The notes beneath the pieces were generated by a model, which did no database searches, had not been told where the DNA came from, and saw nothing but the letters and a program-made list of their open reading frames with translations. Position numbers and translations under genes: made by a program. DNA of 64,000 bases from positions 1-64,000 of the forward strand of contig JAEUOT010000023.1 in NCBI GenBank assembly GCA_016790705.1, given 5' to 3'. This stretch comes from Hydrogenophaga sp. (lineage in GTDB: Bacteria; Pseudomonadota; Gammaproteobacteria; Burkholderiales; Burkholderiaceae_C). This document shows, piece after piece, positions 1 to 64,000 of this stretch (within the stretch, counting starts at the first letter, position 1; every line of letters starts with the position of its first letter).

Positions 1-603
1 GGCTACAGCACCGAGATGAGCCTGGAGGTGACCAGCCTGGGCGTGCAGGTGCACGGCGGCATGGGCTTCATCGAAGAGACCGGTGCGGCCCAGTACTACC
101 GCGACGCCAAGATCCTGACCATCTACGAAGGCACGACCGCGATCCAGGCCAACGACCTGGTGGGTCGCAAGACCGCGCGCGACGGCGGCACCAGCGTCAA
201 GGCGATTGCAGCGCAGATTCAGAAGACGGAAGCCGAGCTGGCGGCGAGTGGCAGCGCCAACGCCCTGGCGGTCGCCAAGCGCCTGAAGGCCGCTCGTGAG
301 GCCTTCAACGATGTGGTGGACTTCATCGCCGCCAATGCCAAAGCCAACCCGAACGCCGCGTTCGCCGGCAGCGTGCCCTACCTGATGCTGGCCGGCAACC
401 TGATGGCGGGCTGGCAACTGGCGCGTGCGCTGCTGGTGGCCGAAGACCTGTCCGCCAAGGGACAGGATGTGCCGTTCATGCAGGCCAAGATCACAACCGC
501 CCGCTTCTACGCCGACCACCTGCTCAGCCGCGCCCCGGGCGTGCGCGACGCTATCGTGGAAGGCGCCGAGGCCGTGACCGCGCTGCCCGCCGAAGCGTTC
601 TGA
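1..603 (+). CDS. Acyl-CoA dehydrogenase, C-terminal part (5' end outside window)
   Basis: The reading frame is open from base 1 and ends in TGA at 601-603, so only the last 200 residues are present. The first part contains the typical C-terminal acyl-CoA dehydrogenase helix block, with a Q-V-HGG-GFIEE stretch, then YYRDAKI and the TIYEGTT-IQ-DLVGRK segment that binds FAD across the dimer interface. The remaining ~120 residues form the extra helical extension seen in the long (~600 aa) AcdA/FadE-like or 3-methylmercaptopropionyl-CoA dehydrogenase type. This family catalyses FAD-dependent alpha,beta-dehydrogenation of acyl-CoAs in the cytoplasm. The substrate cannot be read from this part. A nitronate monooxygenase-like gene follows 28 nt downstream on the same strand and may be co-transcribed. 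Confidence 0.9.
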   Translation, partial: GYSTEMSLEVTSLGVQVHGGMGFIEETGAAQYYRDAKILTIYEGTTAIQANDLVGRKTARDGGTSVKAIAAQIQKTEAELAASGSANALAVAKRLKAAREAFNDVVDFIAANAKANPNAAFAGSVPYLMLAGNLMAGWQLARALLVAEDLSAKGQDVPFMQAKITTARFYADHLLSRAPGVRDAIVEGAEAVTALPAEAF

Positions 604-631
604 CCCTACCGAAGAATAGACTGGAGACGAC

Positions 632-1615
632 ATGACCCCACGCCAACGCTACCTGCCCCCGGTGCTGCAGAACCTGCCGTTTCCGGTGATCGGCTCGCCG
701 TTGTTCATCATCAGCAACCCCAAGCTGGTCATCGCGCAGTGCAAGGCGGGCGTGGTGGGGTCCATGCCGGCGCTCAACGCGCGCCCGGCCTCGCAGCTCG
801 ACGAGTGGCTGGCCGAGATCACCGAGGCGCTGGCGGCGCACGACAAGGCGAACCCCGACAACAAGGCTGCACCGTTCGCGATCAACCAGATCGTGCACAA
901 GAGCAATGACCGCCTGGAGCACGACCTGCAGTTGTGCGCGAAGTACAAGGTGCCGGTCATCATCACCAGCCTGGGCGCGCGCGAGGACGTGAACCAGGCT
1001 GTGCACAGCTGGGGCGGCGTGGTCATGCACGACGTGATCAACAACGTGTTCGCGCACAAGGCGATCGAGAAGGGCGCCGACGGTCTGATCCCGGTGGCGG
1101 CCGGCGCCGGCGGTCACGCCAGCGTCAAGAGCCCGTTCGCGATGATCCAGGAAATCCGCGAGTGGTTCGACGGCCCGGTGGCGCTGTCGGGCTCCATCGC
1201 CTCGGGCGGCGCCATCCTGGCCGCGCAGGCCATGGGTGCCGACTTCGCCTACATGGGCTCGGCCTTCATCGCGACCGACGAAGCGCGCGCCGTCGAGGGC
1301 TACAAGCAGATGATCTGCGAGAGCAACTCGGACGACATCGTCTACAGCAACTTCTACACCGGCGTGCACGGCAACTACCTCAAGGGCAGCATCCGCAACG
1401 CCGGCATGGACCCGGACAACCTGCCCGAGAGCGACCCGAGCAAGATGAACTTCAGCACCGGCGAAGGCAGCAACAGCGCCAAGGCCTGGAAGGACATCTG
1501 GGGTTGCGGTCAGGGCATCGGTGCCATCCGCGAGGTGGTGCCGGCGGCCGATCTGGTGGCCCGTCTCAAGCGCGAGTACGCAGAGGCCAAGGCCCGCATC
1601 TGCGGGACGAAGTAA
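632..1615 (+). CDS. Nitronate monooxygenase / 2-nitropropane dioxygenase family flavoprotein
   Basis: The 327-residue product looks like an FMN-dependent TIM-barrel protein of the nitronate monooxygenase (NPD) family. The N-terminal PVIGSPLFIISNP and GVVGSMPALNARP stretches match the start of the barrel. An AGAGGHAS motif near residue 155 and GSIASGG followed by GADFAYMGSAFIATDE around residues 190-215 are the expected phosphate-binding loops for FMN. Family members oxidise alkyl nitronates, but many have other or unknown substrates and some act in fatty-acid-linked pathways. The gene lies 28 nt after an acyl-CoA dehydrogenase, so a role in acyl-CoA or propionate-3-nitronate handling is possible but is only inference. 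The ATG at 632 has a GGAGA sequence about 6 nt upstream. Confidence 0.88.
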   Translation: MTPRQRYLPPVLQNLPFPVIGSPLFIISNPKLVIAQCKAGVVGSMPALNARPASQLDEWLAEITEALAAHDKANPDNKAAPFAINQIVHKSNDRLEHDLQLCAKYKVPVIITSLGAREDVNQAVHSWGGVVMHDVINNVFAHKAIEKGADGLIPVAAGAGGHASVKSPFAMIQEIREWFDGPVALSGSIASGGAILAAQAMGADFAYMGSAFIATDEARAVEGYKQMICESNSDDIVYSNFYTGVHGNYLKGSIRNAGMDPDNLPESDPSKMNFSTGEGSNSAKAWKDIWGCGQGIGAIREVVPAADLVARLKREYAEAKARICGTK

Positions 1616-1623
1616 AGCGGGAT

Positions 1624-1652
1624 GTGAACGCGGCAGACACCGCCGCGTTCAC
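1624..1652. terminator. Perfect 11-bp hairpin between convergent genes
   Basis: GTGAACGCGGC at 1624-1634 pairs perfectly with GCCGCGTTCAC at 1642-1652 around a 7-nt loop. It sits between the stop of the nitronate monooxygenase gene and the stop of the convergent mrcA gene, whose TGA is inside the 3' arm. There is no clear T-run on either strand, so it may be a bidirectional pause or 3'-end-stabilising structure and not a classical intrinsic terminator. Confidence 0.5.
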
Positions 1653-3931
1653 TTGAACAGGTCCCGGATCGCGTCGAGGATCGTGGGTGGGCCGGCCAGC
1701 GCGGTGCCGGCGTTGTCGGTGATCGACTCGACCGCGCCGCCGTTGACCCATTCGGCGTAAAGCCAGTCGTCACCGGCGCGGGCCAGCCCGGCCGGCGGTT
1801 CGGCGGGCGATGCCACCGGAACCCCCTTGAGCGCGGCGGCCATGTACTCGTTCCAGATCGGCAGCGCCAGCCGCGCGCCCGACTCGTGGTCGCCCAGGCT
1901 GCGCGGTTTGTCGTAGCCCATCCAGACGACCGTGGCGACGGCGGGCTGGTACCCCGCGAACCAGGCGTCCAGCACATCGTTGGTCGTGCCGGTCTTGCCG
2001 TAGATGTCGCTGCGCTTGAGCGTGGCCTGGGCCCTGGCGGCGGTGCCGGTTCGGGTCACGTCGTTCAGCAGGCTGTTCATCACGTAGGCATTGCGCGCCG
2101 GGATGGCCCGGTTGTCGTCGGTCAGCGGTGGCGCAGGCGGTGCCTCGAACAGCACCTTGCCCTGGGCGTCGGTGATCTTCTCGATCACCACCGGATCCAG
2201 CGACCACCCGCCGTTGGCGAGCGTGGCGTAGGCGCGGGCCATCTGCATCGGTGTCACCTGCCCGGTGCCCAGCGCGAGCGTGAGGTTGTCGGGTTGCTTG
2301 GCAACGTCCAGCCCGAAGCGGCCCAGCCAGTCGCGCGCCCGCGGCACGCCGGTGTGCTGCAGCACGCGCGCGCTCACCAGGTTGTTCGACTGCGCCAGCG
2401 CCTGGCGCAGGGTCAGGTAGCCGTCGGCCGAGCCGCTGCCGCTGTTGCCCGGGCTCCAGCCGTTGGCCGCCGTGAACGGCCGGTCTTCGATCTGCGTGCC
2501 CGGCATGACGCGGGCCTCCAGCGCCGCTGAATACAGCAGCGGCTTGATGGTCGAGCCCGGCTGGCGCCAGCCCTGTGACACATGGTTGAACGGCTGGCGC
2601 GAGAAGTCGAAGCCGCCGACCAGCGCGCGCACGCGCCCGGTCCGCGTGTCCAGCGCCACCAGGGCGGCCTCCGCCTCGGGCCACTGGGAAATGCTCCAGT
2701 CGTTGCCGTTGCGGACCATGCGAAGAATGTCCCCGCGCGCGATCTTCAGCGGTTCTTTGGCGTTGCCGGCGAGCGCGGCCTGGACCCAGCGCAGCCCCTC
2801 GCCACGCACCGTCACGGCCTCACCGCTGGCCAGCAGCGCGCGCACCTCCTTCGGGCCTGCGGACAGCACGATGGCGGCGCGCAGCAGGTCGTCGTCCCGC
2901 ACATCCTTGAGCGCTTCGGCGGCCGCGCGCTCCAGCTCGGGCCCCTGGCCCTTGGGCAGGTCGCCATGGCCCTCCGGCCCGCGCCAGGGGCCGCGGCGGT
3001 CCTGCGCCAGCACCCCCCGCTGCACGGCCGCTGCCGCCGCGCGCTGATCCGCGGCCAGCAGCGAGGTGGTGACCCGGATGCCGCTTGAGTACGCGCCTTC
3101 GCCGAAGCGCTCGACCACCGCCCGGCGTGCCATCTCGGCCACATGCCCGGCGTCGATGCTGCGCTGTCCCGCCGGCCGGATCACCAGCTTCTCGGCCAGC
3201 GCGGCGTTCAGTTGCGGCTCGGTGATGACGCCGACGTCGCGCATGCGCTGCAGGACCACGCGCTGGCGCTGCTGGGCGCGCTCGAAGTTGGCGACCGGGT
3301 TGGCGTAGTAGGGGTTCTGGGGCAGGCCGGCGAGCATGGCGGCCTCCGCGACGGAGATCTGGGTGAGGGACTTGCCGAAATAGGTCTGGGCGGCGGCTTC
3401 GAATCCGTAGGCGCGCTGACCCAGGAAGATCTCATTCATGTAGATCTCGAGGATGCGGTCCTTGGACAGCGCCTTCTCGACCTCGAACGCCAGCAGGATT
3501 TCCTTGGTCTTGCGCTCGAAACTCAGTTCGCGGGTGAGCAGCATGGTGCGCACCAGTTGCTGGGTGATGGTGCTGGCGCCCTGTTTGCGTCCGCCGGTGA
3601 TCAGCGCCAGCGCGGCGCGTGCCATGCCCTTGGGGTCGATGCCGGCATGCTCGCGAAAGCGGGTGTCCTCGATCGCCAGCAGCGCGTCCTGCATCAGCTT
3701 CGGCATCTTGCCCAGCGGCATGTAGATGCGCCGCTCGGCACCGAACTGCGCCAGCTCGACGCCATCGGCGGTGAACACCTGCAGCGGCAGCTTGGGCTGG
3801 TAGTGCGTGATGCGGTCGATCGGTGGCAGGTCGACCAGCGAGGCCTGTGCGGGCAGCGGCGCCAGGGCGGAGGTCGCCAGGCACAGGGGAACGAGGACCA
3901 GAATGGTGCGGCGGCGGAGATCGGCAAGCAT
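1649..3931 (-). CDS. mrcA: Penicillin-binding protein 1A (bifunctional glycosyltransferase/transpeptidase)
   Basis: The 760-residue product is a class A PBP that polymerises lipid II and cross-links peptidoglycan in the periplasm. A short cytoplasmic RRR stretch precedes a membrane anchor at residues ~9-30. The transglycosylase domain (~50-230) carries the catalytic EDTRFREHAGID motif (Glu88), KQGASTITQQLVR and the KEILLAFEVEK block. The transpeptidase domain has the active-site S460-T-I-K463, S515-N-N and K646-T-G. The length is near that of PBP1A proteins, and the ITHYQPKLPLQVFTADG opening is typical of PBP1A and unlike PBP1C. On the minus strand, a GGATAATT sequence just before the ATG (3941-3948) could be a -10 element with a very short leader. 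The gene follows xylB on the same strand but is probably transcribed separately. Confidence 0.95.
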   Translation of the reverse strand: MLADLRRRTILVLVPLCLATSALAPLPAQASLVDLPPIDRITHYQPKLPLQVFTADGVELAQFGAERRIYMPLGKMPKLMQDALLAIEDTRFREHAGIDPKGMARAALALITGGRKQGASTITQQLVRTMLLTRELSFERKTKEILLAFEVEKALSKDRILEIYMNEIFLGQRAYGFEAAAQTYFGKSLTQISVAEAAMLAGLPQNPYYANPVANFERAQQRQRVVLQRMRDVGVITEPQLNAALAEKLVIRPAGQRSIDAGHVAEMARRAVVERFGEGAYSSGIRVTTSLLAADQRAAAAAVQRGVLAQDRRGPWRGPEGHGDLPKGQGPELERAAAEALKDVRDDDLLRAAIVLSAGPKEVRALLASGEAVTVRGEGLRWVQAALAGNAKEPLKIARGDILRMVRNGNDWSISQWPEAEAALVALDTRTGRVRALVGGFDFSRQPFNHVSQGWRQPGSTIKPLLYSAALEARVMPGTQIEDRPFTAANGWSPGNSGSGSADGYLTLRQALAQSNNLVSARVLQHTGVPRARDWLGRFGLDVAKQPDNLTLALGTGQVTPMQMARAYATLANGGWSLDPVVIEKITDAQGKVLFEAPPAPPLTDDNRAIPARNAYVMNSLLNDVTRTGTAARAQATLKRSDIYGKTGTTNDVLDAWFAGYQPAVATVVWMGYDKPRSLGDHESGARLALPIWNEYMAAALKGVPVASPAEPPAGLARAGDDWLYAEWVNGGAVESITDNAGTALAGPPTILDAIRDLFK

Positions 3932-4027
3932 GGGCCGGAATTATCCGGCCGGCGTGTGAAGCGGGTGTGCGTTGCGGGACGGACCCTGTAACCGGGTGTG
4001 CCGTGCTGCACGGCGGCGTGCACCGTC

Positions 4028-5482
4028 TCAGGTCTGGAGCGCCGGATAGAGGTCGCGGAACCGGGCGTGGCGCAGGGCCAGACGCCCGCCGCGCGCGGCG
4101 TCCGCAGCAAACGACTGCCGCACCGGCGGGGTGACGCAGACCGTGTCGACGGATGCGCCGGTCGCCAGCCAGGCCAGGCGCGCCGCGCCCATGGCGCCGC
4201 CGGTCTCCGAGTCCTGGTGCACCGTCAGCGTCAGACCGAAGATGTCGGCCAGCAGTTGTGCCCACCAGGCGCTGCGTGAGCCGCCGCCCACCAGCGACAG
4301 GGTGTGCAGCGGGGGATCCAGCGCCGGGATGGTGCGCAAGCCGTCCAGCAGTCCGAAGCCCACCCCCTCGGCCACCGCGTAGGCCAACTGTTCGCGGCCG
4401 TGCTCGGCGCGCAGCCCGATCCAGGCGCCGGTCGCCAGCGGGTTGTTGTGCGGCGAGCGTTCGCCGCTGAGGTAGGGAAGGAACAGGGGGGCACGGTCCT
4501 GCGCCGGCGCATCGAGCGTGGACGCCGCAGCCAGCAACGCCGCCTCGTTCTCGAAACCCAGGTTTCGGGCGGCCCAGCTCACCGCGCTGGCGGCGCTGAG
4601 CATCACGCTCATCACGTGCCAGCGGTCGGGCAGGGCATGGCAGAAGGCGTGCAGGGCCTGTTGCGGATTGGGCTGGAACGCCGCGCCACTGACGAACACC
4701 ACGCCCGAGGTGCCCAGCGAGACGAAACCTTCACCGGGGCGCACCAGGCCCATGCCGACCGCGCTGGCCGCGTTGTCCCCCGCGCCGCCAGCCACCGGCA
4801 CGCCGGCCGGCAGGCCCCAGCGCGCGCACAGTCCGGGCGTGACGAAGGCGGAGACCGCGCTGCCTTCGACCAGGCGCGGCATGTGGGCGCGCGTGAGGCC
4901 GGTGGCGGCCAGCATCCGGTCGGACCAGTCGCGTTTGCCGACGTCCAGCCAGAGCGTTCCGGCGGCGTCGGACATGTCGCTGACGGCCTCTCCGGTCAGT
5001 ATCAGCCGCAGCCAGTCCTTGGGCAGCAGCACCCGCGCGGTGCGGGCGAACACCTCGGGCTCGTGCTCCCGAACCCACTGCAGCTTGGGGGCCGTGAAGC
5101 CGGGCATCGCCAGGTTGCCGGTGATGGCCGAGAGCTGCGGCACGTCGCGGGTGAGCCGCTCGCATTGCTGCCCGCTGCGGCCGTCGTTCCAGAGGATGGC
5201 CGGGCGCAGGACCCGGTCCTCGCTGTCCAGCAGGGTGGCGCCGTGCATCTGGCCCGACAGGCCGATGCCGCGCAGTTGCGCGAGGGCCCGCGGGTGGCTG
5301 GCGTGCAACTGGTCCATCACCGATTCCAGCGCCCTCCACCAGTCGGCCGGGTCCTGCTCGGACCACAGCGGTTGCGGGCGCTGCACTGTCAGCGGCGAGC
5401 GGGCGGTGGCGATGACCTGGTGCTGATCGGACAACAGCAGGGCTTTGAGTTCGGACGTGCCGAGATCGAGACCGAGGAACAT
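4028..5482 (-). CDS. xylB: Xylulokinase (FGGY family)
   Basis: The 484-residue product phosphorylates D-xylulose to D-xylulose-5-phosphate with ATP, feeding the pentose phosphate pathway. The N-terminal FLGLDLGTSELKALL is the first phosphate-binding motif of FGGY kinases. SGQMHGATLLD (residues ~75-85) is the characteristic xylulokinase sugar-binding loop. GGAGDNAASAVGMGLV and the C-terminal LVGGGSRSAWWAQLLADI supply the second ATP-binding motif. It is the last gene of the polyol operon, 6 nt after the AraC regulator. In this context its substrate would be D-xylulose made from D-arabitol or xylitol by the dehydrogenases upstream. Confidence 0.94.
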   Translation of the reverse strand: MFLGLDLGTSELKALLLSDQHQVIATARSPLTVQRPQPLWSEQDPADWWRALESVMDQLHASHPRALAQLRGIGLSGQMHGATLLDSEDRVLRPAILWNDGRSGQQCERLTRDVPQLSAITGNLAMPGFTAPKLQWVREHEPEVFARTARVLLPKDWLRLILTGEAVSDMSDAAGTLWLDVGKRDWSDRMLAATGLTRAHMPRLVEGSAVSAFVTPGLCARWGLPAGVPVAGGAGDNAASAVGMGLVRPGEGFVSLGTSGVVFVSGAAFQPNPQQALHAFCHALPDRWHVMSVMLSAASAVSWAARNLGFENEAALLAAASTLDAPAQDRAPLFLPYLSGERSPHNNPLATGAWIGLRAEHGREQLAYAVAEGVGFGLLDGLRTIPALDPPLHTLSLVGGGSRSAWWAQLLADIFGLTLTVHQDSETGGAMGAARLAWLATGASVDTVCVTPPVRQSFAADAARGGRLALRHARFRDLYPALQT

Positions 5483-5488
5483 GGATAT

Positions 5489-6424
5489 TCAGGCCGCGCC
5501 CTTGAAGCGCGTGAGGCTCTGCTTGCGGAATTCGGTCGGCGTCATGCCCTTGATTTCCAGGAAGCGGCGGTTGAAGTTGGCGACGTTGTTGAACCCGACC
5601 TCGTAGCAGATGTGGGTGACCTGCTGGTCGGTGTCCATCAGCAACTGGCAGGCGCGGCTGATGCGCACGCGGTTGACGAAGTCGGTGAAGGTGTTGCCGG
5701 TGGCCTTGCGGAAGAAGCGGCTGAACCTGCTCTCGCTCATGCCCAGTTCGGCGGCCAGCGCCGACGCCGAGTGGTCGTCGGCCAGGTGGTCGGTGATGCG
5801 GCTGACCACGTCGTGGATCTGGTTGATCGATGCGTCGTCGTCGTCGCTCTGCAACTGCACGCTGGAGAGCAGCCGGTAGTCGGTGCAGGCGGCGAGGTCG
5901 GCCAGGAAGTCGCAGAACGCGGTCAGGCGGCGCAGGCCGTGCGAGGCCTTGACGCGGTGCCAGTGTGTCTCGGCCGCTTCGGACAGACCAAAGAATTCGA
6001 TGCCGTGTTTCGCACGCTCCAGCATCGGCAACACCTCGCGCAGCTCGGGGATGGTCTCGGCGGCCTTGATCAGCGGCAGATGGGGGAACTGGATCACCAG
6101 GTCGCGTTGCGCGACGCCGCCCTCGGGCATGTCCATGCTGACCCAGTTGTGGGGCAGTTTGGGGCCGGTCAGGACGAGGTGGCCCGCCTGGAACGGGCCG
6201 ATCCAGTCGCCGACGAAGACTTTGCCGCTGGTGCTGGTGATCAGGTGCAGCTCGTATTCGTCGTGGTAGTGCCAGCGCGCCAGCGGTGTCGGGAAGCCAT
6301 GCGAGAGGCAGCGCACAAACCCGACCTCGTCCGGCGGCTCGTAACCCAGCTCGGGCGAGCGGGTGAAATCGCGTTCCAGCTCGGGCTTGAGCTGGCGGGG
6401 GGAGGTGGGTGTGCGGACGGTCAT
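5489..6424 (-). CDS. AraC family transcriptional regulator of the polyol operon
   Basis: The 311-residue protein has an N-terminal cupin-like sensor region (residues ~40-180, including the HYHDEYELHLI stretch) and a C-terminal AraC/XylS DNA-binding domain with two helix-turn-helix units (~195-300). The second unit contains HICYEVGFNNVANFNRRFLEIKGMTPTEFRK, shown here only as a recognised family signature split around residues 265-300. It is encoded within the polyol operon, between the long-chain polyol dehydrogenase and xylB, so it is probably the operon's own inducer-responsive activator. The sensed ligand, presumably a polyol, is inference. The ATG overlaps no other gene, and the gap to xylB is 6 nt. 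Confidence 0.92.
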   Translation of the reverse strand: MTVRTPTSPRQLKPELERDFTRSPELGYEPPDEVGFVRCLSHGFPTPLARWHYHDEYELHLITSTSGKVFVGDWIGPFQAGHLVLTGPKLPHNWVSMDMPEGGVAQRDLVIQFPHLPLIKAAETIPELREVLPMLERAKHGIEFFGLSEAAETHWHRVKASHGLRRLTAFCDFLADLAACTDYRLLSSVQLQSDDDDASINQIHDVVSRITDHLADDHSASALAAELGMSESRFSRFFRKATGNTFTDFVNRVRISRACQLLMDTDQQVTHICYEVGFNNVANFNRRFLEIKGMTPTEFRKQSLTRFKGAA

Positions 6425-6445
6425 GGCGGGCCCAGCTTATACCGT

Positions 6446-7852
6446 TCAGCCCTTGTTGCGTGAGGCGACGAACGCCTCGACCTTTGAACAGGCCTTGCGC
6501 AGCGCGGCAACCAGTTCCGGCCGGCTGGCCATCTCGCCCCAGAGCGTCGCGTCGGCGGCGTAGGCGGCCACCGGGTCGGCGGCGTCGCAGATGGCGTGCG
6601 CCACGGCCGGGTCCATGGCCTGGTCCTGGTAGGTGTAGGGGATCTGGCCTTTGTGCCAGCGCTGCAGGTAGGCCAGGAACAGCGCGGGCAGCATCGCCAC
6701 GCTGTCGAACGAGCCGCCACGCGCGAGCTTGTCGCGGATGGTGGGCGCGATCATGCCGGGGATCTTGGAGAAGGCGTCCATGGCCACGCGCTGGTTGGTG
6801 TCGGCGATGGCGGGGTTGCCGAAGCGGTCGAGCACCACGTCGCGGTAGCGCTCCAGGTTGATCGGGCAGGGCAGCAAGACGGGGATGGCGTCGTCGGTCA
6901 CGTAGTCGTAGGCCATCTTCCGGATCTCGGGGTCCAGCGTGCCTTCGTGGATGTACAGGTAGCCAGCCAGTGTGCCGGCCCAGGCGATGCAACTGTGCGT
7001 CGCGTTGAGCAGGCGGATCTTGGCCTCTTCGTGGGCCTGGACCGAGTTGACCATCTCGACCCCGACCTTTTCCCACTCGGGCCGGCCGGCGATGAAGTTG
7101 TCCTCGATCACCCACTGGATGAAGCTCTCGCCCATGACGGCGGCCTTGTCGTCCCAGCCGGTCGCGGCCTTCACCCGTTCGGCCACGTCGGGCGTGGGGC
7201 GCGGGGTGATGCGGTCGACCATGGCGTTGGGGCTGCGGGTGTTTTCCTGCACCCAGGCCTTGAGCGCGGTGTCGCCCAGCGCGTCGATGAACTGCAGCAG
7301 GCCGCCGCGCGAGCGTTCGCCGTTGTGGCGCAGGTTGTCGCAGTTCATCAGCGTGACGGCGCCCGCGTTGGCCTTCATGCGGGCGCGCAGGATGCTGACC
7401 AGACCGCCGTAGATGGTGTGGCCAGCCTTGCCCGCCTTCACGGCCTCCAGGTCGGCACGCAGGTCGGGGAAGGTGGCCCAGTCGAGCCGGTTCTTCGCGT
7501 CGAGGTAGTAACCCGCTTCGGTGACGGTGAAGCTGATGATGCGCGTGGCCGGGTCGGCGCCGGCCGCGATCAGCGGGGCCAGGTCGTCCTGGTAGGGCAT
7601 CACGCGCTGGATCGATTCGATGACGGTGTAGCTGCGCTCGCCCTGGGGCGTCACGGTCTCCAGCGTGTAGCGGCCGTTCTGCGCCTGCAGCGCGGCAATC
7701 GTGTCGAGCATGTCGGGGCGCAGGTTGCCGCCGGTGATGGACCAGCGCGTGTCGCCCTGCTGGCGCAACTGGTGGACATAGACCGCCTGGTGGGCGCGGT
7801 GAAAGGAGCCCAGACCGAGGTGAAGGATGGTGTTCATGGTGAAGCGGGGCAT
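6446..7852 (-). CDS. Long-chain polyol dehydrogenase (mannitol 2-dehydrogenase / D-arabinitol 4-dehydrogenase family)
   Basis: The 468-residue product belongs to the polyol-specific long-chain dehydrogenases, which oxidise mannitol to fructose or D-arabitol to D-xylulose with NAD. The opening ILHLGLGSFHRAHQAVY is the nucleotide-binding start of the family. The catalytic K-x4-N-x2-H pattern is present in AKIRLLNATHSCIAWAG around residue 290. VMGESFIQWVIED and the CPINLERYRD stretch also fit. It starts 5 nt after the SDR gene. The ATG at 7852 was chosen because of this spacing, but ATG 7837 (five codons later) is equally possible and neither has a clear ribosome binding site. With xylulokinase in the operon, arabitol is a likely substrate, while the transporter type suggests hexitols as well. 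Confidence 0.9.
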   Translation of the reverse strand: MPRFTMNTILHLGLGSFHRAHQAVYVHQLRQQGDTRWSITGGNLRPDMLDTIAALQAQNGRYTLETVTPQGERSYTVIESIQRVMPYQDDLAPLIAAGADPATRIISFTVTEAGYYLDAKNRLDWATFPDLRADLEAVKAGKAGHTIYGGLVSILRARMKANAGAVTLMNCDNLRHNGERSRGGLLQFIDALGDTALKAWVQENTRSPNAMVDRITPRPTPDVAERVKAATGWDDKAAVMGESFIQWVIEDNFIAGRPEWEKVGVEMVNSVQAHEEAKIRLLNATHSCIAWAGTLAGYLYIHEGTLDPEIRKMAYDYVTDDAIPVLLPCPINLERYRDVVLDRFGNPAIADTNQRVAMDAFSKIPGMIAPTIRDKLARGGSFDSVAMLPALFLAYLQRWHKGQIPYTYQDQAMDPAVAHAICDAADPVAAYAADATLWGEMASRPELVAALRKACSKVEAFVASRNKG

Positions 7853-7857
7853 GGAAA

Positions 7858-8601
7858 TCAGAGATCGAAATTCGTGGGCATGAGCACGACGTCGCGGATG
7901 GTCATGCCTCGGGGACGGGTGAGCATGAAGAGCAGGACCTCGGCCACTTCGGCGGCCTCGACCAGGCTGCCGCTGGCCTTGGCCTCGGCCAGCTTGTCGG
8001 CCGGCCAGTCGGCCAGCAGGCCGGTGATGACCGGGCCCGGCGAGACCGAGCCGACGCGGATGCCGTGCTTGAACATCTGGCGCCGCACGGTCTGCACGAA
8101 GCAGTCGATGGCCCACTTGGACGAGGCGTAGACCGGCTCCCAGGGCGTGGGGTAGTGCGCGGCGAGCGAGCTGGTGACCAGGATGTCGCCGGTGCCGCGG
8201 CCGACCATGTGCGGCAGCACGTTGTGCACGTTCTTCATCACCACGTTCACGTTGAGGTTCAACATGCGGTCGATGGCCTCGGGCGTCGTGTCCAGCAGGT
8301 CGCCGCCGACGTAGAGGCCGGCGTTGGCGTGGAAGATGTCGAGCGTGCCCAGCAGCGCCAGCGAGCGTTCCAGCAAGGCGTTGCACTGGGCCGGGTCCAG
8401 CAGGTCCAGCACCAGGGGCAGGGCCGTTGCACCATTCGCGCCGATGGCGGCGCAGGCCTTGTCGAGTGCGGCAGCGTCGCGGTCGATCAGCACCACGCGG
8501 GCACCCGCGTCGGCCATGGCCTTGGCGCTGGCGAAGCCGATGCCCGAGGCCGCGCCGGTCACGGCGGCGGTTTTGCCTTGAAGGGATTGCGATGCAGCCA
8601 T
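7858..8601 (-). CDS. SDR-family dehydrogenase, ribitol 2-dehydrogenase-like
   Basis: This 247-residue short-chain dehydrogenase has the TGAASGIG nucleotide-binding loop near residue 16, HANAG near 90, the catalytic Ser in VTSSLAAH (~145) and YASSK (~160). LDIFHANAG, the SPGPV-T-LLADWP stretch and the TIRDVV-MP end closely resemble my recollection of Klebsiella ribitol 2-dehydrogenase, which oxidises ribitol to D-ribulose. Assignment to ribitol and not another pentitol or hexitol (sorbitol, xylitol) is therefore family-based inference. It lies 4 nt after the transporter ATPase gene and 5 nt before the long-chain dehydrogenase, so it is firmly inside the operon. No ribulokinase is present. Ribulose would need another kinase, or the true substrate is different. 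Confidence 0.87.
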   Translation of the reverse strand: MAASQSLQGKTAAVTGAASGIGFASAKAMADAGARVVLIDRDAAALDKACAAIGANGATALPLVLDLLDPAQCNALLERSLALLGTLDIFHANAGLYVGGDLLDTTPEAIDRMLNLNVNVVMKNVHNVLPHMVGRGTGDILVTSSLAAHYPTPWEPVYASSKWAIDCFVQTVRRQMFKHGIRVGSVSPGPVITGLLADWPADKLAEAKASGSLVEAAEVAEVLLFMLTRPRGMTIRDVVLMPTNFDL

Positions 8602-8605
8602 GGCG

Positions 8606-9649
<1,044 letters not shown>

Positions 9650-9668
9650 GGGTTGTCTCTGTGGGTGA

Positions 9669-10499
9669 TTACTTGACGGCGCCGAACGTGAGGCCCTGGA
9701 CGAGCTGCTTCTGGCTGAACCAGCCGAAGACCACGATGGGGGCAATCGCCATCAGCGAAGCGGCGGACAGCTTGGCCCAGAACAGGCCTTCGGGGCTGGA
9801 GTAGCTGGCGATCAGCGTGGCCAGCGTGCCGGCCTTGGCGGAGCTGAGGTTGAGCGACCAGAACGCCTCGTTCCAGCTCAGCACCAGGCACAGCAGGCCG
9901 GTGGAGGCCAGGCCGCCCATGCCCAGCGGCAGCAGGACCTTGACGGCTTCCTGCCAGAGCGTGGCGCCGTCCATGCGTGCGGCCTCCAGGATCTCGCGCG
10001 GGATCTCCTTGAAGGACGAATACAGCATCCACACCATGATGGGCAGGTTGGACAGCGTGAAGACGATGATCAGCGCGAGCTGGGTGTCCAGCAACTGGGT
10101 CTTCTGCGCCATTACGTAGATGGGCACCAGGGCGCCGACGGCCGGCATCATCTTGGTGGACAGCATCCACATCAGGATGTCCTTGTCGCGCTTGCCTTTG
10201 TGGAAGGCCATGGCGTAGGCGGCCGGCGCGGCGATGGCCAGGCCCAGCAGCGTCGAGGTGACGCTGGTGACCACCGAGTTCCAGGCGTAGTGCAGGTAGT
10301 CGCTGCGCTCCTGCACCTCGTGGAAGTTCTCCAGCGTGGGCTCGAAGACGAACAGCGCGGGCACGTTGATGGCCTGCAGCTCGGTCTTGAACGCGGTCAG
10401 CAGCAACCAGCCCAGCGGGAAGAACAGCAGCAGGGCCACGGCCCAGGCGGCCACGGTGCGGACCGCGTAGGCGGGGGTGAAGGTGGATTGGCGGGCCAT
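9669..10499 (-). CDS. Polyol ABC transporter permease (MalG-like)
   Basis: The 276-residue protein has six predicted membrane helices and the EAA motif typical of binding-protein-dependent permeases (EAARMDGATLWQEAVKVLLPL, around residue 190), which docks the ATPase. It is the MalG-like second permease of a carbohydrate uptake type 1 importer of the SmoG/MtlG kind. The start chosen is ATG 10499 (MARQSTFTPAYAVRT). An upstream in-frame ATG at 10529 would overlap the preceding permease gene, and the chosen start leaves a 7-nt gap. It acts in the inner membrane with the preceding MalF-like permease. Confidence 0.94.
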   Translation of the reverse strand: MARQSTFTPAYAVRTVAAWAVALLLFFPLGWLLLTAFKTELQAINVPALFVFEPTLENFHEVQERSDYLHYAWNSVVTSVTSTLLGLAIAAPAAYAMAFHKGKRDKDILMWMLSTKMMPAVGALVPIYVMAQKTQLLDTQLALIIVFTLSNLPIMVWMLYSSFKEIPREILEAARMDGATLWQEAVKVLLPLGMGGLASTGLLCLVLSWNEAFWSLNLSSAKAGTLATLIASYSSPEGLFWAKLSAASLMAIAPIVVFGWFSQKQLVQGLTFGAVK

Positions 10500-10506
10500 C
10501 GTGATC

Positions 10507-11367
10507 TCACTTGTCCAAATTTTTTCCAACCATGCGGATCAGGAAGATCGCGGCGATGTTGGCCAGCAGCACGGCGAACAGCGCACCGGCAGACGCCACG
10601 CCGGCGTCGAAGTTCAGCAGCGCCTGCTTGAAGATCAGGAAGGCGACGTTGGTGCTGGCATCACCCGGCCCGCCACCGGTGGTGGTGTAGATCTCGGCAA
10701 AGATGGACAGCAGGAAGATCAGCTCGATCATCACGACCACGGCCACCGAGCGGCCCAGGTGCGGGAGATAGAGGTAGCGCAGTTGCTGGCCGTAGGTGGC
10801 GCCGTCCATGCGGGCCGCTTCGAGCTGCTCGCGGTCCATGCTCTGCAGCGCGGTCATGAAGATCAGCGTGGCGAACGGCAGCCACTGCCAGGACACCATG
10901 ACGATCACGGACAGCAGCGGGTAGTCGGTCAGCCAGTCGATGGGCGTGGCGCCGAAGAAGGCCCATAGCTGGGCCAGCACGCCGTAGATCGGATTCATCA
11001 TCATGTTCTTCCACAACAGCGCGTTGACCGTGGGCATGACGAAGAAGGGCGAGATCAGCAGCACGCGCACCAGGCCGCGACCGGCAAAGGGCTCGTTGAT
11101 CAGCAGGGCGATGGCCACGCCCAGGAATACGGTGATGCCGATCACGCTGCCCAGCAGCAGGATGGTGTTGATCACCGAGGTCGTGAACGACGGGTCGGTC
11201 ACGAAGTATTCGAAGTTCGCCAGCCCGACGAAGCCGCTCTGGTCGGGCTGCATCAGGTTGTAGCGGATGACGGAGAAGTAGATCGTCATCACCAGCGGCA
11301 CGATCATCCAGAGGAAGAGCGTGGCCACCGCGGGCGTCAGCAACAGGCGCGGGATGAGACGGTTCAT
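10507..11367 (-). CDS. Polyol ABC transporter permease (MalF-like)
   Basis: The 286-residue inner-membrane protein starts with a hydrophobic helix (LLLTPAVATLFLWMIVPLV) and contains the permease EAA loop EAARMDGATYGQQLRYLYLPHL near residue 195. It pairs with the permease encoded 7 nt downstream to form the channel of the polyol importer. The translation start ATG 11367 (MNRLIPR) lies just beyond the strong hairpin separating it from the binding-protein gene, so its expression level is probably set by partial read-through of that hairpin. Confidence 0.94.
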   Translation of the reverse strand: MNRLIPRLLLTPAVATLFLWMIVPLVMTIYFSVIRYNLMQPDQSGFVGLANFEYFVTDPSFTTSVINTILLLGSVIGITVFLGVAIALLINEPFAGRGLVRVLLISPFFVMPTVNALLWKNMMMNPIYGVLAQLWAFFGATPIDWLTDYPLLSVIVMVSWQWLPFATLIFMTALQSMDREQLEAARMDGATYGQQLRYLYLPHLGRSVAVVVMIELIFLLSIFAEIYTTTGGGPGDASTNVAFLIFKQALLNFDAGVASAGALFAVLLANIAAIFLIRMVGKNLDK

Positions 11368-11391
11368 GGCAACGGACGTGAGTGGAGAAAA

Positions 11392-11417
11392 CCCCTCTCC
11401 CGCAGGCGGGAGAGGGG
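11392..11417 (-). terminator. Intrinsic terminator/attenuator after the polyol binding-protein gene
   Basis: CCCCTCTCCCGC at 11392-11403 is a perfect complement of GCGGGAGAGGGG at 11406-11417. Read on the minus strand the 12-bp stem is followed directly by TTTTCTCC, as in a rho-independent terminator. It lies between the binding-protein gene and the first permease gene. The likely effect is more binding protein than permease from one transcript. Confidence 0.8.
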
Positions 11418-11441
11418 GCGTGCGGTCTGCGCGAGCGGCGC

Positions 11442-12746
11442 TTACTTGTAGTAGCCGGCCTTCTTCATCTCGCGGTCAGCGGCCACCTGCGAGGCCTTCA
11501 GTGCGTCGTCGACCGAGGTCTTGCCGGCCAGGGCCGAGCTCATCTGCTGGCCGACAGCGATGCCGATGGCCTGGAACTCGGGGATGGCGGCGAACTGCAC
11601 GCCGACGTACGGGCTCTTGGGCAGGGTCGAGTCGGTCGGGTTGGCCGATTCGATGGCCTTGAGCTCAGCCGAGGCGAAGCGGGCGGCCTTCTGGAATTCC
11701 GGCGCGGCGTAGGTCGACTTGCGGGTGCCGGTCGGGACGTTGGCCCAGCCGTTGGTCTTGGCGACCAACTGGATGTAGTCCTTGCTGGTGGCCCAGGTCA
11801 CGAACTTCTGCGCGGCGTCGACCTTCTTCGAACCGGCGGGGATGGCCAGGTTCCAGGACCACAGCCAGTTCGCGCCCTTCGGGGTCACGGCGGTCGGTGC
11901 CTGGGCGAAGGCCATCTGGTCGGCGACCTTGGACTGCTTGGGGTCGCTCACGAAGGAGGCTGCGATGGTCGCGTCGATCCACATGCCGCACTTGCCCGAG
12001 TTGGTCAGCGCCAGGATTTCGTTGAAGCTGTTGGCCGAGGAGCCGGGCGGGCCGTAGTTCTTCAGCAGGTCGACGTAGAAGGTGATGGCGTCCTTCCAGG
12101 GCTTGGACTCCAGTTGCGGCTTCCAGCTCATGTCGAACCACTGGCCGCCGTAGGTGTTGACCAGGGTGGACAGGAAGGCCATGTTGTCGCCCCAGCCCGG
12201 CTTGCCGCGCAGGCAGATGCCGTAGGTGTTGGGCGGGTTGTGGATCTTCTTGGCCAGGTCGGCGATCTGCGGCCAGGTCGGGTTCTCGGGCACCTTGACG
12301 CCGGCCTTGTCGGCCAGGTCCTTGCGGTACATCAGCATCGAGGATTCGCCGTAGAACGGCGCCGCGAACAGCTTGCCGTCCACGGTCAGCGCGCTGCGGA
12401 TGGCGGGCAGCAGGTCATTGGCGTCGTAGGCGGCGTCGGTCTTGAGCTCGGTGAGCCAGCCCTTCTTGCCCCAGATCGGCGCTTCATACATGCCGATGGT
12501 CATGATGTCGAACTGGCCGCCCTTGGTGGCGATGTCGGTGGTGACGCGCTGGCGCAGCACGCCTTCTTCCAGCGTCACCCACTTGAGCTTGATGTCGGGG
12601 TTGGCGGCTTCGAAGTTCTTCGACAGTTTCTGCATCTCGATCATGTGGCCGTTGTTCACGGTCGCGATCACGAGTTCGGTGGCGGCGTTGGCGCCAGCGG
12701 CGGCCAGCAGGCCGGCGGCGAACACGGTGGCAAGACGGAATTTCAC
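11442..12746 (-). CDS. Periplasmic polyol-binding protein (SmoE/MtlE-like) of the ABC importer
   Basis: The 434-residue protein begins with a Sec signal peptide (KFRLATVFAAGLLAAAGANA, cleavage after ANA near residue 21). It continues as an extracellular solute-binding protein of family 1, with TIGMYEAPIWGKKGWL and PFYGESSMLMYRKDL in positions typical of sorbitol/mannitol-binding proteins. It captures the polyol in the periplasm and delivers it to the two permeases encoded next. It is the first gene of the operon and faces away from the AroE-like gene across a 288-nt intergenic region. A GGAGACC sequence precedes the ATG. Exact ligand preference (sorbitol, mannitol, arabitol) is not readable. 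Confidence 0.92.
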   Translation of the reverse strand: MKFRLATVFAAGLLAAAGANAATELVIATVNNGHMIEMQKLSKNFEAANPDIKLKWVTLEEGVLRQRVTTDIATKGGQFDIMTIGMYEAPIWGKKGWLTELKTDAAYDANDLLPAIRSALTVDGKLFAAPFYGESSMLMYRKDLADKAGVKVPENPTWPQIADLAKKIHNPPNTYGICLRGKPGWGDNMAFLSTLVNTYGGQWFDMSWKPQLESKPWKDAITFYVDLLKNYGPPGSSANSFNEILALTNSGKCGMWIDATIAASFVSDPKQSKVADQMAFAQAPTAVTPKGANWLWSWNLAIPAGSKKVDAAQKFVTWATSKDYIQLVAKTNGWANVPTGTRKSTYAAPEFQKAARFASAELKAIESANPTDSTLPKSPYVGVQFAAIPEFQAIGIAVGQQMSSALAGKTSVDDALKASQVAADREMKKAGYYK

Positions 12747-12881
12747 GGAAGGGTCTCCTGCGTGGATGAAGTGAAGGTTCTTGGTTGTTCAACGGTGTCT
12801 GAAACCGTGGGCGAATTCTGGGGAACTTCTGGTTCACGGCTTGTACGAAAACCGGCAACATTGGTACGTAATTGCGTCACT

Positions 12882-12904
12882 TGCATAGGAAAAACCCTTA
12901 TGCA
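12882..12904. promoter_or_regulatory. Inverted repeat in the divergent polyol/AroE-like control region
   Basis: TGCATA at 12882-12887 is repeated inverted as TATGCA at 12899-12904 with an 11-nt A-rich spacer. The flanks also hold GTACGAAAACC and TTGGTACGTAA motifs. The 288-nt region 12747-13034 has no gene and must hold the promoter of the polyol operon, which reads leftward. The repeat is a candidate operator for the AraC regulator or a global sugar regulator. This is inferred from position only. Confidence 0.4.
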
Positions 12905-13034
12905 CGTCAGAAAGTATGTGCGACGCGTGAAAAGCGGCGTATCCGTCGTAACAAGGTATCGGTCAAGCTCGCTTTGAGCGGTGTTGGCCCTGGCTTGCGC
13001 TACCCTGATTGCCCTTCCCGCCACCGGAGCCGCC

Positions 13035-13886
13035 ATGAACTTCCTCGACACGCTCACCGGTTCGTTCGCCCAGCCCGCTGCCGAGAACCCGACGGTGGCC
13101 ATGGTCGAGGCCGCCTACCGGCACCACGGCATGGGGTGGCGATACGTCAACTGCGAGGTGCCGCCCGAGAAGCTGGCCGACGCGGTGCGCGGCGCCCGCG
13201 CCATGGGTTGGGCCGGCTTCAACTGCTCGCTGCCACACAAGATGACGGTGATCGAGCACCTCGACGGCCTGGCGCCGTCGGCGCAGATCATCGGCGCGGT
13301 CAACACCGTGGTGCTGCGGGACGGTCTGCTGGTCGGCGAGAACACCGACGGCCAGGGTTTCGTCGAGGCGCTGCGCCCGGTCTGCACCCTCGAAGGCCAG
13401 CGCGTGCTGCTGTTCGGCGCCGGTGGCGCGGCGCGCGCGGTGGCGGTGGAACTGGCGCTGGCCGGCGCTGCCCACATCACCGTGGTCAACCGGGGCCGGC
13501 TGCGCGGCCAGGAGCTGGCCGATCTGGTCACGGAAAAGACTGGCGCCACGGCCGAGTACCTGCACTGGCAGCCGGCCTTGCCGGTCCCGGCCGGCACCGG
13601 CATCGTCGTCAACGCCACCTCCATCGGCCTGTTCCCAAATGTGGACGACCAGCTCGACATCGACTGGAGCACGCTGCGCCCCGGCATGGTGGTCGCCGAC
13701 GCCATTCCCAACCCGCCGCGCACCCACCTCATCCGTACCGCCGAAGCCGCCGGCTGCACCGTGCTCGACGGCCTGGGCATGCTGGTCAACCAGGGCGCGG
13801 TGGCGATCCGGCTGTGGAGCGGGGTGGATGTGGACCGCGGGGTGGTGCGGCGGGAGCTGGAGCGGGTGCTGGGTGTGGCAGAGTAG
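13035..13886 (+). CDS. Divergent shikimate dehydrogenase (AroE)-like protein
   Basis: The 283-residue product has the AroE architecture: an N-terminal substrate domain with the GFNCSLPHK lysine motif (~70) and GAVNTVV (~95), a Rossmann domain with GAGGAARAVAVEL (~130), and the C-terminal NQGAVAIRLWSG end. The AroE family reduces 3-dehydroshikimate or oxidises quinate/shikimate with NAD(P). Here the usual N-terminal Ser-x-Ser substrate motif (HSxSP) is replaced by FAQPAAENPT, and NVTxPHK is changed to NCSLPHK. Quinate/shikimate specificity is therefore doubtful and this is likely a paralogue. The ATG at 13035 has GGAG 8 nt upstream. It is transcribed away from the polyol operon, so a link to polyol or cyclitol metabolism is possible. 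Confidence 0.8.
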   Translation: MNFLDTLTGSFAQPAAENPTVAMVEAAYRHHGMGWRYVNCEVPPEKLADAVRGARAMGWAGFNCSLPHKMTVIEHLDGLAPSAQIIGAVNTVVLRDGLLVGENTDGQGFVEALRPVCTLEGQRVLLFGAGGAARAVAVELALAGAAHITVVNRGRLRGQELADLVTEKTGATAEYLHWQPALPVPAGTGIVVNATSIGLFPNVDDQLDIDWSTLRPGMVVADAIPNPPRTHLIRTAEAAGCTVLDGLGMLVNQGAVAIRLWSGVDVDRGVVRRELERVLGVAE

Positions 13887-13913
13887 CCGTCTGGTTCAAC
13901 GCCTTCGCACGCA

Positions 13914-14615
13914 ATGCCGCAGATCCTCCTTCTCGAAGACGAACCCGCCATCGCCGACACGCTGCTCTACGCGCTGCGCAGCGAGGGCTTCGAGGTCACC
14001 CACGTTGCCCTGGCGCGCGACGCGCTGGCGGCGTTCGCGCAGCAGCCTCCCGACCTCGCGATCCTGGATGTCGGCGTGCCCGACGGCAACGGCTTCGACG
14101 TCTGCCGCGCGATCCGCAAGAGCAGCGAACTGCCCATCGTCTTCCTCACCGCGCGCAGCGAGGAGATCGACCGCATCCTTGGTCTGGAGCTGGGCGCGGA
14201 CGACTACGTGAGCAAGCCGTTCTCGCCGCGCGAGGTCTGCGCGCGGGTCAAGGCGATCCTGCGGCGCACCGGCAATGGCAAGGCGGCGGAGCAGGGCGCC
14301 GCGCAGCCGACGGCCAGCGCTGCCTCGCTGCGGCTGGACGACGCTGCGCAGCGCATCGCCTGCGGCGGCGGCTATCTCGCGCTCACGCGATACGAATACC
14401 TGCTGCTGGCGACGCTGCTGCGGCGGCCCGGCCGCATCTTCTCGCGCGCCGAATTGATGGACCTGGTCTGGGCCGACGCGCCCGACACGCTGGACCGCAC
14501 GGTCGACGCCCACATCAAGCTGCTGCGCGCCAAGCTGCGCGAACGCGGCCTCTCGCCCGAGCTGATCCAGACGCACCGGAACATGGGGTATTCGCTGACC
14601 CTGCAGCAGGCCTGA
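13914..14615 (+). CDS. creB: Two-component response regulator CreB
   Basis: The 233-residue OmpR/PhoB-type regulator has a receiver domain with acidic residues E8-D9, phospho-acceptor D52 (LDVGVPDG) and conserved K101, followed by a winged-helix DNA-binding domain (~130-230). Segments such as LTARSEEIDRILGLELGADDYVSKPFSPREVCARV (around residues 79-112) match E. coli CreB closely by recollection. CreB acts on promoters carrying TTCAC-N6-TTCAC tags, and one exact copy lies upstream of creD in this window. The gene is followed 1 nt later by creC. In E. coli CreBC responds to carbon source; in other bacteria it responds to PBP4 or beta-lactam stress. Confidence 0.94.
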   Translation: MPQILLLEDEPAIADTLLYALRSEGFEVTHVALARDALAAFAQQPPDLAILDVGVPDGNGFDVCRAIRKSSELPIVFLTARSEEIDRILGLELGADDYVSKPFSPREVCARVKAILRRTGNGKAAEQGAAQPTASAASLRLDDAAQRIACGGGYLALTRYEYLLLATLLRRPGRIFSRAELMDLVWADAPDTLDRTVDAHIKLLRAKLRERGLSPELIQTHRNMGYSLTLQQA

Positions 14616-14616
14616 C

Positions 14617-16056
14617 ATGCGCATCGGCCTCCGCCTCCTGCTCGCCTTCTTCCTGGTGCTCGGCCTGGCGCTGTTCGTCGTGCTGCGCGTCTTCATCGAG
14701 GAGGTCAAACCCGGCACGCGGCTGGCGATGGAGGACAGCCTGGTCGACGCGGCGAATGCGCTGGCCCTGGTGGCGGCGCCGGACCTGAAGGCCGGCACCA
14801 TCGCCAGCGGCTCCTTTGCGCAGGCCCTGTCGGCGCTGCCCTCGGTGGACCCTGGCGCGACCATCTGGGGTTTTCGCAAGTCGCGCATCGACTACCGCAT
14901 CACCGTCACCGATGCGCGCGGCATCGTGGTGTTCGACAGCCGCGGGCAGGATCTTGGCCAGGACCATTCGCAGTGGAACGACGTGCTGCGCACGCTGCGC
15001 GGCGAGTACGGCGCGCGCTCCAGTGGCGAGAGCGAGTACGACGCCGACCGCACCGTGATGCACGTGGCGGCGCCGGTGAAAGACGGCGCGCGCATCATCG
15101 GCGTGCTCACCGTCTCGCGCCCGAACCAGACGCTGGAACCCTACATCCAGCGCAGCCGCGACCGCATCCTCAACTGGTCGTGGGTGCTGCTGGGGCTGTC
15201 GCTGGCGATCGGTCTGCTGTTCACTTGGTGGATCGCGAGTTCGCTCTCGCGACTGCGCGGCTATGCGAATGCGGTGGCGCGCGGCGAGCGGGCCGAACTG
15301 CCACGCATGGGCCGGCTGTCCGGAAACACCGAGTTCGCCGACCTGGCGCAGGCGGTCGAGCGCATGCGCCTGAAGCTCGAAGACAAGGCCTATGTCGAGA
15401 ACTACGTGCACACGCTGACGCACGAACTCAAGAGCCCGCTGGCGGCGATCCGCGGCGCGGCCGAGCTGCTGCAGGAGCCCATGCCCGAGGCCGATCGCGA
15501 GCGTTTCGCGGGCAACATCCAGCGCCAGACCGAGCGCCTGCAGCAACTGATCGACCGGCTGCTGGCCCTGGCCGACGTGGAGCAGTTGCGGCAACTGCGC
15601 ACGGTGGAGCCGGTGGACCTGGCGGCGCTCACGCGGGAGTTGCTGCACACAGCCGAACCCAAGCTTCGGCGCAAGGGCCTGCGGGTTCAGACCACGCTGG
15701 ACGAGGGCGCCACGGTGCGCGGCGACCGCTTCCTGATCGCGCAGGCGCTGCAGAACCTGCTGGACAACGCCATCGACTTTTCACCACAAGGCGGCGCGCT
15801 GACGGTGGCCGCCAGGCGCCTGGACGGGCAGGCGGAATGGTCGGTGCGCGACGAGGGTCCGGGCGTTCCCGACTACGCGGTCGACAAGATCTTCGACCTC
15901 TTCTATTCGCTGCCGCGCGCCGACACGCAGGAGAAGAGCTCGGGCCTGGGCTTGTGCCTCGTGAAGGAGGTCAGCGAGCTGCACGGCGGCACGCTGCGCA
16001 TCGACAACGTGGCCGATCCGCGCGGCTGCTGCGCGAGCTGGACCTTGCCGGCCTGA
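14617..16056 (+). CDS. creC: Sensor histidine kinase CreC
   Basis: The 479-residue inner-membrane kinase has a first transmembrane helix at ~7-25, a periplasmic sensor region (~30-185) with a PAS/cache-like RIIGVLTVSRPN stretch, and a second helix at ~187-207. A HAMP-like linker follows, then the dimerisation domain with phospho-accepting H269 in THELKSPLAAIRGAAELL, and an ATPase domain with N-box LLDNAIDFS and G boxes DEGPGVP and SSGLGLCLVKEV. It lies 1 nt after creB, so the two are co-transcribed and coupled. It phosphorylates CreB. Its gene order B-C is as in enterobacteria, but creD is displaced by about 2.8 kb. Confidence 0.94.
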   Translation: MRIGLRLLLAFFLVLGLALFVVLRVFIEEVKPGTRLAMEDSLVDAANALALVAAPDLKAGTIASGSFAQALSALPSVDPGATIWGFRKSRIDYRITVTDARGIVVFDSRGQDLGQDHSQWNDVLRTLRGEYGARSSGESEYDADRTVMHVAAPVKDGARIIGVLTVSRPNQTLEPYIQRSRDRILNWSWVLLGLSLAIGLLFTWWIASSLSRLRGYANAVARGERAELPRMGRLSGNTEFADLAQAVERMRLKLEDKAYVENYVHTLTHELKSPLAAIRGAAELLQEPMPEADRERFAGNIQRQTERLQQLIDRLLALADVEQLRQLRTVEPVDLAALTRELLHTAEPKLRRKGLRVQTTLDEGATVRGDRFLIAQALQNLLDNAIDFSPQGGALTVAARRLDGQAEWSVRDEGPGVPDYAVDKIFDLFYSLPRADTQEKSSGLGLCLVKEVSELHGGTLRIDNVADPRGCCASWTLPA

Positions 16057-16084
16057 GCGGAGTCTTGGGCCGAGCGACCGGCGC

Positions 16085-16636
16085 TCAGCCCTTCGCGCGC
16101 GACGCGTCGAAGATGAAGCAGGTGGTGGTGGCGTGGGCGTACAGCTTGCCGTCGGGGCCGACGATGCGGGCCTCGGCGGTCGCCATCTGGCGCCCGCTGT
16201 GGATCACCTTGCCGATGGCGCGCAGCGGGCCGGTCCTGTCGCTGGCGGCGCGCACGATGTTCAGGCCGAGTTCGGCGGTGGTGTAGCCGGTGCCGGCGGG
16301 CAGCTTGGTCTGCACCGCGCAGCCCAGCGCCGAGTCGAGCAAGGTCGCGTACCAGCCACCGTGCACCGTGCCCAGCGGGTTGTAGTGTTTGAACTGCGGT
16401 TCGCCCTGGAACACCGCGTGGCCGTCGCCGACCTCGATCAGGAAGAAGCCCAGGGTTTCGCTGATGGGCGGATAGGGCAGTTCGCCGCGCAGCAGAGACT
16501 GCATGATTTCCAGCCCCGTCTTGCCGGTGATCTGCTCCGGTCTGGCAACGCCGGCCTTGGCGCCGGCGGCCTCGATGCGCTGGCGCACAGCGGCTTCTTC
16601 CTGTTCCCAGCGCAGCCGGATGTTCTCGGTGTCCAT
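16085..16636 (-). CDS. PaaI-family hotdog thioesterase
   Basis: The 183-residue product has a C-terminal hotdog domain (~60-178) with the GTVHGGWYATLLDSALGCAVQTKLP helix region typical of PaaI acyl-CoA thioesterases. The HGG and downstream Asp act in thioester hydrolysis. An N-terminal helical extension of ~55 residues precedes it. It is transcribed away from a MarR regulator, with two palindromes between them, so it is probably repressed by that regulator and induced by an aromatic acid or acyl-CoA. The start ATG 16636 has GAGGA about 8 nt upstream. The physiological substrate is unknown. Confidence 0.87.
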   Translation of the reverse strand: MDTENIRLRWEQEEAAVRQRIEAAGAKAGVARPEQITGKTGLEIMQSLLRGELPYPPISETLGFFLIEVGDGHAVFQGEPQFKHYNPLGTVHGGWYATLLDSALGCAVQTKLPAGTGYTTAELGLNIVRAASDRTGPLRAIGKVIHSGRQMATAEARIVGPDGKLYAHATTTCFIFDASRAKG

Positions 16637-16654
16637 GGTGTGTCCTCAAAACAG

Positions 16655-16666
16655 TTGCATATGCAA
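16655..16666. promoter_or_regulatory. Palindrome 1 of a MarR operator pair
   Basis: TTGCATATGCAA is a perfect 12-bp palindrome in the 52-nt divergent region between the thioesterase and MarR genes. Its left half TTGCAT also fits a -35 element, 16 nt before the TACAAT -10 of the marR-like gene. Its centre is 15 bp from that of the second palindrome, roughly one and a half helical turns. Confidence 0.65.
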
Positions 16667-16668
16667 TC

Positions 16669-16682
16669 ATTGTAGATACAAT
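16669..16682. promoter_or_regulatory. Palindrome 2 of a MarR operator pair, overlapping the -10 of the MarR gene
   Basis: ATTGTA and TACAAT form a 6-bp inverted repeat around GA. TACAAT (16677-16682) is also the best -10 sequence for the MarR gene, whose ATG begins only 6 nt later. Binding here would block the regulator's own promoter and probably the opposite one. The short distance implies a leaderless or nearly leaderless transcript. Confidence 0.6.
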
Positions 16683-16688
16683 CAAATC

Positions 16689-17159
16689 ATGGCCGCAAGC
16701 ACACCATCCAAAACCCTGCCGCAGGGCTGCACCAATCTCAAGCTGCGCCAGTTCATGCGCCGCGTGAGCCAGTTCTACGACGCCGAGATGGCGCAGGTGG
16801 GGCTCAAGACGACGCAGTACTCGCTGCTGTCCTATGTCGACAAGCTGGGGCCGGTGCGGCCGGGTGAACTGGCGGAGGGCCTGAAGATGGACGCCTCCAC
16901 GCTGACCCGCAACCTCCGGCCCCTGGTTGATGCCGGCTGGGTCGTGGTGTCGGCGGGCGAGGACGCGCGCAGCCGGCTGGTGAGCCTCACGCCCGCCGGT
17001 CGCGAAAAGCGCGCCGAAGCCAAGCGGCGCTGGAAGGTGGCGCAGGAGGGCATCAACCGGCTGCTCGGTGCCGAGCAGGTCGTGGCGCTGCACGCGCTGA
17101 TCGATGCGTCGATGGAGAAGCTCGATCCGGTGGAAGACACGGAAGACAGCGATGTCTGA
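16689..17159 (+). CDS. MarR family transcriptional regulator
   Basis: The 156-residue protein has the MarR winged helix-turn-helix fold: TTQYSLLSYVDKLGPVRPGELAEGLKMDASTLTRNLRPL spans helix 2 to the recognition helix (~residues 40-78), followed by the wing DARSRLVSLTPAGREK. It probably represses both itself and the divergent thioesterase through the two palindromes in the 52-nt intergenic region, with an aromatic or acyl ligand releasing it. It overlaps the MATE gene by 8 nt, so it may control efflux too. No Shine-Dalgarno sequence precedes the ATG at 16689, and the -10-like TACAAT ends 6 nt before it, which suggests leaderless translation. Confidence 0.92.
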   Translation: MAASTPSKTLPQGCTNLKLRQFMRRVSQFYDAEMAQVGLKTTQYSLLSYVDKLGPVRPGELAEGLKMDASTLTRNLRPLVDAGWVVVSAGEDARSRLVSLTPAGREKRAEAKRRWKVAQEGINRLLGAEQVVALHALIDASMEKLDPVEDTEDSDV

Positions 17160-18558
17160 GCGCCGCGCCGCAGCGCCCACCGATCTGCTGACCAGCCCGA
17201 TCCTGCCGACGCTGCTGCGTTTTGCATTGCCCAACATGGGCGCCATGCTCGCGACGGCGCTGGCTGCGATTGCCGAGACGCGGTACGTCGGCAGCTTCGG
17301 CTCGCCCGCGCTGGCCGGCATGGCGCTGGTCTTTCCCTTCGTGATGTTCCAGATGATGCTGTCGGCCGGCGCCATGGGCGGCGGTGTGTCGTCGGCGGTG
17401 AGCCGCGCGCTCGGGGCGGGCGACCCGGCGCGTGCGAACGCGCTCGCGGTGCACGCGGTGTGGATCGCGCTCGCGGCGGGCGCGGTCTACATGGTGGCCA
17501 TGCTCTCGCTGGGCGAGACGATGTTGTCGAAGCTCGGCGGGCAGGGCGAGGCGCTCGCGCAGGCCATGGCCTACGCCAACGTGGCCTTTCTCGGTTCGGT
17601 GTTCGTCTGGCTGGTGAACACCCTGGCCTCGGTGATCCGGGGTTCCGGCAACATGGCCGTGCCGTCGGTGACGCTGTTTCTGGTGGCGCTGCTGCAGGTG
17701 GCGCTGGGCGGCGCGCTCGGCCTGGGCTGGGGGCCGTTCCCGCGCCTGGGCATGGCGGGCGTCGCGGCTGGCAGCGTGGTGGCCTACGGCGGCGGCGCGG
17801 CCTGGCTGTGGGGCTACCTGGCCTTTGGCCGGTCGCGCATTGCCTTGCGGGTGCGCGAGACCCGCTTCGAGCGGGCGCTGTTCGCCGACATCCTGCGCGT
17901 GGGCGCGGTGGCCTGCATTTCGCCGCTGCAGACCGTGCTGACCATCCTGATCCTCACGCGGCTGGTGGCCCAGTTCGGTACCGATGCGCTCGCCGGCTAT
18001 GGCATCGGGACGCGTCTGGAATTCCTGCTGGTGCCGGTCGCGTTCGCAATCGGCGTGGCCTCGGTGCCGCTGGTCGGCATGGCCGTCGGTGCCGGGCGCA
18101 TCGCGCGCGCCCGGCGCGCCGCCTGGACTGCGGCCGCGCTGGCGACCGCCATCCTTGGCGGGCTAGGCCTGATCGTGACCGTGGCGCCCGATCTCTGGAC
18201 GCGGCTGTTCACGCAGGACCCGGCGGTGCTCACGGCCGCGGCCAGCTATTTCGGCTGGGCCGGTCCGGTGTACGGCCTGTTCGGCCTGGGGCTGTCGCTG
18301 TACTTCTCGTCGCTGGGGGCGGGCAAGGCCATCGGCCCGGTGCTGGCGGGCACGCTGCGGCTGGTGATGGTGGCCGGCGGCGGGGTGCTGCTGGCGATCT
18401 GGCAGACCCCGACCTGGACCATCTTCGCGCTGCTGTCGGCCGGCATGGCGGTGTACGGCCTCAGTTCGGTGCTGTTTGTGCGCTACACGCCCTGGGGGGA
18501 AGAACCTGAGCCCCCACGCTCCGCCGCTGCGCGGGTCGCTGCCCCCCGCAGGGGCTGA
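17152..18558 (+). CDS. MATE family multidrug efflux transporter
   Basis: The 468-residue inner-membrane protein has about 12 predicted transmembrane helices in two similar halves, as in NorM/DinF-type cation-coupled drug exporters. LPNMGAMLATALAAIAETRYVGSFGSPALAGMAL (residues ~25-58) is the typical first-helix region, and GYGIGTRLEFLLVPVAFAIG falls in the second half. The ATG at 17152 lies inside the end of the MarR gene (8-nt overlap) with GGAAGA upstream, so the two are coupled. The last ~15 codons run into the first unit of an 83-bp tandem repeat, so the C-terminus (EPEPPRSAAARVAAPRRG) is repeat-encoded and may replace an older end. Confidence 0.92.
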   Translation: MSERRAAAPTDLLTSPILPTLLRFALPNMGAMLATALAAIAETRYVGSFGSPALAGMALVFPFVMFQMMLSAGAMGGGVSSAVSRALGAGDPARANALAVHAVWIALAAGAVYMVAMLSLGETMLSKLGGQGEALAQAMAYANVAFLGSVFVWLVNTLASVIRGSGNMAVPSVTLFLVALLQVALGGALGLGWGPFPRLGMAGVAAGSVVAYGGGAAWLWGYLAFGRSRIALRVRETRFERALFADILRVGAVACISPLQTVLTILILTRLVAQFGTDALAGYGIGTRLEFLLVPVAFAIGVASVPLVGMAVGAGRIARARRAAWTAAALATAILGGLGLIVTVAPDLWTRLFTQDPAVLTAAASYFGWAGPVYGLFGLGLSLYFSSLGAGKAIGPVLAGTLRLVMVAGGGVLLAIWQTPTWTIFALLSAGMAVYGLSSVLFVRYTPWGEEPEPPRSAAARVAAPRRG

Positions 18559-18753
18559 TCCGGCTTGGGGCGGCCCGGCGCCGGATCATTTGACCCCCCC
18601 GCTCCGCCGCTGCGCGGGTCGCTGCCCCCCGCGGGGGCTGATCCGGCTTGGGGCGGCCCGGCGCCGGATCATTTGACCCCCACGCTCCGCCGCTGCGCGG
18701 GTCGCCGCCCCCCGCGGGGGCTATCCGGCTTGGGGCGGCCCGGCGCCGGATCA
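18511..18753. repeat. Three tandem copies of an 83-bp GC-rich repeat
   Basis: The unit containing GCTCCGCCGCTGCGCGGGTC recurs at 18518, 18601 and 18684, an exact 83-bp period. Copies differ by only a few bases, and the third lacks two bases (CTATCC for CTGATCC). Each unit has internal complementary arms (GGGTCGCTGCCCCCC with a following G-rich arm, and CCGGCGCCGG). Copy 1 supplies the stop codon of the MATE gene. I recognise this kind of sequence as a dispersed intergenic element in Comamonadaceae genomes. Tandem triplication would be locally unusual. No gene is visible in 18559-18863. Confidence 0.9.
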
Positions 18754-18781
18754 GATGAACGCTGGCGGGCGGTGCCCGCAT

Positions 18782-18797
18782 TTCACATTCGCTTCAC
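18782..18797 (+). promoter_or_regulatory. CreB binding tag (TTCAC-N6-TTCAC) upstream of creD
   Basis: TTCACATTCGCTTCAC matches the published cre/blr tag consensus TTCAC-N6-TTCAC exactly. It lies 67 nt before the creD ATG and beyond the last 83-bp repeat. Since creB and creC are encoded 2.8 kb upstream, this is a strong sign that CreBC activates creD here as in E. coli and Aeromonas. Confidence 0.85.
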
Positions 18798-18863
18798 ACG
18801 GCCTGCGCGAGCGCCGCACAGGCGCTTTCCAGAATCGCTCCGTCAACACCCAAGGAGCGAGAA

Positions 18864-20207
18864 GTGAACCGATATCCCCTGCTGAGCAAGACCGCCGTCA
18901 TCGGCTTCCTGATGGTCCTGCTGATGATGCCCCTGTCGATGGTGAGCAACCTCGTCGTCGAGCGCACCCAGACCCGTGAGCAGGCCACGCGCGAGGTCGC
19001 CCGCGCCCATGCCGGCGAGCAGACGCTGACCGGCCCGGTGCTGCACGTGCCCTACACCGAGACCTACACCCGCACCGTGGTGGTCGACGTGGCGCGCAAC
19101 ACGCAGCGCGAGGAGACAGTCAGGGAAACCCATGTGGCCACCGTGTTCCCGACCACGCTGGACACGCGCAGCCGCCTCACGACCGAGATCCGCTGGCGCG
19201 GCGTCTTCCCGGTCACCGTCTACAGCAGCCACCACGACAGCGCCGGACGCTTCGTCTGGAAGGGCGTGAGCGCGCGCGAGAAGGGTGGGCAGATCACGCT
19301 GGGTCAGCCCTGGGTGACGTTCGGCGTGAGCGATCTGCGTGGTCTGCTCGGCCGGCCGGAGCTCAAGCTCGGTGGTCATCTCCTGGCCATCGCCGCGTCG
19401 CCGGCTGGCGCGCACCTGCCGCTGCCGCTGGCGGCGCCGCTGGACGCGACGCTGCTGCAGCCAGGCGCCACGCTCGACTTCACGCTGGGCATGGACCTCG
19501 CCGGGACGGAGCGCATCGGCTTCGTGCCGCTGGCCGACGACAACAAGGTCACGCTGACCTCGCCCTGGCCGCACCCGAGCTTCGGCGGCGACTTCCTGCC
19601 GCGCAGCCGCAGCGTCTCGGCAGAGGGCTTTGAGGCGAGCTGGAGCGTGCCGTCGCTCTCGACCCAGGCGCAGCAGCAGTTCCTCAACGACACCAAGGAG
19701 CGCACGCCGGTCGAGAGCTTTTCCGTCTCGCTGGAGAACCCGGTCGATGTCTATCGTCTGACCGAGCGCGCGACCAAGTACGGGCTGATGTTCATCGTGC
19801 TGACTTTCGCCGCCTTCTTCGTGCTGGAGATGGTCAGGCGCTGGCGCATCCACCCGATGCAGTACCTGATGATCGGCGCGGCCCTGGTGCTGTTCTTCCT
19901 GCTGCTGCTCTCGCTGTCGGAACAGGTTGGTTTCCTGCTGGCCTATCTGGCCGCCAGCGCGGGTTGCATCGTCTTGCTGACCCACTACCTGCGCCACGTG
20001 CTCGGCGGCTGGAGACCGGCGCTGGGGATGAGCGGGCTGCTGGTGGCGCTGTACGGCGTGCTCTACGGCATCCTGATTTCGGAGGACAACGCGCTGATGA
20101 TGGGCTCGCTGCTGCTGTTCGGCGTGCTGGCCGCGGTCATGGTCGCCACGCGCAGGATCGACTGGTACAACGTGATGGGCAGCCGTGAGGAGCCCGTCCG
20201 TGCGTGA
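18864..20207 (+). CDS. creD: CreD inner-membrane protein
   Basis: The 447-residue product starts with a membrane helix (KTAVIGFLMVLLMMPLSMVSNLV) and has a large periplasmic region (~35-300). The C-terminal block of five or six helices (~305-430) includes YGLMFIVLTFAAFFVLEM and the repeated hydrophobic stretches typical of CreD/CetA. CreD is the main CreBC-regulated gene and contributes to envelope integrity, colicin E2 tolerance and beta-lactam responses; its biochemical role is unknown. An exact CreB tag lies upstream. AAGGAG lies 8 nt before the ATG. The gene is separated from creBC by a thioesterase-MarR-MATE block. Confidence 0.93.
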   Translation: MNRYPLLSKTAVIGFLMVLLMMPLSMVSNLVVERTQTREQATREVARAHAGEQTLTGPVLHVPYTETYTRTVVVDVARNTQREETVRETHVATVFPTTLDTRSRLTTEIRWRGVFPVTVYSSHHDSAGRFVWKGVSAREKGGQITLGQPWVTFGVSDLRGLLGRPELKLGGHLLAIAASPAGAHLPLPLAAPLDATLLQPGATLDFTLGMDLAGTERIGFVPLADDNKVTLTSPWPHPSFGGDFLPRSRSVSAEGFEASWSVPSLSTQAQQQFLNDTKERTPVESFSVSLENPVDVYRLTERATKYGLMFIVLTFAAFFVLEMVRRWRIHPMQYLMIGAALVLFFLLLLSLSEQVGFLLAYLAASAGCIVLLTHYLRHVLGGWRPALGMSGLLVALYGVLYGILISEDNALMMGSLLLFGVLAAVMVATRRIDWYNVMGSREEPVRA

Positions 20208-20280
20208 GGTCACCGGTCACACGTCGCGCCGGTGGGCCATGGGGCTGCTGGCGGGTGTGTGGTTCGGGCGCCGGCTGGCC

Positions 20281-20778
20281 TCACTCCAGCGGCAGCGCGC
20301 CGGTGCACTTGAGCTCGTTGAGACAGACGCTGGAGCGCACGCCGTTGACGCCGGGCTGCTGCGCCAGCGTGCCGAGCAGGAAGTCGGACAGGCCCTTGAG
20401 GTCGCGCGCGACGACCTTGCACACGTAGTCGAAATCGCCGGTCACCGCGTGGCACTCCAGGACCTGCGCCATCTTCCCGACGGTGCGCTGGAACTTCTGC
20501 ACTTCCTTGTGCTGTCCGCGCTCCATCGTAATGTGCACGAAGGCGGTGACGCCCAGGCCGATGCGGTCGGCGTCCAGCCGCGCCTCGTAGCCGCGGATCA
20601 CGCCCATCGCCTCCAGCCGGCGGTGGCGCCGGTTGCACTGGGCCGGCGAGAGATGCACCAGCCCGGCCAGCTCCTGGTTGCTGATGCGGCCGTTGGCCTG
20701 CAGCGCAGCGAGGATGCGCCGGTCCAGACGGTCGAGCGACGGCGTGTGCAAGGATTCTCTGGAGATGGCTTCGTTCAT
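20281..20778 (-). CDS. Lrp/AsnC family transcriptional regulator (probable regulator of phhBA)
   Basis: The 165-residue protein has an N-terminal helix-turn-helix (LDRRILAALQANGRISNQELAGLVHLSPAQCNRRHRRLEAMGVI, ~residues 15-58) and a C-terminal RAM/AsnC ligand domain (~75-155) with LECHAVTGDFDYVCKVVARDL. Such regulators bind amino acids and often act on a neighbouring catabolic operon. It is divergent from phhB-phhA across 120 nt, so it probably senses phenylalanine or tyrosine and activates that pair. The start was placed at ATG 20778 (MNEAISRESL). An open frame further upstream has no matching sequence. Confidence 0.92.
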   Translation of the reverse strand: MNEAISRESLHTPSLDRLDRRILAALQANGRISNQELAGLVHLSPAQCNRRHRRLEAMGVIRGYEARLDADRIGLGVTAFVHITMERGQHKEVQKFQRTVGKMAQVLECHAVTGDFDYVCKVVARDLKGLSDFLLGTLAQQPGVNGVRSSVCLNELKCTGALPLE

Positions 20779-20842
20779 GAAAGGGTCTCTCGCGAAGTGG
20801 GGTGATGGCTGAGTGAAACGAGAGCAAATTGTCCGGCAGGCG

Positions 20843-20855
20843 GCGCAGACTGCGC
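20843..20855. promoter_or_regulatory. Short palindrome in the lrp-phhB divergent region
   Basis: GCGCAG-A-CTGCGC is a perfect 6-bp inverted repeat midway between the Lrp regulator and phhB starts. Lrp-type proteins bind such spaced sites, so it may be part of the operator. In GC-rich DNA a 6-bp arm can occur by chance, so the call is tentative. Confidence 0.35.
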
Positions 20856-20898
20856 AATACGGATTCCGCGACGAGAGTCCGCCCGACAAGGAGACACC

Positions 20899-21207
20899 AT
20901 GACGCCACTGGACACCGCATCGCTTGCCGCTCAATTGGCCGCGCTGCCCGCCTGGACCCATCACCCCGAGCGCCGCGCGATCTCGCGCAGCTTCCGTTTT
21001 GCCAACTTCGCCGAAGCCTTCGGTTTCATGGCGCAGATGGCCGCCGTGTCCGAGCGGCTCGATCACCACCCCGAGTGGTTCAACGTCTACAACCGAGTCG
21101 ACGTCACGCTGACCACCCACGACGCCGGTGGTCTGTCCGAGCGCGACATCACCTGGGCCAAGGCCGCCGATGGCGCCTACGCCGGTTGTGCCTCACGGGG
21201 AGCCTGA
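20899..21207 (+). CDS. phhB: Pterin-4a-carbinolamine dehydratase (4a-hydroxytetrahydrobiopterin dehydratase)
   Basis: The 102-residue product is the normal length for PCD/DCoH. The active-site block [42 protein letters not shown] (residues ~43-86) holds the conserved His-His-Pro-Glu-Trp motif. It dehydrates the 4a-hydroxypterin formed by phenylalanine hydroxylase so that the cofactor can be recycled. AAGGAGACACC precedes the ATG, a strong ribosome binding site. It is followed 1 nt later by phhA, its metabolic partner, which confirms the assignment. Confidence 0.95.
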
Positions 21208-21208
21208 C

Positions 21209-22090
21209 ATGCAGGCCGAAGTCACTGCATCCAAACACGGGCTGGCCGCCGGAGACGCGGGGCGTCCCGAGCGCGCCGACTGGACGATCGACCAGGGCTG
21301 GGAGGCCTACTCGGAAGCGGAGCACGCCACCTGGAAGACCTTGTTCGAACGACAGACCCGGCTGCTGCCGGGCCGCGCCTGCGATGCGTTCGTGCAGGGC
21401 ATGAAGGACCTGCCCATCGGCGCGGACCGGATCCCCGATTTCCGGCGGCTGTCGGAGGTGCTGATGCAGCGCACCGGCTGGCAGGTGGTCGCGGTGCCGG
21501 GGCTGGTGCCCGACGACGTGTTTTTCGAGCACCTGGCGAACCGCCGTTTCCCCTCGGGCAACTTCATCCGCAAGCCGCACGAGCTGGACTATCTCGAAGA
21601 GCCGGACGTGTTCCACGATGTGTTCGGGCATGTGCCGATGCTGTTGAATCCGGCGATTGCCGACTTCATCCAGGCCTATGGGGAAGGCGGGCTGCGCGCG
21701 CAGGCGCTGGGCTGCCTGCCGCAACTGGCGCGGGTCTACTGGTACACGATCGAGTTCGGACTGGTGGAGCAGGCCGACGGGCTGCGCGTGTATGGCGCGG
21801 GCATCGCCTCGTCGAGCGCGGAATCGGTGTTCTGCCTGGACAGCACCTCGCCCAACCGGGTGCGCTTCGACCTGGAGCGCGTGATGCGCACGCGCTACCG
21901 CATCGACGATTTCCAGGAAAGCTACTTCGTGATCCGCGACCTCGACGAGCTGCTGGACTTCACCCGGGTCGACTTCGCGCCGCTGTACCAGCGCGCGCTC
22001 GGCGCGCGGGAGTTGCAGCCGGGGGAACTGCTGGCGGACGATCTGCTGTACCAGCGCGGCGACGGCGCCTACCACCGAGGCCGCCGCTGA
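21209..22090 (+). CDS. phhA: Phenylalanine 4-monooxygenase
   Basis: The 293-residue enzyme hydroxylates phenylalanine to tyrosine using tetrahydropterin, oxygen and a non-haem iron. The iron-binding motif EPDVFHDVFGHVP lies around residues 130-142 and supplies both histidine ligands; the third ligand, a Glu, follows in the YWYTIEFGLVEQ helix (~170-182). The length fits the bacterial single-domain form. The ATG at 21209 has GGGGAG upstream and begins 1 nt after the phhB stop. A divergent Lrp regulator probably controls the operon. The gene converges on ribB with only 6 nt between the stops. Confidence 0.95.
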   Translation: MQAEVTASKHGLAAGDAGRPERADWTIDQGWEAYSEAEHATWKTLFERQTRLLPGRACDAFVQGMKDLPIGADRIPDFRRLSEVLMQRTGWQVVAVPGLVPDDVFFEHLANRRFPSGNFIRKPHELDYLEEPDVFHDVFGHVPMLLNPAIADFIQAYGEGGLRAQALGCLPQLARVYWYTIEFGLVEQADGLRVYGAGIASSSAESVFCLDSTSPNRVRFDLERVMRTRYRIDDFQESYFVIRDLDELLDFTRVDFAPLYQRALGARELQPGELLADDLLYQRGDGAYHRGRR

Positions 22091-22096
22091 AGCGGA

Positions 22097-23206
22097 TCAG
22101 TTCGGCGAGACGAAGCTTTCGGCGACCAGACCGTAGGCGCCCATGCTCGGGAAGCGGCGGTGGTTGCCCAGCACCTTCATGCGCGAGATGCCCAGGTCGC
22201 GCAGGATCTGGGCACCCAGACCGTAGGTGCGCAGATCGGCGTCGTTGCCCGGTTCGGCGCGCTTCTTGGTGCTGCGCGGCTGGCTGGCGGCGGCGATCAG
22301 CGCTTCGGACGACTCGTTCGGGTTGAGCAGCAGCGCCACGCCCTTGCCCTCGGCCTTGATCGCGGCAAGGGCTGCTTGCAGTGGCCAGGAGTGCGGGCTG
22401 GTGCCGGTGTCGAGCCAGTCCATCAGCGACAGCGGTTCGTGCACGCGGACCATCACCTGCTCGTCAGCGCTCCAGGCGCCGAGGCTCAGCGCCAGGTGGG
22501 CGCCACCGAAGGCGTCCTGGTAGGTGTGCAGATCAAAGTCGCCGAAGGGCGTCGCGACCGGACGCTGACCGACCCGCTTGACCAGCTTCTCGTTCTGGCT
22601 GCGCCAGCGGATCAGGTCGGCAATCGAGCCGAGCTTGATGCCATGTTCTTTCGCGAACACCACGAGGTCGGGCAGGCGCGCCATGGTGCCGTCGTCCTTC
22701 ATGATTTCGCAGATCACCGCAGCCGGTTGCAGGCCCGCCATCTGGGCCAGATCGCAGCCGGCCTCGGTGTGCCCGGCGCGCATCAGCACGCCCCCGGCGG
22801 CCGCACGCAGGGGAAAGACGTGACCGGGCTGCACCAGGTCGGCAGGTGTGGATTCACGGGCCACGGCAACCTGCACGGTTCGCGCACGGTCGGCCGCCGA
22901 GATGCCGGTATCGACGCCGGTGGCGGCTTCGATCGACACGGTGAAGGCGGTGCTGTGCTTGGTGCCGTTGCGGGTCGCCATCGGGGGCAGGCCGAGGAAG
23001 TCGCAGCGCTCGGCGGTCAGGGTCAGGCAGATCAGGCCGCGGCAGAAGCGGGCCATGAAGTTGATGGCCTCGGGCGTGATCTTGTCCGCGGCAATGATCA
23101 CATCGCCTTCGTTTTCGCGGTTCTCGTCGTCGACGAGCACGACCATGCGGCCGGCGGCGATCTCGGCAACGAGTTCTTGGATGGGAGCGAGCTGGAATTC
23201 GGACAT
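22097..23206 (-). CDS. ribB: 3,4-dihydroxy-2-butanone-4-phosphate synthase with degenerate GTP cyclohydrolase II-like domain
   Basis: The 369-residue product has a complete N-terminal RibB domain (~1-205) with [13 protein letters not shown] and [31 protein letters not shown]. It makes the four-carbon riboflavin precursor from ribulose-5-phosphate. The C-terminal half looks like RibA (GTP cyclohydrolase II), ending [24 protein letters not shown]. However, the zinc-binding block with three cysteines (C-x2-GDVF-x-S-x-RCDCG) is replaced by [17 protein letters not shown] with no cysteine. It should therefore lack cyclohydrolase activity, as in the RibBX type known from proteobacteria, and a separate ribA is expected elsewhere. 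An FMN riboswitch lies in the 5' leader. The start is ATG 23206. Confidence 0.93.
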
Positions 23207-23311
23207 GGCTTCGGTCGTCTGGATGGAACGGAATCGGTGAACTCCGCTCTCAGGGCGCGACAAAGCCAAGCGAGCCACGGCGCTGCAGGAGCGCGCGGCT
23301 GACGTGCTTCA

Positions 23312-23480
23312 CGTTGCTCTTTCATCCGGACTGTGACCGTCGGCCATGGCTTCGGCGCCGCGTGAGCGTGGCCTTCCATGTCTGCTGACCCTGCTGGCGG
23401 GAGCCATCAGGCGCTCGCGGGCTCCCTCGGCCGAAGCCTCGGATACCGCCGGTGGGGAGTTTCACCCCGCCCTGAGAACG
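23312..23480 (-). promoter_or_regulatory. FMN riboswitch (RFN element)
   Basis: Read on the minus strand, the leader of ribB contains the conserved RFN parts in order: CTCAGGGCGGGGTGAAACTC, then CCCCACCGGCGGTA, then GAGCCCGCGAGCG, a GGTCAGCAGA-type block and the closing GTCCGGATGAAAGAG. The first and last segments pair to close the multibranch junction (CGTTCTC with GAGCAACG). It ends about 105 nt before the ribB ATG. FMN binding would reduce ribB expression, probably by sequestering the ribosome binding site, as no clear T-run terminator is visible. The region also serves as upstream DNA of the divergent gene at 23516. Confidence 0.93.
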
Positions 23481-23515
23481 TAGGCGGAATTATGCCCGCG
23501 GCTAACATTGCCCGC

Positions 23516-24238
23516 ATGAGCCGCCTTGACACCGAACAGCAACGCCTTTTTTCCACCGACGAGCATTCCCGGTCTGCCGGGCTGGTGCGTCGCATGGTGC
23601 TGGGGATTTCCGGGCCGGCCGACTGGCCGCTGCTGGGTGCGGTCTGGCGCGGGGTGCAGGCGGATCTGGACCTGCCGGCGCCTGCCATCGCCGTCAACGG
23701 CGTGGACGCCTTCGAGCTGTGGTTTTCGGTGGCCGATCCCTTGCCTGCCGAGACCGCGGCTTCGTTTCTCGACCGGCTGTGCGACCGGTATCTGCCCGAC
23801 CTGGCCGCGTCCCGCCGTCGGATGTCACCGTCGCCCGACCCCGGTCTGGGCACCGAGCCAGAGCGCGTCCCGCAGCTGCGCGCCGAGACCGGGCGCTGGT
23901 CGGCCTTTGTGGCACCGGACCTGGCCGCGGTGTTCGGCGACGATCCTTCGCTGGACATTCCGCCGGGCGAAGACGCGCAAGCGGACCTGCTGTCGCGCAT
24001 CCGACCTGTCACGCGCGCCGAGTTCCAGATCGCCATGGCGCGGCTGATGCCCGAGCCGTCCCCGTTCCTGCATGAGCCCGTCGCTGCGGCACCGCTGCGG
24101 AACGCCGCGCCGATCGCCCCTCGCCGCGGTCCGACCAACGGGTACGACGATCCCCGGCAGTTTCTGCTGGACGTGATGAACGACGCCACGGTGTCGATGG
24201 AGCTGCGCATCCAGGCGGCCAAGGCCTTGCTGCCATGA
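23516..24238 (+). CDS. Conserved hypothetical protein, soluble, unknown function
   Basis: The 240-residue protein starts MSRLDTEQQRLF and has no signal peptide or membrane helix. Its middle (~20-95) alternates hydrophobic and charged segments (WPLLGAVWRGVQADLDLPAPAIAVNG, split at residues ~38-63), and a Pro/Arg-rich linker follows. The C-terminal ~35 residues (DDPRQFLLDVMNDATVSMELRIQAAKALLP) form an amphipathic helix pair. That tail resembles the ends of proteins that dock onto a partner, and I do not recognise a catalytic motif. The start could also be ATG 23492, which has GGCGGA upstream. It overlaps the next gene by 4 nt and is divergent from the FMN riboswitch and ribB. Confidence 0.7.
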   Translation: MSRLDTEQQRLFSTDEHSRSAGLVRRMVLGISGPADWPLLGAVWRGVQADLDLPAPAIAVNGVDAFELWFSVADPLPAETAASFLDRLCDRYLPDLAASRRRMSPSPDPGLGTEPERVPQLRAETGRWSAFVAPDLAAVFGDDPSLDIPPGEDAQADLLSRIRPVTRAEFQIAMARLMPEPSPFLHEPVAAAPLRNAAPIAPRRGPTNGYDDPRQFLLDVMNDATVSMELRIQAAKALLP

Positions 24239-25101
24239 AGGGCACGCTGCGCCTGATGGTCCTGCCGCTGGTGCTGATCGCCAGCGCACACGCCGCCGAA
24301 CCGGTCGAGCTCGACTACCGCCTGCGTGCGGATCGCGACCTGATCAGCGACCAGGTCAACGAGAACGTGACCACCATGCGGGTGCTGACCGACCGCGGCG
24401 TGGTCGCCCGCACGGCGGCGAACGGCGTGAGCTACCCGCTGACCTTCCACGTCGTCAACCGCCAGAGTTACCGCTACTCGACCGGTCCGGCGGAGGCCGA
24501 CGGCAGCTTTCCGGCCACCCTGTCCGTGCTGAGCCGGCGCGCCAGTCTGCGGCTGGCCTCCGGGGAGGAGCAGCCCATGGCCGGGCAGCCCGAGCTGGAC
24601 AACATGGTGTTCAAGGCGACCGTCGATCCACAAGGCAAGCTGCGACAACCGGCGCTGGTGTCCGCGGGTGGGGACGCGATGAGCCGGGAGGCGCTCAAGT
24701 CCGTGTTGACCAGTGTGCTGGAACAGGCCGCGCGCATCGAGCCGATCCGCGTCTCGCAGGACCAGGCCGCGCAGCAGGTGGTGAACCTCAAGGTGCCCTT
24801 GCCGGGCATCGCGGCGCTCGACCTGAAGATCACCGCCTCCAACCGGCTGATGTCCGTCGCGGACGGGCTGGCCAGGGTCGAGATGGTCTACGTCATGGAG
24901 TTCGGGGTGCCCGAGGGGCCGGTGAAGATCGAGGCGAGCGGGACCGGCGGCGGCACCATGCTCTACGACATCGCCGCGAAGCTGGCCCGCAGCATCGAGA
25001 CTAGCACCCTGATGACCATCGTGGCCGACGTGCCCGATGGCACGCTGGAGTTCCAGATGAACGCCCGTCAGACGCAGAAGACACGGGCTGCGGAGCGATG
25101 A
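24235..25101 (+). CDS. Secreted hypothetical protein
   Basis: The 288-residue protein begins with a clear Sec signal peptide (KGTLRLMVLPLVLIASAHAA, cleavage about residue 20) and is otherwise soluble, so it is probably periplasmic. The mature part is rich in beta-strand-like segments (VELDYRLRADRDLISDQVNENVTTMRVLTDRG, split around residues 23-54) and has no cysteine, no lipobox and no familiar catalytic motif. It is coupled by an ATGA overlap to the gene before and by another to the VOC-HD fusion after, so the three form an operon. Function unknown. Confidence 0.75.
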   Translation: MKGTLRLMVLPLVLIASAHAAEPVELDYRLRADRDLISDQVNENVTTMRVLTDRGVVARTAANGVSYPLTFHVVNRQSYRYSTGPAEADGSFPATLSVLSRRASLRLASGEEQPMAGQPELDNMVFKATVDPQGKLRQPALVSAGGDAMSREALKSVLTSVLEQAARIEPIRVSQDQAAQQVVNLKVPLPGIAALDLKITASNRLMSVADGLARVEMVYVMEFGVPEGPVKIEASGTGGGTMLYDIAAKLARSIETSTLMTIVADVPDGTLEFQMNARQTQKTRAAER

Positions 25102-26390
25102 CCGTAGAGATCGATCACCTGTTTCTGTTCATCGAGCCCGAAGGGCCCGAAATCGAGGCGCTGCAGCGTTCCGGTCTGACGGAGACCTACCGCCGCAGCC
25201 ACCCGGGACAGGGCACGGCCAACGTCTGCTTCGCGTTTGACAACCTCTACCTGGAACTGCTGTGGCTCACCAGCGAGGCCGAGGCCCGCAGCCCGGGCAT
25301 CTCGCGCACGGGCTTGTGGGAGCGCAGCCAGTGGGCTCGCAGCGGTGCCTGCCCCTTGGGTGTGGCGGTGCGTGGCGACATGGCCGCCGCGGGCTTGCCC
25401 ACCTGGGACTACCGGCCGCCTTACCTGCCCGAAGGGATGTCGATTCCTGTGGCCTGTGCTGGCGATGACCGGACGTTGCCGATGGTGTTCGTCTCACCAG
25501 GCAACCAGCAACCCGCCGACTGGCCGGCAGCGCGGCGTGGCGCACTGCAGCGATCCGCCGGGTTTGGCAAGATTTTTGTGGTTGACCTGGGACTGCCGGC
25601 CTCCGCCGCCAAGGCGCCATCGCTGAACGCACTGGCTTCAACGGTTCCAGGTTTGAACTTTTCGCCGAGACCCGACCGAGGACACCACCTGCGCCTCGCG
25701 CTGGCCGATCCGGCGGGGCACCACGCCCACACCTTGGATCTGGCATCCACCACCACCGGGCACTGGCGCATCGAGCTCATCGACGAGTACCTGACCGCGC
25801 GTTCTTGGCAGCGCGCATGGGCGGCACTGGGTCTGCGCGCACCCGATGGCCTGATGAAGCGTCTGCTGGATGCGTGGGCCGAGCCGCAGCGCCGCTACCA
25901 CTCGACGCAGCACCTGCACGAATGCCTGGCCCTGCTGGAACCGGTGCTGGATCTGGCGGAACACCCGGGCGAGGTCGAACTGGCGCTCTGGTTCCACGAC
26001 GCCGTCTACGACCCGCAGGGCCAGGGCAACGAAGCCCGCAGCGCCGACTGGGCCTGCGAGGCGCTCGCGCAGGCCGGCGCTGGCGCAGAGGTTCAGCAAC
26101 GGGTGCGTGCGCTGATCATGGCCACCTGCCACGACGCCGAATCAGTTGGCGACGACGCGCGGCTGCTGGTCGACATCGATCTGGCCATCCTGGGCGCCGA
26201 TCCGGCTCGCTTCGCCGAGTACGACGCGCAGGTGCGGGAGGAGTACCGATGGGTGCCTGAGCCGGTTTACCGGGGCAAACGCCGCGAGGTGCTCGCGGGG
26301 TTTCTGGCGCGGCCGGTGATCTATGGGACGCAGCGGTTCAGGGAGCGCTTCGAGGGGCGGGCGCGGGAAAATCTGAGGAACTCAGATTAG
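25098..26390 (+). CDS. Fusion of a glyoxalase-like (VOC) domain and a metal-dependent HD-type phosphohydrolase domain
   Basis: The 430-residue protein has two parts. Residues ~1-210 begin EIDHLFLFIEP, with FAFDNLYLELLWL and a GHHLRLALADPAGH segment, and look like the glyoxalase-like (VOC, PF13468-type) fold found in single-domain proteins. Residues ~225-425 match the predicted HD-superfamily hydrolases, with RRYHSTQHLHECL, LWFHDAVYDPQGQGNEARSADWA (His-Asp at ~299-300), IMATCHDAE and the later Asp in VDIDLAILG as metal ligands. The combination is unusual. The substrate of either half is unknown. It overlaps the preceding secreted protein gene by 4 nt and ends at the edge of an AT-richer island. 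Confidence 0.82.
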   Translation: MTVEIDHLFLFIEPEGPEIEALQRSGLTETYRRSHPGQGTANVCFAFDNLYLELLWLTSEAEARSPGISRTGLWERSQWARSGACPLGVAVRGDMAAAGLPTWDYRPPYLPEGMSIPVACAGDDRTLPMVFVSPGNQQPADWPAARRGALQRSAGFGKIFVVDLGLPASAAKAPSLNALASTVPGLNFSPRPDRGHHLRLALADPAGHHAHTLDLASTTTGHWRIELIDEYLTARSWQRAWAALGLRAPDGLMKRLLDAWAEPQRRYHSTQHLHECLALLEPVLDLAEHPGEVELALWFHDAVYDPQGQGNEARSADWACEALAQAGAGAEVQQRVRALIMATCHDAESVGDDARLLVDIDLAILGADPARFAEYDAQVREEYRWVPEPVYRGKRREVLAGFLARPVIYGTQRFRERFEGRARENLRNSD

Positions 26391-26656
26391 ATCGTTTGGC
26401 AGGGATCGACCCTGAGCGGCCGGTTGGACAAAGACAGTAGATCGCATGCCAGCTGTCCTGAAGCGCTGCTTAGCGGAAAGAGTGTGGTCGCGTTCTACGT
26501 CAAGAAAAAAAACTGGTCAGCGGTTCGAGAGACCGTTCATCGTATGCAGCAACAAATGCCTTCAAGGTCTCCCAAGCCTGGACAGCGGGCACGAATGTCT
26601 CGATAAACTACCTTCTTCATCGTGTCGTAGCACGACCGTCATAAGAAGGCAGATCA
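26391..26656 (+). other. AT-richer left edge of the ParA-HEPN island; putative control region
   Basis: The 266 nt between the VOC-HD gene and the ParA-like gene hold no convincing gene. A 60-codon frame at 26424-26606 has a TTG start and no family resemblance. Base composition drops here, with runs such as AAGAAAAAAAACT at 26499-26511. A TCGTG-N6-CACGA inverted repeat at 26620-26635 lies shortly before the ParA start and could be its operator. CGATAAACT at 26601-26609 resembles a -10. AAGG about 10 nt before the ATG is a weak ribosome binding site. Confidence 0.5.
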
Positions 26657-27688
26657 ATGAGCAGGTATGCGCTTTGGAACAACAAAGGGGGCGTTGGAAA
26701 AAGCTTCCTCACTTTTTCTCTTGCCTGTGAGTACGCTATAGCAAATCCGGATGAAGAAGTTCTGGTTCTTGATTTGTGTCCTCAGGCGAACTTAACTGAA
26801 ATGTTCCTTGGAGGCAAGGAAACCGCAGCGTCCGCGCTAGATGGGTATTACGGAGAAAAACCAAGACGCTCTGTTGGCGGCTATTTTGAAGCGCGCTTGA
26901 CGTCCCCATTTGTTTTGCTTCCCAATATCGACGAATTTCTGTGCAAGCCTTCAGATGTCAACACAAATATTCCGAAAAACATTTGGCTTTTGGCCGGAGA
27001 TAATTTGCTGGAATTGTTGGCCGAGGCCATCCGGGGAGTCGCGCAGCTGCCGTTGCCAGTGGACGCGTGGGCGAAAGTCATGCGGTGGCTTGTCGATCTA
27101 ACAAAAACCTTTGCCGACAACAGCCTTGCCGTAGACGTAGTAACGTTTGTCGACTGCAATCCGAGCTTTTCTATATACACACAAATTGCCTTATGCTCTG
27201 CCGAGAATCTAATGATTCCATTCACGGCCGACGACAGCTCGCGTCGAGGCATTGAGAACGTGCTCGCGCTGCTTTACGGCATGGCGTCCTCTGAACTGCA
27301 AGGCTATGCTAGGTTAAGTTTTTCCAACCGCGCTAGCGCCGACAAAATTGACTTGCCGCGCATTCACACGTTTGTAAGTAACCGCGCGACATACTATCGC
27401 GGAAAACCGAGTTCCGCCTTTGAAGCGAAGAGCGCGCCAATCAAAGCCTTGGTTGAAACAGCTGCTGCAGCAGGGAAACGGCATTTCGTGGGTCACAAGC
27501 GACTTAACGACCTTTTCGCAGAGATGCCCGACTATCATTCGGTCGCAATTGTTGCCTCTTCGGAGGGGTGCCCTCTTTCTCTGCTGCAGTCTGGGCATCA
27601 CGACATTGATGGGGATACGGTCCAAGTCAACCAGGTTTCCATTGATAAGTACAGGAAGGCTATCGCCAAGCTCGTTGAGAGGCTCTGA
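26657..27688 (+). CDS. ParA/MinD-like P-loop ATPase of a two-gene island module
   Basis: The 343-residue protein starts MSRYALWNNKGGVGKS, a deviant Walker A of the ParA/Soj/MinD class with both the signature Lys10 and the P-loop Lys15. LVLDLCPQANLTEMFLGG (~residues 34-51) is the Walker A' / switch I Asp-x-Cys-Pro-Gln motif, and VVTFVDCNPSF (~160) supplies the Walker B Asp. VPFTADD-like IPFTADDSSRRGIENVLALL (~190-210) is the ParA specificity region. No parB or replication gene is nearby, so plasmid-type segregation is unlikely. Instead the gene is coupled (TGATG) to a HEPN gene within an AT-richer segment. ParA-type ATPases can act as sensors or switches in such pairs, which is inference here. 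Confidence 0.88.
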   Translation: MSRYALWNNKGGVGKSFLTFSLACEYAIANPDEEVLVLDLCPQANLTEMFLGGKETAASALDGYYGEKPRRSVGGYFEARLTSPFVLLPNIDEFLCKPSDVNTNIPKNIWLLAGDNLLELLAEAIRGVAQLPLPVDAWAKVMRWLVDLTKTFADNSLAVDVVTFVDCNPSFSIYTQIALCSAENLMIPFTADDSSRRGIENVLALLYGMASSELQGYARLSFSNRASADKIDLPRIHTFVSNRATYYRGKPSSAFEAKSAPIKALVETAAAAGKRHFVGHKRLNDLFAEMPDYHSVAIVASSEGCPLSLLQSGHHDIDGDTVQVNQVSIDKYRKAIAKLVERL

Positions 27689-28290
27689 TGGACTCTGTAT
27701 CGCTCACCAAGTTCAGAGGGGCGGTTCTGGGCTCGCAAGTTCTTGGCAGCTTTGCTGGCGCTGCGAGCGTAATCAGCCCAAACCAGCAGTTTACGGATCA
27801 ATCCTTGCTCAAGGGAGCTGTTGCCTTGGCTGTCGGGTGCTGGGAAGGCTACCTTGAAGACGTCCTAAAAGAGTTCGTCTCAAAGACACGTGTCCAAGCT
27901 CAGCGCCGTGCATGGACACTAATCGTCCAGTTCGAGGCCATCGTTCAAAAGCTAACGGCTGACTTAAACACCCCAAACTGGGAAAAGTCTCGTGACCTCA
28001 TCCTCGGCATTACGGGCATGGATCCATACGCGTCCTGGATTTGGGCTCCGCGTTTCACCAACCAGAATGACACACAAGCCTTCATGAAGGGCATCATGGA
28101 CGTTCGTCACTCATTTGCGCATGGCTACGCCACTCCCCATGGAGTGCCAGGTCTCGCTGTGCCGGGTCTGTTGGATGCCGTCTATCTTGCAGACGCTGTA
28201 GCTTGCCTTACGTTTCTCGCGGAAACCACTGACAGGCTGCTTGAGCATGAACTGACGCATCGTCACAGCTGTACCAACGGTTGGGCTTAA
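27688..28290 (+). CDS. HEPN-domain protein with RHSFAH motif (putative RNase effector)
   Basis: The 200-residue all-helical protein has ALAVGCWEGYLEDVLKEFV (~45-63), typical of RiboL-PSP/MAE_28990-type HEPN domains, and the diagnostic R-x4-H motif RHSFAH at residues 140-145. In HEPN ribonucleases the Arg and His form the metal-independent active site at a dimer interface. The ATG overlaps the stop of the ParA-like gene by 1 nt, indicating a dedicated pair. No antitoxin-like MNT gene is present; the ATPase may control the effector. The AT-rich base composition contrasts with the flanking genes and suggests horizontal acquisition. A defence or abortive-infection role is inference. Confidence 0.83.
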   Translation: MDSVSLTKFRGAVLGSQVLGSFAGAASVISPNQQFTDQSLLKGAVALAVGCWEGYLEDVLKEFVSKTRVQAQRRAWTLIVQFEAIVQKLTADLNTPNWEKSRDLILGITGMDPYASWIWAPRFTNQNDTQAFMKGIMDVRHSFAHGYATPHGVPGLAVPGLLDAVYLADAVACLTFLAETTDRLLEHELTHRHSCTNGWA

Positions 28291-28461
28291 CGTAACAAAG
28301 AACCGTTCCTTCGCCACCGTTGAGACGACGATTCAAGGTTTTTCGGTGGCCACTGGCGGGTGAGTTGACATATTCAGCAACTCAACATCGCATGGTCATT
28401 GAAGACCTCTTTGTGGCCGCAGGGGAATGAGGCCTACTGCATCGGTGTTCCAACCTGAAAC
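28291..28461. other. Right edge of the ParA-HEPN island
   Basis: The 171 nt between the HEPN gene and the convergent mgsA hold no gene. They contain GCCACCG (near 28313-28319) repeated inverted as CGGTGGC (near 28344-28350), and GAGTTG-N10-CAACTC (near 28362-28383). Either could be a terminator-like stem, but no strong T-run follows. No direct repeat matching the left edge was found by eye. Confidence 0.4.
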
Positions 28462-28827
28462 TCAGCCCTGCATACCCGCCAACAACACCCGCGCCGTCGC
28501 CACGTTCGTCGCGCACGGCACGTTGTGCACATCACAGGCCCGCACCAATGCGTTGATGTCCGGCTCGTGGGGCTGGGCGGTCATCGGGTCGCGCAGGAAC
28601 ACGACCGCGTCGACTTCACCGGTCGACAGCCGTGCGCCGATCTGCAGGTCGCCGCCCAGCGGGCCGCTGAGCAGGCGTTCCACCGTCAGTCCCACTTCGT
28701 TCTGCAACCGGCCGCCGGTGGTGCCGGTGGCCATCAGGGTGTGTTGCTTGAGCAGCGGCGCGAACTCGGTGGCCAGGGCCACCATGTCGTCCTTCTTGCG
28801 GTCGTGCGCGACGAGGGCGATGCGCAT
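28462..28827 (-). CDS. mgsA: Methylglyoxal synthase
   Basis: The 121-residue product is a small single-domain enzyme converting dihydroxyacetone phosphate to methylglyoxal and phosphate, a bypass that relieves sugar-phosphate stress. [16 protein letters not shown] at the start, TGTTGGRLQ (~45-53), [15 protein letters not shown] (~63-77) and [15 protein letters not shown] (~85-99, with the catalytic Asp) are characteristic. The start was set at ATG 28827, which overlaps the pgi stop by 1 nt (TGATG). The enzyme is the distal member of the Entner-Doudoroff operon, an unusual but sensible place for an overflow valve. Confidence 0.94.
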
Positions 28828-30428
28828 CAGGCCTGCTTTTCCATGGATTTGGCCATGGTCTTGCCCAGCTCCACGCCCCATTGGTCGTAGGCGTTGATGC
28901 CCCAGATGGCGGCCTGCACAAACACCTTGTGTTCGTACAGCGCGATCAGCGCGCCCAGGCGGTGCGGGGTGAGCTGGTCGATCCAGAGCACGCTGTTGGG
29001 TACGTCGCCGGCAAAGCTGCGCTGGCTCACGAAGGGCTCGGCTTGGTCGGCGCTCTGACCTTCGGCCATCAGCGCCTGGAGCGTATCCGCGGCACTGCGA
29101 CCGACGGCCAGGGCCTGCGATTGGGCGCGCAGGTTGAGGTTGACCACGCGGTGGTGTTCGGCCGCCAGCGGCAGCGGCGTATCTTCGGTTTCGACGCCGA
29201 CGAACTCGACCGGCACGCGGTGCGTGCCCTGGTGCAGCAGCTGGAAGTAGGCGTGCTGCCCGTCAATGCCCAGGCCTCCCCAGAGGATGGGGCCGGTGCC
29301 GGTGTCGGCGGGCTGGCCGTCTTTGCGGGTGCGCTTGCCGTTGCTTTCCATGTCCATCTGCTGCACGAAGGGCGCGAAGCGCACCAGGCGGCTGGGGTAG
29401 CAGCTCAGCAACTGCGTCGGGCAGTTCAGGAAGTTGCGGTTCCACACTCCGCTCATCGCGAGGATGACGGGCAGGTTCTGCTCCAGCGGGGCGGAGCGGA
29501 AGTGCGCGTCCATGGCCTGGCCGCCGGCCAGGAACTCGCGGAAGGCCTTGGCACCGATGGCCATCGCCAGCGGCATGCCCAGGGCGGACCAGACGGAGTA
29601 GCGGCCACCGACCCAGTCCCAGAAGGTGAAGGTGTGCTCGGCCGGGTAGCCCGCGGCGCCGGACTTCTGCGGTGCGGCGGTGATGGCGACCAGGTGCGCG
29701 CTCTGCGCCGCGCCGGTGATGCCGCCGTCCTCCAGCCAGCGGCGGGCGCTGGCGGCGTTGGTCATGGTTTCCTGCGTCGTGAAGGTCTTGCTGGCGACGA
29801 TGACCATGGTGGTCTTCGGGTCCAGGCCGCGCAGCGTGCTGTGCAGCGCCCAGGCGTCGGGGTTGCTCACGAAGTGCACGCGAGGACCCGGAACTTTGCC
29901 GCCCTTGCCGTCGCTGCACAGCGGGGCCAGTGCGTCGGCTGCCATGCGTGGGCCGAGGTCCGAGCCGCCGATGCCGATGTTCACCACGTCGGTGAAGGCA
30001 GCGCCGGTGCTGCTCTTGACCTCACCGGCGCGCACGCGGTCGGCGAAGGCGCAGACGCGGTCGAGTTCGTTCTGCACCAGTTGCTGGATCTCGTCGCCCC
30101 AGGGCGCTGCGTCGCCGGTGGCGCCGGGTGTGCCGCGCAGGGCCACGTGCAGCACCGCGCGCTGCTCGCTGGTGTTGATGACCTCACCCGCGAACATGGC
30201 GTCGCGCTGGGCCTCGACCTTTGCTTCGCGGGCCAGTTGCAGCAGCGCCGACCAGATCGCGCCGTCGAAGGCCTGGCGCGTGAAGTCCACGCGGATGCCG
30301 GTGCCCGCCGCTGCGGCCTGCAGGGCGTCGCGTCCCGGCTGGGCCAGGCGTTCGCGCAGGTGCGGCTGCGGCAGGGCGGCGAATTGGGAGAGGGTGTGCC
30401 AGGCGGGCAGGGCGGTGGGGCTGGTCAT
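28827..30428 (-). CDS. pgi: Glucose-6-phosphate isomerase
   Basis: The 533-residue enzyme interconverts fructose-6-P and glucose-6-[12 protein letters not shown] (~145-155) binds the phosphate, and the [13 protein letters not shown] signature (~205-217) and [16 protein letters not shown] (~260-275) are diagnostic. The C-terminal SFDQWGVE-like [12 protein letters not shown] contains the catalytic Lys region. The start is ATG 30428 ([13 protein letters not shown]), 10 nt after eda. Here the reaction would run from fructose-6-P, made by the upstream fructokinase, towards glucose-6-P to supply Zwf. Confidence 0.96.
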
Positions 30429-30438
30429 GGTGGTGTGT

Positions 30439-31077
30439 TTACAGCTGGGCGGCAATGGCGGTCGCTTCTTTGGCGAGCTGCGTGATTTTCTTCCAGTCGC
30501 CCGCGGCCAGCGCATCGGCCGGGGTCAGCCAGCTGCCGCCGGCCATGGCGACGTTGGGCAGCTTGAGGAAATCCTTGAGGTTGTCGGGGCTGACGCCGCC
30601 CGTGGGGCAGAACTGGACGTCGGGGATGGGCGCACCCAAGGCCTTGAGCATGCCCATGCCGCCGGCCTGCTGCGCCGGGAACAATTTCATCAGGCCGAAG
30701 CCCTGTTCGCGGCGGTGCATGACCTCGCCGGGCGTCATCACGCCAGGAATGAACGGCAGCTTCGCGGCTTTGACGGCGCTGACGAGCTGGTCGGTACAGC
30801 CTGGCGAGAGCGCAAAGGTGGCGCCCGCGTCGATGACCTGCTGGACTTCGGCGACGCGCGTCACGGTGCCGGCGCCGGTGTGCATCTGGGGCACGGCCTT
30901 GGCGACCGCTTCGATCGATTTCAGGGCCGCATCCGAGCGCAGGGTGATTTCCATCACGTCGATGCCGCCCTCCAGCAGGGCATGGGCCAGCGGCACGGCG
31001 TGGGCCGGGTCCTGCAACACGATGACCGGGACGACGCGGGACTTGAAGGCGGGGCGGGAGAAACAGGTGGTGGGCAT
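30439..31077 (-). CDS. eda: 2-dehydro-3-deoxy-6-phosphogluconate (KDPG) aldolase
   Basis: The 212-residue class I aldolase splits KDPG into pyruvate and glyceraldehyde-3-[11 protein letters not shown] at the start, TGAGTVT (~68-74), [10 protein letters not shown] (~92), [10 protein letters not shown] (~113) and [12 protein letters not shown] (~130), where the Lys forms the Schiff base, are all present. The length fits the E. coli enzyme (213 aa). The start ATG 31077 ([11 protein letters not shown]) was chosen for its family match, though the frame is open far upstream through the edd gene. It lies between edd and pgi in the operon. Confidence 0.96.
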
Positions 31078-31097
31078 GGTGGTGTCCGGTAAAGGGA

Positions 31098-32924
<1,827 letters not shown>

Positions 32925-32937
32925 GGGGGTACTCCGT

Positions 32938-33630
32938 TCAGGCGATCCAGACGCTCACAGGGGCCTGGTCCTGGTGCAGGACGAGCGAGATGGGCATGGC
33001 TTCGTCGCGCGAGAGCGCGGCGTGCCGGTAGACGACGACCTTGGTGACGCCGGCGATGGAGAGCAGCAGTTCGCGCACGGCGAGCAGGGCGCTCAGGGTG
33101 AAAGAAAGGCGCGCATGTGGCGCGGTGTCGGGCACCACCCAGGCCAGGCGCTGGTCGGTCGCGATGGCCCGCGCGTAGCCGGCGGCGCCGGGAAACAGCG
33201 ACGCGGTATGCGCGTCTTCGCCCATGCCCAGCACGGCCACGTCCAGCGGCCAGGGCAGGTCGGCGATGCGGGACTCCGCGTTGGCGACCAGCGCGTCCAG
33301 CACCTCGGCGTTGAACTGCGAAGGCAACTCGCCGAAGAAGGGCAGGAAGCGCGCAGCCGCTGCAGCACCCTGCAGCAGGTGCCGACGCACCAGGGCGGTG
33401 TTGCTGTCGGCGTGGTCATGTGGAACGACGCGTTCGTCGACCAGCACCACGGTGACCTTGGCCCAGTCCAGGTCCTGCACGCGCAAGGCTTCAAACACTG
33501 GAATCGGCGACTTGCCGCCCGAGACAGCCAGGCTGGCCTGCCCACGCGCGGCGATGGCCGCGCGCAGCGCATCGGCAATGTGTGTCGCGATGGTTGCGGG
33601 CGTTGCGCCGGTGTGTTCGGTCACGGCCAT
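32938..33630 (-). CDS. pgl: 6-phosphogluconolactonase
   Basis: The 230-residue protein of the NagB/SOL family hydrolyses 6-phosphogluconolactone. [17 protein letters not shown] (~38-54), [17 protein letters not shown] (~68-84) and [15 protein letters not shown] (~140-154) are the three family motifs, with the catalytic Asp/His in the last two. The start ATG 33630 overlaps the zwf stop by 1 nt (TGATG), so synthesis is coupled to zwf. The length is typical of bacterial DevB-type lactonases. Confidence 0.95.
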
Positions 33631-35102
33631 CAGGACTCCTCCACCCATGAGGAGCCTTCCCGAGCCATCAAGGCCGACGACGCGGCCGGGCCCCAACTGC
33701 CGGCGGTGTAGGGCTTGGGCTTCTCGCCCAGTTGTTGCCAGCCGTCGATGATGGGTTCGACCCAGGCCCAGGCGGCCTCCAGTTCGTCGCGGCGCATGAA
33801 GTGGGTCAGGCGGCCCTTGATCACGTCGATCAGCAGGCGCTCGTAGGCTTCGGCGCGGCGGCCGGTGAAGGCGGTCTGCAGGTCCAGGTCGAGCTTGACC
33901 GGGCGCAGCTTCATGCCGCTGCCCGGCTCCTTGGCCATCATCTGCAACTGGATGTGCTCTTCCGGCTGCAGGCGGATCAGCAGGCGGTTGACCGACTTGT
34001 GGGCCGAGTCGTTGAAGATGGTGAAGGGCAGGTCGGCGAACTCGATCACGATTTCCGACTGGCGCGCCGCCAGGCGCTTGCCTGTGCGTAGGAAGATCGG
34101 CACGTTGGCCCAGCGCCAGTTGTTGATGTGGGCCTTGAGGGCGACGAAGGTTTCGGTGCCGCTGTCTTCCGGCACGTTCTCTTCCTGCAGGTAGCCCACG
34201 GCGGCCTCGCCGTTGGAGGCGCCGGCGGTGTACTGGCCGCGCACCGTGTCTTTGGCGACATCGGCCACCGTCATCGGGCGCAGCGAGCGCAGCACCTTGA
34301 GCTTTTCGTCGCGCACCGCGTCCGGGTCGAGCGAGACCGGCGGCTCCATCGCCACGATGCACAGCAGTTGCAACAGGTGGTTCTGCACCATGTCGCGCAT
34401 GGCGCCGGTGTCGTCGTAGAAGCCGGCGCGGCTGCCCACGCCCACGCTCTCGGCCACCGTGATCTGGATGCTCTTGATCTGCGGGCTGCGCCACAGCGGC
34501 TCGAAGATGCTGTTGCCAAAGCGCAGGACCATCAGGTTCTGCACCGTTTCCTTGCCCAGGTAATGGTCGATCCGGAAGACCTGGTGTTCCTCGAAGTACT
34601 GCGCGACGTCGTTGTTGATCTGCCGCGCCGAGGCCAGGTCGTGGCCCAGCGGCTTTTCAAGCACCACGCGGGCGCGCTCGTCGATCAGGCCCGCACCATG
34701 CAGGTTCGCGCAGATGCCCACGAACAGGGAGGGCGCCGTCGCCAGGTAATACACGCGGTCGGAGCCGGGCTGCATTTCGGCCTTGAGGTCCAGGTAGTGC
34801 GCCGGTTCGGTCGCGTCCACGCACACATAGGTCAGACGTCGCACGAAGGTGGCCCAGGCCTCGTCGGTGTAGGCCTTCTCACCGATGAAGCCACGCACCT
34901 TCTCTTCAATGAAGTGGAGGAAGGCGCCGCGGTCCCAGGCCTGGCGGCCCAGGGCGTGGATCCGGGTCTGTTCCGGGAGGTTGTTGTGCAGGTGCGCCAT
35001 GTACAGCGCCGGCAGCAGCTTGCGCACCGAGAGGTCGCCGACGCCACCGAAGATGACGAGGTCCAGCGGTGCGGCGGCGGGGGAGGGGGACAGAGTGGCC
35101 AT
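33630..35102 (-). CDS. zwf: Glucose-6-phosphate 1-dehydrogenase
   Basis: The 490-residue enzyme oxidises glucose-6-P to the lactone with NAD(P). It has the N-terminal LVIFGGVGDLSVRKLLPALY nucleotide-binding motif (usually GASGDLA, here GGVGDLS) and the active-site RIDHYLGKE near residue 180. ANVPIFLRTGKRLA (~325) and the C-terminal WAWVEPIIDGW are further family marks. It is the first gene of the zwf-pgl-edd-eda-pgi-mgsA operon. A TGTAA-N5-TTACA palindrome lies 36 nt upstream of the ATG and fits the HexR operator consensus. AGG 8 nt before the start is a weak ribosome binding site. Confidence 0.96.
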   Translation of the reverse strand: MATLSPSPAAAPLDLVIFGGVGDLSVRKLLPALYMAHLHNNLPEQTRIHALGRQAWDRGAFLHFIEEKVRGFIGEKAYTDEAWATFVRRLTYVCVDATEPAHYLDLKAEMQPGSDRVYYLATAPSLFVGICANLHGAGLIDERARVVLEKPLGHDLASARQINNDVAQYFEEHQVFRIDHYLGKETVQNLMVLRFGNSIFEPLWRSPQIKSIQITVAESVGVGSRAGFYDDTGAMRDMVQNHLLQLLCIVAMEPPVSLDPDAVRDEKLKVLRSLRPMTVADVAKDTVRGQYTAGASNGEAAVGYLQEENVPEDSGTETFVALKAHINNWRWANVPIFLRTGKRLAARQSEIVIEFADLPFTIFNDSAHKSVNRLLIRLQPEEHIQLQMMAKEPGSGMKLRPVKLDLDLQTAFTGRRAEAYERLLIDVIKGRLTHFMRRDELEAAWAWVEPIIDGWQQLGEKPKPYTAGSWGPAASSALMAREGSSWVEES

Positions 35103-35137
35103 GATGAACCTGGTTACCTGAATTGGGCGGAGTTTAG

Positions 35138-35152
35138 TGTAATTAAGTTACA
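35138..35152. promoter_or_regulatory. HexR-type operator upstream of zwf
   Basis: TGTAATTAAGTTACA has perfect TGTAA/TTACA arms around a 5-nt AT-rich centre and differs at one position from the TGTAATTAAATTACA consensus described for HexR, the KDPG-responsive RpiR-family regulator of central carbon genes. It sits 36 nt before the zwf ATG in the 108-nt gap after the fructokinase gene. No hexR gene is present in this window. Confidence 0.8.
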
Positions 35153-35210
35153 TGCAGGGTACTTTTGCGCCAGACCCCGGCAACGGCGCGGGCACCGGGA
35201 CCGGGGATGG

Positions 35211-36233
35211 TCAGGACAGCGCCTGGAAGCGGGGGCGACCGTTGAGCAGACGTTGCAAGACCTGTTCCCGGCTCGGTGGCTGACAGCCGGTCTGCTGGAC
35301 GCACAGGCTGGCGCTGGCGATGGCGTTGGCCAGCAGGGCTTCGGCGTCGACCGCGTCCAGCCGCAGCTCGGCGGCGGTTCGGGCGGCTCGCATGGCCGGC
35401 CGCTCCAGCAGCGCGGCCAGCATGCCGGCCAGGAAGCAGTCGCCGGCGCCCACCGTGTCGGCCACGATCACCGGTTGTGACTCGGCAGCGGTCCAGGCCG
35501 CACCGTCGCGCGCCAGGAAGACGGCGCCCTTGGCGCCCAGCGTGAGCGCCAGCCAGCGGGCGGGCGTCTGCGCCAGCAACTCGCGTGCGGCGACCAGCGG
35601 GTCGGCGTGGGTGAAGCCGAGGATGGTGAGGTCGTCGTCGCTGACCTTGACGATGTCGGCCTCGCCCAGCGCCGCCATGACGCTGGCCTGGTAGGCCGCC
35701 ATGTCGGGCACGATGGCCGGGCGCAGGTTGGCGTCCACCACCACCAGCTTGCCGGCCGCGCGCTGGGCCTGCAGCCAGGGCAGGTACTTGTGCGAGTCGT
35801 CGGCCACCAGGGCCAGGCAGCCGGTCACCACCATCTTCAGCGTGGCGTGCGCGGCGCACTGCGCATTCATGGTGGCGGCGTCGACGCGGCGGTCGGCCAC
35901 GCCCTCGCGGTAGAAGCTGTAGCTGGCCTTGCCGGCCTCGTCGAGGCTGACCACGGCCAGCGAGGTCGGCTCGTGCGCCGGCTCGGGGTTGGCCAGCGTC
36001 ACGCGGGCCTGGGCGATGGCGTGGGCCAGGCCGCGCCCGAAGCGGTCCTGCGAGAGCGGGTTGAGGTAGAGCGTGCCCACGCCCTGCAGGCCGAGCGCGC
36101 GGGTGAGGTTGTAGACGGCGCCGCCGTCGCAGGGACGCAGGCGGCCGTCGGCCTCCTGGATCATGTCCATCAGGGCCTCGCCGGCGGTCGCGACGGTGAT
36201 CGGGGTGTTGGGAATGGGGCTAGGGAAAACCAT
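35211..36233 (-). CDS. PfkB-family fructokinase
   Basis: The 340-residue sugar kinase has the PfkB/ribokinase opening GEALMDMIQE (~19-28), GGAVYNLTRALGLQGV (~37-52, sugar binding) and the second signature VADTVGAGDCFLAGMLAAL (~252-270), where the GAGD Asp is the catalytic base. It phosphorylates fructose to fructose-6-P; fructose is inferred from the divergent FrcBCA-type importer and from pgi downstream. ATG 36233 was taken as the start; no clear Shine-Dalgarno precedes it. The promoter region is shared with frcB and holds a strong inverted repeat starting 4 nt upstream of the ATG. Confidence 0.88.
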   Translation of the reverse strand: MVFPSPIPNTPITVATAGEALMDMIQEADGRLRPCDGGAVYNLTRALGLQGVGTLYLNPLSQDRFGRGLAHAIAQARVTLANPEPAHEPTSLAVVSLDEAGKASYSFYREGVADRRVDAATMNAQCAAHATLKMVVTGCLALVADDSHKYLPWLQAQRAAGKLVVVDANLRPAIVPDMAAYQASVMAALGEADIVKVSDDDLTILGFTHADPLVAARELLAQTPARWLALTLGAKGAVFLARDGAAWTAAESQPVIVADTVGAGDCFLAGMLAALLERPAMRAARTAAELRLDAVDAEALLANAIASASLCVQQTGCQPPSREQVLQRLLNGRPRFQALS

Positions 36234-36236
36234 AAC

Positions 36237-36253
36237 TAAATCCAGTTGATTTA
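36237..36253. promoter_or_regulatory. Operator-like inverted repeat between fructokinase and frcB
   Basis: TAAATC-CAGTT-GATTTA is a perfect 6-bp inverted repeat around 5 nt, and the symmetry extends to 8 of 9 bases (AACTAAATC against GATTTATTT). AT-rich arms of this kind are typical of ROK-family (Mlc/NagC) operators, and a ROK regulator ends the frc operon. It abuts the fructokinase start codon and overlaps the -35 of the frc promoter, so one repressor could shut both directions. Confidence 0.7.
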
Positions 36254-36275
36254 TTTAACCTGCTCCAACTATAGT
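36246..36275 (+). promoter_or_regulatory. Probable sigma-70 promoter of frcB
   Basis: TTGATT at 36246-36251 and TATAGT at 36270-36275 are separated by 18 nt, close to the sigma-70 consensus. TATAGT lies within a 10-bp perfect palindrome, AACTATAGTT (36267-36276). The frcB ATG is 105 nt further on, leaving a leader of about 100 nt with AGGAG before the start codon. Confidence 0.6.
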
Positions 36276-36380
36276 TCAGCCACTCCGCCGCCGGACTCGG
36301 AATAACCCCAAGTCCCGGAGGCAGAGGAACACCGCAGTTCAACAACGTCTGATCCCATCCATCCTCCTCAGGAGACATCC

Positions 36381-37364
36381 GTGAAAAAAATCGCTTTCGC
36401 CTTCACCGCCCTGGCTCTGGCCGCTGGTTCTTCCTTCGCCGCCGAGCCGGTGATCGGCCTGATCACCAAGACCGAAACCAACCCCTTCTTCGTCAAGATG
36501 AAGGAAGGCGCGCAGGCGGAAGCCAAGAAGCTGGGCGCCAAGCTGATGACCGCCTCGGGCAAGAAGGACGGCGACACCGCCGCCCAGATCACCGCCATCG
36601 AGAACATGGTCACCGCTGGCGCCAAGACCATCCTGATCACCTCCTCGGGTGACGCCATCATCCCGGCCGTCAAGAAGGCCCAGGCCAAGGGCGTGCAAGT
36701 GATCGCCCTGGACAGCCCCTTTGACGGCGCCGACGCCCTGTTCGCGACCGACAACTACAAGGCCGGCATCCTGATCGGCCAGTACGCCAAGGCTGCCCTG
36801 GGTGGCAAGCCCGCCAAGATCGCCATGCTGGACCTGTTCCCCGGCCACCCCGTGGGTGCCCAGCGCCACAACGGCTTCATGAGCGGCTTCGGTCTGAAGG
36901 CCAACGACGCCAAGTCCAACGAACTGTCGTCCACCGCTGAAACCGTCTGCGCCGCCGACACCGACGGCAACCAGGCCAAGGGCCAGACCGCGATGGAGAA
37001 CTGCCTGCAGAAGGACCCGTCCATCAACGTGGTCTACACCATCAACGAACCCGCTGCCGCCGGCGCCTACAACGCGCTGAAGAAGGCCGGCAAGGAAAAG
37101 GGCGTGATCGTGGTGTCCGTGGACGGCGGCTGCGAAGGCGTGGCGAACGTGGGCAAGGGCGTGATCGCCGCCACGTCGCAGCAATACCCCCTGAAGATGG
37201 CGGCCATGGGCGTGGCCGCTGGCGTCGAATACGCCAAGGGCGGCAAGAAGGCCAGCGGCTACGTCGACACCGGCGTGACCCTGATCGCCGACAAGGCCGT
37301 GGCCGGCGTCGACAGCAAGGATGTCAAGGTCGGTACCGAACTGTGCTGGGGCGAGAAGAAGTGA
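36381..37364 (+). CDS. frcB: Periplasmic fructose-type sugar-binding protein of an ABC importer
   Basis: The 327-residue protein has a signal peptide (KKIAFAFTALALAAGSSFAA, cleavage about residue 20) and a Peripla_BP_4/RbsB-like fold beginning EPVIGLITKTETNPFFVKMKEGA. TASGKKDGDTAAQITAIENMV (~55-75) and IALDSPFDGADALFATDNYKAG (~111-132) fit the FrcB branch rather than ribose binders. It delivers the sugar to FrcC in the inner membrane. AGGAG is positioned 8-9 nt before the ATG. Codon use is strongly biased (GGC, AAG, ACC, GTC), suggesting high expression, and a terminator-like hairpin follows the gene. Confidence 0.88.
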   Translation: MKKIAFAFTALALAAGSSFAAEPVIGLITKTETNPFFVKMKEGAQAEAKKLGAKLMTASGKKDGDTAAQITAIENMVTAGAKTILITSSGDAIIPAVKKAQAKGVQVIALDSPFDGADALFATDNYKAGILIGQYAKAALGGKPAKIAMLDLFPGHPVGAQRHNGFMSGFGLKANDAKSNELSSTAETVCAADTDGNQAKGQTAMENCLQKDPSINVVYTINEPAAAGAYNALKKAGKEKGVIVVSVDGGCEGVANVGKGVIAATSQQYPLKMAAMGVAAGVEYAKGGKKASGYVDTGVTLIADKAVAGVDSKDVKVGTELCWGEKK

Positions 37365-37415
37365 TCTGACCTGCGGCGCTTCGGCGCCGGTTCGTTTGCT
37401 TTCATTTCCGTAACC

Positions 37416-37446
37416 ACCCCCCAAACTGCCAGGCGGCGCGGGGGGT
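37416..37446 (+). terminator. Partial terminator between frcB and frcC
   Basis: ACCCCCC at 37416-37422 pairs with GGGGGGT at 37440-37446, with inner pairing of CTGCC and GGCGG in the loop. CTTCTTTTC follows. As in the polyol operon, it separates the binding-protein gene from the rest of the transporter and probably lowers downstream expression. Confidence 0.78.
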
Positions 37447-37469
37447 CTTCTTTTCTCTGGAGCGATGCC

Positions 37470-38429
37470 GTGAGCACATTCAAGGACAAGCTGCCGCCGA
37501 TCAGCCAGATGGGGCCCTTCATTGCCCTGGCGATCGCCTGCGCCGTCTTCGGCATGACGACCGACAATTTCTTCACCGGTGGCAACTTCGCCCTGATCCT
37601 GCAGCAGGTCATGGTGGTGGGCGTGATCGCCATTGGCCAGACCCTGGTGATCCTGACCGCCGGCATCGACCTGTCCTGCGGCATGGTCATGGCCCTGGGC
37701 AGCATCGTGATGACCAAGTTCGCCGTCGAACTGGGCATGCCCGCGCCGCTGGCCATCCTCTGCGGCATCGGCGTGACGGCCGGCTTCGGCCTCATCAACG
37801 GCCTGCTGGTCACCCGCATCAAGCTGCCGTCCTTCATCGTCACCCTGGGCACGATGAACATCGCCTTCGCGATCACCCAGCTCTATTCCGAGGCGCAGAC
37901 CGTATCCAACCTGCCCCCGTTCATGACCGCGCTGGGCGGCACCTTCGACATCGGCAGCACGCCCGTGAGTTACGGCACCGTGCTGATGATCCTGCTCTAC
38001 CTGGGCGCCTGGTTCTGGCTGCGCGAAACCGCCTCGGGCCGCCATGTCTACGCCGTCGGCAACAGCCCCGAGGCGACGCGCCTGGTCGGCATCCCGACCG
38101 ACCGCGTGCTGCTGTGGGTCTATGTGCTGGCCGGCATCTTCTATGGCATTGCCTCGCTGCTGCTGGTGGCGCGCACCGAAGTGGGTGACCCCAACGCCGG
38201 CCAGACCGAGAACCTGGACGCCATCACCGCCGTCGTGCTGGGCGGCACCAGCCTGTTCGGCGGTCGCGGCATGGTGCTCGGTTCGCTGGTCGGCGCCATC
38301 GTGGTGGGCGTGCTGCGCAACGGCCTGACCCTGATGGGCGTCTCGTCGGTGTACCAGGTGCTGATCACCGGCATCCTGGTGATCATCGCCGTGACCGTGG
38401 ACCAACTGTCTCGCAAAGGAGCGCGGTGA
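37470..38429 (+). CDS. frcC: Sugar ABC transporter permease (fructose type)
   Basis: The 319-residue inner-membrane protein has about 8-10 helices of the BPD_transp_2 (RbsC/FrcC) family. TLVILTAGIDLSCGMVMALGS (~57-77) is the signature loop, and VYAVGNSPEATRLVGIPTDRVLLWVY (~190-215) the EAA-like ATPase contact. It starts at a GTG (37470) with TGGAG upstream, and ends with a TGATG overlap into frcA. It forms the channel for the sugar bound by FrcB. Confidence 0.92.
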   Translation: MSTFKDKLPPISQMGPFIALAIACAVFGMTTDNFFTGGNFALILQQVMVVGVIAIGQTLVILTAGIDLSCGMVMALGSIVMTKFAVELGMPAPLAILCGIGVTAGFGLINGLLVTRIKLPSFIVTLGTMNIAFAITQLYSEAQTVSNLPPFMTALGGTFDIGSTPVSYGTVLMILLYLGAWFWLRETASGRHVYAVGNSPEATRLVGIPTDRVLLWVYVLAGIFYGIASLLLVARTEVGDPNAGQTENLDAITAVVLGGTSLFGGRGMVLGSLVGAIVVGVLRNGLTLMGVSSVYQVLITGILVIIAVTVDQLSRKGAR

Positions 38430-39220
38430 TGAGCACTTCTCCCAAACTCGTGATGCAGGCCAAGGGCCTGGTCAAGCGCTACGGCCAGGTCACCGCCCTC
38501 GACGGGGCAGACTTCGAGCTGCGCGCCGGCGAAATCCTGGCCGTGATCGGCGACAACGGCGCCGGCAAGTCGTCGCTCATCAAGGCCCTGTCCGGCGCCA
38601 CGATTCCCGACGAAGGCGAGATCTTCCTGGACGGCCAGAAGATTCAGTTCCAGACCCCGATTGACGCGCGCCGCGCCGGCATCGAGTGCTGCTACCAGGA
38701 CCTGGCGGTCGCCCCCGCGATGACGATTGCCGAGAACCTGTTCCTGGGCCGCGAGATGCGCCGTGAAGGCTTCCTGGGCAACACGCTGCGCATGCTCGAC
38801 AAGAAGAAGATGCTGGAGATCGCCGTGCAGCGCATGGCCGACCTCAAGGTGGGCATCCGCTCGATGACGCAGGCGGTGGAGACGCTCTCGGGCGGCCAGC
38901 GCCAGTGCGTGGCGGTGGCGCGCGCTGCGGCCTTCGCGCAGCACGTCGTGATCCTCGACGAGCCGACCGCCGCGCTGGGCGTGAAGGAAGGCAACATGGT
39001 GCTCGAACTGATCCGCCGCGTGCGCGACAAGGGCCTGCCGGTGATTCTGATTTCGCACAACATGCCGCACGTGTTCGAGATCGCCGACCGCATCCACATC
39101 GCCCGGCTGGGCAAGCGCGCCTGCGTGGTCAACCCCAAGCAGATCAGCATGAGCGACACGGTGGCGGTGATGACGGGTGCGCGCGACCCGGCGACGCTGC
39201 CTTCGGAATGCCTGGCCTGA
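38429..39220 (+). CDS. frcA: Sugar ABC transporter ATP-binding protein (fructose type)
   Basis: The 263-residue ATPase is the short, single-domain type (unlike the two-domain RbsA). It carries Walker A GDNGAGKSS (~37-45), Q-loop CCYQDLAVAPAMT, signature LSGGQRQCVAVARA (~150-163) and Walker B HVVILDEPTAALG. Single-domain ATPases are a mark of the FrcA group. Translation most likely starts at ATG 38429, which overlaps the frcC stop as TGATG with AAAGGAG upstream; a GTG one codon earlier is possible. Confidence 0.92.
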   Translation: MSTSPKLVMQAKGLVKRYGQVTALDGADFELRAGEILAVIGDNGAGKSSLIKALSGATIPDEGEIFLDGQKIQFQTPIDARRAGIECCYQDLAVAPAMTIAENLFLGREMRREGFLGNTLRMLDKKKMLEIAVQRMADLKVGIRSMTQAVETLSGGQRQCVAVARAAAFAQHVVILDEPTAALGVKEGNMVLELIRRVRDKGLPVILISHNMPHVFEIADRIHIARLGKRACVVNPKQISMSDTVAVMTGARDPATLPSECLA

Positions 39221-39229
39221 GGACGCACC

Positions 39230-39682
39230 ATGCTCAAAGGCATTGATCCCCTGCTCAGCCCGGAGCTGCTCAAGCTGCTGGCCGAGATGGGACACGACGA
39301 CGCGGTGGTGCTGGCCGACGCCAACTTCACCGCGATGAGCCTGGGCGCCGGCAAGCCGGTGCTGCGCCTGCCCGGTGTGGGCATGGCGCGCACGGTGGAC
39401 GCGGTGGCCAGCGTGTTGCCGCTGGCCGACGACGTGCCGCACCCGGTGGCCTTCATGCAGGTCGGCGGCAGCGAGCCCGGCTATCGCTCGGCCCTGCAGC
39501 GGGAGACGCTGGCGGTGCTGGCGCGACACGGGCTGCGCGAAGGACAGGCCGAGGCGGTGGAGCGCTACGCGTTCTACGAACGGGTGAAAAAGGCCTACGC
39601 CATCGTCGTCACCGGCGAGCTGGAGCCCTGGGGCAATTTCCTGCTGCGCAAGGGCGTGCTCGGGCAGGCGCTGCGCCCCTGA
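39230..39682 (+). CDS. RbsD/FucU-family sugar mutarotase
   Basis: The 150-residue protein starts MLKGIDPLLSPELLKLLAEMGHDDAVVLADANF (N-terminal 33 residues), with the conserved His22 and Asp of RbsD/FucU mutarotases, and ends with the family YAIVVTGELEPWGNFLLRKGV stretch containing the catalytic Tyr-region and Asn. These enzymes interconvert anomers of free sugars such as fucose or ribose. In this operon it probably equilibrates fructose anomers after import for the kinase. It lies 9 nt after frcA. Confidence 0.9.
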   Translation: MLKGIDPLLSPELLKLLAEMGHDDAVVLADANFTAMSLGAGKPVLRLPGVGMARTVDAVASVLPLADDVPHPVAFMQVGGSEPGYRSALQRETLAVLARHGLREGQAEAVERYAFYERVKKAYAIVVTGELEPWGNFLLRKGVLGQALRP

Positions 39683-39685
39683 GGC

Positions 39686-40975
39686 GTGTCACACTCTGCG
39701 GCTGTGAGCGAAGACAAACACCTCCATGAACCCAGCGAACCGCCGGCCGCCGAGCCGGGGGGCGACGCGGGCGAGGTGCCGCGCCTGCGCCAGCGGGGGT
39801 CGAACCAGTTGGGCATGCGCCAGTTCAACGACCGGGTGGTGCTGCAGGCGCTGCGCGTGCACGGCAGCATGCCCAAGGCCGAACTGGCCCGGCTGACCGG
39901 ACTGACGGCGCAGACCATCGGCCTGATCACCGCGCGGCTGGACGAAGACCAGTTGCTGGTGCGCGAGGCGCCGGTGCGCGGCCGGGTCGGACAGCCTTCG
40001 GTGCCGCTGGGGCTCAACCCCGACGGCGCCTTCGCGGTCGGCATCAAGATCGGTCGCCGCAGCGCCGACTGGCTGCTGGTGGATTTCGTCGGCCGGGTGC
40101 GGCAGCGCCTGTCGATCGACTACCCGTTTCCCGACGCCGCCACGCTGTTGCCCGCGATCCGCAAGAACCTGGACCGCCTGCTCGATGACCTCGGTCCGCT
40201 GCGCAGCCGCGTGGTCGGCGTCGGCGTGGCTGCGCCGTTCCAGCTTGGCGGCTGGCACCGCATGCTGGGTCTGACCGAGGCCCAGTCCGACGCGTGGAGC
40301 CACCTCGACCTGGCGGCCGAAGTGCAGGGCATGACCGAACTGCCGGTGAGCTTTGCCAAGGACACCTCGGCCGCCTGCGTGGCCGAACTGCTGCAGGGAC
40401 GCGGCCGCGACTTGCACAGCTTCCTCTACCTGTTCATGGACACCTTCGTCGGCGGCGGTCTGGTGATCGACTCGCACCTGCACCGCGGCGTCAACGGCAA
40501 CGCCGGGGCCGTGGCCTCGCTGCCGCTGCAGGTCGCGCCGTCGCGGAACCCGCGCGAGCTGCCGCCCCAACTGATCAGCCAGGCCTCGCTGTGGGACCTG
40601 GAGCAGCGCTTTCGCGAACACGCGCTGGACCCGATGGCGGCCTACGACGCGCGCGCGCTGTTCGAACCCTGGCTGCCCTACACCCGCGAATGGGTCGACA
40701 CCGCGGCACTTGCGCTGGCGCACTGCATCGTGGCTGGCACCGCTTTCCTCGACGTGGAGGCGGTGGTGATCGACGGGGTGGTCGCGCCCGATCTGTTGCG
40801 CGAGCTGTGGATGCGCACTGGCGAGGCGCTCAAGGCCTACAACCAGGAAGGCCTGCAGGCCATGCCGCGCCTCGAACTCGGCACCATCGGCTCGGATGCG
40901 CGCGCGCTGGGCGGCGCGCTGCTGCCGCTGCATGCGACGTTTGCGCCGGATCGGGATTTGTTCCTGAAGACCTGA
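39686..40975 (+). CDS. ROK-family transcriptional regulator of the fructose operon
   Basis: The 429-residue protein has a winged-helix DNA-binding domain at ~40-105 (NDRVVLQALRVHGSMPKAELARLTGLTAQTIGLITARL, split around residues 48-85). A ROK sugar-binding domain (~110-420) with VVGVGVAAPFQLGG and YLFMDTFVGGGLVIDSHLHRGVNGNAGAVASLP follows. The zinc-binding CxCGxxGCxE motif of ROK kinases is missing, so it is a regulator without kinase activity. It is probably the repressor acting on the inverted repeat before frcB. The start is uncertain: GTG 39686 follows the mutarotase stop, and GTG 39704 is an alternative. Confidence 0.88.
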   Translation: MSHSAAVSEDKHLHEPSEPPAAEPGGDAGEVPRLRQRGSNQLGMRQFNDRVVLQALRVHGSMPKAELARLTGLTAQTIGLITARLDEDQLLVREAPVRGRVGQPSVPLGLNPDGAFAVGIKIGRRSADWLLVDFVGRVRQRLSIDYPFPDAATLLPAIRKNLDRLLDDLGPLRSRVVGVGVAAPFQLGGWHRMLGLTEAQSDAWSHLDLAAEVQGMTELPVSFAKDTSAACVAELLQGRGRDLHSFLYLFMDTFVGGGLVIDSHLHRGVNGNAGAVASLPLQVAPSRNPRELPPQLISQASLWDLEQRFREHALDPMAAYDARALFEPWLPYTREWVDTAALALAHCIVAGTAFLDVEAVVIDGVVAPDLLRELWMRTGEALKAYNQEGLQAMPRLELGTIGSDARALGGALLPLHATFAPDRDLFLKT

Positions 40976-41094
40976 TTCGCGGGGTCTGCAGGACCCGGGT
41001 CGGACCTGGCGGGTGGATCAACTCTGATATACCTTCACCTGCAAATGGTTGGGAGCGTCAGATTGTTGATTTCGAAATGAGCTGCCGGGGTGTC

Positions 41095-41793
41095 ATGCGA
41101 CTTTGTTTTCCGACCCAGTCTGGTGCCTTCCGACGTTGTGTGGATGTCAATCAGGTTTGGCCGCCTCATACGGCTTCACTTCGATTGGTCATCTTTGCGC
41201 TTTTGGCGGCAACACTCCTGTCAGCCAACGCGCAGGTCGATCCAGGCGTGCATGCCTCGTTGCGTGCTGATGTTCGGGCCGAGTATGAAATCCTCAGTTC
41301 TCTGGTCGACGACCTGAACCAGGACGGTCTTCCCGATTGGGTTGGCGTCCTGAAGATTCAGAGGTCTCATGGTCCGCATACCCGCATCTATGTGCTGCAA
41401 CGTGAAAAAAGTGGCATGGCGGTAAAGGGGCGTTCAAAAGAAATTGCTTTTATGGACTGCGCCGGAACATGCGGCGTCGAAATGCACGACGCCAAGCGTG
41501 GCGACTTTTTTGTTCGGCAGTACGACGCGGGCGGATGGGGGCGGGTTGGCGTGATCACTCAGTTTTCGCTGCGGAACCATCGGTGGATAGCGATCGGTCA
41601 ACGTCGGACTTCTATTGACGCGGATCACGATGTTGAAGAGACCGTCGATGTGAACTTGCTTACAGGGCAATTTGTGACGAGCAAGATATCCGGCGGAATG
41701 AGTGGGCACGCATCGCCGCCGCGCACCACAAGAGGAGTTCGTCGAAGTGCCAAGCCAATCGGTCTCGAGAGGTTCGATCCGGTTTACTTCTAG
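41095..41793 (+). CDS. Secreted hypothetical protein with a calcium-loop-like motif
   Basis: The product (up to 232 residues from ATG 41095, or 238 from ATG 41077) has a hydrophobic signal segment (LRLVIFALLAATLLSANAQ) that begins about 30 residues in, so the true start may be a later GTG near 41140. The mature part has DDLNQDGLPDWVGVL, a D-x-N-x-D-G-x-x-D loop like those of FG-GAP/VCBS or dockerin calcium sites. CAGTCGVEMHD contains the only cysteine pair of the mature protein. Base composition is AT-richer than the neighbours, suggesting recent acquisition. I do not recognise a family. It stands alone between the ROK regulator and a convergent ABC ATPase gene. Confidence 0.6.
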   Translation: MRLCFPTQSGAFRRCVDVNQVWPPHTASLRLVIFALLAATLLSANAQVDPGVHASLRADVRAEYEILSSLVDDLNQDGLPDWVGVLKIQRSHGPHTRIYVLQREKSGMAVKGRSKEIAFMDCAGTCGVEMHDAKRGDFFVRQYDAGGWGRVGVITQFSLRNHRWIAIGQRRTSIDADHDVEETVDVNLLTGQFVTSKISGGMSGHASPPRTTRGVRRSAKPIGLERFDPVYF

Positions 41794-41912
41794 GGACACT
41801 GTGCTTCAGTCCGTGAAGCAGATGATCGTCTTTCGGCGGACCACTCGATGGTTCTGTCTTGTGGTGTTCGGTGATACCGCCCTCAAGACGCTCCGAGCCC
41901 GGTGACACCGGT

Positions 41913-42566
41913 CTACTCGCCGAGCAACAGACCCGAGGCCGTCAAGTGCAACACCCGGTCCGCCCGCGCCGCGGCGTGTTCCGAGTGCGTCACCAGGATC
42001 AGTGAGGCGCCGCTGCCGGCGGTCTGGGCCTGCAGCAGGTCCATCACCTGTGCGGCGGTCGAGGGATCGAGGTTGCCGGTGGGTTCGTCGGCCAGGATCA
42101 GGCGCGGCCGGTGCACCAGCGCCCGCGCGATGGCCACGCGTTGCAACTGTCCGCCGGAGAGCTGCGCGGGCAGTCGCTCACCCAGTCCGGCCAAACCGAC
42201 CGCTTCCAGCATCTGCGCCACGCGCGCCGGGTCCGGGCGCTTGAGCAGCAGCAGGGGCAGGCCGATGTTCTGCGCCACGTCGAGGTGCGGCAGCACGTGA
42301 AAGGCCTGGAACACGAAGCCCAGCGCCTCGCGCCGCCAGTGCGCCCGCTGCGTGTCGTTGAGGCTGCCGAGGTCGGTGCCGTCCAGCGTGACCGAACCCT
42401 CCTGCCAGTCGTCCAGCGCCGCCATGCAGTTGAGCAGGCTGGACTTGCCCACGCCGGATTCGCCGACGATGGCGACGAACTCGCCGGGTTCGACGGTCAG
42501 CGACACATTGGAGAACACCGGCGTGTCGCCGTAGCGTTTGCCGAGTTGCTGGATCACGAGGCTCAT
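41913..42566 (-). CDS. ABC transporter ATP-binding protein, LolD/FtsE-like
   Basis: The 217-residue ATPase has Walker [10 protein letters not shown] (~35-43), Q-loop [14 protein letters not shown], signature [15 protein letters not shown] (~140-154) and Walker [14 protein letters not shown]. It fits the MacB/LolD/YbbA group of short ATPases that act with FtsX-like permeases. No permease is encoded next to it in this window, so its partner lies elsewhere. It overlaps miaA by 4 nt (ATGA) and is the last gene of the MFS-miaA-ABC operon. Confidence 0.9.
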
Positions 42567-43525
42567 GGCCGGCCTTCCGTGAATGGGGTGACGGCCTCGA
42601 TCAACCGGACCAGCGCGTCCGGCGCGTCGCAGGCGATGACGCGCCGCTGCGGCATCGAGCGCAGCCAGGTGATCTGGCGCTTGGCGAGCTGGCGCGTGGC
42701 GAAGACGCCGCGGTCGCGCAGTTCGGCGCGTTGTGCGTCGGTCAGCGGTGCATCGCCGGCCGCGTCCAGTGCCTCCCAGGCCTGGCGGTATCCGACGCAG
42801 CGCATCGAGGGCAGGTCGGGGTGCAGGTCGCCGCGTTCGCGCAGGCGTCGCACCTCGTCGATGAAGCCGGCGGCGAGCATGGCATCGAAGCGCTGGGCGA
42901 TCCTCGCGTGGAGCCAGGCGCGGTCGGCGGGTTCGAGGCTGAACAGGGCGCCGGGCGTGATGGGGTCGTCGTGCGGGCGCGTCTGCCCGGTCTGCAGCGC
43001 CGACATCGGCTGGCCCGAGACCTCGAAGACTTCGAGCGCGCGCTGGATGCGGTGCGCGTCGTTGGGCGCGAGCCGGGCCGCCGTGACCGGATCGACCCGG
43101 GCCAGCTCGGCGTGCATGGCGGGCCAGCCGTGGATGGCTGCGGCGGCCTCGATGCGTGCGCGCACGTCGGCGTCGGCGCGGGGCATGTCGTCCAGCCCTT
43201 GCATCAGCGCCTTGAAGTACAGCATGGTGCCGCCCACCAGCAGCGGCGTGCGCCCGCGGGCGGCGATTTCGCCGATCAGCCGCCGGGCATCGCGCACGAA
43301 CTCGGCCGCGCTGTAGGCCTGCAGCGGATCGGTGATGTCGATCAGGTGGTGGGGCGCGACCGCGAGTTCGTCGGGCGTCGGCTTGGCGGTGCCGATGTCC
43401 ATCCCGCGGTAGACCAGGGCCGAATCGACGCTGACGATTTCGACCGGCCAGCGCTGCGCGATGGCGAGGGCTGCGGCGCTCTTGCCGCTGGCGGTGGGAC
43501 CGGCGATCGCGAGCACCTTGCTCAT
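42563..43525 (-). CDS. miaA: tRNA dimethylallyltransferase
   Basis: The 320-residue enzyme adds an isopentenyl group to A37 of tRNAs reading UNN codons. Walker [10 protein letters not shown] lies at ~9-17, [16 protein letters not shown] (~34-49) binds substrate, [16 protein letters not shown] (~96-111) and [14 protein letters not shown] (~250) are further signatures. The start ATG 43525 overlaps the stop of the preceding transporter gene by 4 nt, and the gene ends overlapping the ABC ATPase gene. In many betaproteobacteria miaA lies near mutL; here mutL is 5 kb away. Confidence 0.95.
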
Positions 43526-44778
43526 GTCGTCGATTCCGCGGCCACGCGCACGGGCGGCGTGGCGGGCTCGCCGTGGCGCTGCACCAGCGTCCAGGCGGTG
43601 AGGGCGATCGCCACGCTCCAGAACCAGACACCGTGGGTCAGCGGGGTCGCGCTGCCGGGGTGGTCGGCCAGGCTGCGCCCGAGCCAGCCGCCCATGAAGA
43701 AGGCCGTCACCATCATCAGGAAACCACTGAGCGCCGAGGCCGCGCCCGCCGCCTGCGGGAAGGGACCGACCGCGCCGCTCTGGCCGCAGGGCTGGTGCAC
43801 GCCGTGACCGAGCATGAAGAGGTAGAAGGGCACCATGATGGCGGCCACGCTCTGCACCCCCGCCAGGGCCATCACGCCCATCGACGTGCCGGCGGTCAGC
43901 GTGGCGGCGGCGGCGATGGCCACCGTGCGGCGCACGCCGAAGCGCGGCAACAGCCGACGGCAGATGAAGGTGCCGGCGATGTAGGAGAGCGACATGCTCA
44001 GCATCAGCAGACCGTAGCCGGTTTTGCTCAGGCCCAGCACGCCGATGAAGACGAAGGAGCCCGCCGCCAGGAAGGTGAACAGGCCGCCGTAGGAGGTCGC
44101 CGACAGCAGGGTGAAGGCCCAGAAAGTCGGGTGTCGAACGATCTGGCCCCAGGTGAGCAAGAGCGTCGCCGGCTGCAGCGCGCGCGGGTTTTTCTGCGAC
44201 AGGGTCTCCTCGAACCGCCAGGCCAGCACCGCCAGCGTTCCGGCCCCGAAGACCGCCAGCGCACCCAGCGCGACGCGCCAGCCGAACCACTCGGCCAGCA
44301 GGCCGCCGACCGGCGCGCTCGCACAGGCGATCACGCCCAGCCCGGTCAGCCCCTTGGACATCACCCGGGCGCCGTCGACCGGCGCATAGAGGTCGCGCAC
44401 CACGGCGCGCGCGCCCATCACGCCCGCGCCCATGGCCACGCCTTCGAGGGTCCGCCAGACGATCAGTTGCTCCATCGACGCGGAGAAGGTGCTGCCCACC
44501 GCGGCCAGCACATACATCGCCGTGCCACCGAGCAGCACCGGCCGGCGCCCCAGACGGTCCGACAACGGACCCCAGACCAGTTGCGACAGCCCGAACGCCA
44601 GCAGCAGGGCGGTCAGCGTCAGTTGCGCCTGGGGCATGCCGGCGCCGAACCCCTGGGTGATCGAGGGCAGGGCGGGCAGGTAGAGGTCGGTGGTGACGGG
44701 CTGCAGGCCCAGCAGCAGCGAGAGCACCAGCACGATCAGGGCGGGCGACATGGACGACGGGGACGGGGCGGCAGGCAT
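43522..44778 (-). CDS. Bcr/CflA family MFS drug efflux transporter
   Basis: The 418-residue inner-membrane protein has twelve predicted helices. [18 protein letters not shown] (~29-46) and [17 protein letters not shown] (~70-86) are the Bcr/CflA motif A region, and [23 protein letters not shown] (~109-131) is motif C-like. It would export bicyclomycin-type or other drugs using the proton gradient. The start was set at ATG 44778; ATG 44751 ([15 protein letters not shown]) is also possible. It faces away from the TetR gene, whose operator lies 80-100 nt away and may act on both. Confidence 0.9.
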
Positions 44779-44857
44779 CCGGTCGAGGGTAGCAGAAGGT
44801 CCGTCCGCCGCCGGGTACAGGGGATCGCCGCGCGGACGCCATGCGGGGGACTTGAGG

Positions 44858-44879
44858 TTATTGGACGAATGACCAATAA
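44858..44879. promoter_or_regulatory. TetR operator overlapping the TetR gene promoter
   Basis: TTATTGG (44858-44864) and CCAATAA (44873-44879) form a perfect 7-bp inverted repeat with an 8-nt spacer. A sigma-70-like promoter is superimposed: TTGAGG at 44852-44857 and AATAAT at 44875-44880, spaced 17 nt. The repeat would block the promoter when bound, implying autorepression of the exporter operon. Confidence 0.75.
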
Positions 44880-44904
44880 TCGACCGGAAATCTCCTGCAC
44901 GCCC

Positions 44905-45540
44905 ATGCCGCGCCCCTCCACCCACGCCGACCGGTCCCTGCTCGCCAGTGGCCGTGCGCTGTACGCCGCGCACGGCTCGGCCGGGCTGTCGGTTCGCCGG
45001 GTGGCCGAGCACGCGGGCGTGCGCCCCGGCCTCTTTCACTACCACTTCGAGAGCAAGGACGCGTTTCTGGCGGCCGTGTTGCAGGGGCTGTACGAAGACG
45101 CCTACGCGGCCATGCGCGCGGTGGCCGACGGGCCGGGCGTCGCAGTCGAGCGCCTGCGTGCCGTGTTGAGCCTGCTGGGGCGCATCCTGCGCGAGCAGGG
45201 GCCGGTGATCGCACGCATTGCCGCCGATGTGGCGCACGGCGAGCCGGCGCCGACCGCGTTCGTGCGGGCCAACGCGCCGCGCCATCTCGCCCTGCTGACC
45301 GGGCTGATGGCGGCGGCGGAGCAGGAGGGGGCGATCGCGCCGATGCCGCCGCTGCGCCGCATGGGCTTCGTGATGGGCGCGGTGGCGGCGCCGCTGATCG
45401 CGGGGCGCGGACTGCTCGCGCTCCAGCCGGAGCACCCGCTGCTGAGCCAACTGGTGCCGGATGTGCTGTCGGCCGAGGCGACCGAGGCGCGGATCGACAT
45501 GGCTTTGAGGGCGCTGCGCGCCGGGAAGGAATCCCCATGA
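44905..45540 (+). CDS. TetR family regulator (CecR/YbiH-like) of an ABC exporter operon
   Basis: The 211-residue protein has the TetR helix-turn-helix (LSVRRVAEHAGVRPGLFHYHFESKDAFLAAVL, ~residues 27-58) and a helical C-terminal ligand domain. The gene order TetR, HlyD-like, ABC ATPase, ABC-2 permease equals the enterobacterial ybiH-ybhGFS arrangement. An ATG at 44869 lies within the operator and upstream of the predicted transcription start, so ATG 44905 (MPRPSTHADRS) is preferred. It overlaps the next gene by 4 nt. It probably represses the operon until a drug-like ligand binds. Confidence 0.88.
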   Translation: MPRPSTHADRSLLASGRALYAAHGSAGLSVRRVAEHAGVRPGLFHYHFESKDAFLAAVLQGLYEDAYAAMRAVADGPGVAVERLRAVLSLLGRILREQGPVIARIAADVAHGEPAPTAFVRANAPRHLALLTGLMAAAEQEGAIAPMPPLRRMGFVMGAVAAPLIAGRGLLALQPEHPLLSQLVPDVLSAEATEARIDMALRALRAGKESP

Positions 45541-46499
45541 AACACATCCATGCAACAGTGGCGGCGCTGGTCCTGCTGGCCGCGTGCAGTCCGCAGGCGC
45601 CGACCGGCTGGTCCGGTTATGTGGAGGGTGACTTCGTCTACATCGCGGCGCCCATCGGTGGGCGGCTGGACCGGCTGTCGGTGCGGGCCGGCGATGCGGT
45701 GAAACAGGGCGCTGCGCTGTTTGCGCTCGATGCGGTGGCCGAGCAGGCGGCGGTGTCCGAGGCCCAGGCCCGGGCCCGCGCCAGCGATGCCCAGGTGCAG
45801 AACATCGCCAAGGGGCGCCGGCCCGACGAGCTGGCCGTGGTGCGGGCGCAGCTTGAGCAGGCGCGGGCGCAGGCGGTGCTCGCGAAGTCGGCCTGGTTGC
45901 GGCAGAAGGAGCTGGTCGACAAGGGCTTCGTCTCGGCGGCCCAGCTCGACAGCGCGACCGCCAGCCTGCGCCAGGCCGAAGGCAAGGTGGCGGAGCTGGA
46001 ATCGGCGCTGCGGGTGGCCCAACTGCCGGCCCGTGGCGACGAGCGCAGCGCGGCCGAGGCCAGCGCCCAGTCCGCTCGCGAGGCGGTCAGGCAGGGCGAG
46101 TGGCGGGTGGCGCAGAAGCTGCAGGCCGCGCCCGCAGACGCGACGGTGTCCGAGGTGTTCTATCGCCAGGGCGAGTTCGTCGCTGCCGGGCAGCCGGTGC
46201 TCTCGCTGCTGCCGCCGGGATCGGTCAAGGCGCGCTTCTATGTCCCGGAGGCCGAGCTGGCCGAGCTGGCGCTGGGCCAGGCGGTGCACCTGTCGTGTGA
46301 CGGTTGTGGCGAGCCGATTGCCGCACGGGTCAGCCGCATCGCGACAGCGCCGGAGTTCACGCCGCCGGTGATCTATTCGAACGCGCAGCGCGCGCGTCTG
46401 GTCTACCAGGTCGAGGCGCTGCCGGAGGCCGGGCAGGGCGCGCGCCTGCGCCCCGGCCAGCCGCTGGACGTGCGACCCGCTGCCCAGGGCCGGTCATGA
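45537..46499 (+). CDS. HlyD/YbhG-like periplasmic adaptor lipoprotein
   Basis: The 320-residue protein has a lipoprotein signal with lipobox LLAAC (Cys17) and a membrane-fusion layout. The barrel-sandwich hybrid half EGDFVYIAAPIGGRLDRLSVRAGDAVKQG (residues ~28-56) precedes a long coiled coil (~70-190, rich in Ala, Gln, Arg and Glu). The second hybrid half and beta barrel follow (FYVPEAELAELALGQAVHL, ~238-256). It would link the inner-membrane ABC exporter to an outer-membrane channel. It is coupled to the TetR gene and to the ATPase gene by 4-nt overlaps. Confidence 0.9.
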   Translation: MKHIHATVAALVLLAACSPQAPTGWSGYVEGDFVYIAAPIGGRLDRLSVRAGDAVKQGAALFALDAVAEQAAVSEAQARARASDAQVQNIAKGRRPDELAVVRAQLEQARAQAVLAKSAWLRQKELVDKGFVSAAQLDSATASLRQAEGKVAELESALRVAQLPARGDERSAAEASAQSAREAVRQGEWRVAQKLQAAPADATVSEVFYRQGEFVAAGQPVLSLLPPGSVKARFYVPEAELAELALGQAVHLSCDGCGEPIAARVSRIATAPEFTPPVIYSNAQRARLVYQVEALPEAGQGARLRPGQPLDVRPAAQGRS

Positions 46500-47452
46500 A
46501 CGGCGCCGCCCTGGCCATCGACGTGCGCGGCCTGACCAAGCGCTACGGCGGTCGGGCCGTGGTCGACAACGTCTCGCTGCAGGTCGGGCAGGGCCGCATC
46601 TGCGGCTTCCTCGGTCCCAACGGCAGCGGCAAGACCACGACCATCCGCATGCTTTGCGGCCTGCTGCGCCCCGACGCGGGCGAGGGCCAGTGCCTGGGGC
46701 TGGACTTCCGCAAGCAGGCGTCCGCGATCAAGCGCCAGGTCGGCTACATGACCCAGAAATTCGGGCTCTACGAGGACCTCTCGATCCGTGAAAACCTGGA
46801 CTTCGTCGCGCGGCTGTTCGAGCTGCCGCGGCGGCGCGAGGCGGTGGACCGCTCGCTGGAGCGCCTGGGGCTGCAGAGCCGCCAGCAGCAATTGGCCGGC
46901 GCGCTCTCGGGCGGCTGGAAACAGCGGCTGGCGCTGGCGGCCTGCCTGATCCACGAGCCGCGTCTGCTGCTGCTCGACGAGCCGACGGCGGGTGTCGATC
47001 CCAAGGCCCGGCGCGACTTCTGGGACGAGATCCACACCCTGGCCGCGCAGGGCATCACGGTGCTGGTCTCGACCCACTACATGGACGAGGCGGCGCGTTG
47101 CCACGACCTGGTCTACATCGCCTATGGCACGGTGCTGGCGCGCGGCAGCGAGCGCGAGATCGTCGACGGTGCCGGGCTGGCGGTCTGGGCGGTCGAGGGC
47201 GAGCGGGCCGGCGCGTGGGCGCAACGGCTGCGCGGGCGGCCGGGCGTGCAGAGCGTGGTGGCGTTCGGCAATGCGCTGCATGTGGCCGGGCGCGACGAAG
47301 CGCTGCTGGCGCAGACGCTCGCGCCGCTGCAGTCCGAAGAAGGTCTGACGGTGCAGCCCAGCCGCGCGACGCTGGAGGACGTGTTCATCGGCCTCATCGA
47401 CGGCGCACAGGACAACTTCGCGCCGGGCGCCAGCGGGGGGCAACGGTCATGA
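46496..47452 (+). CDS. ABC exporter ATP-binding protein (YbhF-like, single ATPase domain)
   Basis: The 318-residue ATPase has Walker A GPNGSGKTTT (~40-49), Q-loop YMTQKFGLYEDLS, signature LSGGWKQRLALA (~139-150) and Walker B LLLLDEPTAGVDP, then a C-terminal ~80-residue regulatory region. E. coli YbhF has two such domains, while this protein has only one. The start ATG 46496 overlaps the adaptor stop (ATGA) and the gene overlaps the permease start by 4 nt. Confidence 0.92.
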   Translation: MNGAALAIDVRGLTKRYGGRAVVDNVSLQVGQGRICGFLGPNGSGKTTTIRMLCGLLRPDAGEGQCLGLDFRKQASAIKRQVGYMTQKFGLYEDLSIRENLDFVARLFELPRRREAVDRSLERLGLQSRQQQLAGALSGGWKQRLALAACLIHEPRLLLLDEPTAGVDPKARRDFWDEIHTLAAQGITVLVSTHYMDEAARCHDLVYIAYGTVLARGSEREIVDGAGLAVWAVEGERAGAWAQRLRGRPGVQSVVAFGNALHVAGRDEALLAQTLAPLQSEEGLTVQPSRATLEDVFIGLIDGAQDNFAPGASGGQRS

Positions 47453-48582
47453 GCCGCTTCTCTCCCGCCCGCACCTGGGCCGTCTTCGTCAAGGAGTTCC
47501 AGCAGATGCTGCGCGACCGCCTGACCTTCGCGATGGCGGTCGGCATCCCGATCCTGCAACTGGTGCTGTTCGGCTACGCGATCAACACCGACCCCAAGGG
47601 CCTGCCGACTGCGGTGGTCGCGGCCGACGCCGGGCCGCAGGCGCGTAGCCTGGTCGCGGCGCTGCAGAACAGCGGCTATTTCAAGGTCGTTCACCAAGGA
47701 ACCTCGCCGGCCGAGGCCGACGCGCTGATGGCCGACGGCGAGGTGCAGTTCGTGGTCGAGATCCCGGCCGACTTCAGCCGCGCCGTGGTGCGTGGCGAGC
47801 GGCCGGCGGTGCTGGTGGCCGTCGACGCCACCGACCCCTCGGCCTCGGGCAACGCCATCGCCGCGCTGGGCGCAATGGACAGCCAGGCGCTGCGTCACGA
47901 CCTCGTGGGACCGCTGCGGGCCCAGCAGAAAGCGCCCGCGCCGTTTGAGCTGCGCATCCACCGCCGCTACAACCCCGAAGGCCTCTCGCGCTACAACATC
48001 GTGCCCGGCCTGATCGGCACCATCCTGACCATGACCATGGTGATGCTCACCTCGCTGGCGATGACGCGCGAACGCGAACGCGGCACCATGGAAAACCTGC
48101 TGGCCACGCCGGTGCGGCCGTTCGAGGTCATGGCCGGCAAGATCCTGCCGTATGTGGTGATCGGCTACGTGCAACTGGCGGTGATCCTGGGGGCCGCGAT
48201 GCTGCTGTTCGAGGTGCCGATGGTGGGCAGCTTTGCGCTGCTGATGGCGATGATCGGCGTCTTCATCGTCGCCAACCTCGCGGTCGGCTTCACCTTCTCG
48301 ACCGTCGCGCGCAACCAGTTGCAGGCGGTGCAGATGACCTTCTTCTTTTTTCTGCCCTCGATGCTGCTCTCGGGCTTCATGTTCCCCTACCGCGGCATGC
48401 CGATCTGGGCGCAGCATCTGGGCGAGGTGCTGCCGCTGACGCACTTCCTGCGCATCGTGCGCGGCATCATGCTCAAGGGCGTGGACGCGCCGCAGCTCTG
48501 GGGCGAGGTGTGGCCGATGCTGGCGTTCATGGCCGTGGCCGGCGCAGTCGCGCTCAAGCGCTACCGGCAGACGCTGGACTGA
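47449..48582 (+). CDS. ABC-2 type exporter permease (YbhS/YbhR-like)
   Basis: The 377-residue inner-membrane protein has one N-terminal helix (~27-45), a periplasmic domain (~50-175) and five C-terminal helices containing MTMVMLTSLAMTRERERGTMENLLATPVRPFEVMAGKILPYV, the ABC-2 signature around residues 192-232. The YbhGFSR system of E. coli uses two permeases; only one is encoded here, so it may act as a homodimer. The gene is convergent with mutL with only 3 nt between the stops. Confidence 0.92.
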   Translation: MSRFSPARTWAVFVKEFQQMLRDRLTFAMAVGIPILQLVLFGYAINTDPKGLPTAVVAADAGPQARSLVAALQNSGYFKVVHQGTSPAEADALMADGEVQFVVEIPADFSRAVVRGERPAVLVAVDATDPSASGNAIAALGAMDSQALRHDLVGPLRAQQKAPAPFELRIHRRYNPEGLSRYNIVPGLIGTILTMTMVMLTSLAMTRERERGTMENLLATPVRPFEVMAGKILPYVVIGYVQLAVILGAAMLLFEVPMVGSFALLMAMIGVFIVANLAVGFTFSTVARNQLQAVQMTFFFFLPSMLLSGFMFPYRGMPIWAQHLGEVLPLTHFLRIVRGIMLKGVDAPQLWGEVWPMLAFMAVAGAVALKRYRQTLD

Positions 48583-48585
48583 GCC

Positions 48586-50550
48586 TCACCGCCCCCGCAG
48601 GAACAGCGCGTCCAGGTCCTTCATGCCCAACTGCCGCCAGGTCGGGCGGCCGTGGTTGCACTGGTCGCTGCGTTCGGTGACTTCCATCTGGCGCAGCAGG
48701 GCGTTCATCTCGTCCAGCGTCAGGCGCCGGTTGGCGCGCACCGCGCCGTGACAGGCCATGGTCGCCAGCAGCTCGTTGCGGGCGCGCTGCACCACGGTGC
48801 TGGCGTCGTGCTGGCTCAGTTCGGCCAGCACGCTGCGCGCCAGCTCGACCGGGTCGCCGGCGGCGAGCGTGGTCGGCACGGCGCGCACGGCCAGCGTCTT
48901 GGGCGAGAAGGGCACGATCTCCAGCCCGAGCTGGGCCAGCACCTCGGCCGTGGCTTCGGCGGTCGCGACCTCGTCGGGTGTGGCGGCAAAGGTGGCCGGG
49001 ATCAGCAGCGGCTGGCTGCTGAGCTGGTGCGCGTCCAGTTGCTGCTTGAGGCGCTCGTAGACGATGCGTTCGTGGGCCGCGTGCATGTCGACCACCACCA
49101 GACCCTGCGCGTTTTCGGCCAGGATGTAGACGCCGTGCAGTTGCGCGACGGCGCGGCCCAGCGGCCATTCGCCGTCGGGCAGTGGCGCCGGTGCGGCGGC
49201 TTCGGCACCGGCCGGGGCCGGCGCGAACACGGGCTCGGCGCGACGGATGTCCGGCGCGTCCAGCGGCGCCGCGATGCGTTCGGACGGGCGCCAGAGCGCG
49301 TCGAGATCGCTCACGCGCTGGCCGACCTGCGGCGACTCCGGCCGCCAGGGCAGGGGTTGCTGGCGCGGCACCGGGCTGAGGAAGGGCTGGGCGTCGGTGG
49401 CGGGCGCAGCGCTCGCAGCGGCCGGCGCGGGGGCGGTCGTGACCGGCAAAGCCTGCGCCGAGCGCGGCGCGGCCAGCGCGCTCTCGACCGCGTGGCGCAC
49501 GGCCTGGTGCACCTCGCGGCTGTCGCGGAAGCGGACCTCGATCTTGGTCGGGTGCACGTTCACGTCGACGCGCGTCGGGTCGATGCCGACATAGAGTGCG
49601 TAGACCGGCTGGCGGTGACCGTGCAGCACGTCCTCGTAGGCGCTGCGGGCGGCGTGGCCGATGACCTTGTCGCGCACATAGCGGCCGTTGACATAGGCGA
49701 ACTGCCAGTCGGCGCGCGAGCGGGCCGCGTCGGGCACACCGGCGAAGCCCCAGACGCGCAGGCGCTGCTGGTCGCCGGCGGTGGCGATCTCGCCGGGGAT
49801 GTCGTCGGCCGGCCAGTTCACCTCGACCGCCTGTTCGATGAATTCTTCGCCCAGCACGTCGGCCAGGCGGCGGCGCAGCGCGTCCAGCAGGTGCTCGCCG
49901 CCGGCCAGGTCGGGCGCGACGGCGCGCCATTGCGCGACAAGCTTGCCGTCGTGCCAGATCGCGAAGCCGACCTCGGGCCGGGTCAGCGCGTGGCGGCGCA
50001 CGGCCTCGATGCAATGGGCCAGTTCGGTGCTTTCGGACTTGAGGAACTTGCGGCGTGCGGGCGTCGCAAAAAACAGCTCGCGCACTTCCACGGTGGTGCC
50101 GCGCGCGCGGGCGGTGGGTTGCAGCTCGCCGCTGCGGCCGTCGAGCAGCCAGCCGTGCGAGGCCCCTTCGTCGGTGCGCGTCAGCACCGAGACCTCGGCA
50201 ATGGAGCAGATCGCGGCCAGCGCCTCGCCACGGAAACCCATGGTGTCGACCGATTCGAGGTCGTTCAGGCTGGCGATCTTGCTGGTGGCGTGGCGTTTGA
50301 GGGCGGTGGGCAGTTCCTCGCGCAGGATGCCGATGCCGTCGTCTTCGACGCTGATGAGCCGGATGCCGCCGGCCTGCAGCCGCACGGTGATCTGGCTCGC
50401 GCCGGCGTCCAGCGCGTTGTCCACCAGTTCGCGCACCACCGAGGCCGGCCGTTCGACGACCTCGCCCGCCGCGATCTGGCTGATCAGCTCGTCGGGCAGT
50501 TCGCGAATGGGGCGGCGATGGGCAGGGTGAGGGGCGTTCACCCAGGGCAT
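48586..50550 (-). CDS. mutL: DNA mismatch repair protein MutL (endonuclease type)
   Basis: The 654-residue protein has the GHKL ATPase domain (~15-345) with IAAGEVVERPASVVRELVDNALDAGA and DDGIGI, RHATSKI and GFRGEALA motifs. A variable linker rich in Ala and Pro (~345-450) and a C-terminal dimerisation domain follow. That domain contains VVDMHAAHERIVYE, which fits the metal-binding D-x-H-A-x2-E-x4-E motif of MutL endonucleases (with Met in place of Gln), plus ACHGAVRANR and CNHGRPT. It therefore probably nicks DNA itself, as expected in bacteria lacking MutH. The start is ATG 50550. Confidence 0.95.
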   Translation of the reverse strand: MPWVNAPHPAHRRPIRELPDELISQIAAGEVVERPASVVRELVDNALDAGASQITVRLQAGGIRLISVEDDGIGILREELPTALKRHATSKIASLNDLESVDTMGFRGEALAAICSIAEVSVLTRTDEGASHGWLLDGRSGELQPTARARGTTVEVRELFFATPARRKFLKSESTELAHCIEAVRRHALTRPEVGFAIWHDGKLVAQWRAVAPDLAGGEHLLDALRRRLADVLGEEFIEQAVEVNWPADDIPGEIATAGDQQRLRVWGFAGVPDAARSRADWQFAYVNGRYVRDKVIGHAARSAYEDVLHGHRQPVYALYVGIDPTRVDVNVHPTKIEVRFRDSREVHQAVRHAVESALAAPRSAQALPVTTAPAPAAASAAPATDAQPFLSPVPRQQPLPWRPESPQVGQRVSDLDALWRPSERIAAPLDAPDIRRAEPVFAPAPAGAEAAAPAPLPDGEWPLGRAVAQLHGVYILAENAQGLVVVDMHAAHERIVYERLKQQLDAHQLSSQPLLIPATFAATPDEVATAEATAEVLAQLGLEIVPFSPKTLAVRAVPTTLAAGDPVELARSVLAELSQHDASTVVQRARNELLATMACHGAVRANRRLTLDEMNALLRQMEVTERSDQCNHGRPTWRQLGMKDLDALFLRGR

Positions 50551-50597
50551 TCTAGGCGGCAAGGGCGCGCAAGGCGGGCCGGGGATAATCGTGGGTT

Positions 50598-51260
50598 ATG
50601 GAATTCGCCCTCTACCTTCTCGACTTCGTGCTGCACGTGGACAAACACCTGCAGGCCTTCGTGCAAACCTATGGCGCCTGGGTCTACGCCCTGCTGTTCC
50701 TGATCATCTTTGTCGAGACCGGGCTGGTGGTGATGCCCTTCCTGCCGGGCGACTCGCTGCTGTTCATCGTCGGCGCGCTGTGCGGCGTCGGCCTGATGGA
50801 GTACCCGATCGCGGCTGGCCTGATGCTGGCGGCGGCGATCCTGGGCAACCAGACCAACTACACCATCGGGCGGTACTTCGGCCCCAAGGTGTTCCAATGG
50901 GAGAACTCGCGCTTCTTCAACAAGAACGCCTTCAACCAGGCCCACAACTTCTACGAGCGCTACGGCGGCATCACCATCGTGATGGCCCGCTTCATGCCCT
51001 TCGTGCGCACCTTCGCCCCCTTCGTGGCCGGCGTGGCGCAGATGACCCGCAGCAAGTTCACCTTCTTCGACGTGACCGGCGGCGCGCTGTGGGTGATCGG
51101 CCTGACGGCCGCAGGCTACTTCTTCGGCAACCTGCCCTGGGTGCAGGCCAACCTCTCCAAGATCATCTGGGCGCTGATCTTCGTGCCCGGCTTCATCGCA
51201 CTGTTCAGCGCCTGGCGCGCCCACCGCGCCGAGAAAGCCCGCCAGGCGGCCGGGGCCTGA
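50598..51260 (+). CDS. DedA family inner-membrane protein
   Basis: The 220-residue protein has five or six hydrophobic segments with the DedA/SNARE-associated motifs. FVETGLVVMPFLPGDSLLFIVGAL (~33-56) contains the conserved Glu and the FLPGDS motif, and MARFMPFVRTFAPFVAGVAQM (~132-152) carries the Arg-containing F-x-R-x-x-P-x-x-R motif. The family includes undecaprenyl-phosphate and phosphatidylethanolamine flippases. Divergent from mutL; GGGATAATCG, 15-25 nt before the ATG, resembles a -10. The gene abuts the amiC stop with no gap. Confidence 0.93.
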   Translation: MEFALYLLDFVLHVDKHLQAFVQTYGAWVYALLFLIIFVETGLVVMPFLPGDSLLFIVGALCGVGLMEYPIAAGLMLAAAILGNQTNYTIGRYFGPKVFQWENSRFFNKNAFNQAHNFYERYGGITIVMARFMPFVRTFAPFVAGVAQMTRSKFTFFDVTGGALWVIGLTAAGYFFGNLPWVQANLSKIIWALIFVPGFIALFSAWRAHRAEKARQAAGA

Positions 51261-52700
51261 TCAGGCCTGCTGCTTGCGGGCCAGCGGCGGGTTGGCCGAG
51301 AAGTACCTGACGATGCCCCGCAGCAGGGCATCGGCCAGCTTCTCCTGGTAGTCGTCGCTGCGCAGCCGGGCTTCTTCGTCGGGGTTGCTGATGAAGGCGG
51401 TTTCGACCAGTACGCTCGGGATGTCCGGCGCCTTGAGCACGGCGAAACCCGCCTGCTCCACGCTGCCCTTGTGCAGCTTGCCCACCCGTCCCACCTCGCC
51501 CAGCATGGCGCTGCCCAGCTTGAGGCTGTCCTTGATCTGGGCGGTGGTGCTCATGTCCAGCAGGGTGCGCTGCAGCGTCGCGTCCTTGGCCTTGACGTTG
51601 AGGCCGCCGACCAGGTCCGCCGCGTTTTCCTTGTTGGCCATCCAGCGCGCCGCGGCGCTGCTGGCGCCCTTGGTGCTGAGCGCGAAGACGCTGGCGCCCT
51701 GGGGCTTGGGGGTCATGAAGGCGTCGGCGTGGATGCTGATGAACAGGTCGGCGCGCACGCGCAGCGCCTTCTCGACCCGCGTGCCCAGCGGCACGAAGAA
51801 GTCGGCGTCGCGCGTCATGTAGGCGCGCATCGGGTTGCCGTTGACCTTGGTCGCGTTGATGCGCTCGCGCAGCTTGTGCGCGACCTGCAGCACCACGTCC
51901 TTCTCCTGCGTGCCGGCCGGACCGGTGGCGCCGGGGTCCTCGCCACCATGGCCGGGGTCGAGCGCGACGATGATCAGCCGCTCGGTTTTGTTGCCGCTGA
52001 CGGGCGCCTTGCCGTCGGCCTTGGCCGCTGCCTTCGGGTCTGCCTTGCCGTCGGGTCTCGCGTCGGGCCTGGGGTCCGTCTTGCCGGTCTCGGCGGTTTT
52101 CGGTGGTGGGGTCGGGCGCCCGCGCCCCGCGATCAGGTCGCCCAGCGGGTCGTCGGACGCCGCAGGGGCGCCGCTCTTGAGTTCGGCGCCCAGCAGCTCG
52201 GCGGCGCGGGCCGACGACTCGTCGACCGCCGACGCGTGCTGGCGGATCAGTTCCTCGAACGGGTCGACGGTCTGCGCCGGGTAGAGGTCGAGCACCAGCC
52301 GGTGGCCATAGGCCGCGACCGGCTGCAGGTTGAACACCTGCGGCTTGATCGGTTTCTTCAGGTCGATGCTCAGCCTTGCGACGTTGCTGCCCACAGCCGC
52401 GACCTTGATCGCGGCGATGTTCGGGTCGTCGGGCCGCAGCTTGCCGACCAGCTCGCGCATGCCGTCAACGAGGTCGATGCCCTCGATCTCGACCGACAGG
52501 CGCGCATCGCCCGCCTCGGTCCTGCGGGCCTTGAGCTCGCCGTCAGATTCGATGGTCACGCGGGTGTAGTCCTGCGCCGGCCAGAGCCGCACCGCGACCA
52601 CGCGGCCTGCGTGGGCCAGATGCGGTGCGCCGATCAGCAACACCAGCGAACCGGCTTTCAGCAGCCGGCGGCGGTCGGGTCGAACGGGGTTCAGGGTCAT
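51261..52700 (-). CDS. amiC: N-acetylmuramoyl-L-alanine amidase (AmiC-like, Tat-exported)
   Basis: The 479-residue protein begins with a probable twin-arginine signal (DRRRLLKAGSLVLLIGAPHLAHA, about residues 9-31), as in E. coli AmiA and AmiC. An AMIN septum-targeting domain (~35-135) is followed by a low-complexity Lys/Asp/Pro linker (~185-235) and an Amidase_3 catalytic domain (~240-470). That domain has ALDPGHGGEDPGA, SIHADAF and VLVETAFISNPDEE zinc/catalytic residues. It cleaves septal peptidoglycan for daughter-cell separation and needs EnvC/NlpD-type activation. The gene overlaps the tsaE stop by 4 nt and is co-transcribed. Confidence 0.93.
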   Translation of the reverse strand: MTLNPVRPDRRRLLKAGSLVLLIGAPHLAHAGRVVAVRLWPAQDYTRVTIESDGELKARRTEAGDARLSVEIEGIDLVDGMRELVGKLRPDDPNIAAIKVAAVGSNVARLSIDLKKPIKPQVFNLQPVAAYGHRLVLDLYPAQTVDPFEELIRQHASAVDESSARAAELLGAELKSGAPAASDDPLGDLIAGRGRPTPPPKTAETGKTDPRPDARPDGKADPKAAAKADGKAPVSGNKTERLIIVALDPGHGGEDPGATGPAGTQEKDVVLQVAHKLRERINATKVNGNPMRAYMTRDADFFVPLGTRVEKALRVRADLFISIHADAFMTPKPQGASVFALSTKGASSAAARWMANKENAADLVGGLNVKAKDATLQRTLLDMSTTAQIKDSLKLGSAMLGEVGRVGKLHKGSVEQAGFAVLKAPDIPSVLVETAFISNPDEEARLRSDDYQEKLADALLRGIVRYFSANPPLARKQQA

Positions 52701-53269
52701 GCGTTCAGGGCCGCCAGCAAGCGCCGGCCGGTGTCGGTGAAGGCCTGCATCGTCACCTGGCGCGGGCCGTCGATGGCCTCGGGGTCGTCACCGGGTGTTT
52801 CCTCCGGCCCGATGCTCAGCGCGGCGTCCACCGCGCTCATCAGACCGGCCGCGCGCTCGGGCCACTCGACCAGCTTGAGCCCCGGGCTCGCGAACAGTTC
52901 CCGGAAGCCCGCGTCTTCCCACTCGCGCGGATCGCCGAAACGGTAGAAGTCGAAGTGCCAGGCCGATAGCGGGCCGTGCGGCCCGGCTTCGGCACGGTGC
53001 GGCTCCACCACGGCGTAGGTAGGGCTCTTGATGCGCCCGGTCACGCCCAGCGCGCGCAGCAGGTGGCGCACGAAGGTCGTCTTGCCCGCGCCCAGGTCGC
53101 CCGCCAGCGTGATCGTCGCGTTCGCGATCGCGGGGCTGGCGGCCAGGCGCTGCGCGAAGGCGGCGGTGCCGGCCTCGTCGGCCCAGCGGCCATCCCACTG
53201 CCCGACGACGGCGGGCGAGGGCGTTCCTACAATGCGCGGACCATGCGATCCGGATTCGATGCTGCTCAA
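52697..53269 (-). CDS. tsaE: tRNA threonylcarbamoyladenosine biosynthesis ATPase
   Basis: The product has the TsaE (YjeE) fold: Walker A GDLGAGKTTF, switch-like RIKSPTYAVVEPH and FDFYRFGDPREWEDAGFRELF, and the LVEWPERA end. It works with TsaB and TsaD in t6A formation. The start is unclear: no ATG or GTG fits. TTG 53269 gives 190 residues but overlaps the 5' end of divergent queG by 27 nt, and an ATT at 53233 would give 178. An extra ~30-residue C-terminal tail relative to E. coli (153 aa) is present. It precedes amiC with a 4-nt overlap. Confidence 0.87.
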   Translation of the reverse strand: MSSIESGSHGPRIVGTPSPAVVGQWDGRWADEAGTAAFAQRLAASPAIANATITLAGDLGAGKTTFVRHLLRALGVTGRIKSPTYAVVEPHRAEAGPHGPLSAWHFDFYRFGDPREWEDAGFRELFASPGLKLVEWPERAAGLMSAVDAALSIGPEETPGDDPEAIDGPRQVTMQAFTDTGRRLLAALNA

Positions 53270-54355
53270 CTGATGACTCAGGTTCAGGCCTGGGGCCGGG
53301 AACTCGGATTCTCCCAAATCGGCGTGGCCGGCATCGACCTTTCCAGCGCCGAGCCCGGCCTCGAAGCCTGGCTGGCGGCCGGATTTCACGGCAGCATGGA
53401 CTACATGGCCCGCCACGGCCTCAAGCGCGCCCGCCCGGCCGAGCTGGTGCCCGGCACCGCCAGCGTCATCACTGCGCGCATGGACTACCTGCCGCGCGGC
53501 ACGCCCGAAGGCTGGCAGGACCACGAACTGCGGCGCCTGCAACGCCCCTTTGAGCCCATCGTCTCGGTCTACGCCCGGGGGCGCGACTACCACAAGGTGT
53601 TGCGCCACCGCCTGCAACAACTGGCCGAGCGCATCGCCAGCGCCGTCGGCCCGCTGGGCCACCGCGTTTTCACCGACTCCGCGCCCGTGCTCGAAGCGGA
53701 ACTGGCGCGCCGCAGCGGCCAGGGCTGGCGCGGCAAACACACGCTGATCCTCAGCCGCGAAGGCGGCTCGATGTTCTTCCTCGGCGAGATCTACGTCGAC
53801 CTTGCCCTGCCGCCGACCGAGGCCGTCAGCGAGCACTGTGGTGCCTGCAGCGCCTGCATTGACGTGTGCCCGACGCAGGCCATCGTCGGCCCGCACCGCC
53901 TCGACGCACGCCGTTGCATCTCTTACCTCACCATCGAACACGAAGGGCCGATCCCCGAAGACCTGCGCCCACTGATCGGCAACCGCATCTACGGCTGTGA
54001 CGACTGCCAGTTGGTCTGCCCCTGGAACAAGTTCGCCCAGCGCAGCCCGCTGCCCGATTTCGACCCGCGCGAAGGCCTCACGGGCGCGACCCTGGTCGAG
54101 CTGTTCGGCTGGAGCGAAGAAGAGTTCCTGCGCCGCACCGAAGGCAGCCCGATCCGCCGGATCGGGCATGCGCGGTGGCTGCGGAACATCGCGGTGGCGA
54201 TGGGGAATGCGCTGCGGGTGGGGGAGGATGCCGGGGTGCGGGCGGCGCTGGCCCGAGTCACGGATCACCCGAACGCCACGGTGCGCGAAACCGTCACCTG
54301 GGCGCTGGCCCAGACGGTCGGCGACGCCGTTCATTGCGCAAGCTCAATGGGCTGA
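53243..54355 (+). CDS. queG: Epoxyqueuosine reductase
   Basis: The 370-residue enzyme makes queuosine from epoxyqueuosine in tRNA using cobalamin and two [4Fe-4S] clusters. HCGACSACIDVCPTQA (~195-210) and the CDDCQLVCPWN motif (~253-263) are the ferredoxin-like cluster sites. MDYMARHGLKRARPAELVPGTASVI (~53-77) and the RYHxxLRxRL-like DYHKVLRHRLQQLAE are typical of QueG. The C-terminal ~60 residues look like a HEAT-type repeat (RHARWLRNIAVAMGNAL). TACAAT ends 10 nt upstream of ATG 53243, so the leader is very short. Confidence 0.95.
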   Translation: MRSGFDAAQLMTQVQAWGRELGFSQIGVAGIDLSSAEPGLEAWLAAGFHGSMDYMARHGLKRARPAELVPGTASVITARMDYLPRGTPEGWQDHELRRLQRPFEPIVSVYARGRDYHKVLRHRLQQLAERIASAVGPLGHRVFTDSAPVLEAELARRSGQGWRGKHTLILSREGGSMFFLGEIYVDLALPPTEAVSEHCGACSACIDVCPTQAIVGPHRLDARRCISYLTIEHEGPIPEDLRPLIGNRIYGCDDCQLVCPWNKFAQRSPLPDFDPREGLTGATLVELFGWSEEEFLRRTEGSPIRRIGHARWLRNIAVAMGNALRVGEDAGVRAALARVTDHPNATVRETVTWALAQTVGDAVHCASSMG

Positions 54356-54436
54356 AGCCGATCTGGAGTGACCATGGCCGTGTTCAGGTGGCGGCGTGCC
54401 CGTTGGCGTGCGGCGGTTCAAACGAAGGAGGCGGAC

Positions 54437-54880
54437 ATGGATACGGTGTTTTACAAGGGAGTGGTGCTGGCGGGTGCCCTGCTGGTGGCGGGGACTGCGA
54501 TGGCCCAAGGCCAGGGCGAGCCCCTGCGTCCGGGAGATCCCGGGCGCTGGGACTATCAGAACAATTGCGCCAGTTGCCATGGCATGAGCGGACGGGGCGA
54601 CGGCCCCTTGGTCCGCTATCTGAAGGTGCAGCCGACCGACTTGACCCAGTTGTCGAAGCGAAACGGCGGCGAGTTTCCCAAGGACCGGGTGACCGCCATG
54701 ATCGACGGGCGCGGATCGGCCGACATCGGCCCGCACGGCACCCGCGAGATGCCCGTCTGGGGCACCGTTTTCAACGACCGGATGAAGCAGTACGGTGGCT
54801 CCGATGTCCAGGCCGAGCAGTCCAGCCGGCGGCGCATCGACGATCTGGTCGACCACCTGCTGCGCATGCAAGTGAAATAG
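54437..54880 (+). CDS. Periplasmic c-type cytochrome, single haem
   Basis: The 147-residue protein has a signal peptide (YKGVVLAGALLVAGTAMAQ, cleavage near residue 23) and one haem-binding C-x-x-C-H motif, CASCH at residues 44-48. The methionine of TREMPVWGTVF (~105) is the probable sixth ligand. The NNCASCHGMSGRGDGPLVRYLKVQPTDLT region resembles class I cytochromes of the FixP/CccA type. A strong ribosome binding site, AAGGAGG, lies 6 nt before ATG 54437, so this start is preferred over earlier in-frame ones. Its redox partner is not visible. Confidence 0.9.
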   Translation: MDTVFYKGVVLAGALLVAGTAMAQGQGEPLRPGDPGRWDYQNNCASCHGMSGRGDGPLVRYLKVQPTDLTQLSKRNGGEFPKDRVTAMIDGRGSADIGPHGTREMPVWGTVFNDRMKQYGGSDVQAEQSSRRRIDDLVDHLLRMQVK

Positions 54881-54883
54881 GCC

Positions 54884-55041
54884 CGCGGCTGGCCACCCCA
54901 GAGCATGCCGGTCAACAGGCCTGTAGCACTGTACCGGTGGGTCAGCACGGTGCCGCTGTGGTTGGTCAGCGCGGCCAGATCGCCCTTGCCGCCGCCGCTG
55001 GTGCGGTAAGTCAGGGCGGTGCAGTGGTTGGCGTGCCGATG
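54884..55041 (-). pseudogene. RHS-repeat remnant
   Basis: Translated on the minus strand this short stretch reads ANHCTALTYRT, GTVLTHRYSATGLLTGMLWG and GQPRA, clearly related to ANHSNTLTT, GTVLTHQHAANGLLTGMLWG and GKPLL in the RHS gene at 55400-56986. It has no start codon, and the similarity stops on both sides. It is therefore a broken fragment of a second, diverged RHS copy, left behind downstream of the small membrane-protein gene. Confidence 0.82.
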
Positions 55042-55124
55042 GCGATTACGCCTGCGACAGCGATTCGTGGCGATCATCCGAGATGCGACACGTAGCGTTG
55101 CACTTGACTATTGATTTCGTCCAA

Positions 55125-55400
55125 CTAAATATCAAATACAACCAGTATGCTGACGAACAAGGCTATGCTAAACATTAGGCCATGCATTTTCGGAATCTTC
55201 ATTGCCTGACATGTCAAAAAGAATAACAATCCAAATATTGAAAGCAATCCATATATTTCGATATTGGTAACGATAGCCGGGTGGAGTCTGGCTATCTTTT
55301 CAATTGCGCTTGATGAGACAATTAATCCTAGTGCTGTCGGAAAAACCGTCAATGCAACGACACCCAAAGTCACGAGTGCTATGTATTTAAGGGTTTTCAT
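55125..55400 (-). CDS. Small membrane protein, putative immunity protein of the RHS tip
   Basis: The 91-residue product has three hydrophobic segments (about residues 5-25, 42-60 and 70-90) and no other motif. Its ATG overlaps the stop codon of the RHS gene by 1 nt (TAATG), the arrangement expected for a toxin-immunity pair. The DNA is much richer in A and T than the RHS core, consistent with acquisition together with the toxin tip. The frame is open a little further upstream, but that would lie inside the RHS tip. Immunity function is inferred from position only. Confidence 0.65.
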   Translation of the reverse strand: MKTLKYIALVTLGVVALTVFPTALGLIVSSSAIEKIARLHPAIVTNIEIYGLLSIFGLLFFLTCQAMKIPKMHGLMFSIALFVSILVVFDI

Positions 55401-56986
55401 TAATTTCCCCGGGGCAGTTTTGGCGTCTTGCACATCGATGGAAGCACCTTGCACCACACAGGGGGTGGGCTCGGCTCTTTGGGTTCAAGCTGCGCGTTGC
55501 AGGTCGCTCTGCAATTTAGAAACAAATGTCCCGTTGCAGAGGGAGGCGTTCCAGTCAGCGATCCTTTCCGTGCCTGAGCGTGGCAACATTCGAGGCACTG
55601 TGCAATATCGTTACATTGCACAGCGCATGGACGACCCATTACGGGATCGATGGTCGGGTCGTTTACTTGCAGCCCTTCCGGATCCACAAACCCCAGCGGA
55701 TTCCCCCCCACATACCCAAACCGATTCCACCCGCCCTCCAACCCAATCGGATCAGCCGAGGTGTACCGCCCAACCCGAGGATCGTAAAACCGGTTCCAGT
55801 TGTAGAACAGCCCGTTGCCGTCGTCAATCTGGCCGGGGTAGCGCAGGGCGTAGCTGATCGCTGCTTGCCCCGTCGCGGGCGTTGCCTGCGGCGCGATCTC
55901 CCCAAACCCGCTGTACGGCCACTGCCACTTGACCACCTTGTTGGCGTCGGTCAGTCGCCGGGGCGTGTTCAGGTGGTCGCTGTGCACCGCGTAGTGCACA
56001 CCGTTGATGACCACAGCCACCGGCATCGGGCCGCTGGCGGTGGGCAGGTAGATGTGTTCCGTGGTGGAGAGGGCCGAAGTGCTGAGGTAACGCGTGGTCT
56101 CCGACAGCAGGTTGTGGCCCTCCATGCCGTAGCTGAAAACGCTCTGCGTGGCCGGCGTGTCGCGCAGGTAGCGCTGGCCCCAGCCGTTGAAGCGGCTGAG
56201 CGTGGTCTGGGCGCCCAGGCAGTTGGTGCCCGTGGGGCAGGGCGGCACGGCGGTGGCTTCGGCGAGCTGGCCGGCCGCGTCGTAGGCCAGGGTCTTGCCC
56301 AGCAGGCTGGTGAAGCTCATCGAGGCGCCGTTGGCGGTGATGGTGCCGCCGGTGCGGTTGCCGATGGGGCCGTAACTGTAGGTGTGACCCCACTGGAAGA
56401 CCGGCGAAGTGCCCATGGCCTGGAAGCTGGTGAGCTGGCCCAGCGCGTTGTAGTCGATGTTCTGCAGCAGTGGTTTGCCGCCCCAGAGCATGCCGGTCAG
56501 CAGCCCGTTGGCCGCGTGCTGGTGGGTCAGCACGGTGCCGCTGGGGTAGGTGATGGTGGCCAGTTGCCCCTTGCCGTTGCCGGTGCTGTAGGCGTAGCTG
56601 GTGGTGAGGGTGTTGCTGTGATTGGCGATGGCGCTGGAGAGCGTCTGCGTCTGGCGCGTCAGGCGGCCGAAGGCGTCCCACTGGTACTGCGTGGTGGCGT
56701 GAACCACACCGTCGACCTTGTCGACCATTTCGCTCAGCCGGCCCTTGCTGGCGTTAGGCAGGTCGGTGGCGTTGAAGGTGGTGCCGGTCAGGTCGTAGCG
56801 CAGCTCGGTGCGGCGGGTCTTGCCGCCGGTGACGCTCTGGACGATCACGGTTGGGTGACCCATGGCGTCGCGGGTGATGTCGGTGGCACGGCTGAGCGCG
56901 TCGACCACGCGGCTGGGTGGGCAGCAGCCCAGTCGCTGACTTTCGAACCGAATGGGGCGCCTAGTCCTGGTCGCGAGCTCGCACAA
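55400..56986 (-). CDS. RHS-repeat protein, 5'-truncated, with a Cys-rich variable C-terminal tip
   Basis: The 528-residue reading frame carries YD/RHS repeats (YQWDAFGRLTRQTQTL, ISYALRYPGQIDDGNGLFYNWNRFYDP, split around residues 95-110 and 395-420). It ends with the RHS core boundary GRYTSADPIGLEGGWNRFGYVGGNPLGFVDPEGL (~405-440). The last 88 residues are unrelated to RHS and contain nine cysteines. Complete RHS proteins are usually above 1,000 residues and have N-terminal transport domains. This frame has no such part and begins at a TTG just after a junction near 56940, so it is probably an orphan or degraded gene, or the recombined tip of an older locus. It lies downstream of an acyl-CoA synthetase gene on the same strand. 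Confidence 0.78.
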   Translation of the reverse strand: MCELATRTRRPIRFESQRLGCCPPSRVVDALSRATDITRDAMGHPTVIVQSVTGGKTRRTELRYDLTGTTFNATDLPNASKGRLSEMVDKVDGVVHATTQYQWDAFGRLTRQTQTLSSAIANHSNTLTTSYAYSTGNGKGQLATITYPSGTVLTHQHAANGLLTGMLWGGKPLLQNIDYNALGQLTSFQAMGTSPVFQWGHTYSYGPIGNRTGGTITANGASMSFTSLLGKTLAYDAAGQLAEATAVPPCPTGTNCLGAQTTLSRFNGWGQRYLRDTPATQSVFSYGMEGHNLLSETTRYLSTSALSTTEHIYLPTASGPMPVAVVINGVHYAVHSDHLNTPRRLTDANKVVKWQWPYSGFGEIAPQATPATGQAAISYALRYPGQIDDGNGLFYNWNRFYDPRVGRYTSADPIGLEGGWNRFGYVGGNPLGFVDPEGLQVNDPTIDPVMGRPCAVQCNDIAQCLECCHAQARKGSLTGTPPSATGHLFLNCRATCNAQLEPKEPSPPPVWCKVLPSMCKTPKLPRGN

Positions 56987-57026
56987 TGTGCTGGTCGTTC
57001 GACTCCGCTTAGCTAGGTACGTGCCG

Positions 57027-58601
57027 TCAGCCGACGCAGGTGCGCCGCAACTCCCGCTTCAACAACTTCCCGCTCGGATTCTTCGGCAGCGCATCGGCAA
57101 ACACCACCCGCTTCGGAACCTTGAAATGCGCCATGTGCGCATTGCAATGCGCGATCACGTCGCCTTCGCTCAATGTCTGCCCGGCCTTGACCACGATCAC
57201 GGCCGTCACGGCCTCGACCCATTTCGGGTCGGGCAATCCGATCACTGCCACTTCGCTCACGGCGGGCAGGCGGTAGATCATTTCTTCCACCTCGCGGCTG
57301 GCGACGTTTTCACCGCCGGTCTTGATCATGTCCTTCTTGCGGTCGACGACGGTGATGTAGCCCTCGGCGTCGATGGTGGCGAGGTCGCCGCTGTGAAACC
57401 AGTCGCCGCTGAAGCTGGCGGCGGTTTTCTCGGGGTCGTTGAAGTAGCCGAGCATCAGGTGCGGCGAGCGGTGCACGATTTCGCCGACCTCGCCCACGGC
57501 CACGTCCCGCATGTCGTCGTCGACCACGCGGGTTTCGACGTTGATCACCGCCTTGCCGCACGAGCCGGGTTTGCGCAACTGGTCCTCGGGCGCGAGCATG
57601 GTCGCCAGCGGCGCGATCTCGGTCTGGCCGTAGAGGTTCCACAGGCGTACGTTCGGCAGCCGCGTCGCCAGTTCCTTCAGGACCTCGACCGGCATGATGG
57701 ACGCGCCGTAATAGCCCTTGGCCAGGTGCTTCAGTTTCTCCGCAACGAATAGCGGCGAGCGCAGCAGCGCGATCCAGACCGTGGGCGGCGCGAAGAAGCT
57801 GGTGATCTGGTGCTGTTCCAGCAGCGCCAGCAGGTGGTCGGGCGTGGGCTTGCCGGTGATGACGTTGCGGCTGCCGATGTAGATGGCGGGGCCGAAGAAC
57901 ACGTCCAGTTGCGCGCAGTGGTACAGCGGCAGTGCGTGCAGCGTGCGGTCGGCCTCGGCGACCTCGGCGTTGATGACGCAGCTGACGTACTGCCAGAGCA
58001 CGGCGTCGTGCGTGAGCATCGCGCCTTTGGGCATGGATTCGGTGCCGCTGGTGTAGACGATCTGCGCCAGGTCGTGGCTCTGGGTGCGTACTTCGGGCAG
58101 CGGGTCGCCGCAGGCGGCCAGCTCGTCGAAGCGGTGCATGCCGGCCACAGGTTCGGTCGGGTCCTCGCTGGGCAGCCAGATGAACTGCTTGACCTGGGTT
58201 TCCAGCGCCGAGGCCTCGCGCGCCAGGCCGGCCAGGCCGCTGTCGGTTGCCAGCGTGCGGGCACCCGCGTGGCGCAGGATGTAGGCGACTTCTTCGGCCT
58301 TGAGCATGAAGTTGATCGGCACCAGCACCGCGCCGCGCCGGGCCAGCGCGAAGCGCAGCGCCGCGAAGCCGTGCGAATTGCGCGCCAGCACGGCGACCTT
58401 GTCGCCTTCGTTCACACCCACCTTGTGCAGGCCGGCGGCCAGCCGCGTGACCAGGGCGTCGAATTCGGCGTAGGTCCAGGTGGTGGCGCCGCAGGTGATG
58501 GCGGGTTTGGCCGGCAGGCGCAGGGCGGTGCGGTGCAGCGCGTCGGCGATGGTCTGGCGGCGGATGGCGGGGGCGAGCGGGGGCAGCGGGGTGGCGGTCA
58601 T
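57027..58601 (-). CDS. AMP-forming acyl-CoA synthetase
   Basis: The 524-residue ANL-superfamily ligase activates a carboxylic acid with ATP and couples it to CoA. The A3 P-loop is IVYTSGTESMPKGAMLTH (~180-197, with Glu where Thr-Gly is usual). LYHCAQLD, FAPPTVWIALL, WNLYGQTEIAPLATML (~325-340, the acyl-adenylate motif) and DWFHSGDLATIDAEGYITVVDRKKDMIKTGGENV (~400-433) follow in order. The C-terminal catalytic Lys is in NPSGKLLKRELR. The organisation is that of medium/long-chain fatty acyl-CoA or dicarboxylate ligases; the exact acid is unknown. It is divergent from the MCE cluster, 44 nt away. Confidence 0.9.
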   Translation of the reverse strand: MTATPLPPLAPAIRRQTIADALHRTALRLPAKPAITCGATTWTYAEFDALVTRLAAGLHKVGVNEGDKVAVLARNSHGFAALRFALARRGAVLVPINFMLKAEEVAYILRHAGARTLATDSGLAGLAREASALETQVKQFIWLPSEDPTEPVAGMHRFDELAACGDPLPEVRTQSHDLAQIVYTSGTESMPKGAMLTHDAVLWQYVSCVINAEVAEADRTLHALPLYHCAQLDVFFGPAIYIGSRNVITGKPTPDHLLALLEQHQITSFFAPPTVWIALLRSPLFVAEKLKHLAKGYYGASIMPVEVLKELATRLPNVRLWNLYGQTEIAPLATMLAPEDQLRKPGSCGKAVINVETRVVDDDMRDVAVGEVGEIVHRSPHLMLGYFNDPEKTAASFSGDWFHSGDLATIDAEGYITVVDRKKDMIKTGGENVASREVEEMIYRLPAVSEVAVIGLPDPKWVEAVTAVIVVKAGQTLSEGDVIAHCNAHMAHFKVPKRVVFADALPKNPSGKLLKRELRRTCVG

Positions 58602-58645
58602 CGGGCGAGTCTCCTGTTACACCGGCGCGTTTTATCATCGCCCCA

Positions 58646-59464
58646 ATGTCCAGTCCACCGTTCGCCTCCACCGCGCTCGACCGATCGGTCGGTGCATGGG
58701 CGCGTCGCATCCGCGCCATCTGGGCCGCCTGGTGGCATGTGCTGCTGCTGGGTGCGCAGGTGATGGTGCTGGCGCTGCTGCCGTCGAGTTACGCGCGGGG
58801 CGGACAACGCGCGGCGGTGCTGCGCCACGTGTACCTCGCGGCGGCGCCCCTGCTGACCTGGTTCCTGACGCTGTCGGCGCTGCTGAGCCTGGTGCTGATC
58901 CGCATCGTGGTCGCCACCGCGTACAGCTACGGCCTGTCCCAGTACGCACTGGAGGTGCTGGTGCGCACCCTGGTGCTGGAGCTGATTCCCTTGTACGCCG
59001 CGATGTTCGTGGCGCTGCGCCACACCATGCCCGAGGCGCAGCGGATCCGGCGCTTGCTGTCGCAACAGCACCGCAACGGCATCCGCCACGACGAGCAGGC
59101 GCTGTTGCGCACCGAGATGCTGCCGCGCGCGCTGGCCGGGGTGGTGTCGGTGCTGCTGCTGGCCGCGCTGAGCTGTGTGGTGGCGCTGGTGCTGACCTAT
59201 CTGAATGTCTACGGCTTTTCCCACTGGGCGTTGCCGGCCTACACGCGGGCCGTCGGCCAGGTGTTCACGCCGGCTGTGACCCTGATCTTTGCGCTCAAGA
59301 CCCTGTTCTTCAGCCTGGCCGTCGCCATCGTGCCGCTGGCCGCCGCCGCCCGGCGCGACGAGGGCGGGGCCTATGGCCGACTGAGCGACATCTCCGAGTT
59401 CGCCCGGCTGCTGTCGGTGCTGCTGATCCTCGAGGTGGTCTCGCTGCTGGGCAACTACTACTGA
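58646..59464 (+). CDS. Divergent MlaE-type permease of an MCE lipid transport cluster
   Basis: The 272-residue protein has five or six membrane helices in an MlaE/YrbE-like layout, with a short N-terminal cytoplasmic segment and the conserved VRTLVLELIPLYAAMFVALRHTMPEAQRI block (~104-132) at the position of the MlaE signature. However, the canonical GP-L-AL--AGR-G-AIAAELG sequence is strongly altered. It would span the inner membrane and pair with the MCE protein encoded 10 nt downstream. No ATPase gene is adjacent, though MlaE-type permeases need an MlaF-like ATPase. The frame begins at ATG 58646 and GATAA-type promoter sequences are not obvious. Confidence 0.68.
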   Translation: MSSPPFASTALDRSVGAWARRIRAIWAAWWHVLLLGAQVMVLALLPSSYARGGQRAAVLRHVYLAAAPLLTWFLTLSALLSLVLIRIVVATAYSYGLSQYALEVLVRTLVLELIPLYAAMFVALRHTMPEAQRIRRLLSQQHRNGIRHDEQALLRTEMLPRALAGVVSVLLLAALSCVVALVLTYLNVYGFSHWALPAYTRAVGQVFTPAVTLIFALKTLFFSLAVAIVPLAAAARRDEGGAYGRLSDISEFARLLSVLLILEVVSLLGNYY

Positions 59465-59474
59465 TCCCGATCCC

Positions 59475-60476
59475 ATGACCCCATCCGACAACCCGCCACC
59501 GCTGGAGCCCGCTCCGCCACCGGTGAAGAACCTTGAGCTGAAGGCGGCGCTGCTGCTGCTGGTCCTGCTGATGCTGATTGTCGGCTCGGCGCTGTATGTG
59601 GCCTATGCGCGTGGCGCGTTCGAGCGCACCCAGCGGCTGGTCCTGGTCGCGCAGGATTCCGAGGGCGTCACGGTCGGCATGAACATGACCTTTGCCGGCT
59701 TCGCGATCGGCCGCATCGGGCGCATCGAGCTGGCCGAGGATGGCAATGTGCACTTCCTGGTCGATGTGCCGGTGAAGGATGCGAAGTGGCTGCGCAGCTC
59801 CAGCGTGTTCACGATGGAGAAGGCGCTGGTGGGCGGCACCAAGATCAAGGCCTTCAGCGGCGTGCTCAGCGATCCGCCGCTGGAGGACGGGGCGGTCCGG
59901 CAACTGCTCTCGGGCGATGCGGCGGCGGAGATCCCGGGCATCGTTTCCAACATCAAGGACGTGGTCGCCAACCTCAAGGCGATCACGGCCGAGGATGCGC
60001 CCTTGCCGCAGAGCCTGGCCAACCTGCAGATCACCACCAGGCGCCTGAATGGGCCGCATGGGGCGATGGACCTGATGTTCGGCAACGAGGCCGATGCGAA
60101 GAAGGTGGCCGAGGCGCTGCAACGCACGAACGTCCTGCTGGCTAGGATCGACAGCCTGGTGGCCAACGCGGACCGGCAGGTGTTCGGACAGGGCGCGGGC
60201 CCGGGCGGCAGCCCGCAGGGTGGGCTGGTTCAGGACGCCCGGGGAACCGTGCAGCAACTCGACAAGCTGCTGTCGGAGGCCCGGGTGAGCTTGCAGAAGG
60301 TCGACAAGGTGCTGATCGATGCGCAGGCCATCAGCGCCAACGCCCGCGAGGCGACGACCGATCTCGGGCAGTTGCGTGCCGAGGTCGATGCCAGCCTGCG
60401 CAAGGTCGAATCGCTGATCAACGAGGTCAACCGCCTCTGGCCGCTCCGACGCGACACACAGATTGAACTGAAATGA
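59475..60476 (+). CDS. MCE/MlaD-domain lipid-binding protein
   Basis: The 333-residue protein has an N-terminal helix (LLLLVLLMLIVGSALYVAYARGAF, ~26-49), a single MCE domain (~52-130) with RTQRLVLVAQDSEGVTVGMNMTFAGFAIGRIGRIEL and LVGGTKIKAF, and a long C-terminal helical region with heptad-like repeats (~155-320). This is the layout of MlaD/PqiB-like proteins that form hexamers holding phospholipids in the periplasm. A Gly-rich stretch (GQGAGPGGSPQGG, ~236-248) separates two coiled parts. It overlaps the lipoprotein gene by 4 nt. Confidence 0.88.
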   Translation: MTPSDNPPPLEPAPPPVKNLELKAALLLLVLLMLIVGSALYVAYARGAFERTQRLVLVAQDSEGVTVGMNMTFAGFAIGRIGRIELAEDGNVHFLVDVPVKDAKWLRSSSVFTMEKALVGGTKIKAFSGVLSDPPLEDGAVRQLLSGDAAAEIPGIVSNIKDVVANLKAITAEDAPLPQSLANLQITTRRLNGPHGAMDLMFGNEADAKKVAEALQRTNVLLARIDSLVANADRQVFGQGAGPGGSPQGGLVQDARGTVQQLDKLLSEARVSLQKVDKVLIDAQAISANAREATTDLGQLRAEVDASLRKVESLINEVNRLWPLRRDTQIELK

Positions 60477-61108
60477 AGCACGCTCTTGCGCTGGTCGCCG
60501 TTGTCCTCACCGCCTGCGGCAGCACGCCCCCACCGCCGGACTGGCAGATGAACGCCAGGGGCAGCGCCGAGCGGGCGACCGAGGCCTGGCTCAGCGGCGA
60601 CGCGCGGATCGAGGCGGTCGAGTTCCAGCGGGCGCGTGGCGAGGTCGCCCGCACGGGGCAACCGGTGCTGGTCGCGCGGCTGGAACTGGCGCGGTGCGCG
60701 ACGCGTGTGGCGTCCTTGGTGTTCGAGCCCTGCACGGGCTTCGCTGCGCTGGCCGCCGACGCAGGGCCCGCCGAGGCCGCGTATGCGCGCTACCTGGCCG
60801 GTGAAGCGACCGCAGCCGATGCCGCGCTGCTGCCGGCCGCGCACCGGGGCATGGTCGCGGCGCAAGGGGCGGACCTCAAGGGCATCGAGGACCCGCTGTC
60901 GCGCCTGATCGCGGCGGGTGTGCTGCTGCAGCGCAAGGCGGCGACGCCGGCGGTAGTGGCGCAGGCGGTCGAGACGGCGTCGCAGCGCGGGTGGCGCCGG
61001 CCCTTGCTGGCCTGGCTCAACATCCAGTTGCGTGAGGCGCAGGCGGCGGGTGCGGGTGAGGATGTGGCGCGCATCCAGCGCCGGATCGATCTGGTGGCGC
61101 CGAAATGA
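60473..61108 (+). CDS. Lipoprotein encoded with the MCE cluster
   Basis: The 211-residue protein has a lipobox, VLTAC (Cys15), after a short hydrophobic signal, so it is probably outer-membrane or periplasmic. The mature part is helical and rich in Ala and Arg, with TPR-like helices (ARFEVARTGQPVLVARLELARCATRVASLV region ~50-85). It starts inside the MCE gene end (ATGA) and therefore belongs to that operon, a natural place for an accessory lipoprotein such as MlaA or PqiC partners. No specific family is recognised. Confidence 0.8.
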   Translation: MKHALALVAVVLTACGSTPPPPDWQMNARGSAERATEAWLSGDARIEAVEFQRARGEVARTGQPVLVARLELARCATRVASLVFEPCTGFAALAADAGPAEAAYARYLAGEATAADAALLPAAHRGMVAAQGADLKGIEDPLSRLIAAGVLLQRKAATPAVVAQAVETASQRGWRRPLLAWLNIQLREAQAAGAGEDVARIQRRIDLVAPK

Positions 61109-61111
61109 GAA

Positions 61112-61141
61112 AAGCCACTGCGGCGGAGGTCGCAGTGGCTT
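61112..61141 (-). terminator. Intrinsic terminator of tRNA-Ala
   Basis: AAGCCACTGCG (61112-61122) and CGCAGTGGCTT (61131-61141) form an 11-bp stem with an 8-nt loop. On the minus strand the stem is followed by TTTCTC, directly after the tRNA gene 3' end. On the plus strand it also lies 3 nt beyond the lipoprotein gene stop and could act for it, although without a T-run there. Confidence 0.8.
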
Positions 61142-61150
61142 CAGAGAATG

Positions 61151-61226
<76 letters not shown>

Positions 61227-61261
61227 ACGGCAAGCCAAAATTCTAGCAAACCGCCGCCCGG

Positions 61262-62065
61262 TCAGGGCGTTTTTCCGGGCGCCGGTGGCGTGCGCTCCAT
61301 CGTCAGTTCGACCCGGCGGTTGTGCACCATGTCGACCGGGTTGTCGCGCGAGCCCAGCGGTCGTGTGTCGGCGAATCCGGTCGCCTGCACACGCTGTGGC
61401 GCGACGCCGTGTTCGATCAGGTAGCGCGCGACGGTGGCGGCGCGGGCGGTCGAGAGTTCCCAGTTCGAGGGGAAGCGCTCGGTGCGGATCGGGATGCTGT
61501 CGGTGTGGCCTTCGACCGCCAGACGCAGGCTGGGGTCGGCGTTGAGCAGGGGAATCAGGCGGTCCAGCACCGGTTGTCCCGCGCTGGCAAAGCTGGCGGC
61601 ACCCGACTCGAACAGGATCTCGCTGCTGATCCGGAAGCGCACGGCGCTGTCGGTCATGATCACCTCGACGTCGGCGCCCAGCTGGTCCAGCGGCAGACCG
61701 TTGAGGGTCTTGGGGGTCGGCGCTTTGGCCTCGGGGGCCGGTGTGTTGGGCCCCGTCGGCGGCACGGCGGGCGGTGCGATGCTGCCGGAGGGATACGGGG
61801 CGCCCGGAATCGGCCCGGTCGTCTGTGCGGCGGCCGGATCGGACTCGCGCTGGGTGCCGTCCTTGCCTTTGCCGGGACCGGCAAATGCCAGCATCACGAC
61901 CATCAGCACCAGGATGAGTGTGATCACGTCCAGGTAGGTCAGCAGCCAGCCTTCTTCTTCGGCGTCGGGTCGTGTTTCCACATGCCAGCGGCGGTAGCGT
62001 CCGACGGCGGTCGAGACGCGGACCTGGCGGCCGGGGGCGGGGGAGGATTGCGAGATCGCGGCCAT
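61262..62065 (-). CDS. MotB/OmpA-like stator protein
   Basis: The 267-residue protein has a cytoplasmic N-terminus (~1-40), one membrane helix (LTYLDVITLILVLMVVMLAFAG, ~43-64) with an Asp at the position that binds the coupling ion in MotB, a Pro-rich linker (~70-120) and an OmpA/MotB peptidoglycan-binding domain (~135-265). That domain has FESGAASFASAGQPVLDRLIPLL, VEGHTDSIPIRT and NRRVELTME. It overlaps no gene but follows the MotA-like gene by 2 nt. No flagellar gene is nearby, so it could be a second stator or a non-flagellar (gliding, TonB-like or envelope) motor. Confidence 0.85.
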   Translation of the reverse strand: MAAISQSSPAPGRQVRVSTAVGRYRRWHVETRPDAEEEGWLLTYLDVITLILVLMVVMLAFAGPGKGKDGTQRESDPAAAQTTGPIPGAPYPSGSIAPPAVPPTGPNTPAPEAKAPTPKTLNGLPLDQLGADVEVIMTDSAVRFRISSEILFESGAASFASAGQPVLDRLIPLLNADPSLRLAVEGHTDSIPIRTERFPSNWELSTARAATVARYLIEHGVAPQRVQATGFADTRPLGSRDNPVDMVHNRRVELTMERTPPAPGKTP

Positions 62066-62067
62066 GC

Positions 62068-62862
62068 TCACTTGCCCTTGCCGACCGGTCGGGCGTCGTT
62101 GATCTCGTCGTCGTACTGCGCGACAAACGCCTTGAGGGTCTCGCGCATCAGCGACGGGCTGCGACCCACACACATCATCGAGATGCCTTCGAGGATCATG
62201 TTCATCAGCACCAGCCGCTGCTCGGTGCGCCGTTCGAGTTTGACGGCGATCGGCTTGAAGATCAGGTTGGCCAGCAACACGCCGTAGAAGGTGGTGATCA
62301 GAGCGATGGCCAGTTGCGAACCGATGGCGGCCATGTTGCCGCTGCCGACCAGGTCCATCAGGTTGATCAGACCGAGCAGGGTGCCGAGCATGCCGAACGC
62401 AGGGGCGTAGCTGGCCATGACGCGAAACAGCTGCGCCTCGGCGGACTCGCGCTGGCGCAGGTGGGCGATGCGCCACTGCAGCAGATCGATGATCTCTTCT
62501 TCGGGGGTGCGGTCGATCACCAACTGCACGCCGGTGCGCAGAAAGGGGTTGGTGACATAGGCAAGGGCTTTTTCGACCGCCTGCAGGTCGCCCTGGACCC
62601 AGAGCTTGGACAGGGCGACCAGCTCTTCGATGTCGTGGCGCGAGTCCAGCTTGTCCTCGCGCAGCACGTGTGAGACCAGCTTCACGACCCGCAGCACCTC
62701 GCGCAGGGGGTAGCTCAGGAAGGTCGCGGCCAGTGTGCCGCCCAGTACGATGGCAATGCTGGGCAGGTCCAGGAAGTTGCCCGGCTTGTCCGATCCGAAC
62801 AGCAGGATCACCGCCATGAGCGCGACACTGGCCACCATGCCGATCAGGGTGGACGGGTTCAC
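62068..62862 (-). CDS. MotA-like stator protein
   Basis: The 264-residue protein has four membrane helices (~5-22, 32-50, ~145-170 and ~185-205). The conserved MotA/PomA segment FRVMASYAPAFGMLGTLLGLINLMDLVG lies at ~135-162 and LLANLIFKPIAVKLERRTEQRLVLMNMILEG at ~195-225. Together with the MotB-like protein it would form an ion-driven stator. The start is set at GTG 62862, with GGAGG 7 nt upstream; an ATG at 62886 is a weaker choice. Confidence 0.86.
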   Translation of the reverse strand: MNPSTLIGMVASVALMAVILLFGSDKPGNFLDLPSIAIVLGGTLAATFLSYPLREVLRVVKLVSHVLREDKLDSRHDIEELVALSKLWVQGDLQAVEKALAYVTNPFLRTGVQLVIDRTPEEEIIDLLQWRIAHLRQRESAEAQLFRVMASYAPAFGMLGTLLGLINLMDLVGSGNMAAIGSQLAIALITTFYGVLLANLIFKPIAVKLERRTEQRLVLMNMILEGISMMCVGRSPSLMRETLKAFVAQYDDEINDARPVGKGK

Positions 62863-62970
62863 GGCAGGGCCTCCGGGGAAATGCATCGCATACCCGGGAT
62901 TGTGGGCAGCGGGCCGGCGGCCAGCGCCCGGAAAAGGGGGGGCGGGACGGTGCTTTTCCGCCCCCGGGAA

Positions 62971-64000
62971 TCAGCGGCCCGACTCGGTCACGGGACGCCA
63001 GCCCGGCGGCAGCCGTTCAAGGCCGAGCACCAGCAGGTACAGCAGCAGGGTCACCGCCGAGAGATCGAATGCCATCAGGACCCGGTCGGCAGCGGTCTCC
63101 AGATGCCACTTCAGCTCGAAGTAGGTGGTCAGGAAGACGGTGAACAGCACCCCGACGTAGGCCATCAGCGCCAGCAGCGACGGCACCGCGAACCAGAGCC
63201 GGCGCCAGCGCAGCGCCACCACGACCAGCAGCAGCGCCAGCACCGCGAAATACTCCTGCGAGAGGAAGCGGAAGAAGTGCAGGATCAGCCCGACCTCGTC
63301 GTAGGACTGCAGCCGCCGCAGACCGCGCTCCAGCAGACTGCCGTTGCGAAGCAGGTCGCTGGTGATGTTCGCGTGCGACACCGGCAGCTTCCAGACCAGG
63401 GCGAACACCAGCCAGGGCAGCACCGCATACAGCGCCAGCCGGGGCCGCCGGACAAACGCCGGCAGCAGCGCCACCACCAACAGCGCGGCCATCACCGCGC
63501 CCTCGTTCTTGAGGAACAGCAGGTGCAGCAGGCAGCCGGCGATCACCAGTGCGTGGCCGGCCGGCAGGGGGGCCGTGCGGTCGGCGCCGCGTCGGTAGAT
63601 CTCGGCAGCGGCCACCAGGGCCAGCGCGAAGTGGATCGCGACCAGGCTGTCCATGTAGCCGCTGAGCAGGTTTTCTGCGCAGACCAGCAGCATGAGGCTG
63701 AGCCAGAGGCAATAGGCCGCCATCGAGCGGAACAGGTAGGCGGCAAAGAACAGTGGCGGCGCGAGCGCGATGGCGACCGACGCGCGCGGCACGATCTCGT
63801 TCCACCGACCCATGGCGCGGGCCAGCGAGGCCGCGATCGCCGGCACGATGACCGGGTACTCGTTGTGGGTGTAGGGCGCGTAGTTGTCGAGCTGGGCGTA
63901 GAGCGACCCGTCGAGGAAGATGCGCTTGGCGTGGAACAGCCAGATCGACCGTGTGTCCCAGCCGGTGGCGGGGTACAGCAGCGGGATCACGACGCAGATC
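62971..64000 (-). CDS. Polytopic membrane protein, GT-C glycosyltransferase-like (5' end outside window)
   Basis: The frame is open to the window edge, with ICVVIPLL preceding the first in-window GTG, so the 5' end lies beyond base 64000. At least 339 residues are present with around eight or nine hydrophobic segments. PATGWDTRSIWLFHAKRIFLDG and YAPYTHNEYPVIVPAIAASLA are typical of the periplasmic loop of GT-C family glycosyltransferases (mannosyltransferase or DUF2029-like). The C-terminus ends ERLPPGWRPVTESGR. It probably uses a polyprenyl-phosphate sugar donor, which is inference from fold only. Substrate unknown. Confidence 0.7.
   Translation of the reverse strand, partial: ICVVIPLLYPATGWDTRSIWLFHAKRIFLDGSLYAQLDNYAPYTHNEYPVIVPAIAASLARAMGRWNEIVPRASVAIALAPPLFFAAYLFRSMAAYCLWLSLMLLVCAENLLSGYMDSLVAIHFALALVAAAEIYRRGADRTAPLPAGHALVIAGCLLHLLFLKNEGAVMAALLVVALLPAFVRRPRLALYAVLPWLVFALVWKLPVSHANITSDLLRNGSLLERGLRRLQSYDEVGLILHFFRFLSQEYFAVLALLLVVVALRWRRLWFAVPSLLALMAYVGVLFTVFLTTYFELKWHLETAADRVLMAFDLSAVTLLLYLLVLGLERLPPGWRPVTESGR

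Follow-up and report, generated by a model that had tools for sequence, protein, structure and literature searches.

The locus studied here raises the question of whether two adjacent genes of a Hydrogenophaga sp. contig, coding for a ParA/MinD-type ATPase and for a HEPN protein, constitute a functional unit, and what such a unit would do. We will refer to the whole stretch of DNA analyzed, 64,000 nucleotides, as “the window.” The pair is the only content of a 2.1-kb island (26377..28478), bordered at the left by a gene with a Glyoxalase_3 match, which ends at 26390, and at the right by a gene at 28462–28881, which we take to be mgsA. When two same-genus genomes (L309 and L310) are compared by blastn, the homology of the flanks stops at 26374/26376 and starts again at 28479/28483, and the same slot is occupied in one of them by an ORF of 194 aa that matches DUF3592 and in the other by an unrelated 143-aa ORF; among the 29 other loci examined, which extend 1.5 kb, both flanks were present in just these two. 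The GC content is 52.3% in the island vs. 68.4% elsewhere in the window, and GC3 is 0.55 and 0.59 for the pair vs. 0.81–0.93 for eight nearby genes. The higher AT content, the distinct codon usage and the variable insertion site considered in a preliminary description of this DNA are thus all borne out, and the ATPase-HEPN island is a horizontal acquisition into a variable slot. A sigma-70-type promoter scan gave 0 matches.

The first gene (26657..27688, + strand) encodes a 343-aa protein (P0001) matching AAA_31/ParA, with the deviant Walker A motif NNKGGVGKS at residues 8–16 (26678..26704, +) and the Walker B aspartate D166 (27152..27154, +); the ParA fold together with the signature lysine places it among the ParA/MinD (SIMIBI) ATPases. 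Residues K10, K15, D39, and D166 are invariant in the 52 paired rows of the alignment (window included) as well as in the 40 unpaired ones, so that the intact deviant Walker A motif initially described is kept, in its two lysines, throughout all 92 rows. At 13 positions a single residue is found in ≥90% of the paired ATPases and in ≤25% of the unpaired ones, and these pair-typical positions are candidate sites of contact with the HEPN protein. E78, F85, E123, R126, Q130, E200, F239, and Y293 are residues characteristic of the paired ATPases. The best match of the window ATPase in PADLOC-DB 2.0.0 was PDC-M28B (E 0.02 over 39 residues), with no worthwhile model match.

The second gene (27688..28290, +) codes for a 200-aa HEPN protein (P0002) belonging to Pfam PF18735, HEPN_RiboL-PSP (31.8 bits; cut-off 28.4). 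Stop and start codons of the two genes share one base in a TGATG overlap (27686..27690, +), as had been read before, from which we infer that their translation is likely coupled; the spacing at this junction lies between −1 and +15 nt in all 45 loci measured, L066 and L086 (split or cut HEPN) being excluded. The predicted RNase active site, R140-H141-S-F-A-H145 (28105..28122, +), has the R-x4-6-H pattern of PF18735 HEPN RNases. Across 53 HEPN sequences, counting rows with a residue at the given position, R140 is present in 51/51, H141 in 52/52 and H145 in 51/52 (the exception is the fragment L238; L086 is a cut HEPN), confirming the R140/H145 signature in the homologues, and the motif common to the HEPNs of the clade described below can be written as RHxFAHG. 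An inactive HEPN is disfavored by this conservation of the catalytic motif. No significant match was obtained for the HEPN protein with Foldseek, nor any match at E up to 1 with PADLOC-DB 2.0.0 or with PF18737.

The recurrence of the pair was addressed by scanning 84,980 species genomes with an ATPase alignment, which gave 411 relatives, the best 80 of which were analyzed, together with the best 80 of 135 ATPase relatives from a viral scan. The paired share is not a census, because the retained relatives were ranked in both scans by likeness to the window ATPase. HEPN lies directly downstream of the ATPase in 47 of the 80 genome loci (best 80 of 411; HEPN profile from 42 sequences), being split in L066 and cut in L086, and the ATPase stands without HEPN in the other 33. 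Among the viral loci (best 80 of 135), HEPN was found in four plus one fragment, and 75 had no HEPN match. Since the HEPN profile was seeded from the same loci, the result was cross-checked with the independent Pfam model: all 44 HEPNs scanned match PF18735 (E up to 0.01), and three of them also match PF18737 weakly (best E 0.0011). This set comprises 44 of the 50 HEPNs available, window included (L076, L078, L082, L083, L094, and L095 were left out), L066 and L086 being excluded from it. Chance pairing is rejected in view of this recurrence in genome and viral loci.

In a tree of the ATPase (100 rows, quick method, L112 excluded for its broken frame), rooted with a distant outgroup of three rows from a second ParA lineage, the paired ATPases fall into a single clade, with an SH-aLRT value of 96, in which 52 of the 57 rows are paired. 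The window ATPase is sister to that of Delftia (82% identity), and the clade extends over Pseudomonadota, Cyanobacteriota, Actinomycetota, Chloroflexota, and Candidatus Poribacteria. All 40 relatives examined outside the clade are devoid of a HEPN neighbor. The five unpaired members (L085, L090, L096, L098, and L100) are nested within the paired set; L098 groups closely with L100 and the other three lie apart, a scatter suggesting that HEPN has probably been lost more than once, with the ATPase retained. No HEPN of the clade was found without the ATPase among those examined, whereas five clade ATPases lack the HEPN. The pair is a conserved, mobile two-gene module present in several phyla. The linkage proposed at first therefore stands inside the clade, but it does not extend to the ATPase family at large, which is mostly without HEPN (33/80 genome and 75/80 viral loci).

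Searches started from the HEPN side agree with this distribution. Among 299 Pseudomonadota genomes, the window's own HEPN was the only one scoring at clade level; six others contained weaker relatives (25–76 bits), with no ATPase in any of the eight loci concerned (L300–L307). Strong HEPN matches were found in seven of 244 cyanobacterial genomes, all seven with the ATPase upstream (the chosen centre of the sample is among the seven). Fifteen of 16 genomes reached from clade loci contain exactly one such HEPN, linked to the ATPase in 15/15; these genomes had been picked for carrying the pair, with the exception of the L100 genome, where there is none, and the genome of L081 was not included. 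In tblastn searches, the window HEPN gave no match in phages and just two weak Rhodococcus matches in plasmids, and a Poribacteria HEPN gave three weak plasmid matches, in Rhodococcus and Streptomyces. One Rhodococcus plasmid HEPN (L053) is a weak relative which, in the HEPN tree, comes closest to the clade from outside, and it has no ATPase nearby. A viral scan that used just the window HEPN gave no match.

ParA-type ATPases have also been joined to this HEPN family in a different lineage. In a class sample of 30 PF18735 loci (up to 1.5 kb at each side), 28 showed no ParA neighbor by blastp with the window ATPase plus a KGGxGK pattern, a search that can miss other ParA types, and two (L028 and L037) carry a different ParA-type ATPase with another PF18735 HEPN. 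The second-lineage ATPase has the motif KGGVSKTTT and is 26% identical to that of the window; its HEPN has the motif RRN-x3-H in 9/9 sequences. This pair is present on a Burkholderia glumae conjugative plasmid (L049:4949-6588), the single record examined among 14 from plasmids that carry a HEPN of this type, and the same-lineage ATPase lies upstream of the HEPN in six of six viral contigs (L134–L139); L036, whose HEPN falls inside the second lineage, has no such ATPase in its locus. For two second-lineage genome pairs, PADLOC gave a short match of the Walker region of the ATPase to PDC-M28B (best 2.1e-7) and none for the HEPN. Both HEPN lineages are separated in the HEPN tree, in which several branches are long and the deep forks are weak, and an AU test rejects uniting them (p 0.0008). 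A single shared origin of both combinations is thus rejected for the HEPN side, within the limits of a long-branched tree, and the combination of a ParA-type ATPase with a RiboL-PSP HEPN has probably arisen at least two times.

The unpaired relatives are informative on the ATPase itself. Relatives of the ATPase were found on 304 plasmid records and three phage records, and none of the five plasmid loci looked at has a HEPN beside the ATPase. In phage phi297 and Klebsiella phage ST11-VIM1phi8.2 the unpaired ATPase comes directly after repressor genes, and on two plasmids, a small one from Salmonella and one of type IncY, it follows HTH genes; among the genes upstream of 41 unpaired representatives, Peptidase_S24 and HTH_3 were found six times each. 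This post-repressor position recurs, without being general. Such a slot is often home to lysogenic-conversion or exclusion genes, and in lambda it is taken by rexAB; the literature search found no paper treating ParA-like prophage genes together with superinfection exclusion. As the family is mostly without HEPN, the ATPase has some function of its own. Unpaired ATPases of the WNNKGG family were seen after repressor or HTH genes at L051:5959-7011, L052:5950-7026, L004:2552-3571, and L007:4956-6011.

The surroundings of the pair are most telling in Poribacteria, where the ATPase gene lies between upstream res and downstream mod homologues, on the same strand, in 11 of 18 loci, eight of them with HEPN and three without; three more Poribacteria loci show the mod match only. 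Flanking genes in L081 match Pfam ResIII and N6_N4_Mtase; the restriction system is type III-like. Four HEPN-less Poribacteria loci (L085:6196-9397, L096, L098, and L100) have, after the ATPase, a membrane-type protein, a second small protein and the mod gene, and the same two small proteins are found 3' of the HEPN in L081 and L083; one of them gave just a sub-cut-off match to Herpes_UL14. Res/Mod homologues were detected in 0/66 other loci with the Poribacteria proteins as queries, a search that covers that restriction family alone, so the association may derive from a single ancestral event. On the viral contigs with the pair, a phage integrase is present in two of four, and PHROG integrases and tail proteins are found among 17 neighbors. 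Defense neighbors were scanned in 121 of 187 candidate ORFs, from 23 of 27 paired loci: PADLOC matches are scattered (raw counts: mad8 in four; SspH, mad3, pVip, PycC, and PbeA in two each), and Pfam matches correspond mostly to ordinary genes, with a phage integrase in three (25 commonest families). Defense-island neighbors, proposed as a check in the preliminary description, are found as restriction operons in Poribacteria, but elsewhere they come down to scattered PADLOC matches, and defense genes beside the pair are sparse outside that phylum.

Several known systems resemble this pair in part. MntA modifies HepT, and in the anticodon nucleases PrrC and RloC an ABC ATPase is fused to the HEPN, giving an NTPase-controlled RNase; PrrC sits inside a type I restriction operon. 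The position of the Poribacteria ATPase gene (often with HEPN) in a restriction operon is like that of PrrC; unlike PrrC and RloC, the ATPase here is a separate chain with a ParA fold, and the restriction system is type III-like, not type I. The HEPN/MNT (HepT/MntA) toxin-antitoxin is likewise a two-gene system, in which a HEPN RNase is the effector and its partner uses an NTP, but this partner is a minimal nucleotidyltransferase and not a ParA-fold ATPase (AAA_31/ParA) (PMC7641770; PMC11586414). Tha, from staphylococcal prophages, is also a HEPN-domain anti-phage system carried by prophages, and it is set apart by description only, since the portion of its abstract considered names no ParA-type ATPase partner (PMC11087260). 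The closest precedent is a dyad of a MAE_18760-family HEPN and a ParA/Soj ATPase, predicted to be a toxin-antitoxin in which the ATPase neutralizes the toxin (Anantharaman et al., 2013; PMC3710099); a table of the same work places Ribo L-PSP-HEPN in an operon with ParB, not ParA. By its gene order and spacing, the present pair shares with that dyad the operon-type arrangement of a HEPN with a ParA/Soj-type ATPase, but the HEPNs here belong to PF18735 (44/44). Cyanobacterial PF18737 loci showed a ParA-like neighbor within about 1.5 kb in 0/30 cases, and, with these two results, the assignment of the pair to the family of the 2013 dyad was not upheld. No paper on this ATPase with a PF18735 HEPN, and no experimental follow-up of the ParA/Soj-antitoxin prediction, was found among the results listed by a literature search whose coverage leaves out most subscription journals. 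The term “undescribed” used in the preliminary description is thus too strong, because a ParA/Soj plus HEPN dyad, with a HEPN of a different family, had already been predicted (PMC3710099). What is known is the dyad as a prediction, and what is new, judging from the sequences, is the PF18735 (RiboL-PSP) version with its own clade.

We consider that the pair is a mobile conflict module in which the ATPase controls a HEPN RNase, with abortive infection or toxin-antitoxin behavior, and we assign to this explanation a probability of about 0.6. It joins the observed linkage, shared descent, conservation of the HEPN motif and Walker residues, ParA fold and HEPN profile match with the horizontal acquisition, the predicted viral contigs and the type III-like restriction operons of Poribacteria; that the HEPN cuts RNA and touches the ATPase, which of the two controls the other, what sets the system off and its use against phages are inferred. 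RNases of the HEPN type work as dimers, whose R and H make up a composite site, and depend on a keeper, as in HepT/MntA and PrrC. The HEPN would be the effector, a probably dimeric RNase acting through R140 and H145. The ATPase of ParA type, translated just before it from the same message, would bind it and keep it latent; being first and coupled, existing without HEPN and present beside every clade HEPN examined, the ATPase fits such a role. Its ParA fold would suit regulation through the ATP state and possibly through DNA binding, so that a shift in the nucleotide or DNA-bound state of the ATPase, e.g., on disturbance of the nucleoid or of a restriction system by a phage or plasmid, might be the trigger, and the released RNase would cut cellular RNA and stop growth. 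The model of an NTP-driven sensor acting on a ribonuclease, put forward in the preliminary description, is a plausible one. In Poribacteria, by analogy with the position of PrrC in its operon, the HEPN may be a backup, freed once restriction or the DNA state is disturbed.

A plain toxin-antitoxin, in which the ATPase merely sequesters or modifies the HEPN within an addiction element devoid of phage sensing, would account for the two-gene order, the tight coupling and the presence of the ATPase without HEPN but not the reverse, and it is what was predicted for the MAE_18760 dyad (PMC3710099). Nonetheless, an ATPase that is widely alone in prophages and plasmids, at times right after cI-type repressors, is not merely an antitoxin, and placement in type III-like restriction operons points to defense, so that we find this explanation rather unlikely. 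The solitary ATPases lend themselves also to a guard model, where the ATPase is the anti-invader factor and the HEPN a later add-on that kills the cell upon failure or inhibition of the ATPase; the post-repressor slot in phi297 and ST11-VIM1phi8.2, the six Peptidase_S24 genes in 41 and the confinement of the HEPN to one clade speak for it. That position holds for part of the set only, however, and the tree root depends on a distant outgroup; we regard the guard model as unlikely.

A role in partition or positioning, with the ATPase placing a cargo on the nucleoid and the HEPN as a non-catalytic adaptor in the position of ParB, is a further alternative. The context is a chromosomal contig, no parB was seen, as stated before, on reading the ORFs of about 18.8–35.5 kb (the HEPN follows the ATPase instead), and the 26200–28700 region has no repeat array, with two-copy 14-nt matches only. 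Besides, the catalytic R and H are near-invariant, and five clade members have dispensed with the HEPN while keeping the ATPase. Nothing found makes the pair a partition locus, and this alternative is disfavored as highly improbable.

Within the conflict-module explanation, a more specific and tentative proposal is that of a split counterpart of PrrC, in which a ParA-fold ATPase would sense the condition of the nucleoid, or that of a restriction enzyme, and gate a separate HEPN RNase, ParA-type RNase gates having then arisen at least two times; we deem it possible, with the odds against it. Some members of the ParA fold bind DNA in an ATP-dependent manner. If this proposal were true, the ParA fold would be a sensor class in bacterial immunity, so far a prediction only. 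Apart from it, a guess made on one genome has become a defined family, with its clade, its RHxFAHG signature, signs of mobility and a place in the restriction operons of Poribacteria, and the occurrence of the same ATPase with and without an RNase offers test cases for ParA-type ATPases as RNase gatekeepers.

Some minor observations concern the genome and the slot of the window. A second PF18735 HEPN gene is present in the same genome (G000:C43:44410-44979, − strand; L023), with no ATPase neighbor within 1.5 kb. The slot flanked by the glyoxalase-like gene and by the putative mgsA, holding different unrelated genes in the window, L309 and L310, is perhaps a small insertion hotspot, and several partial mgsA-like matches lie adjacent to one another in a same-genus genome (G024:C1:2303991-2304620), perhaps by tandem duplication. 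Two further 1-kb stretches of low GC in the window, at 41001–42000 (0.569) and 55001–56000 (0.540), may correspond to acquired genes.
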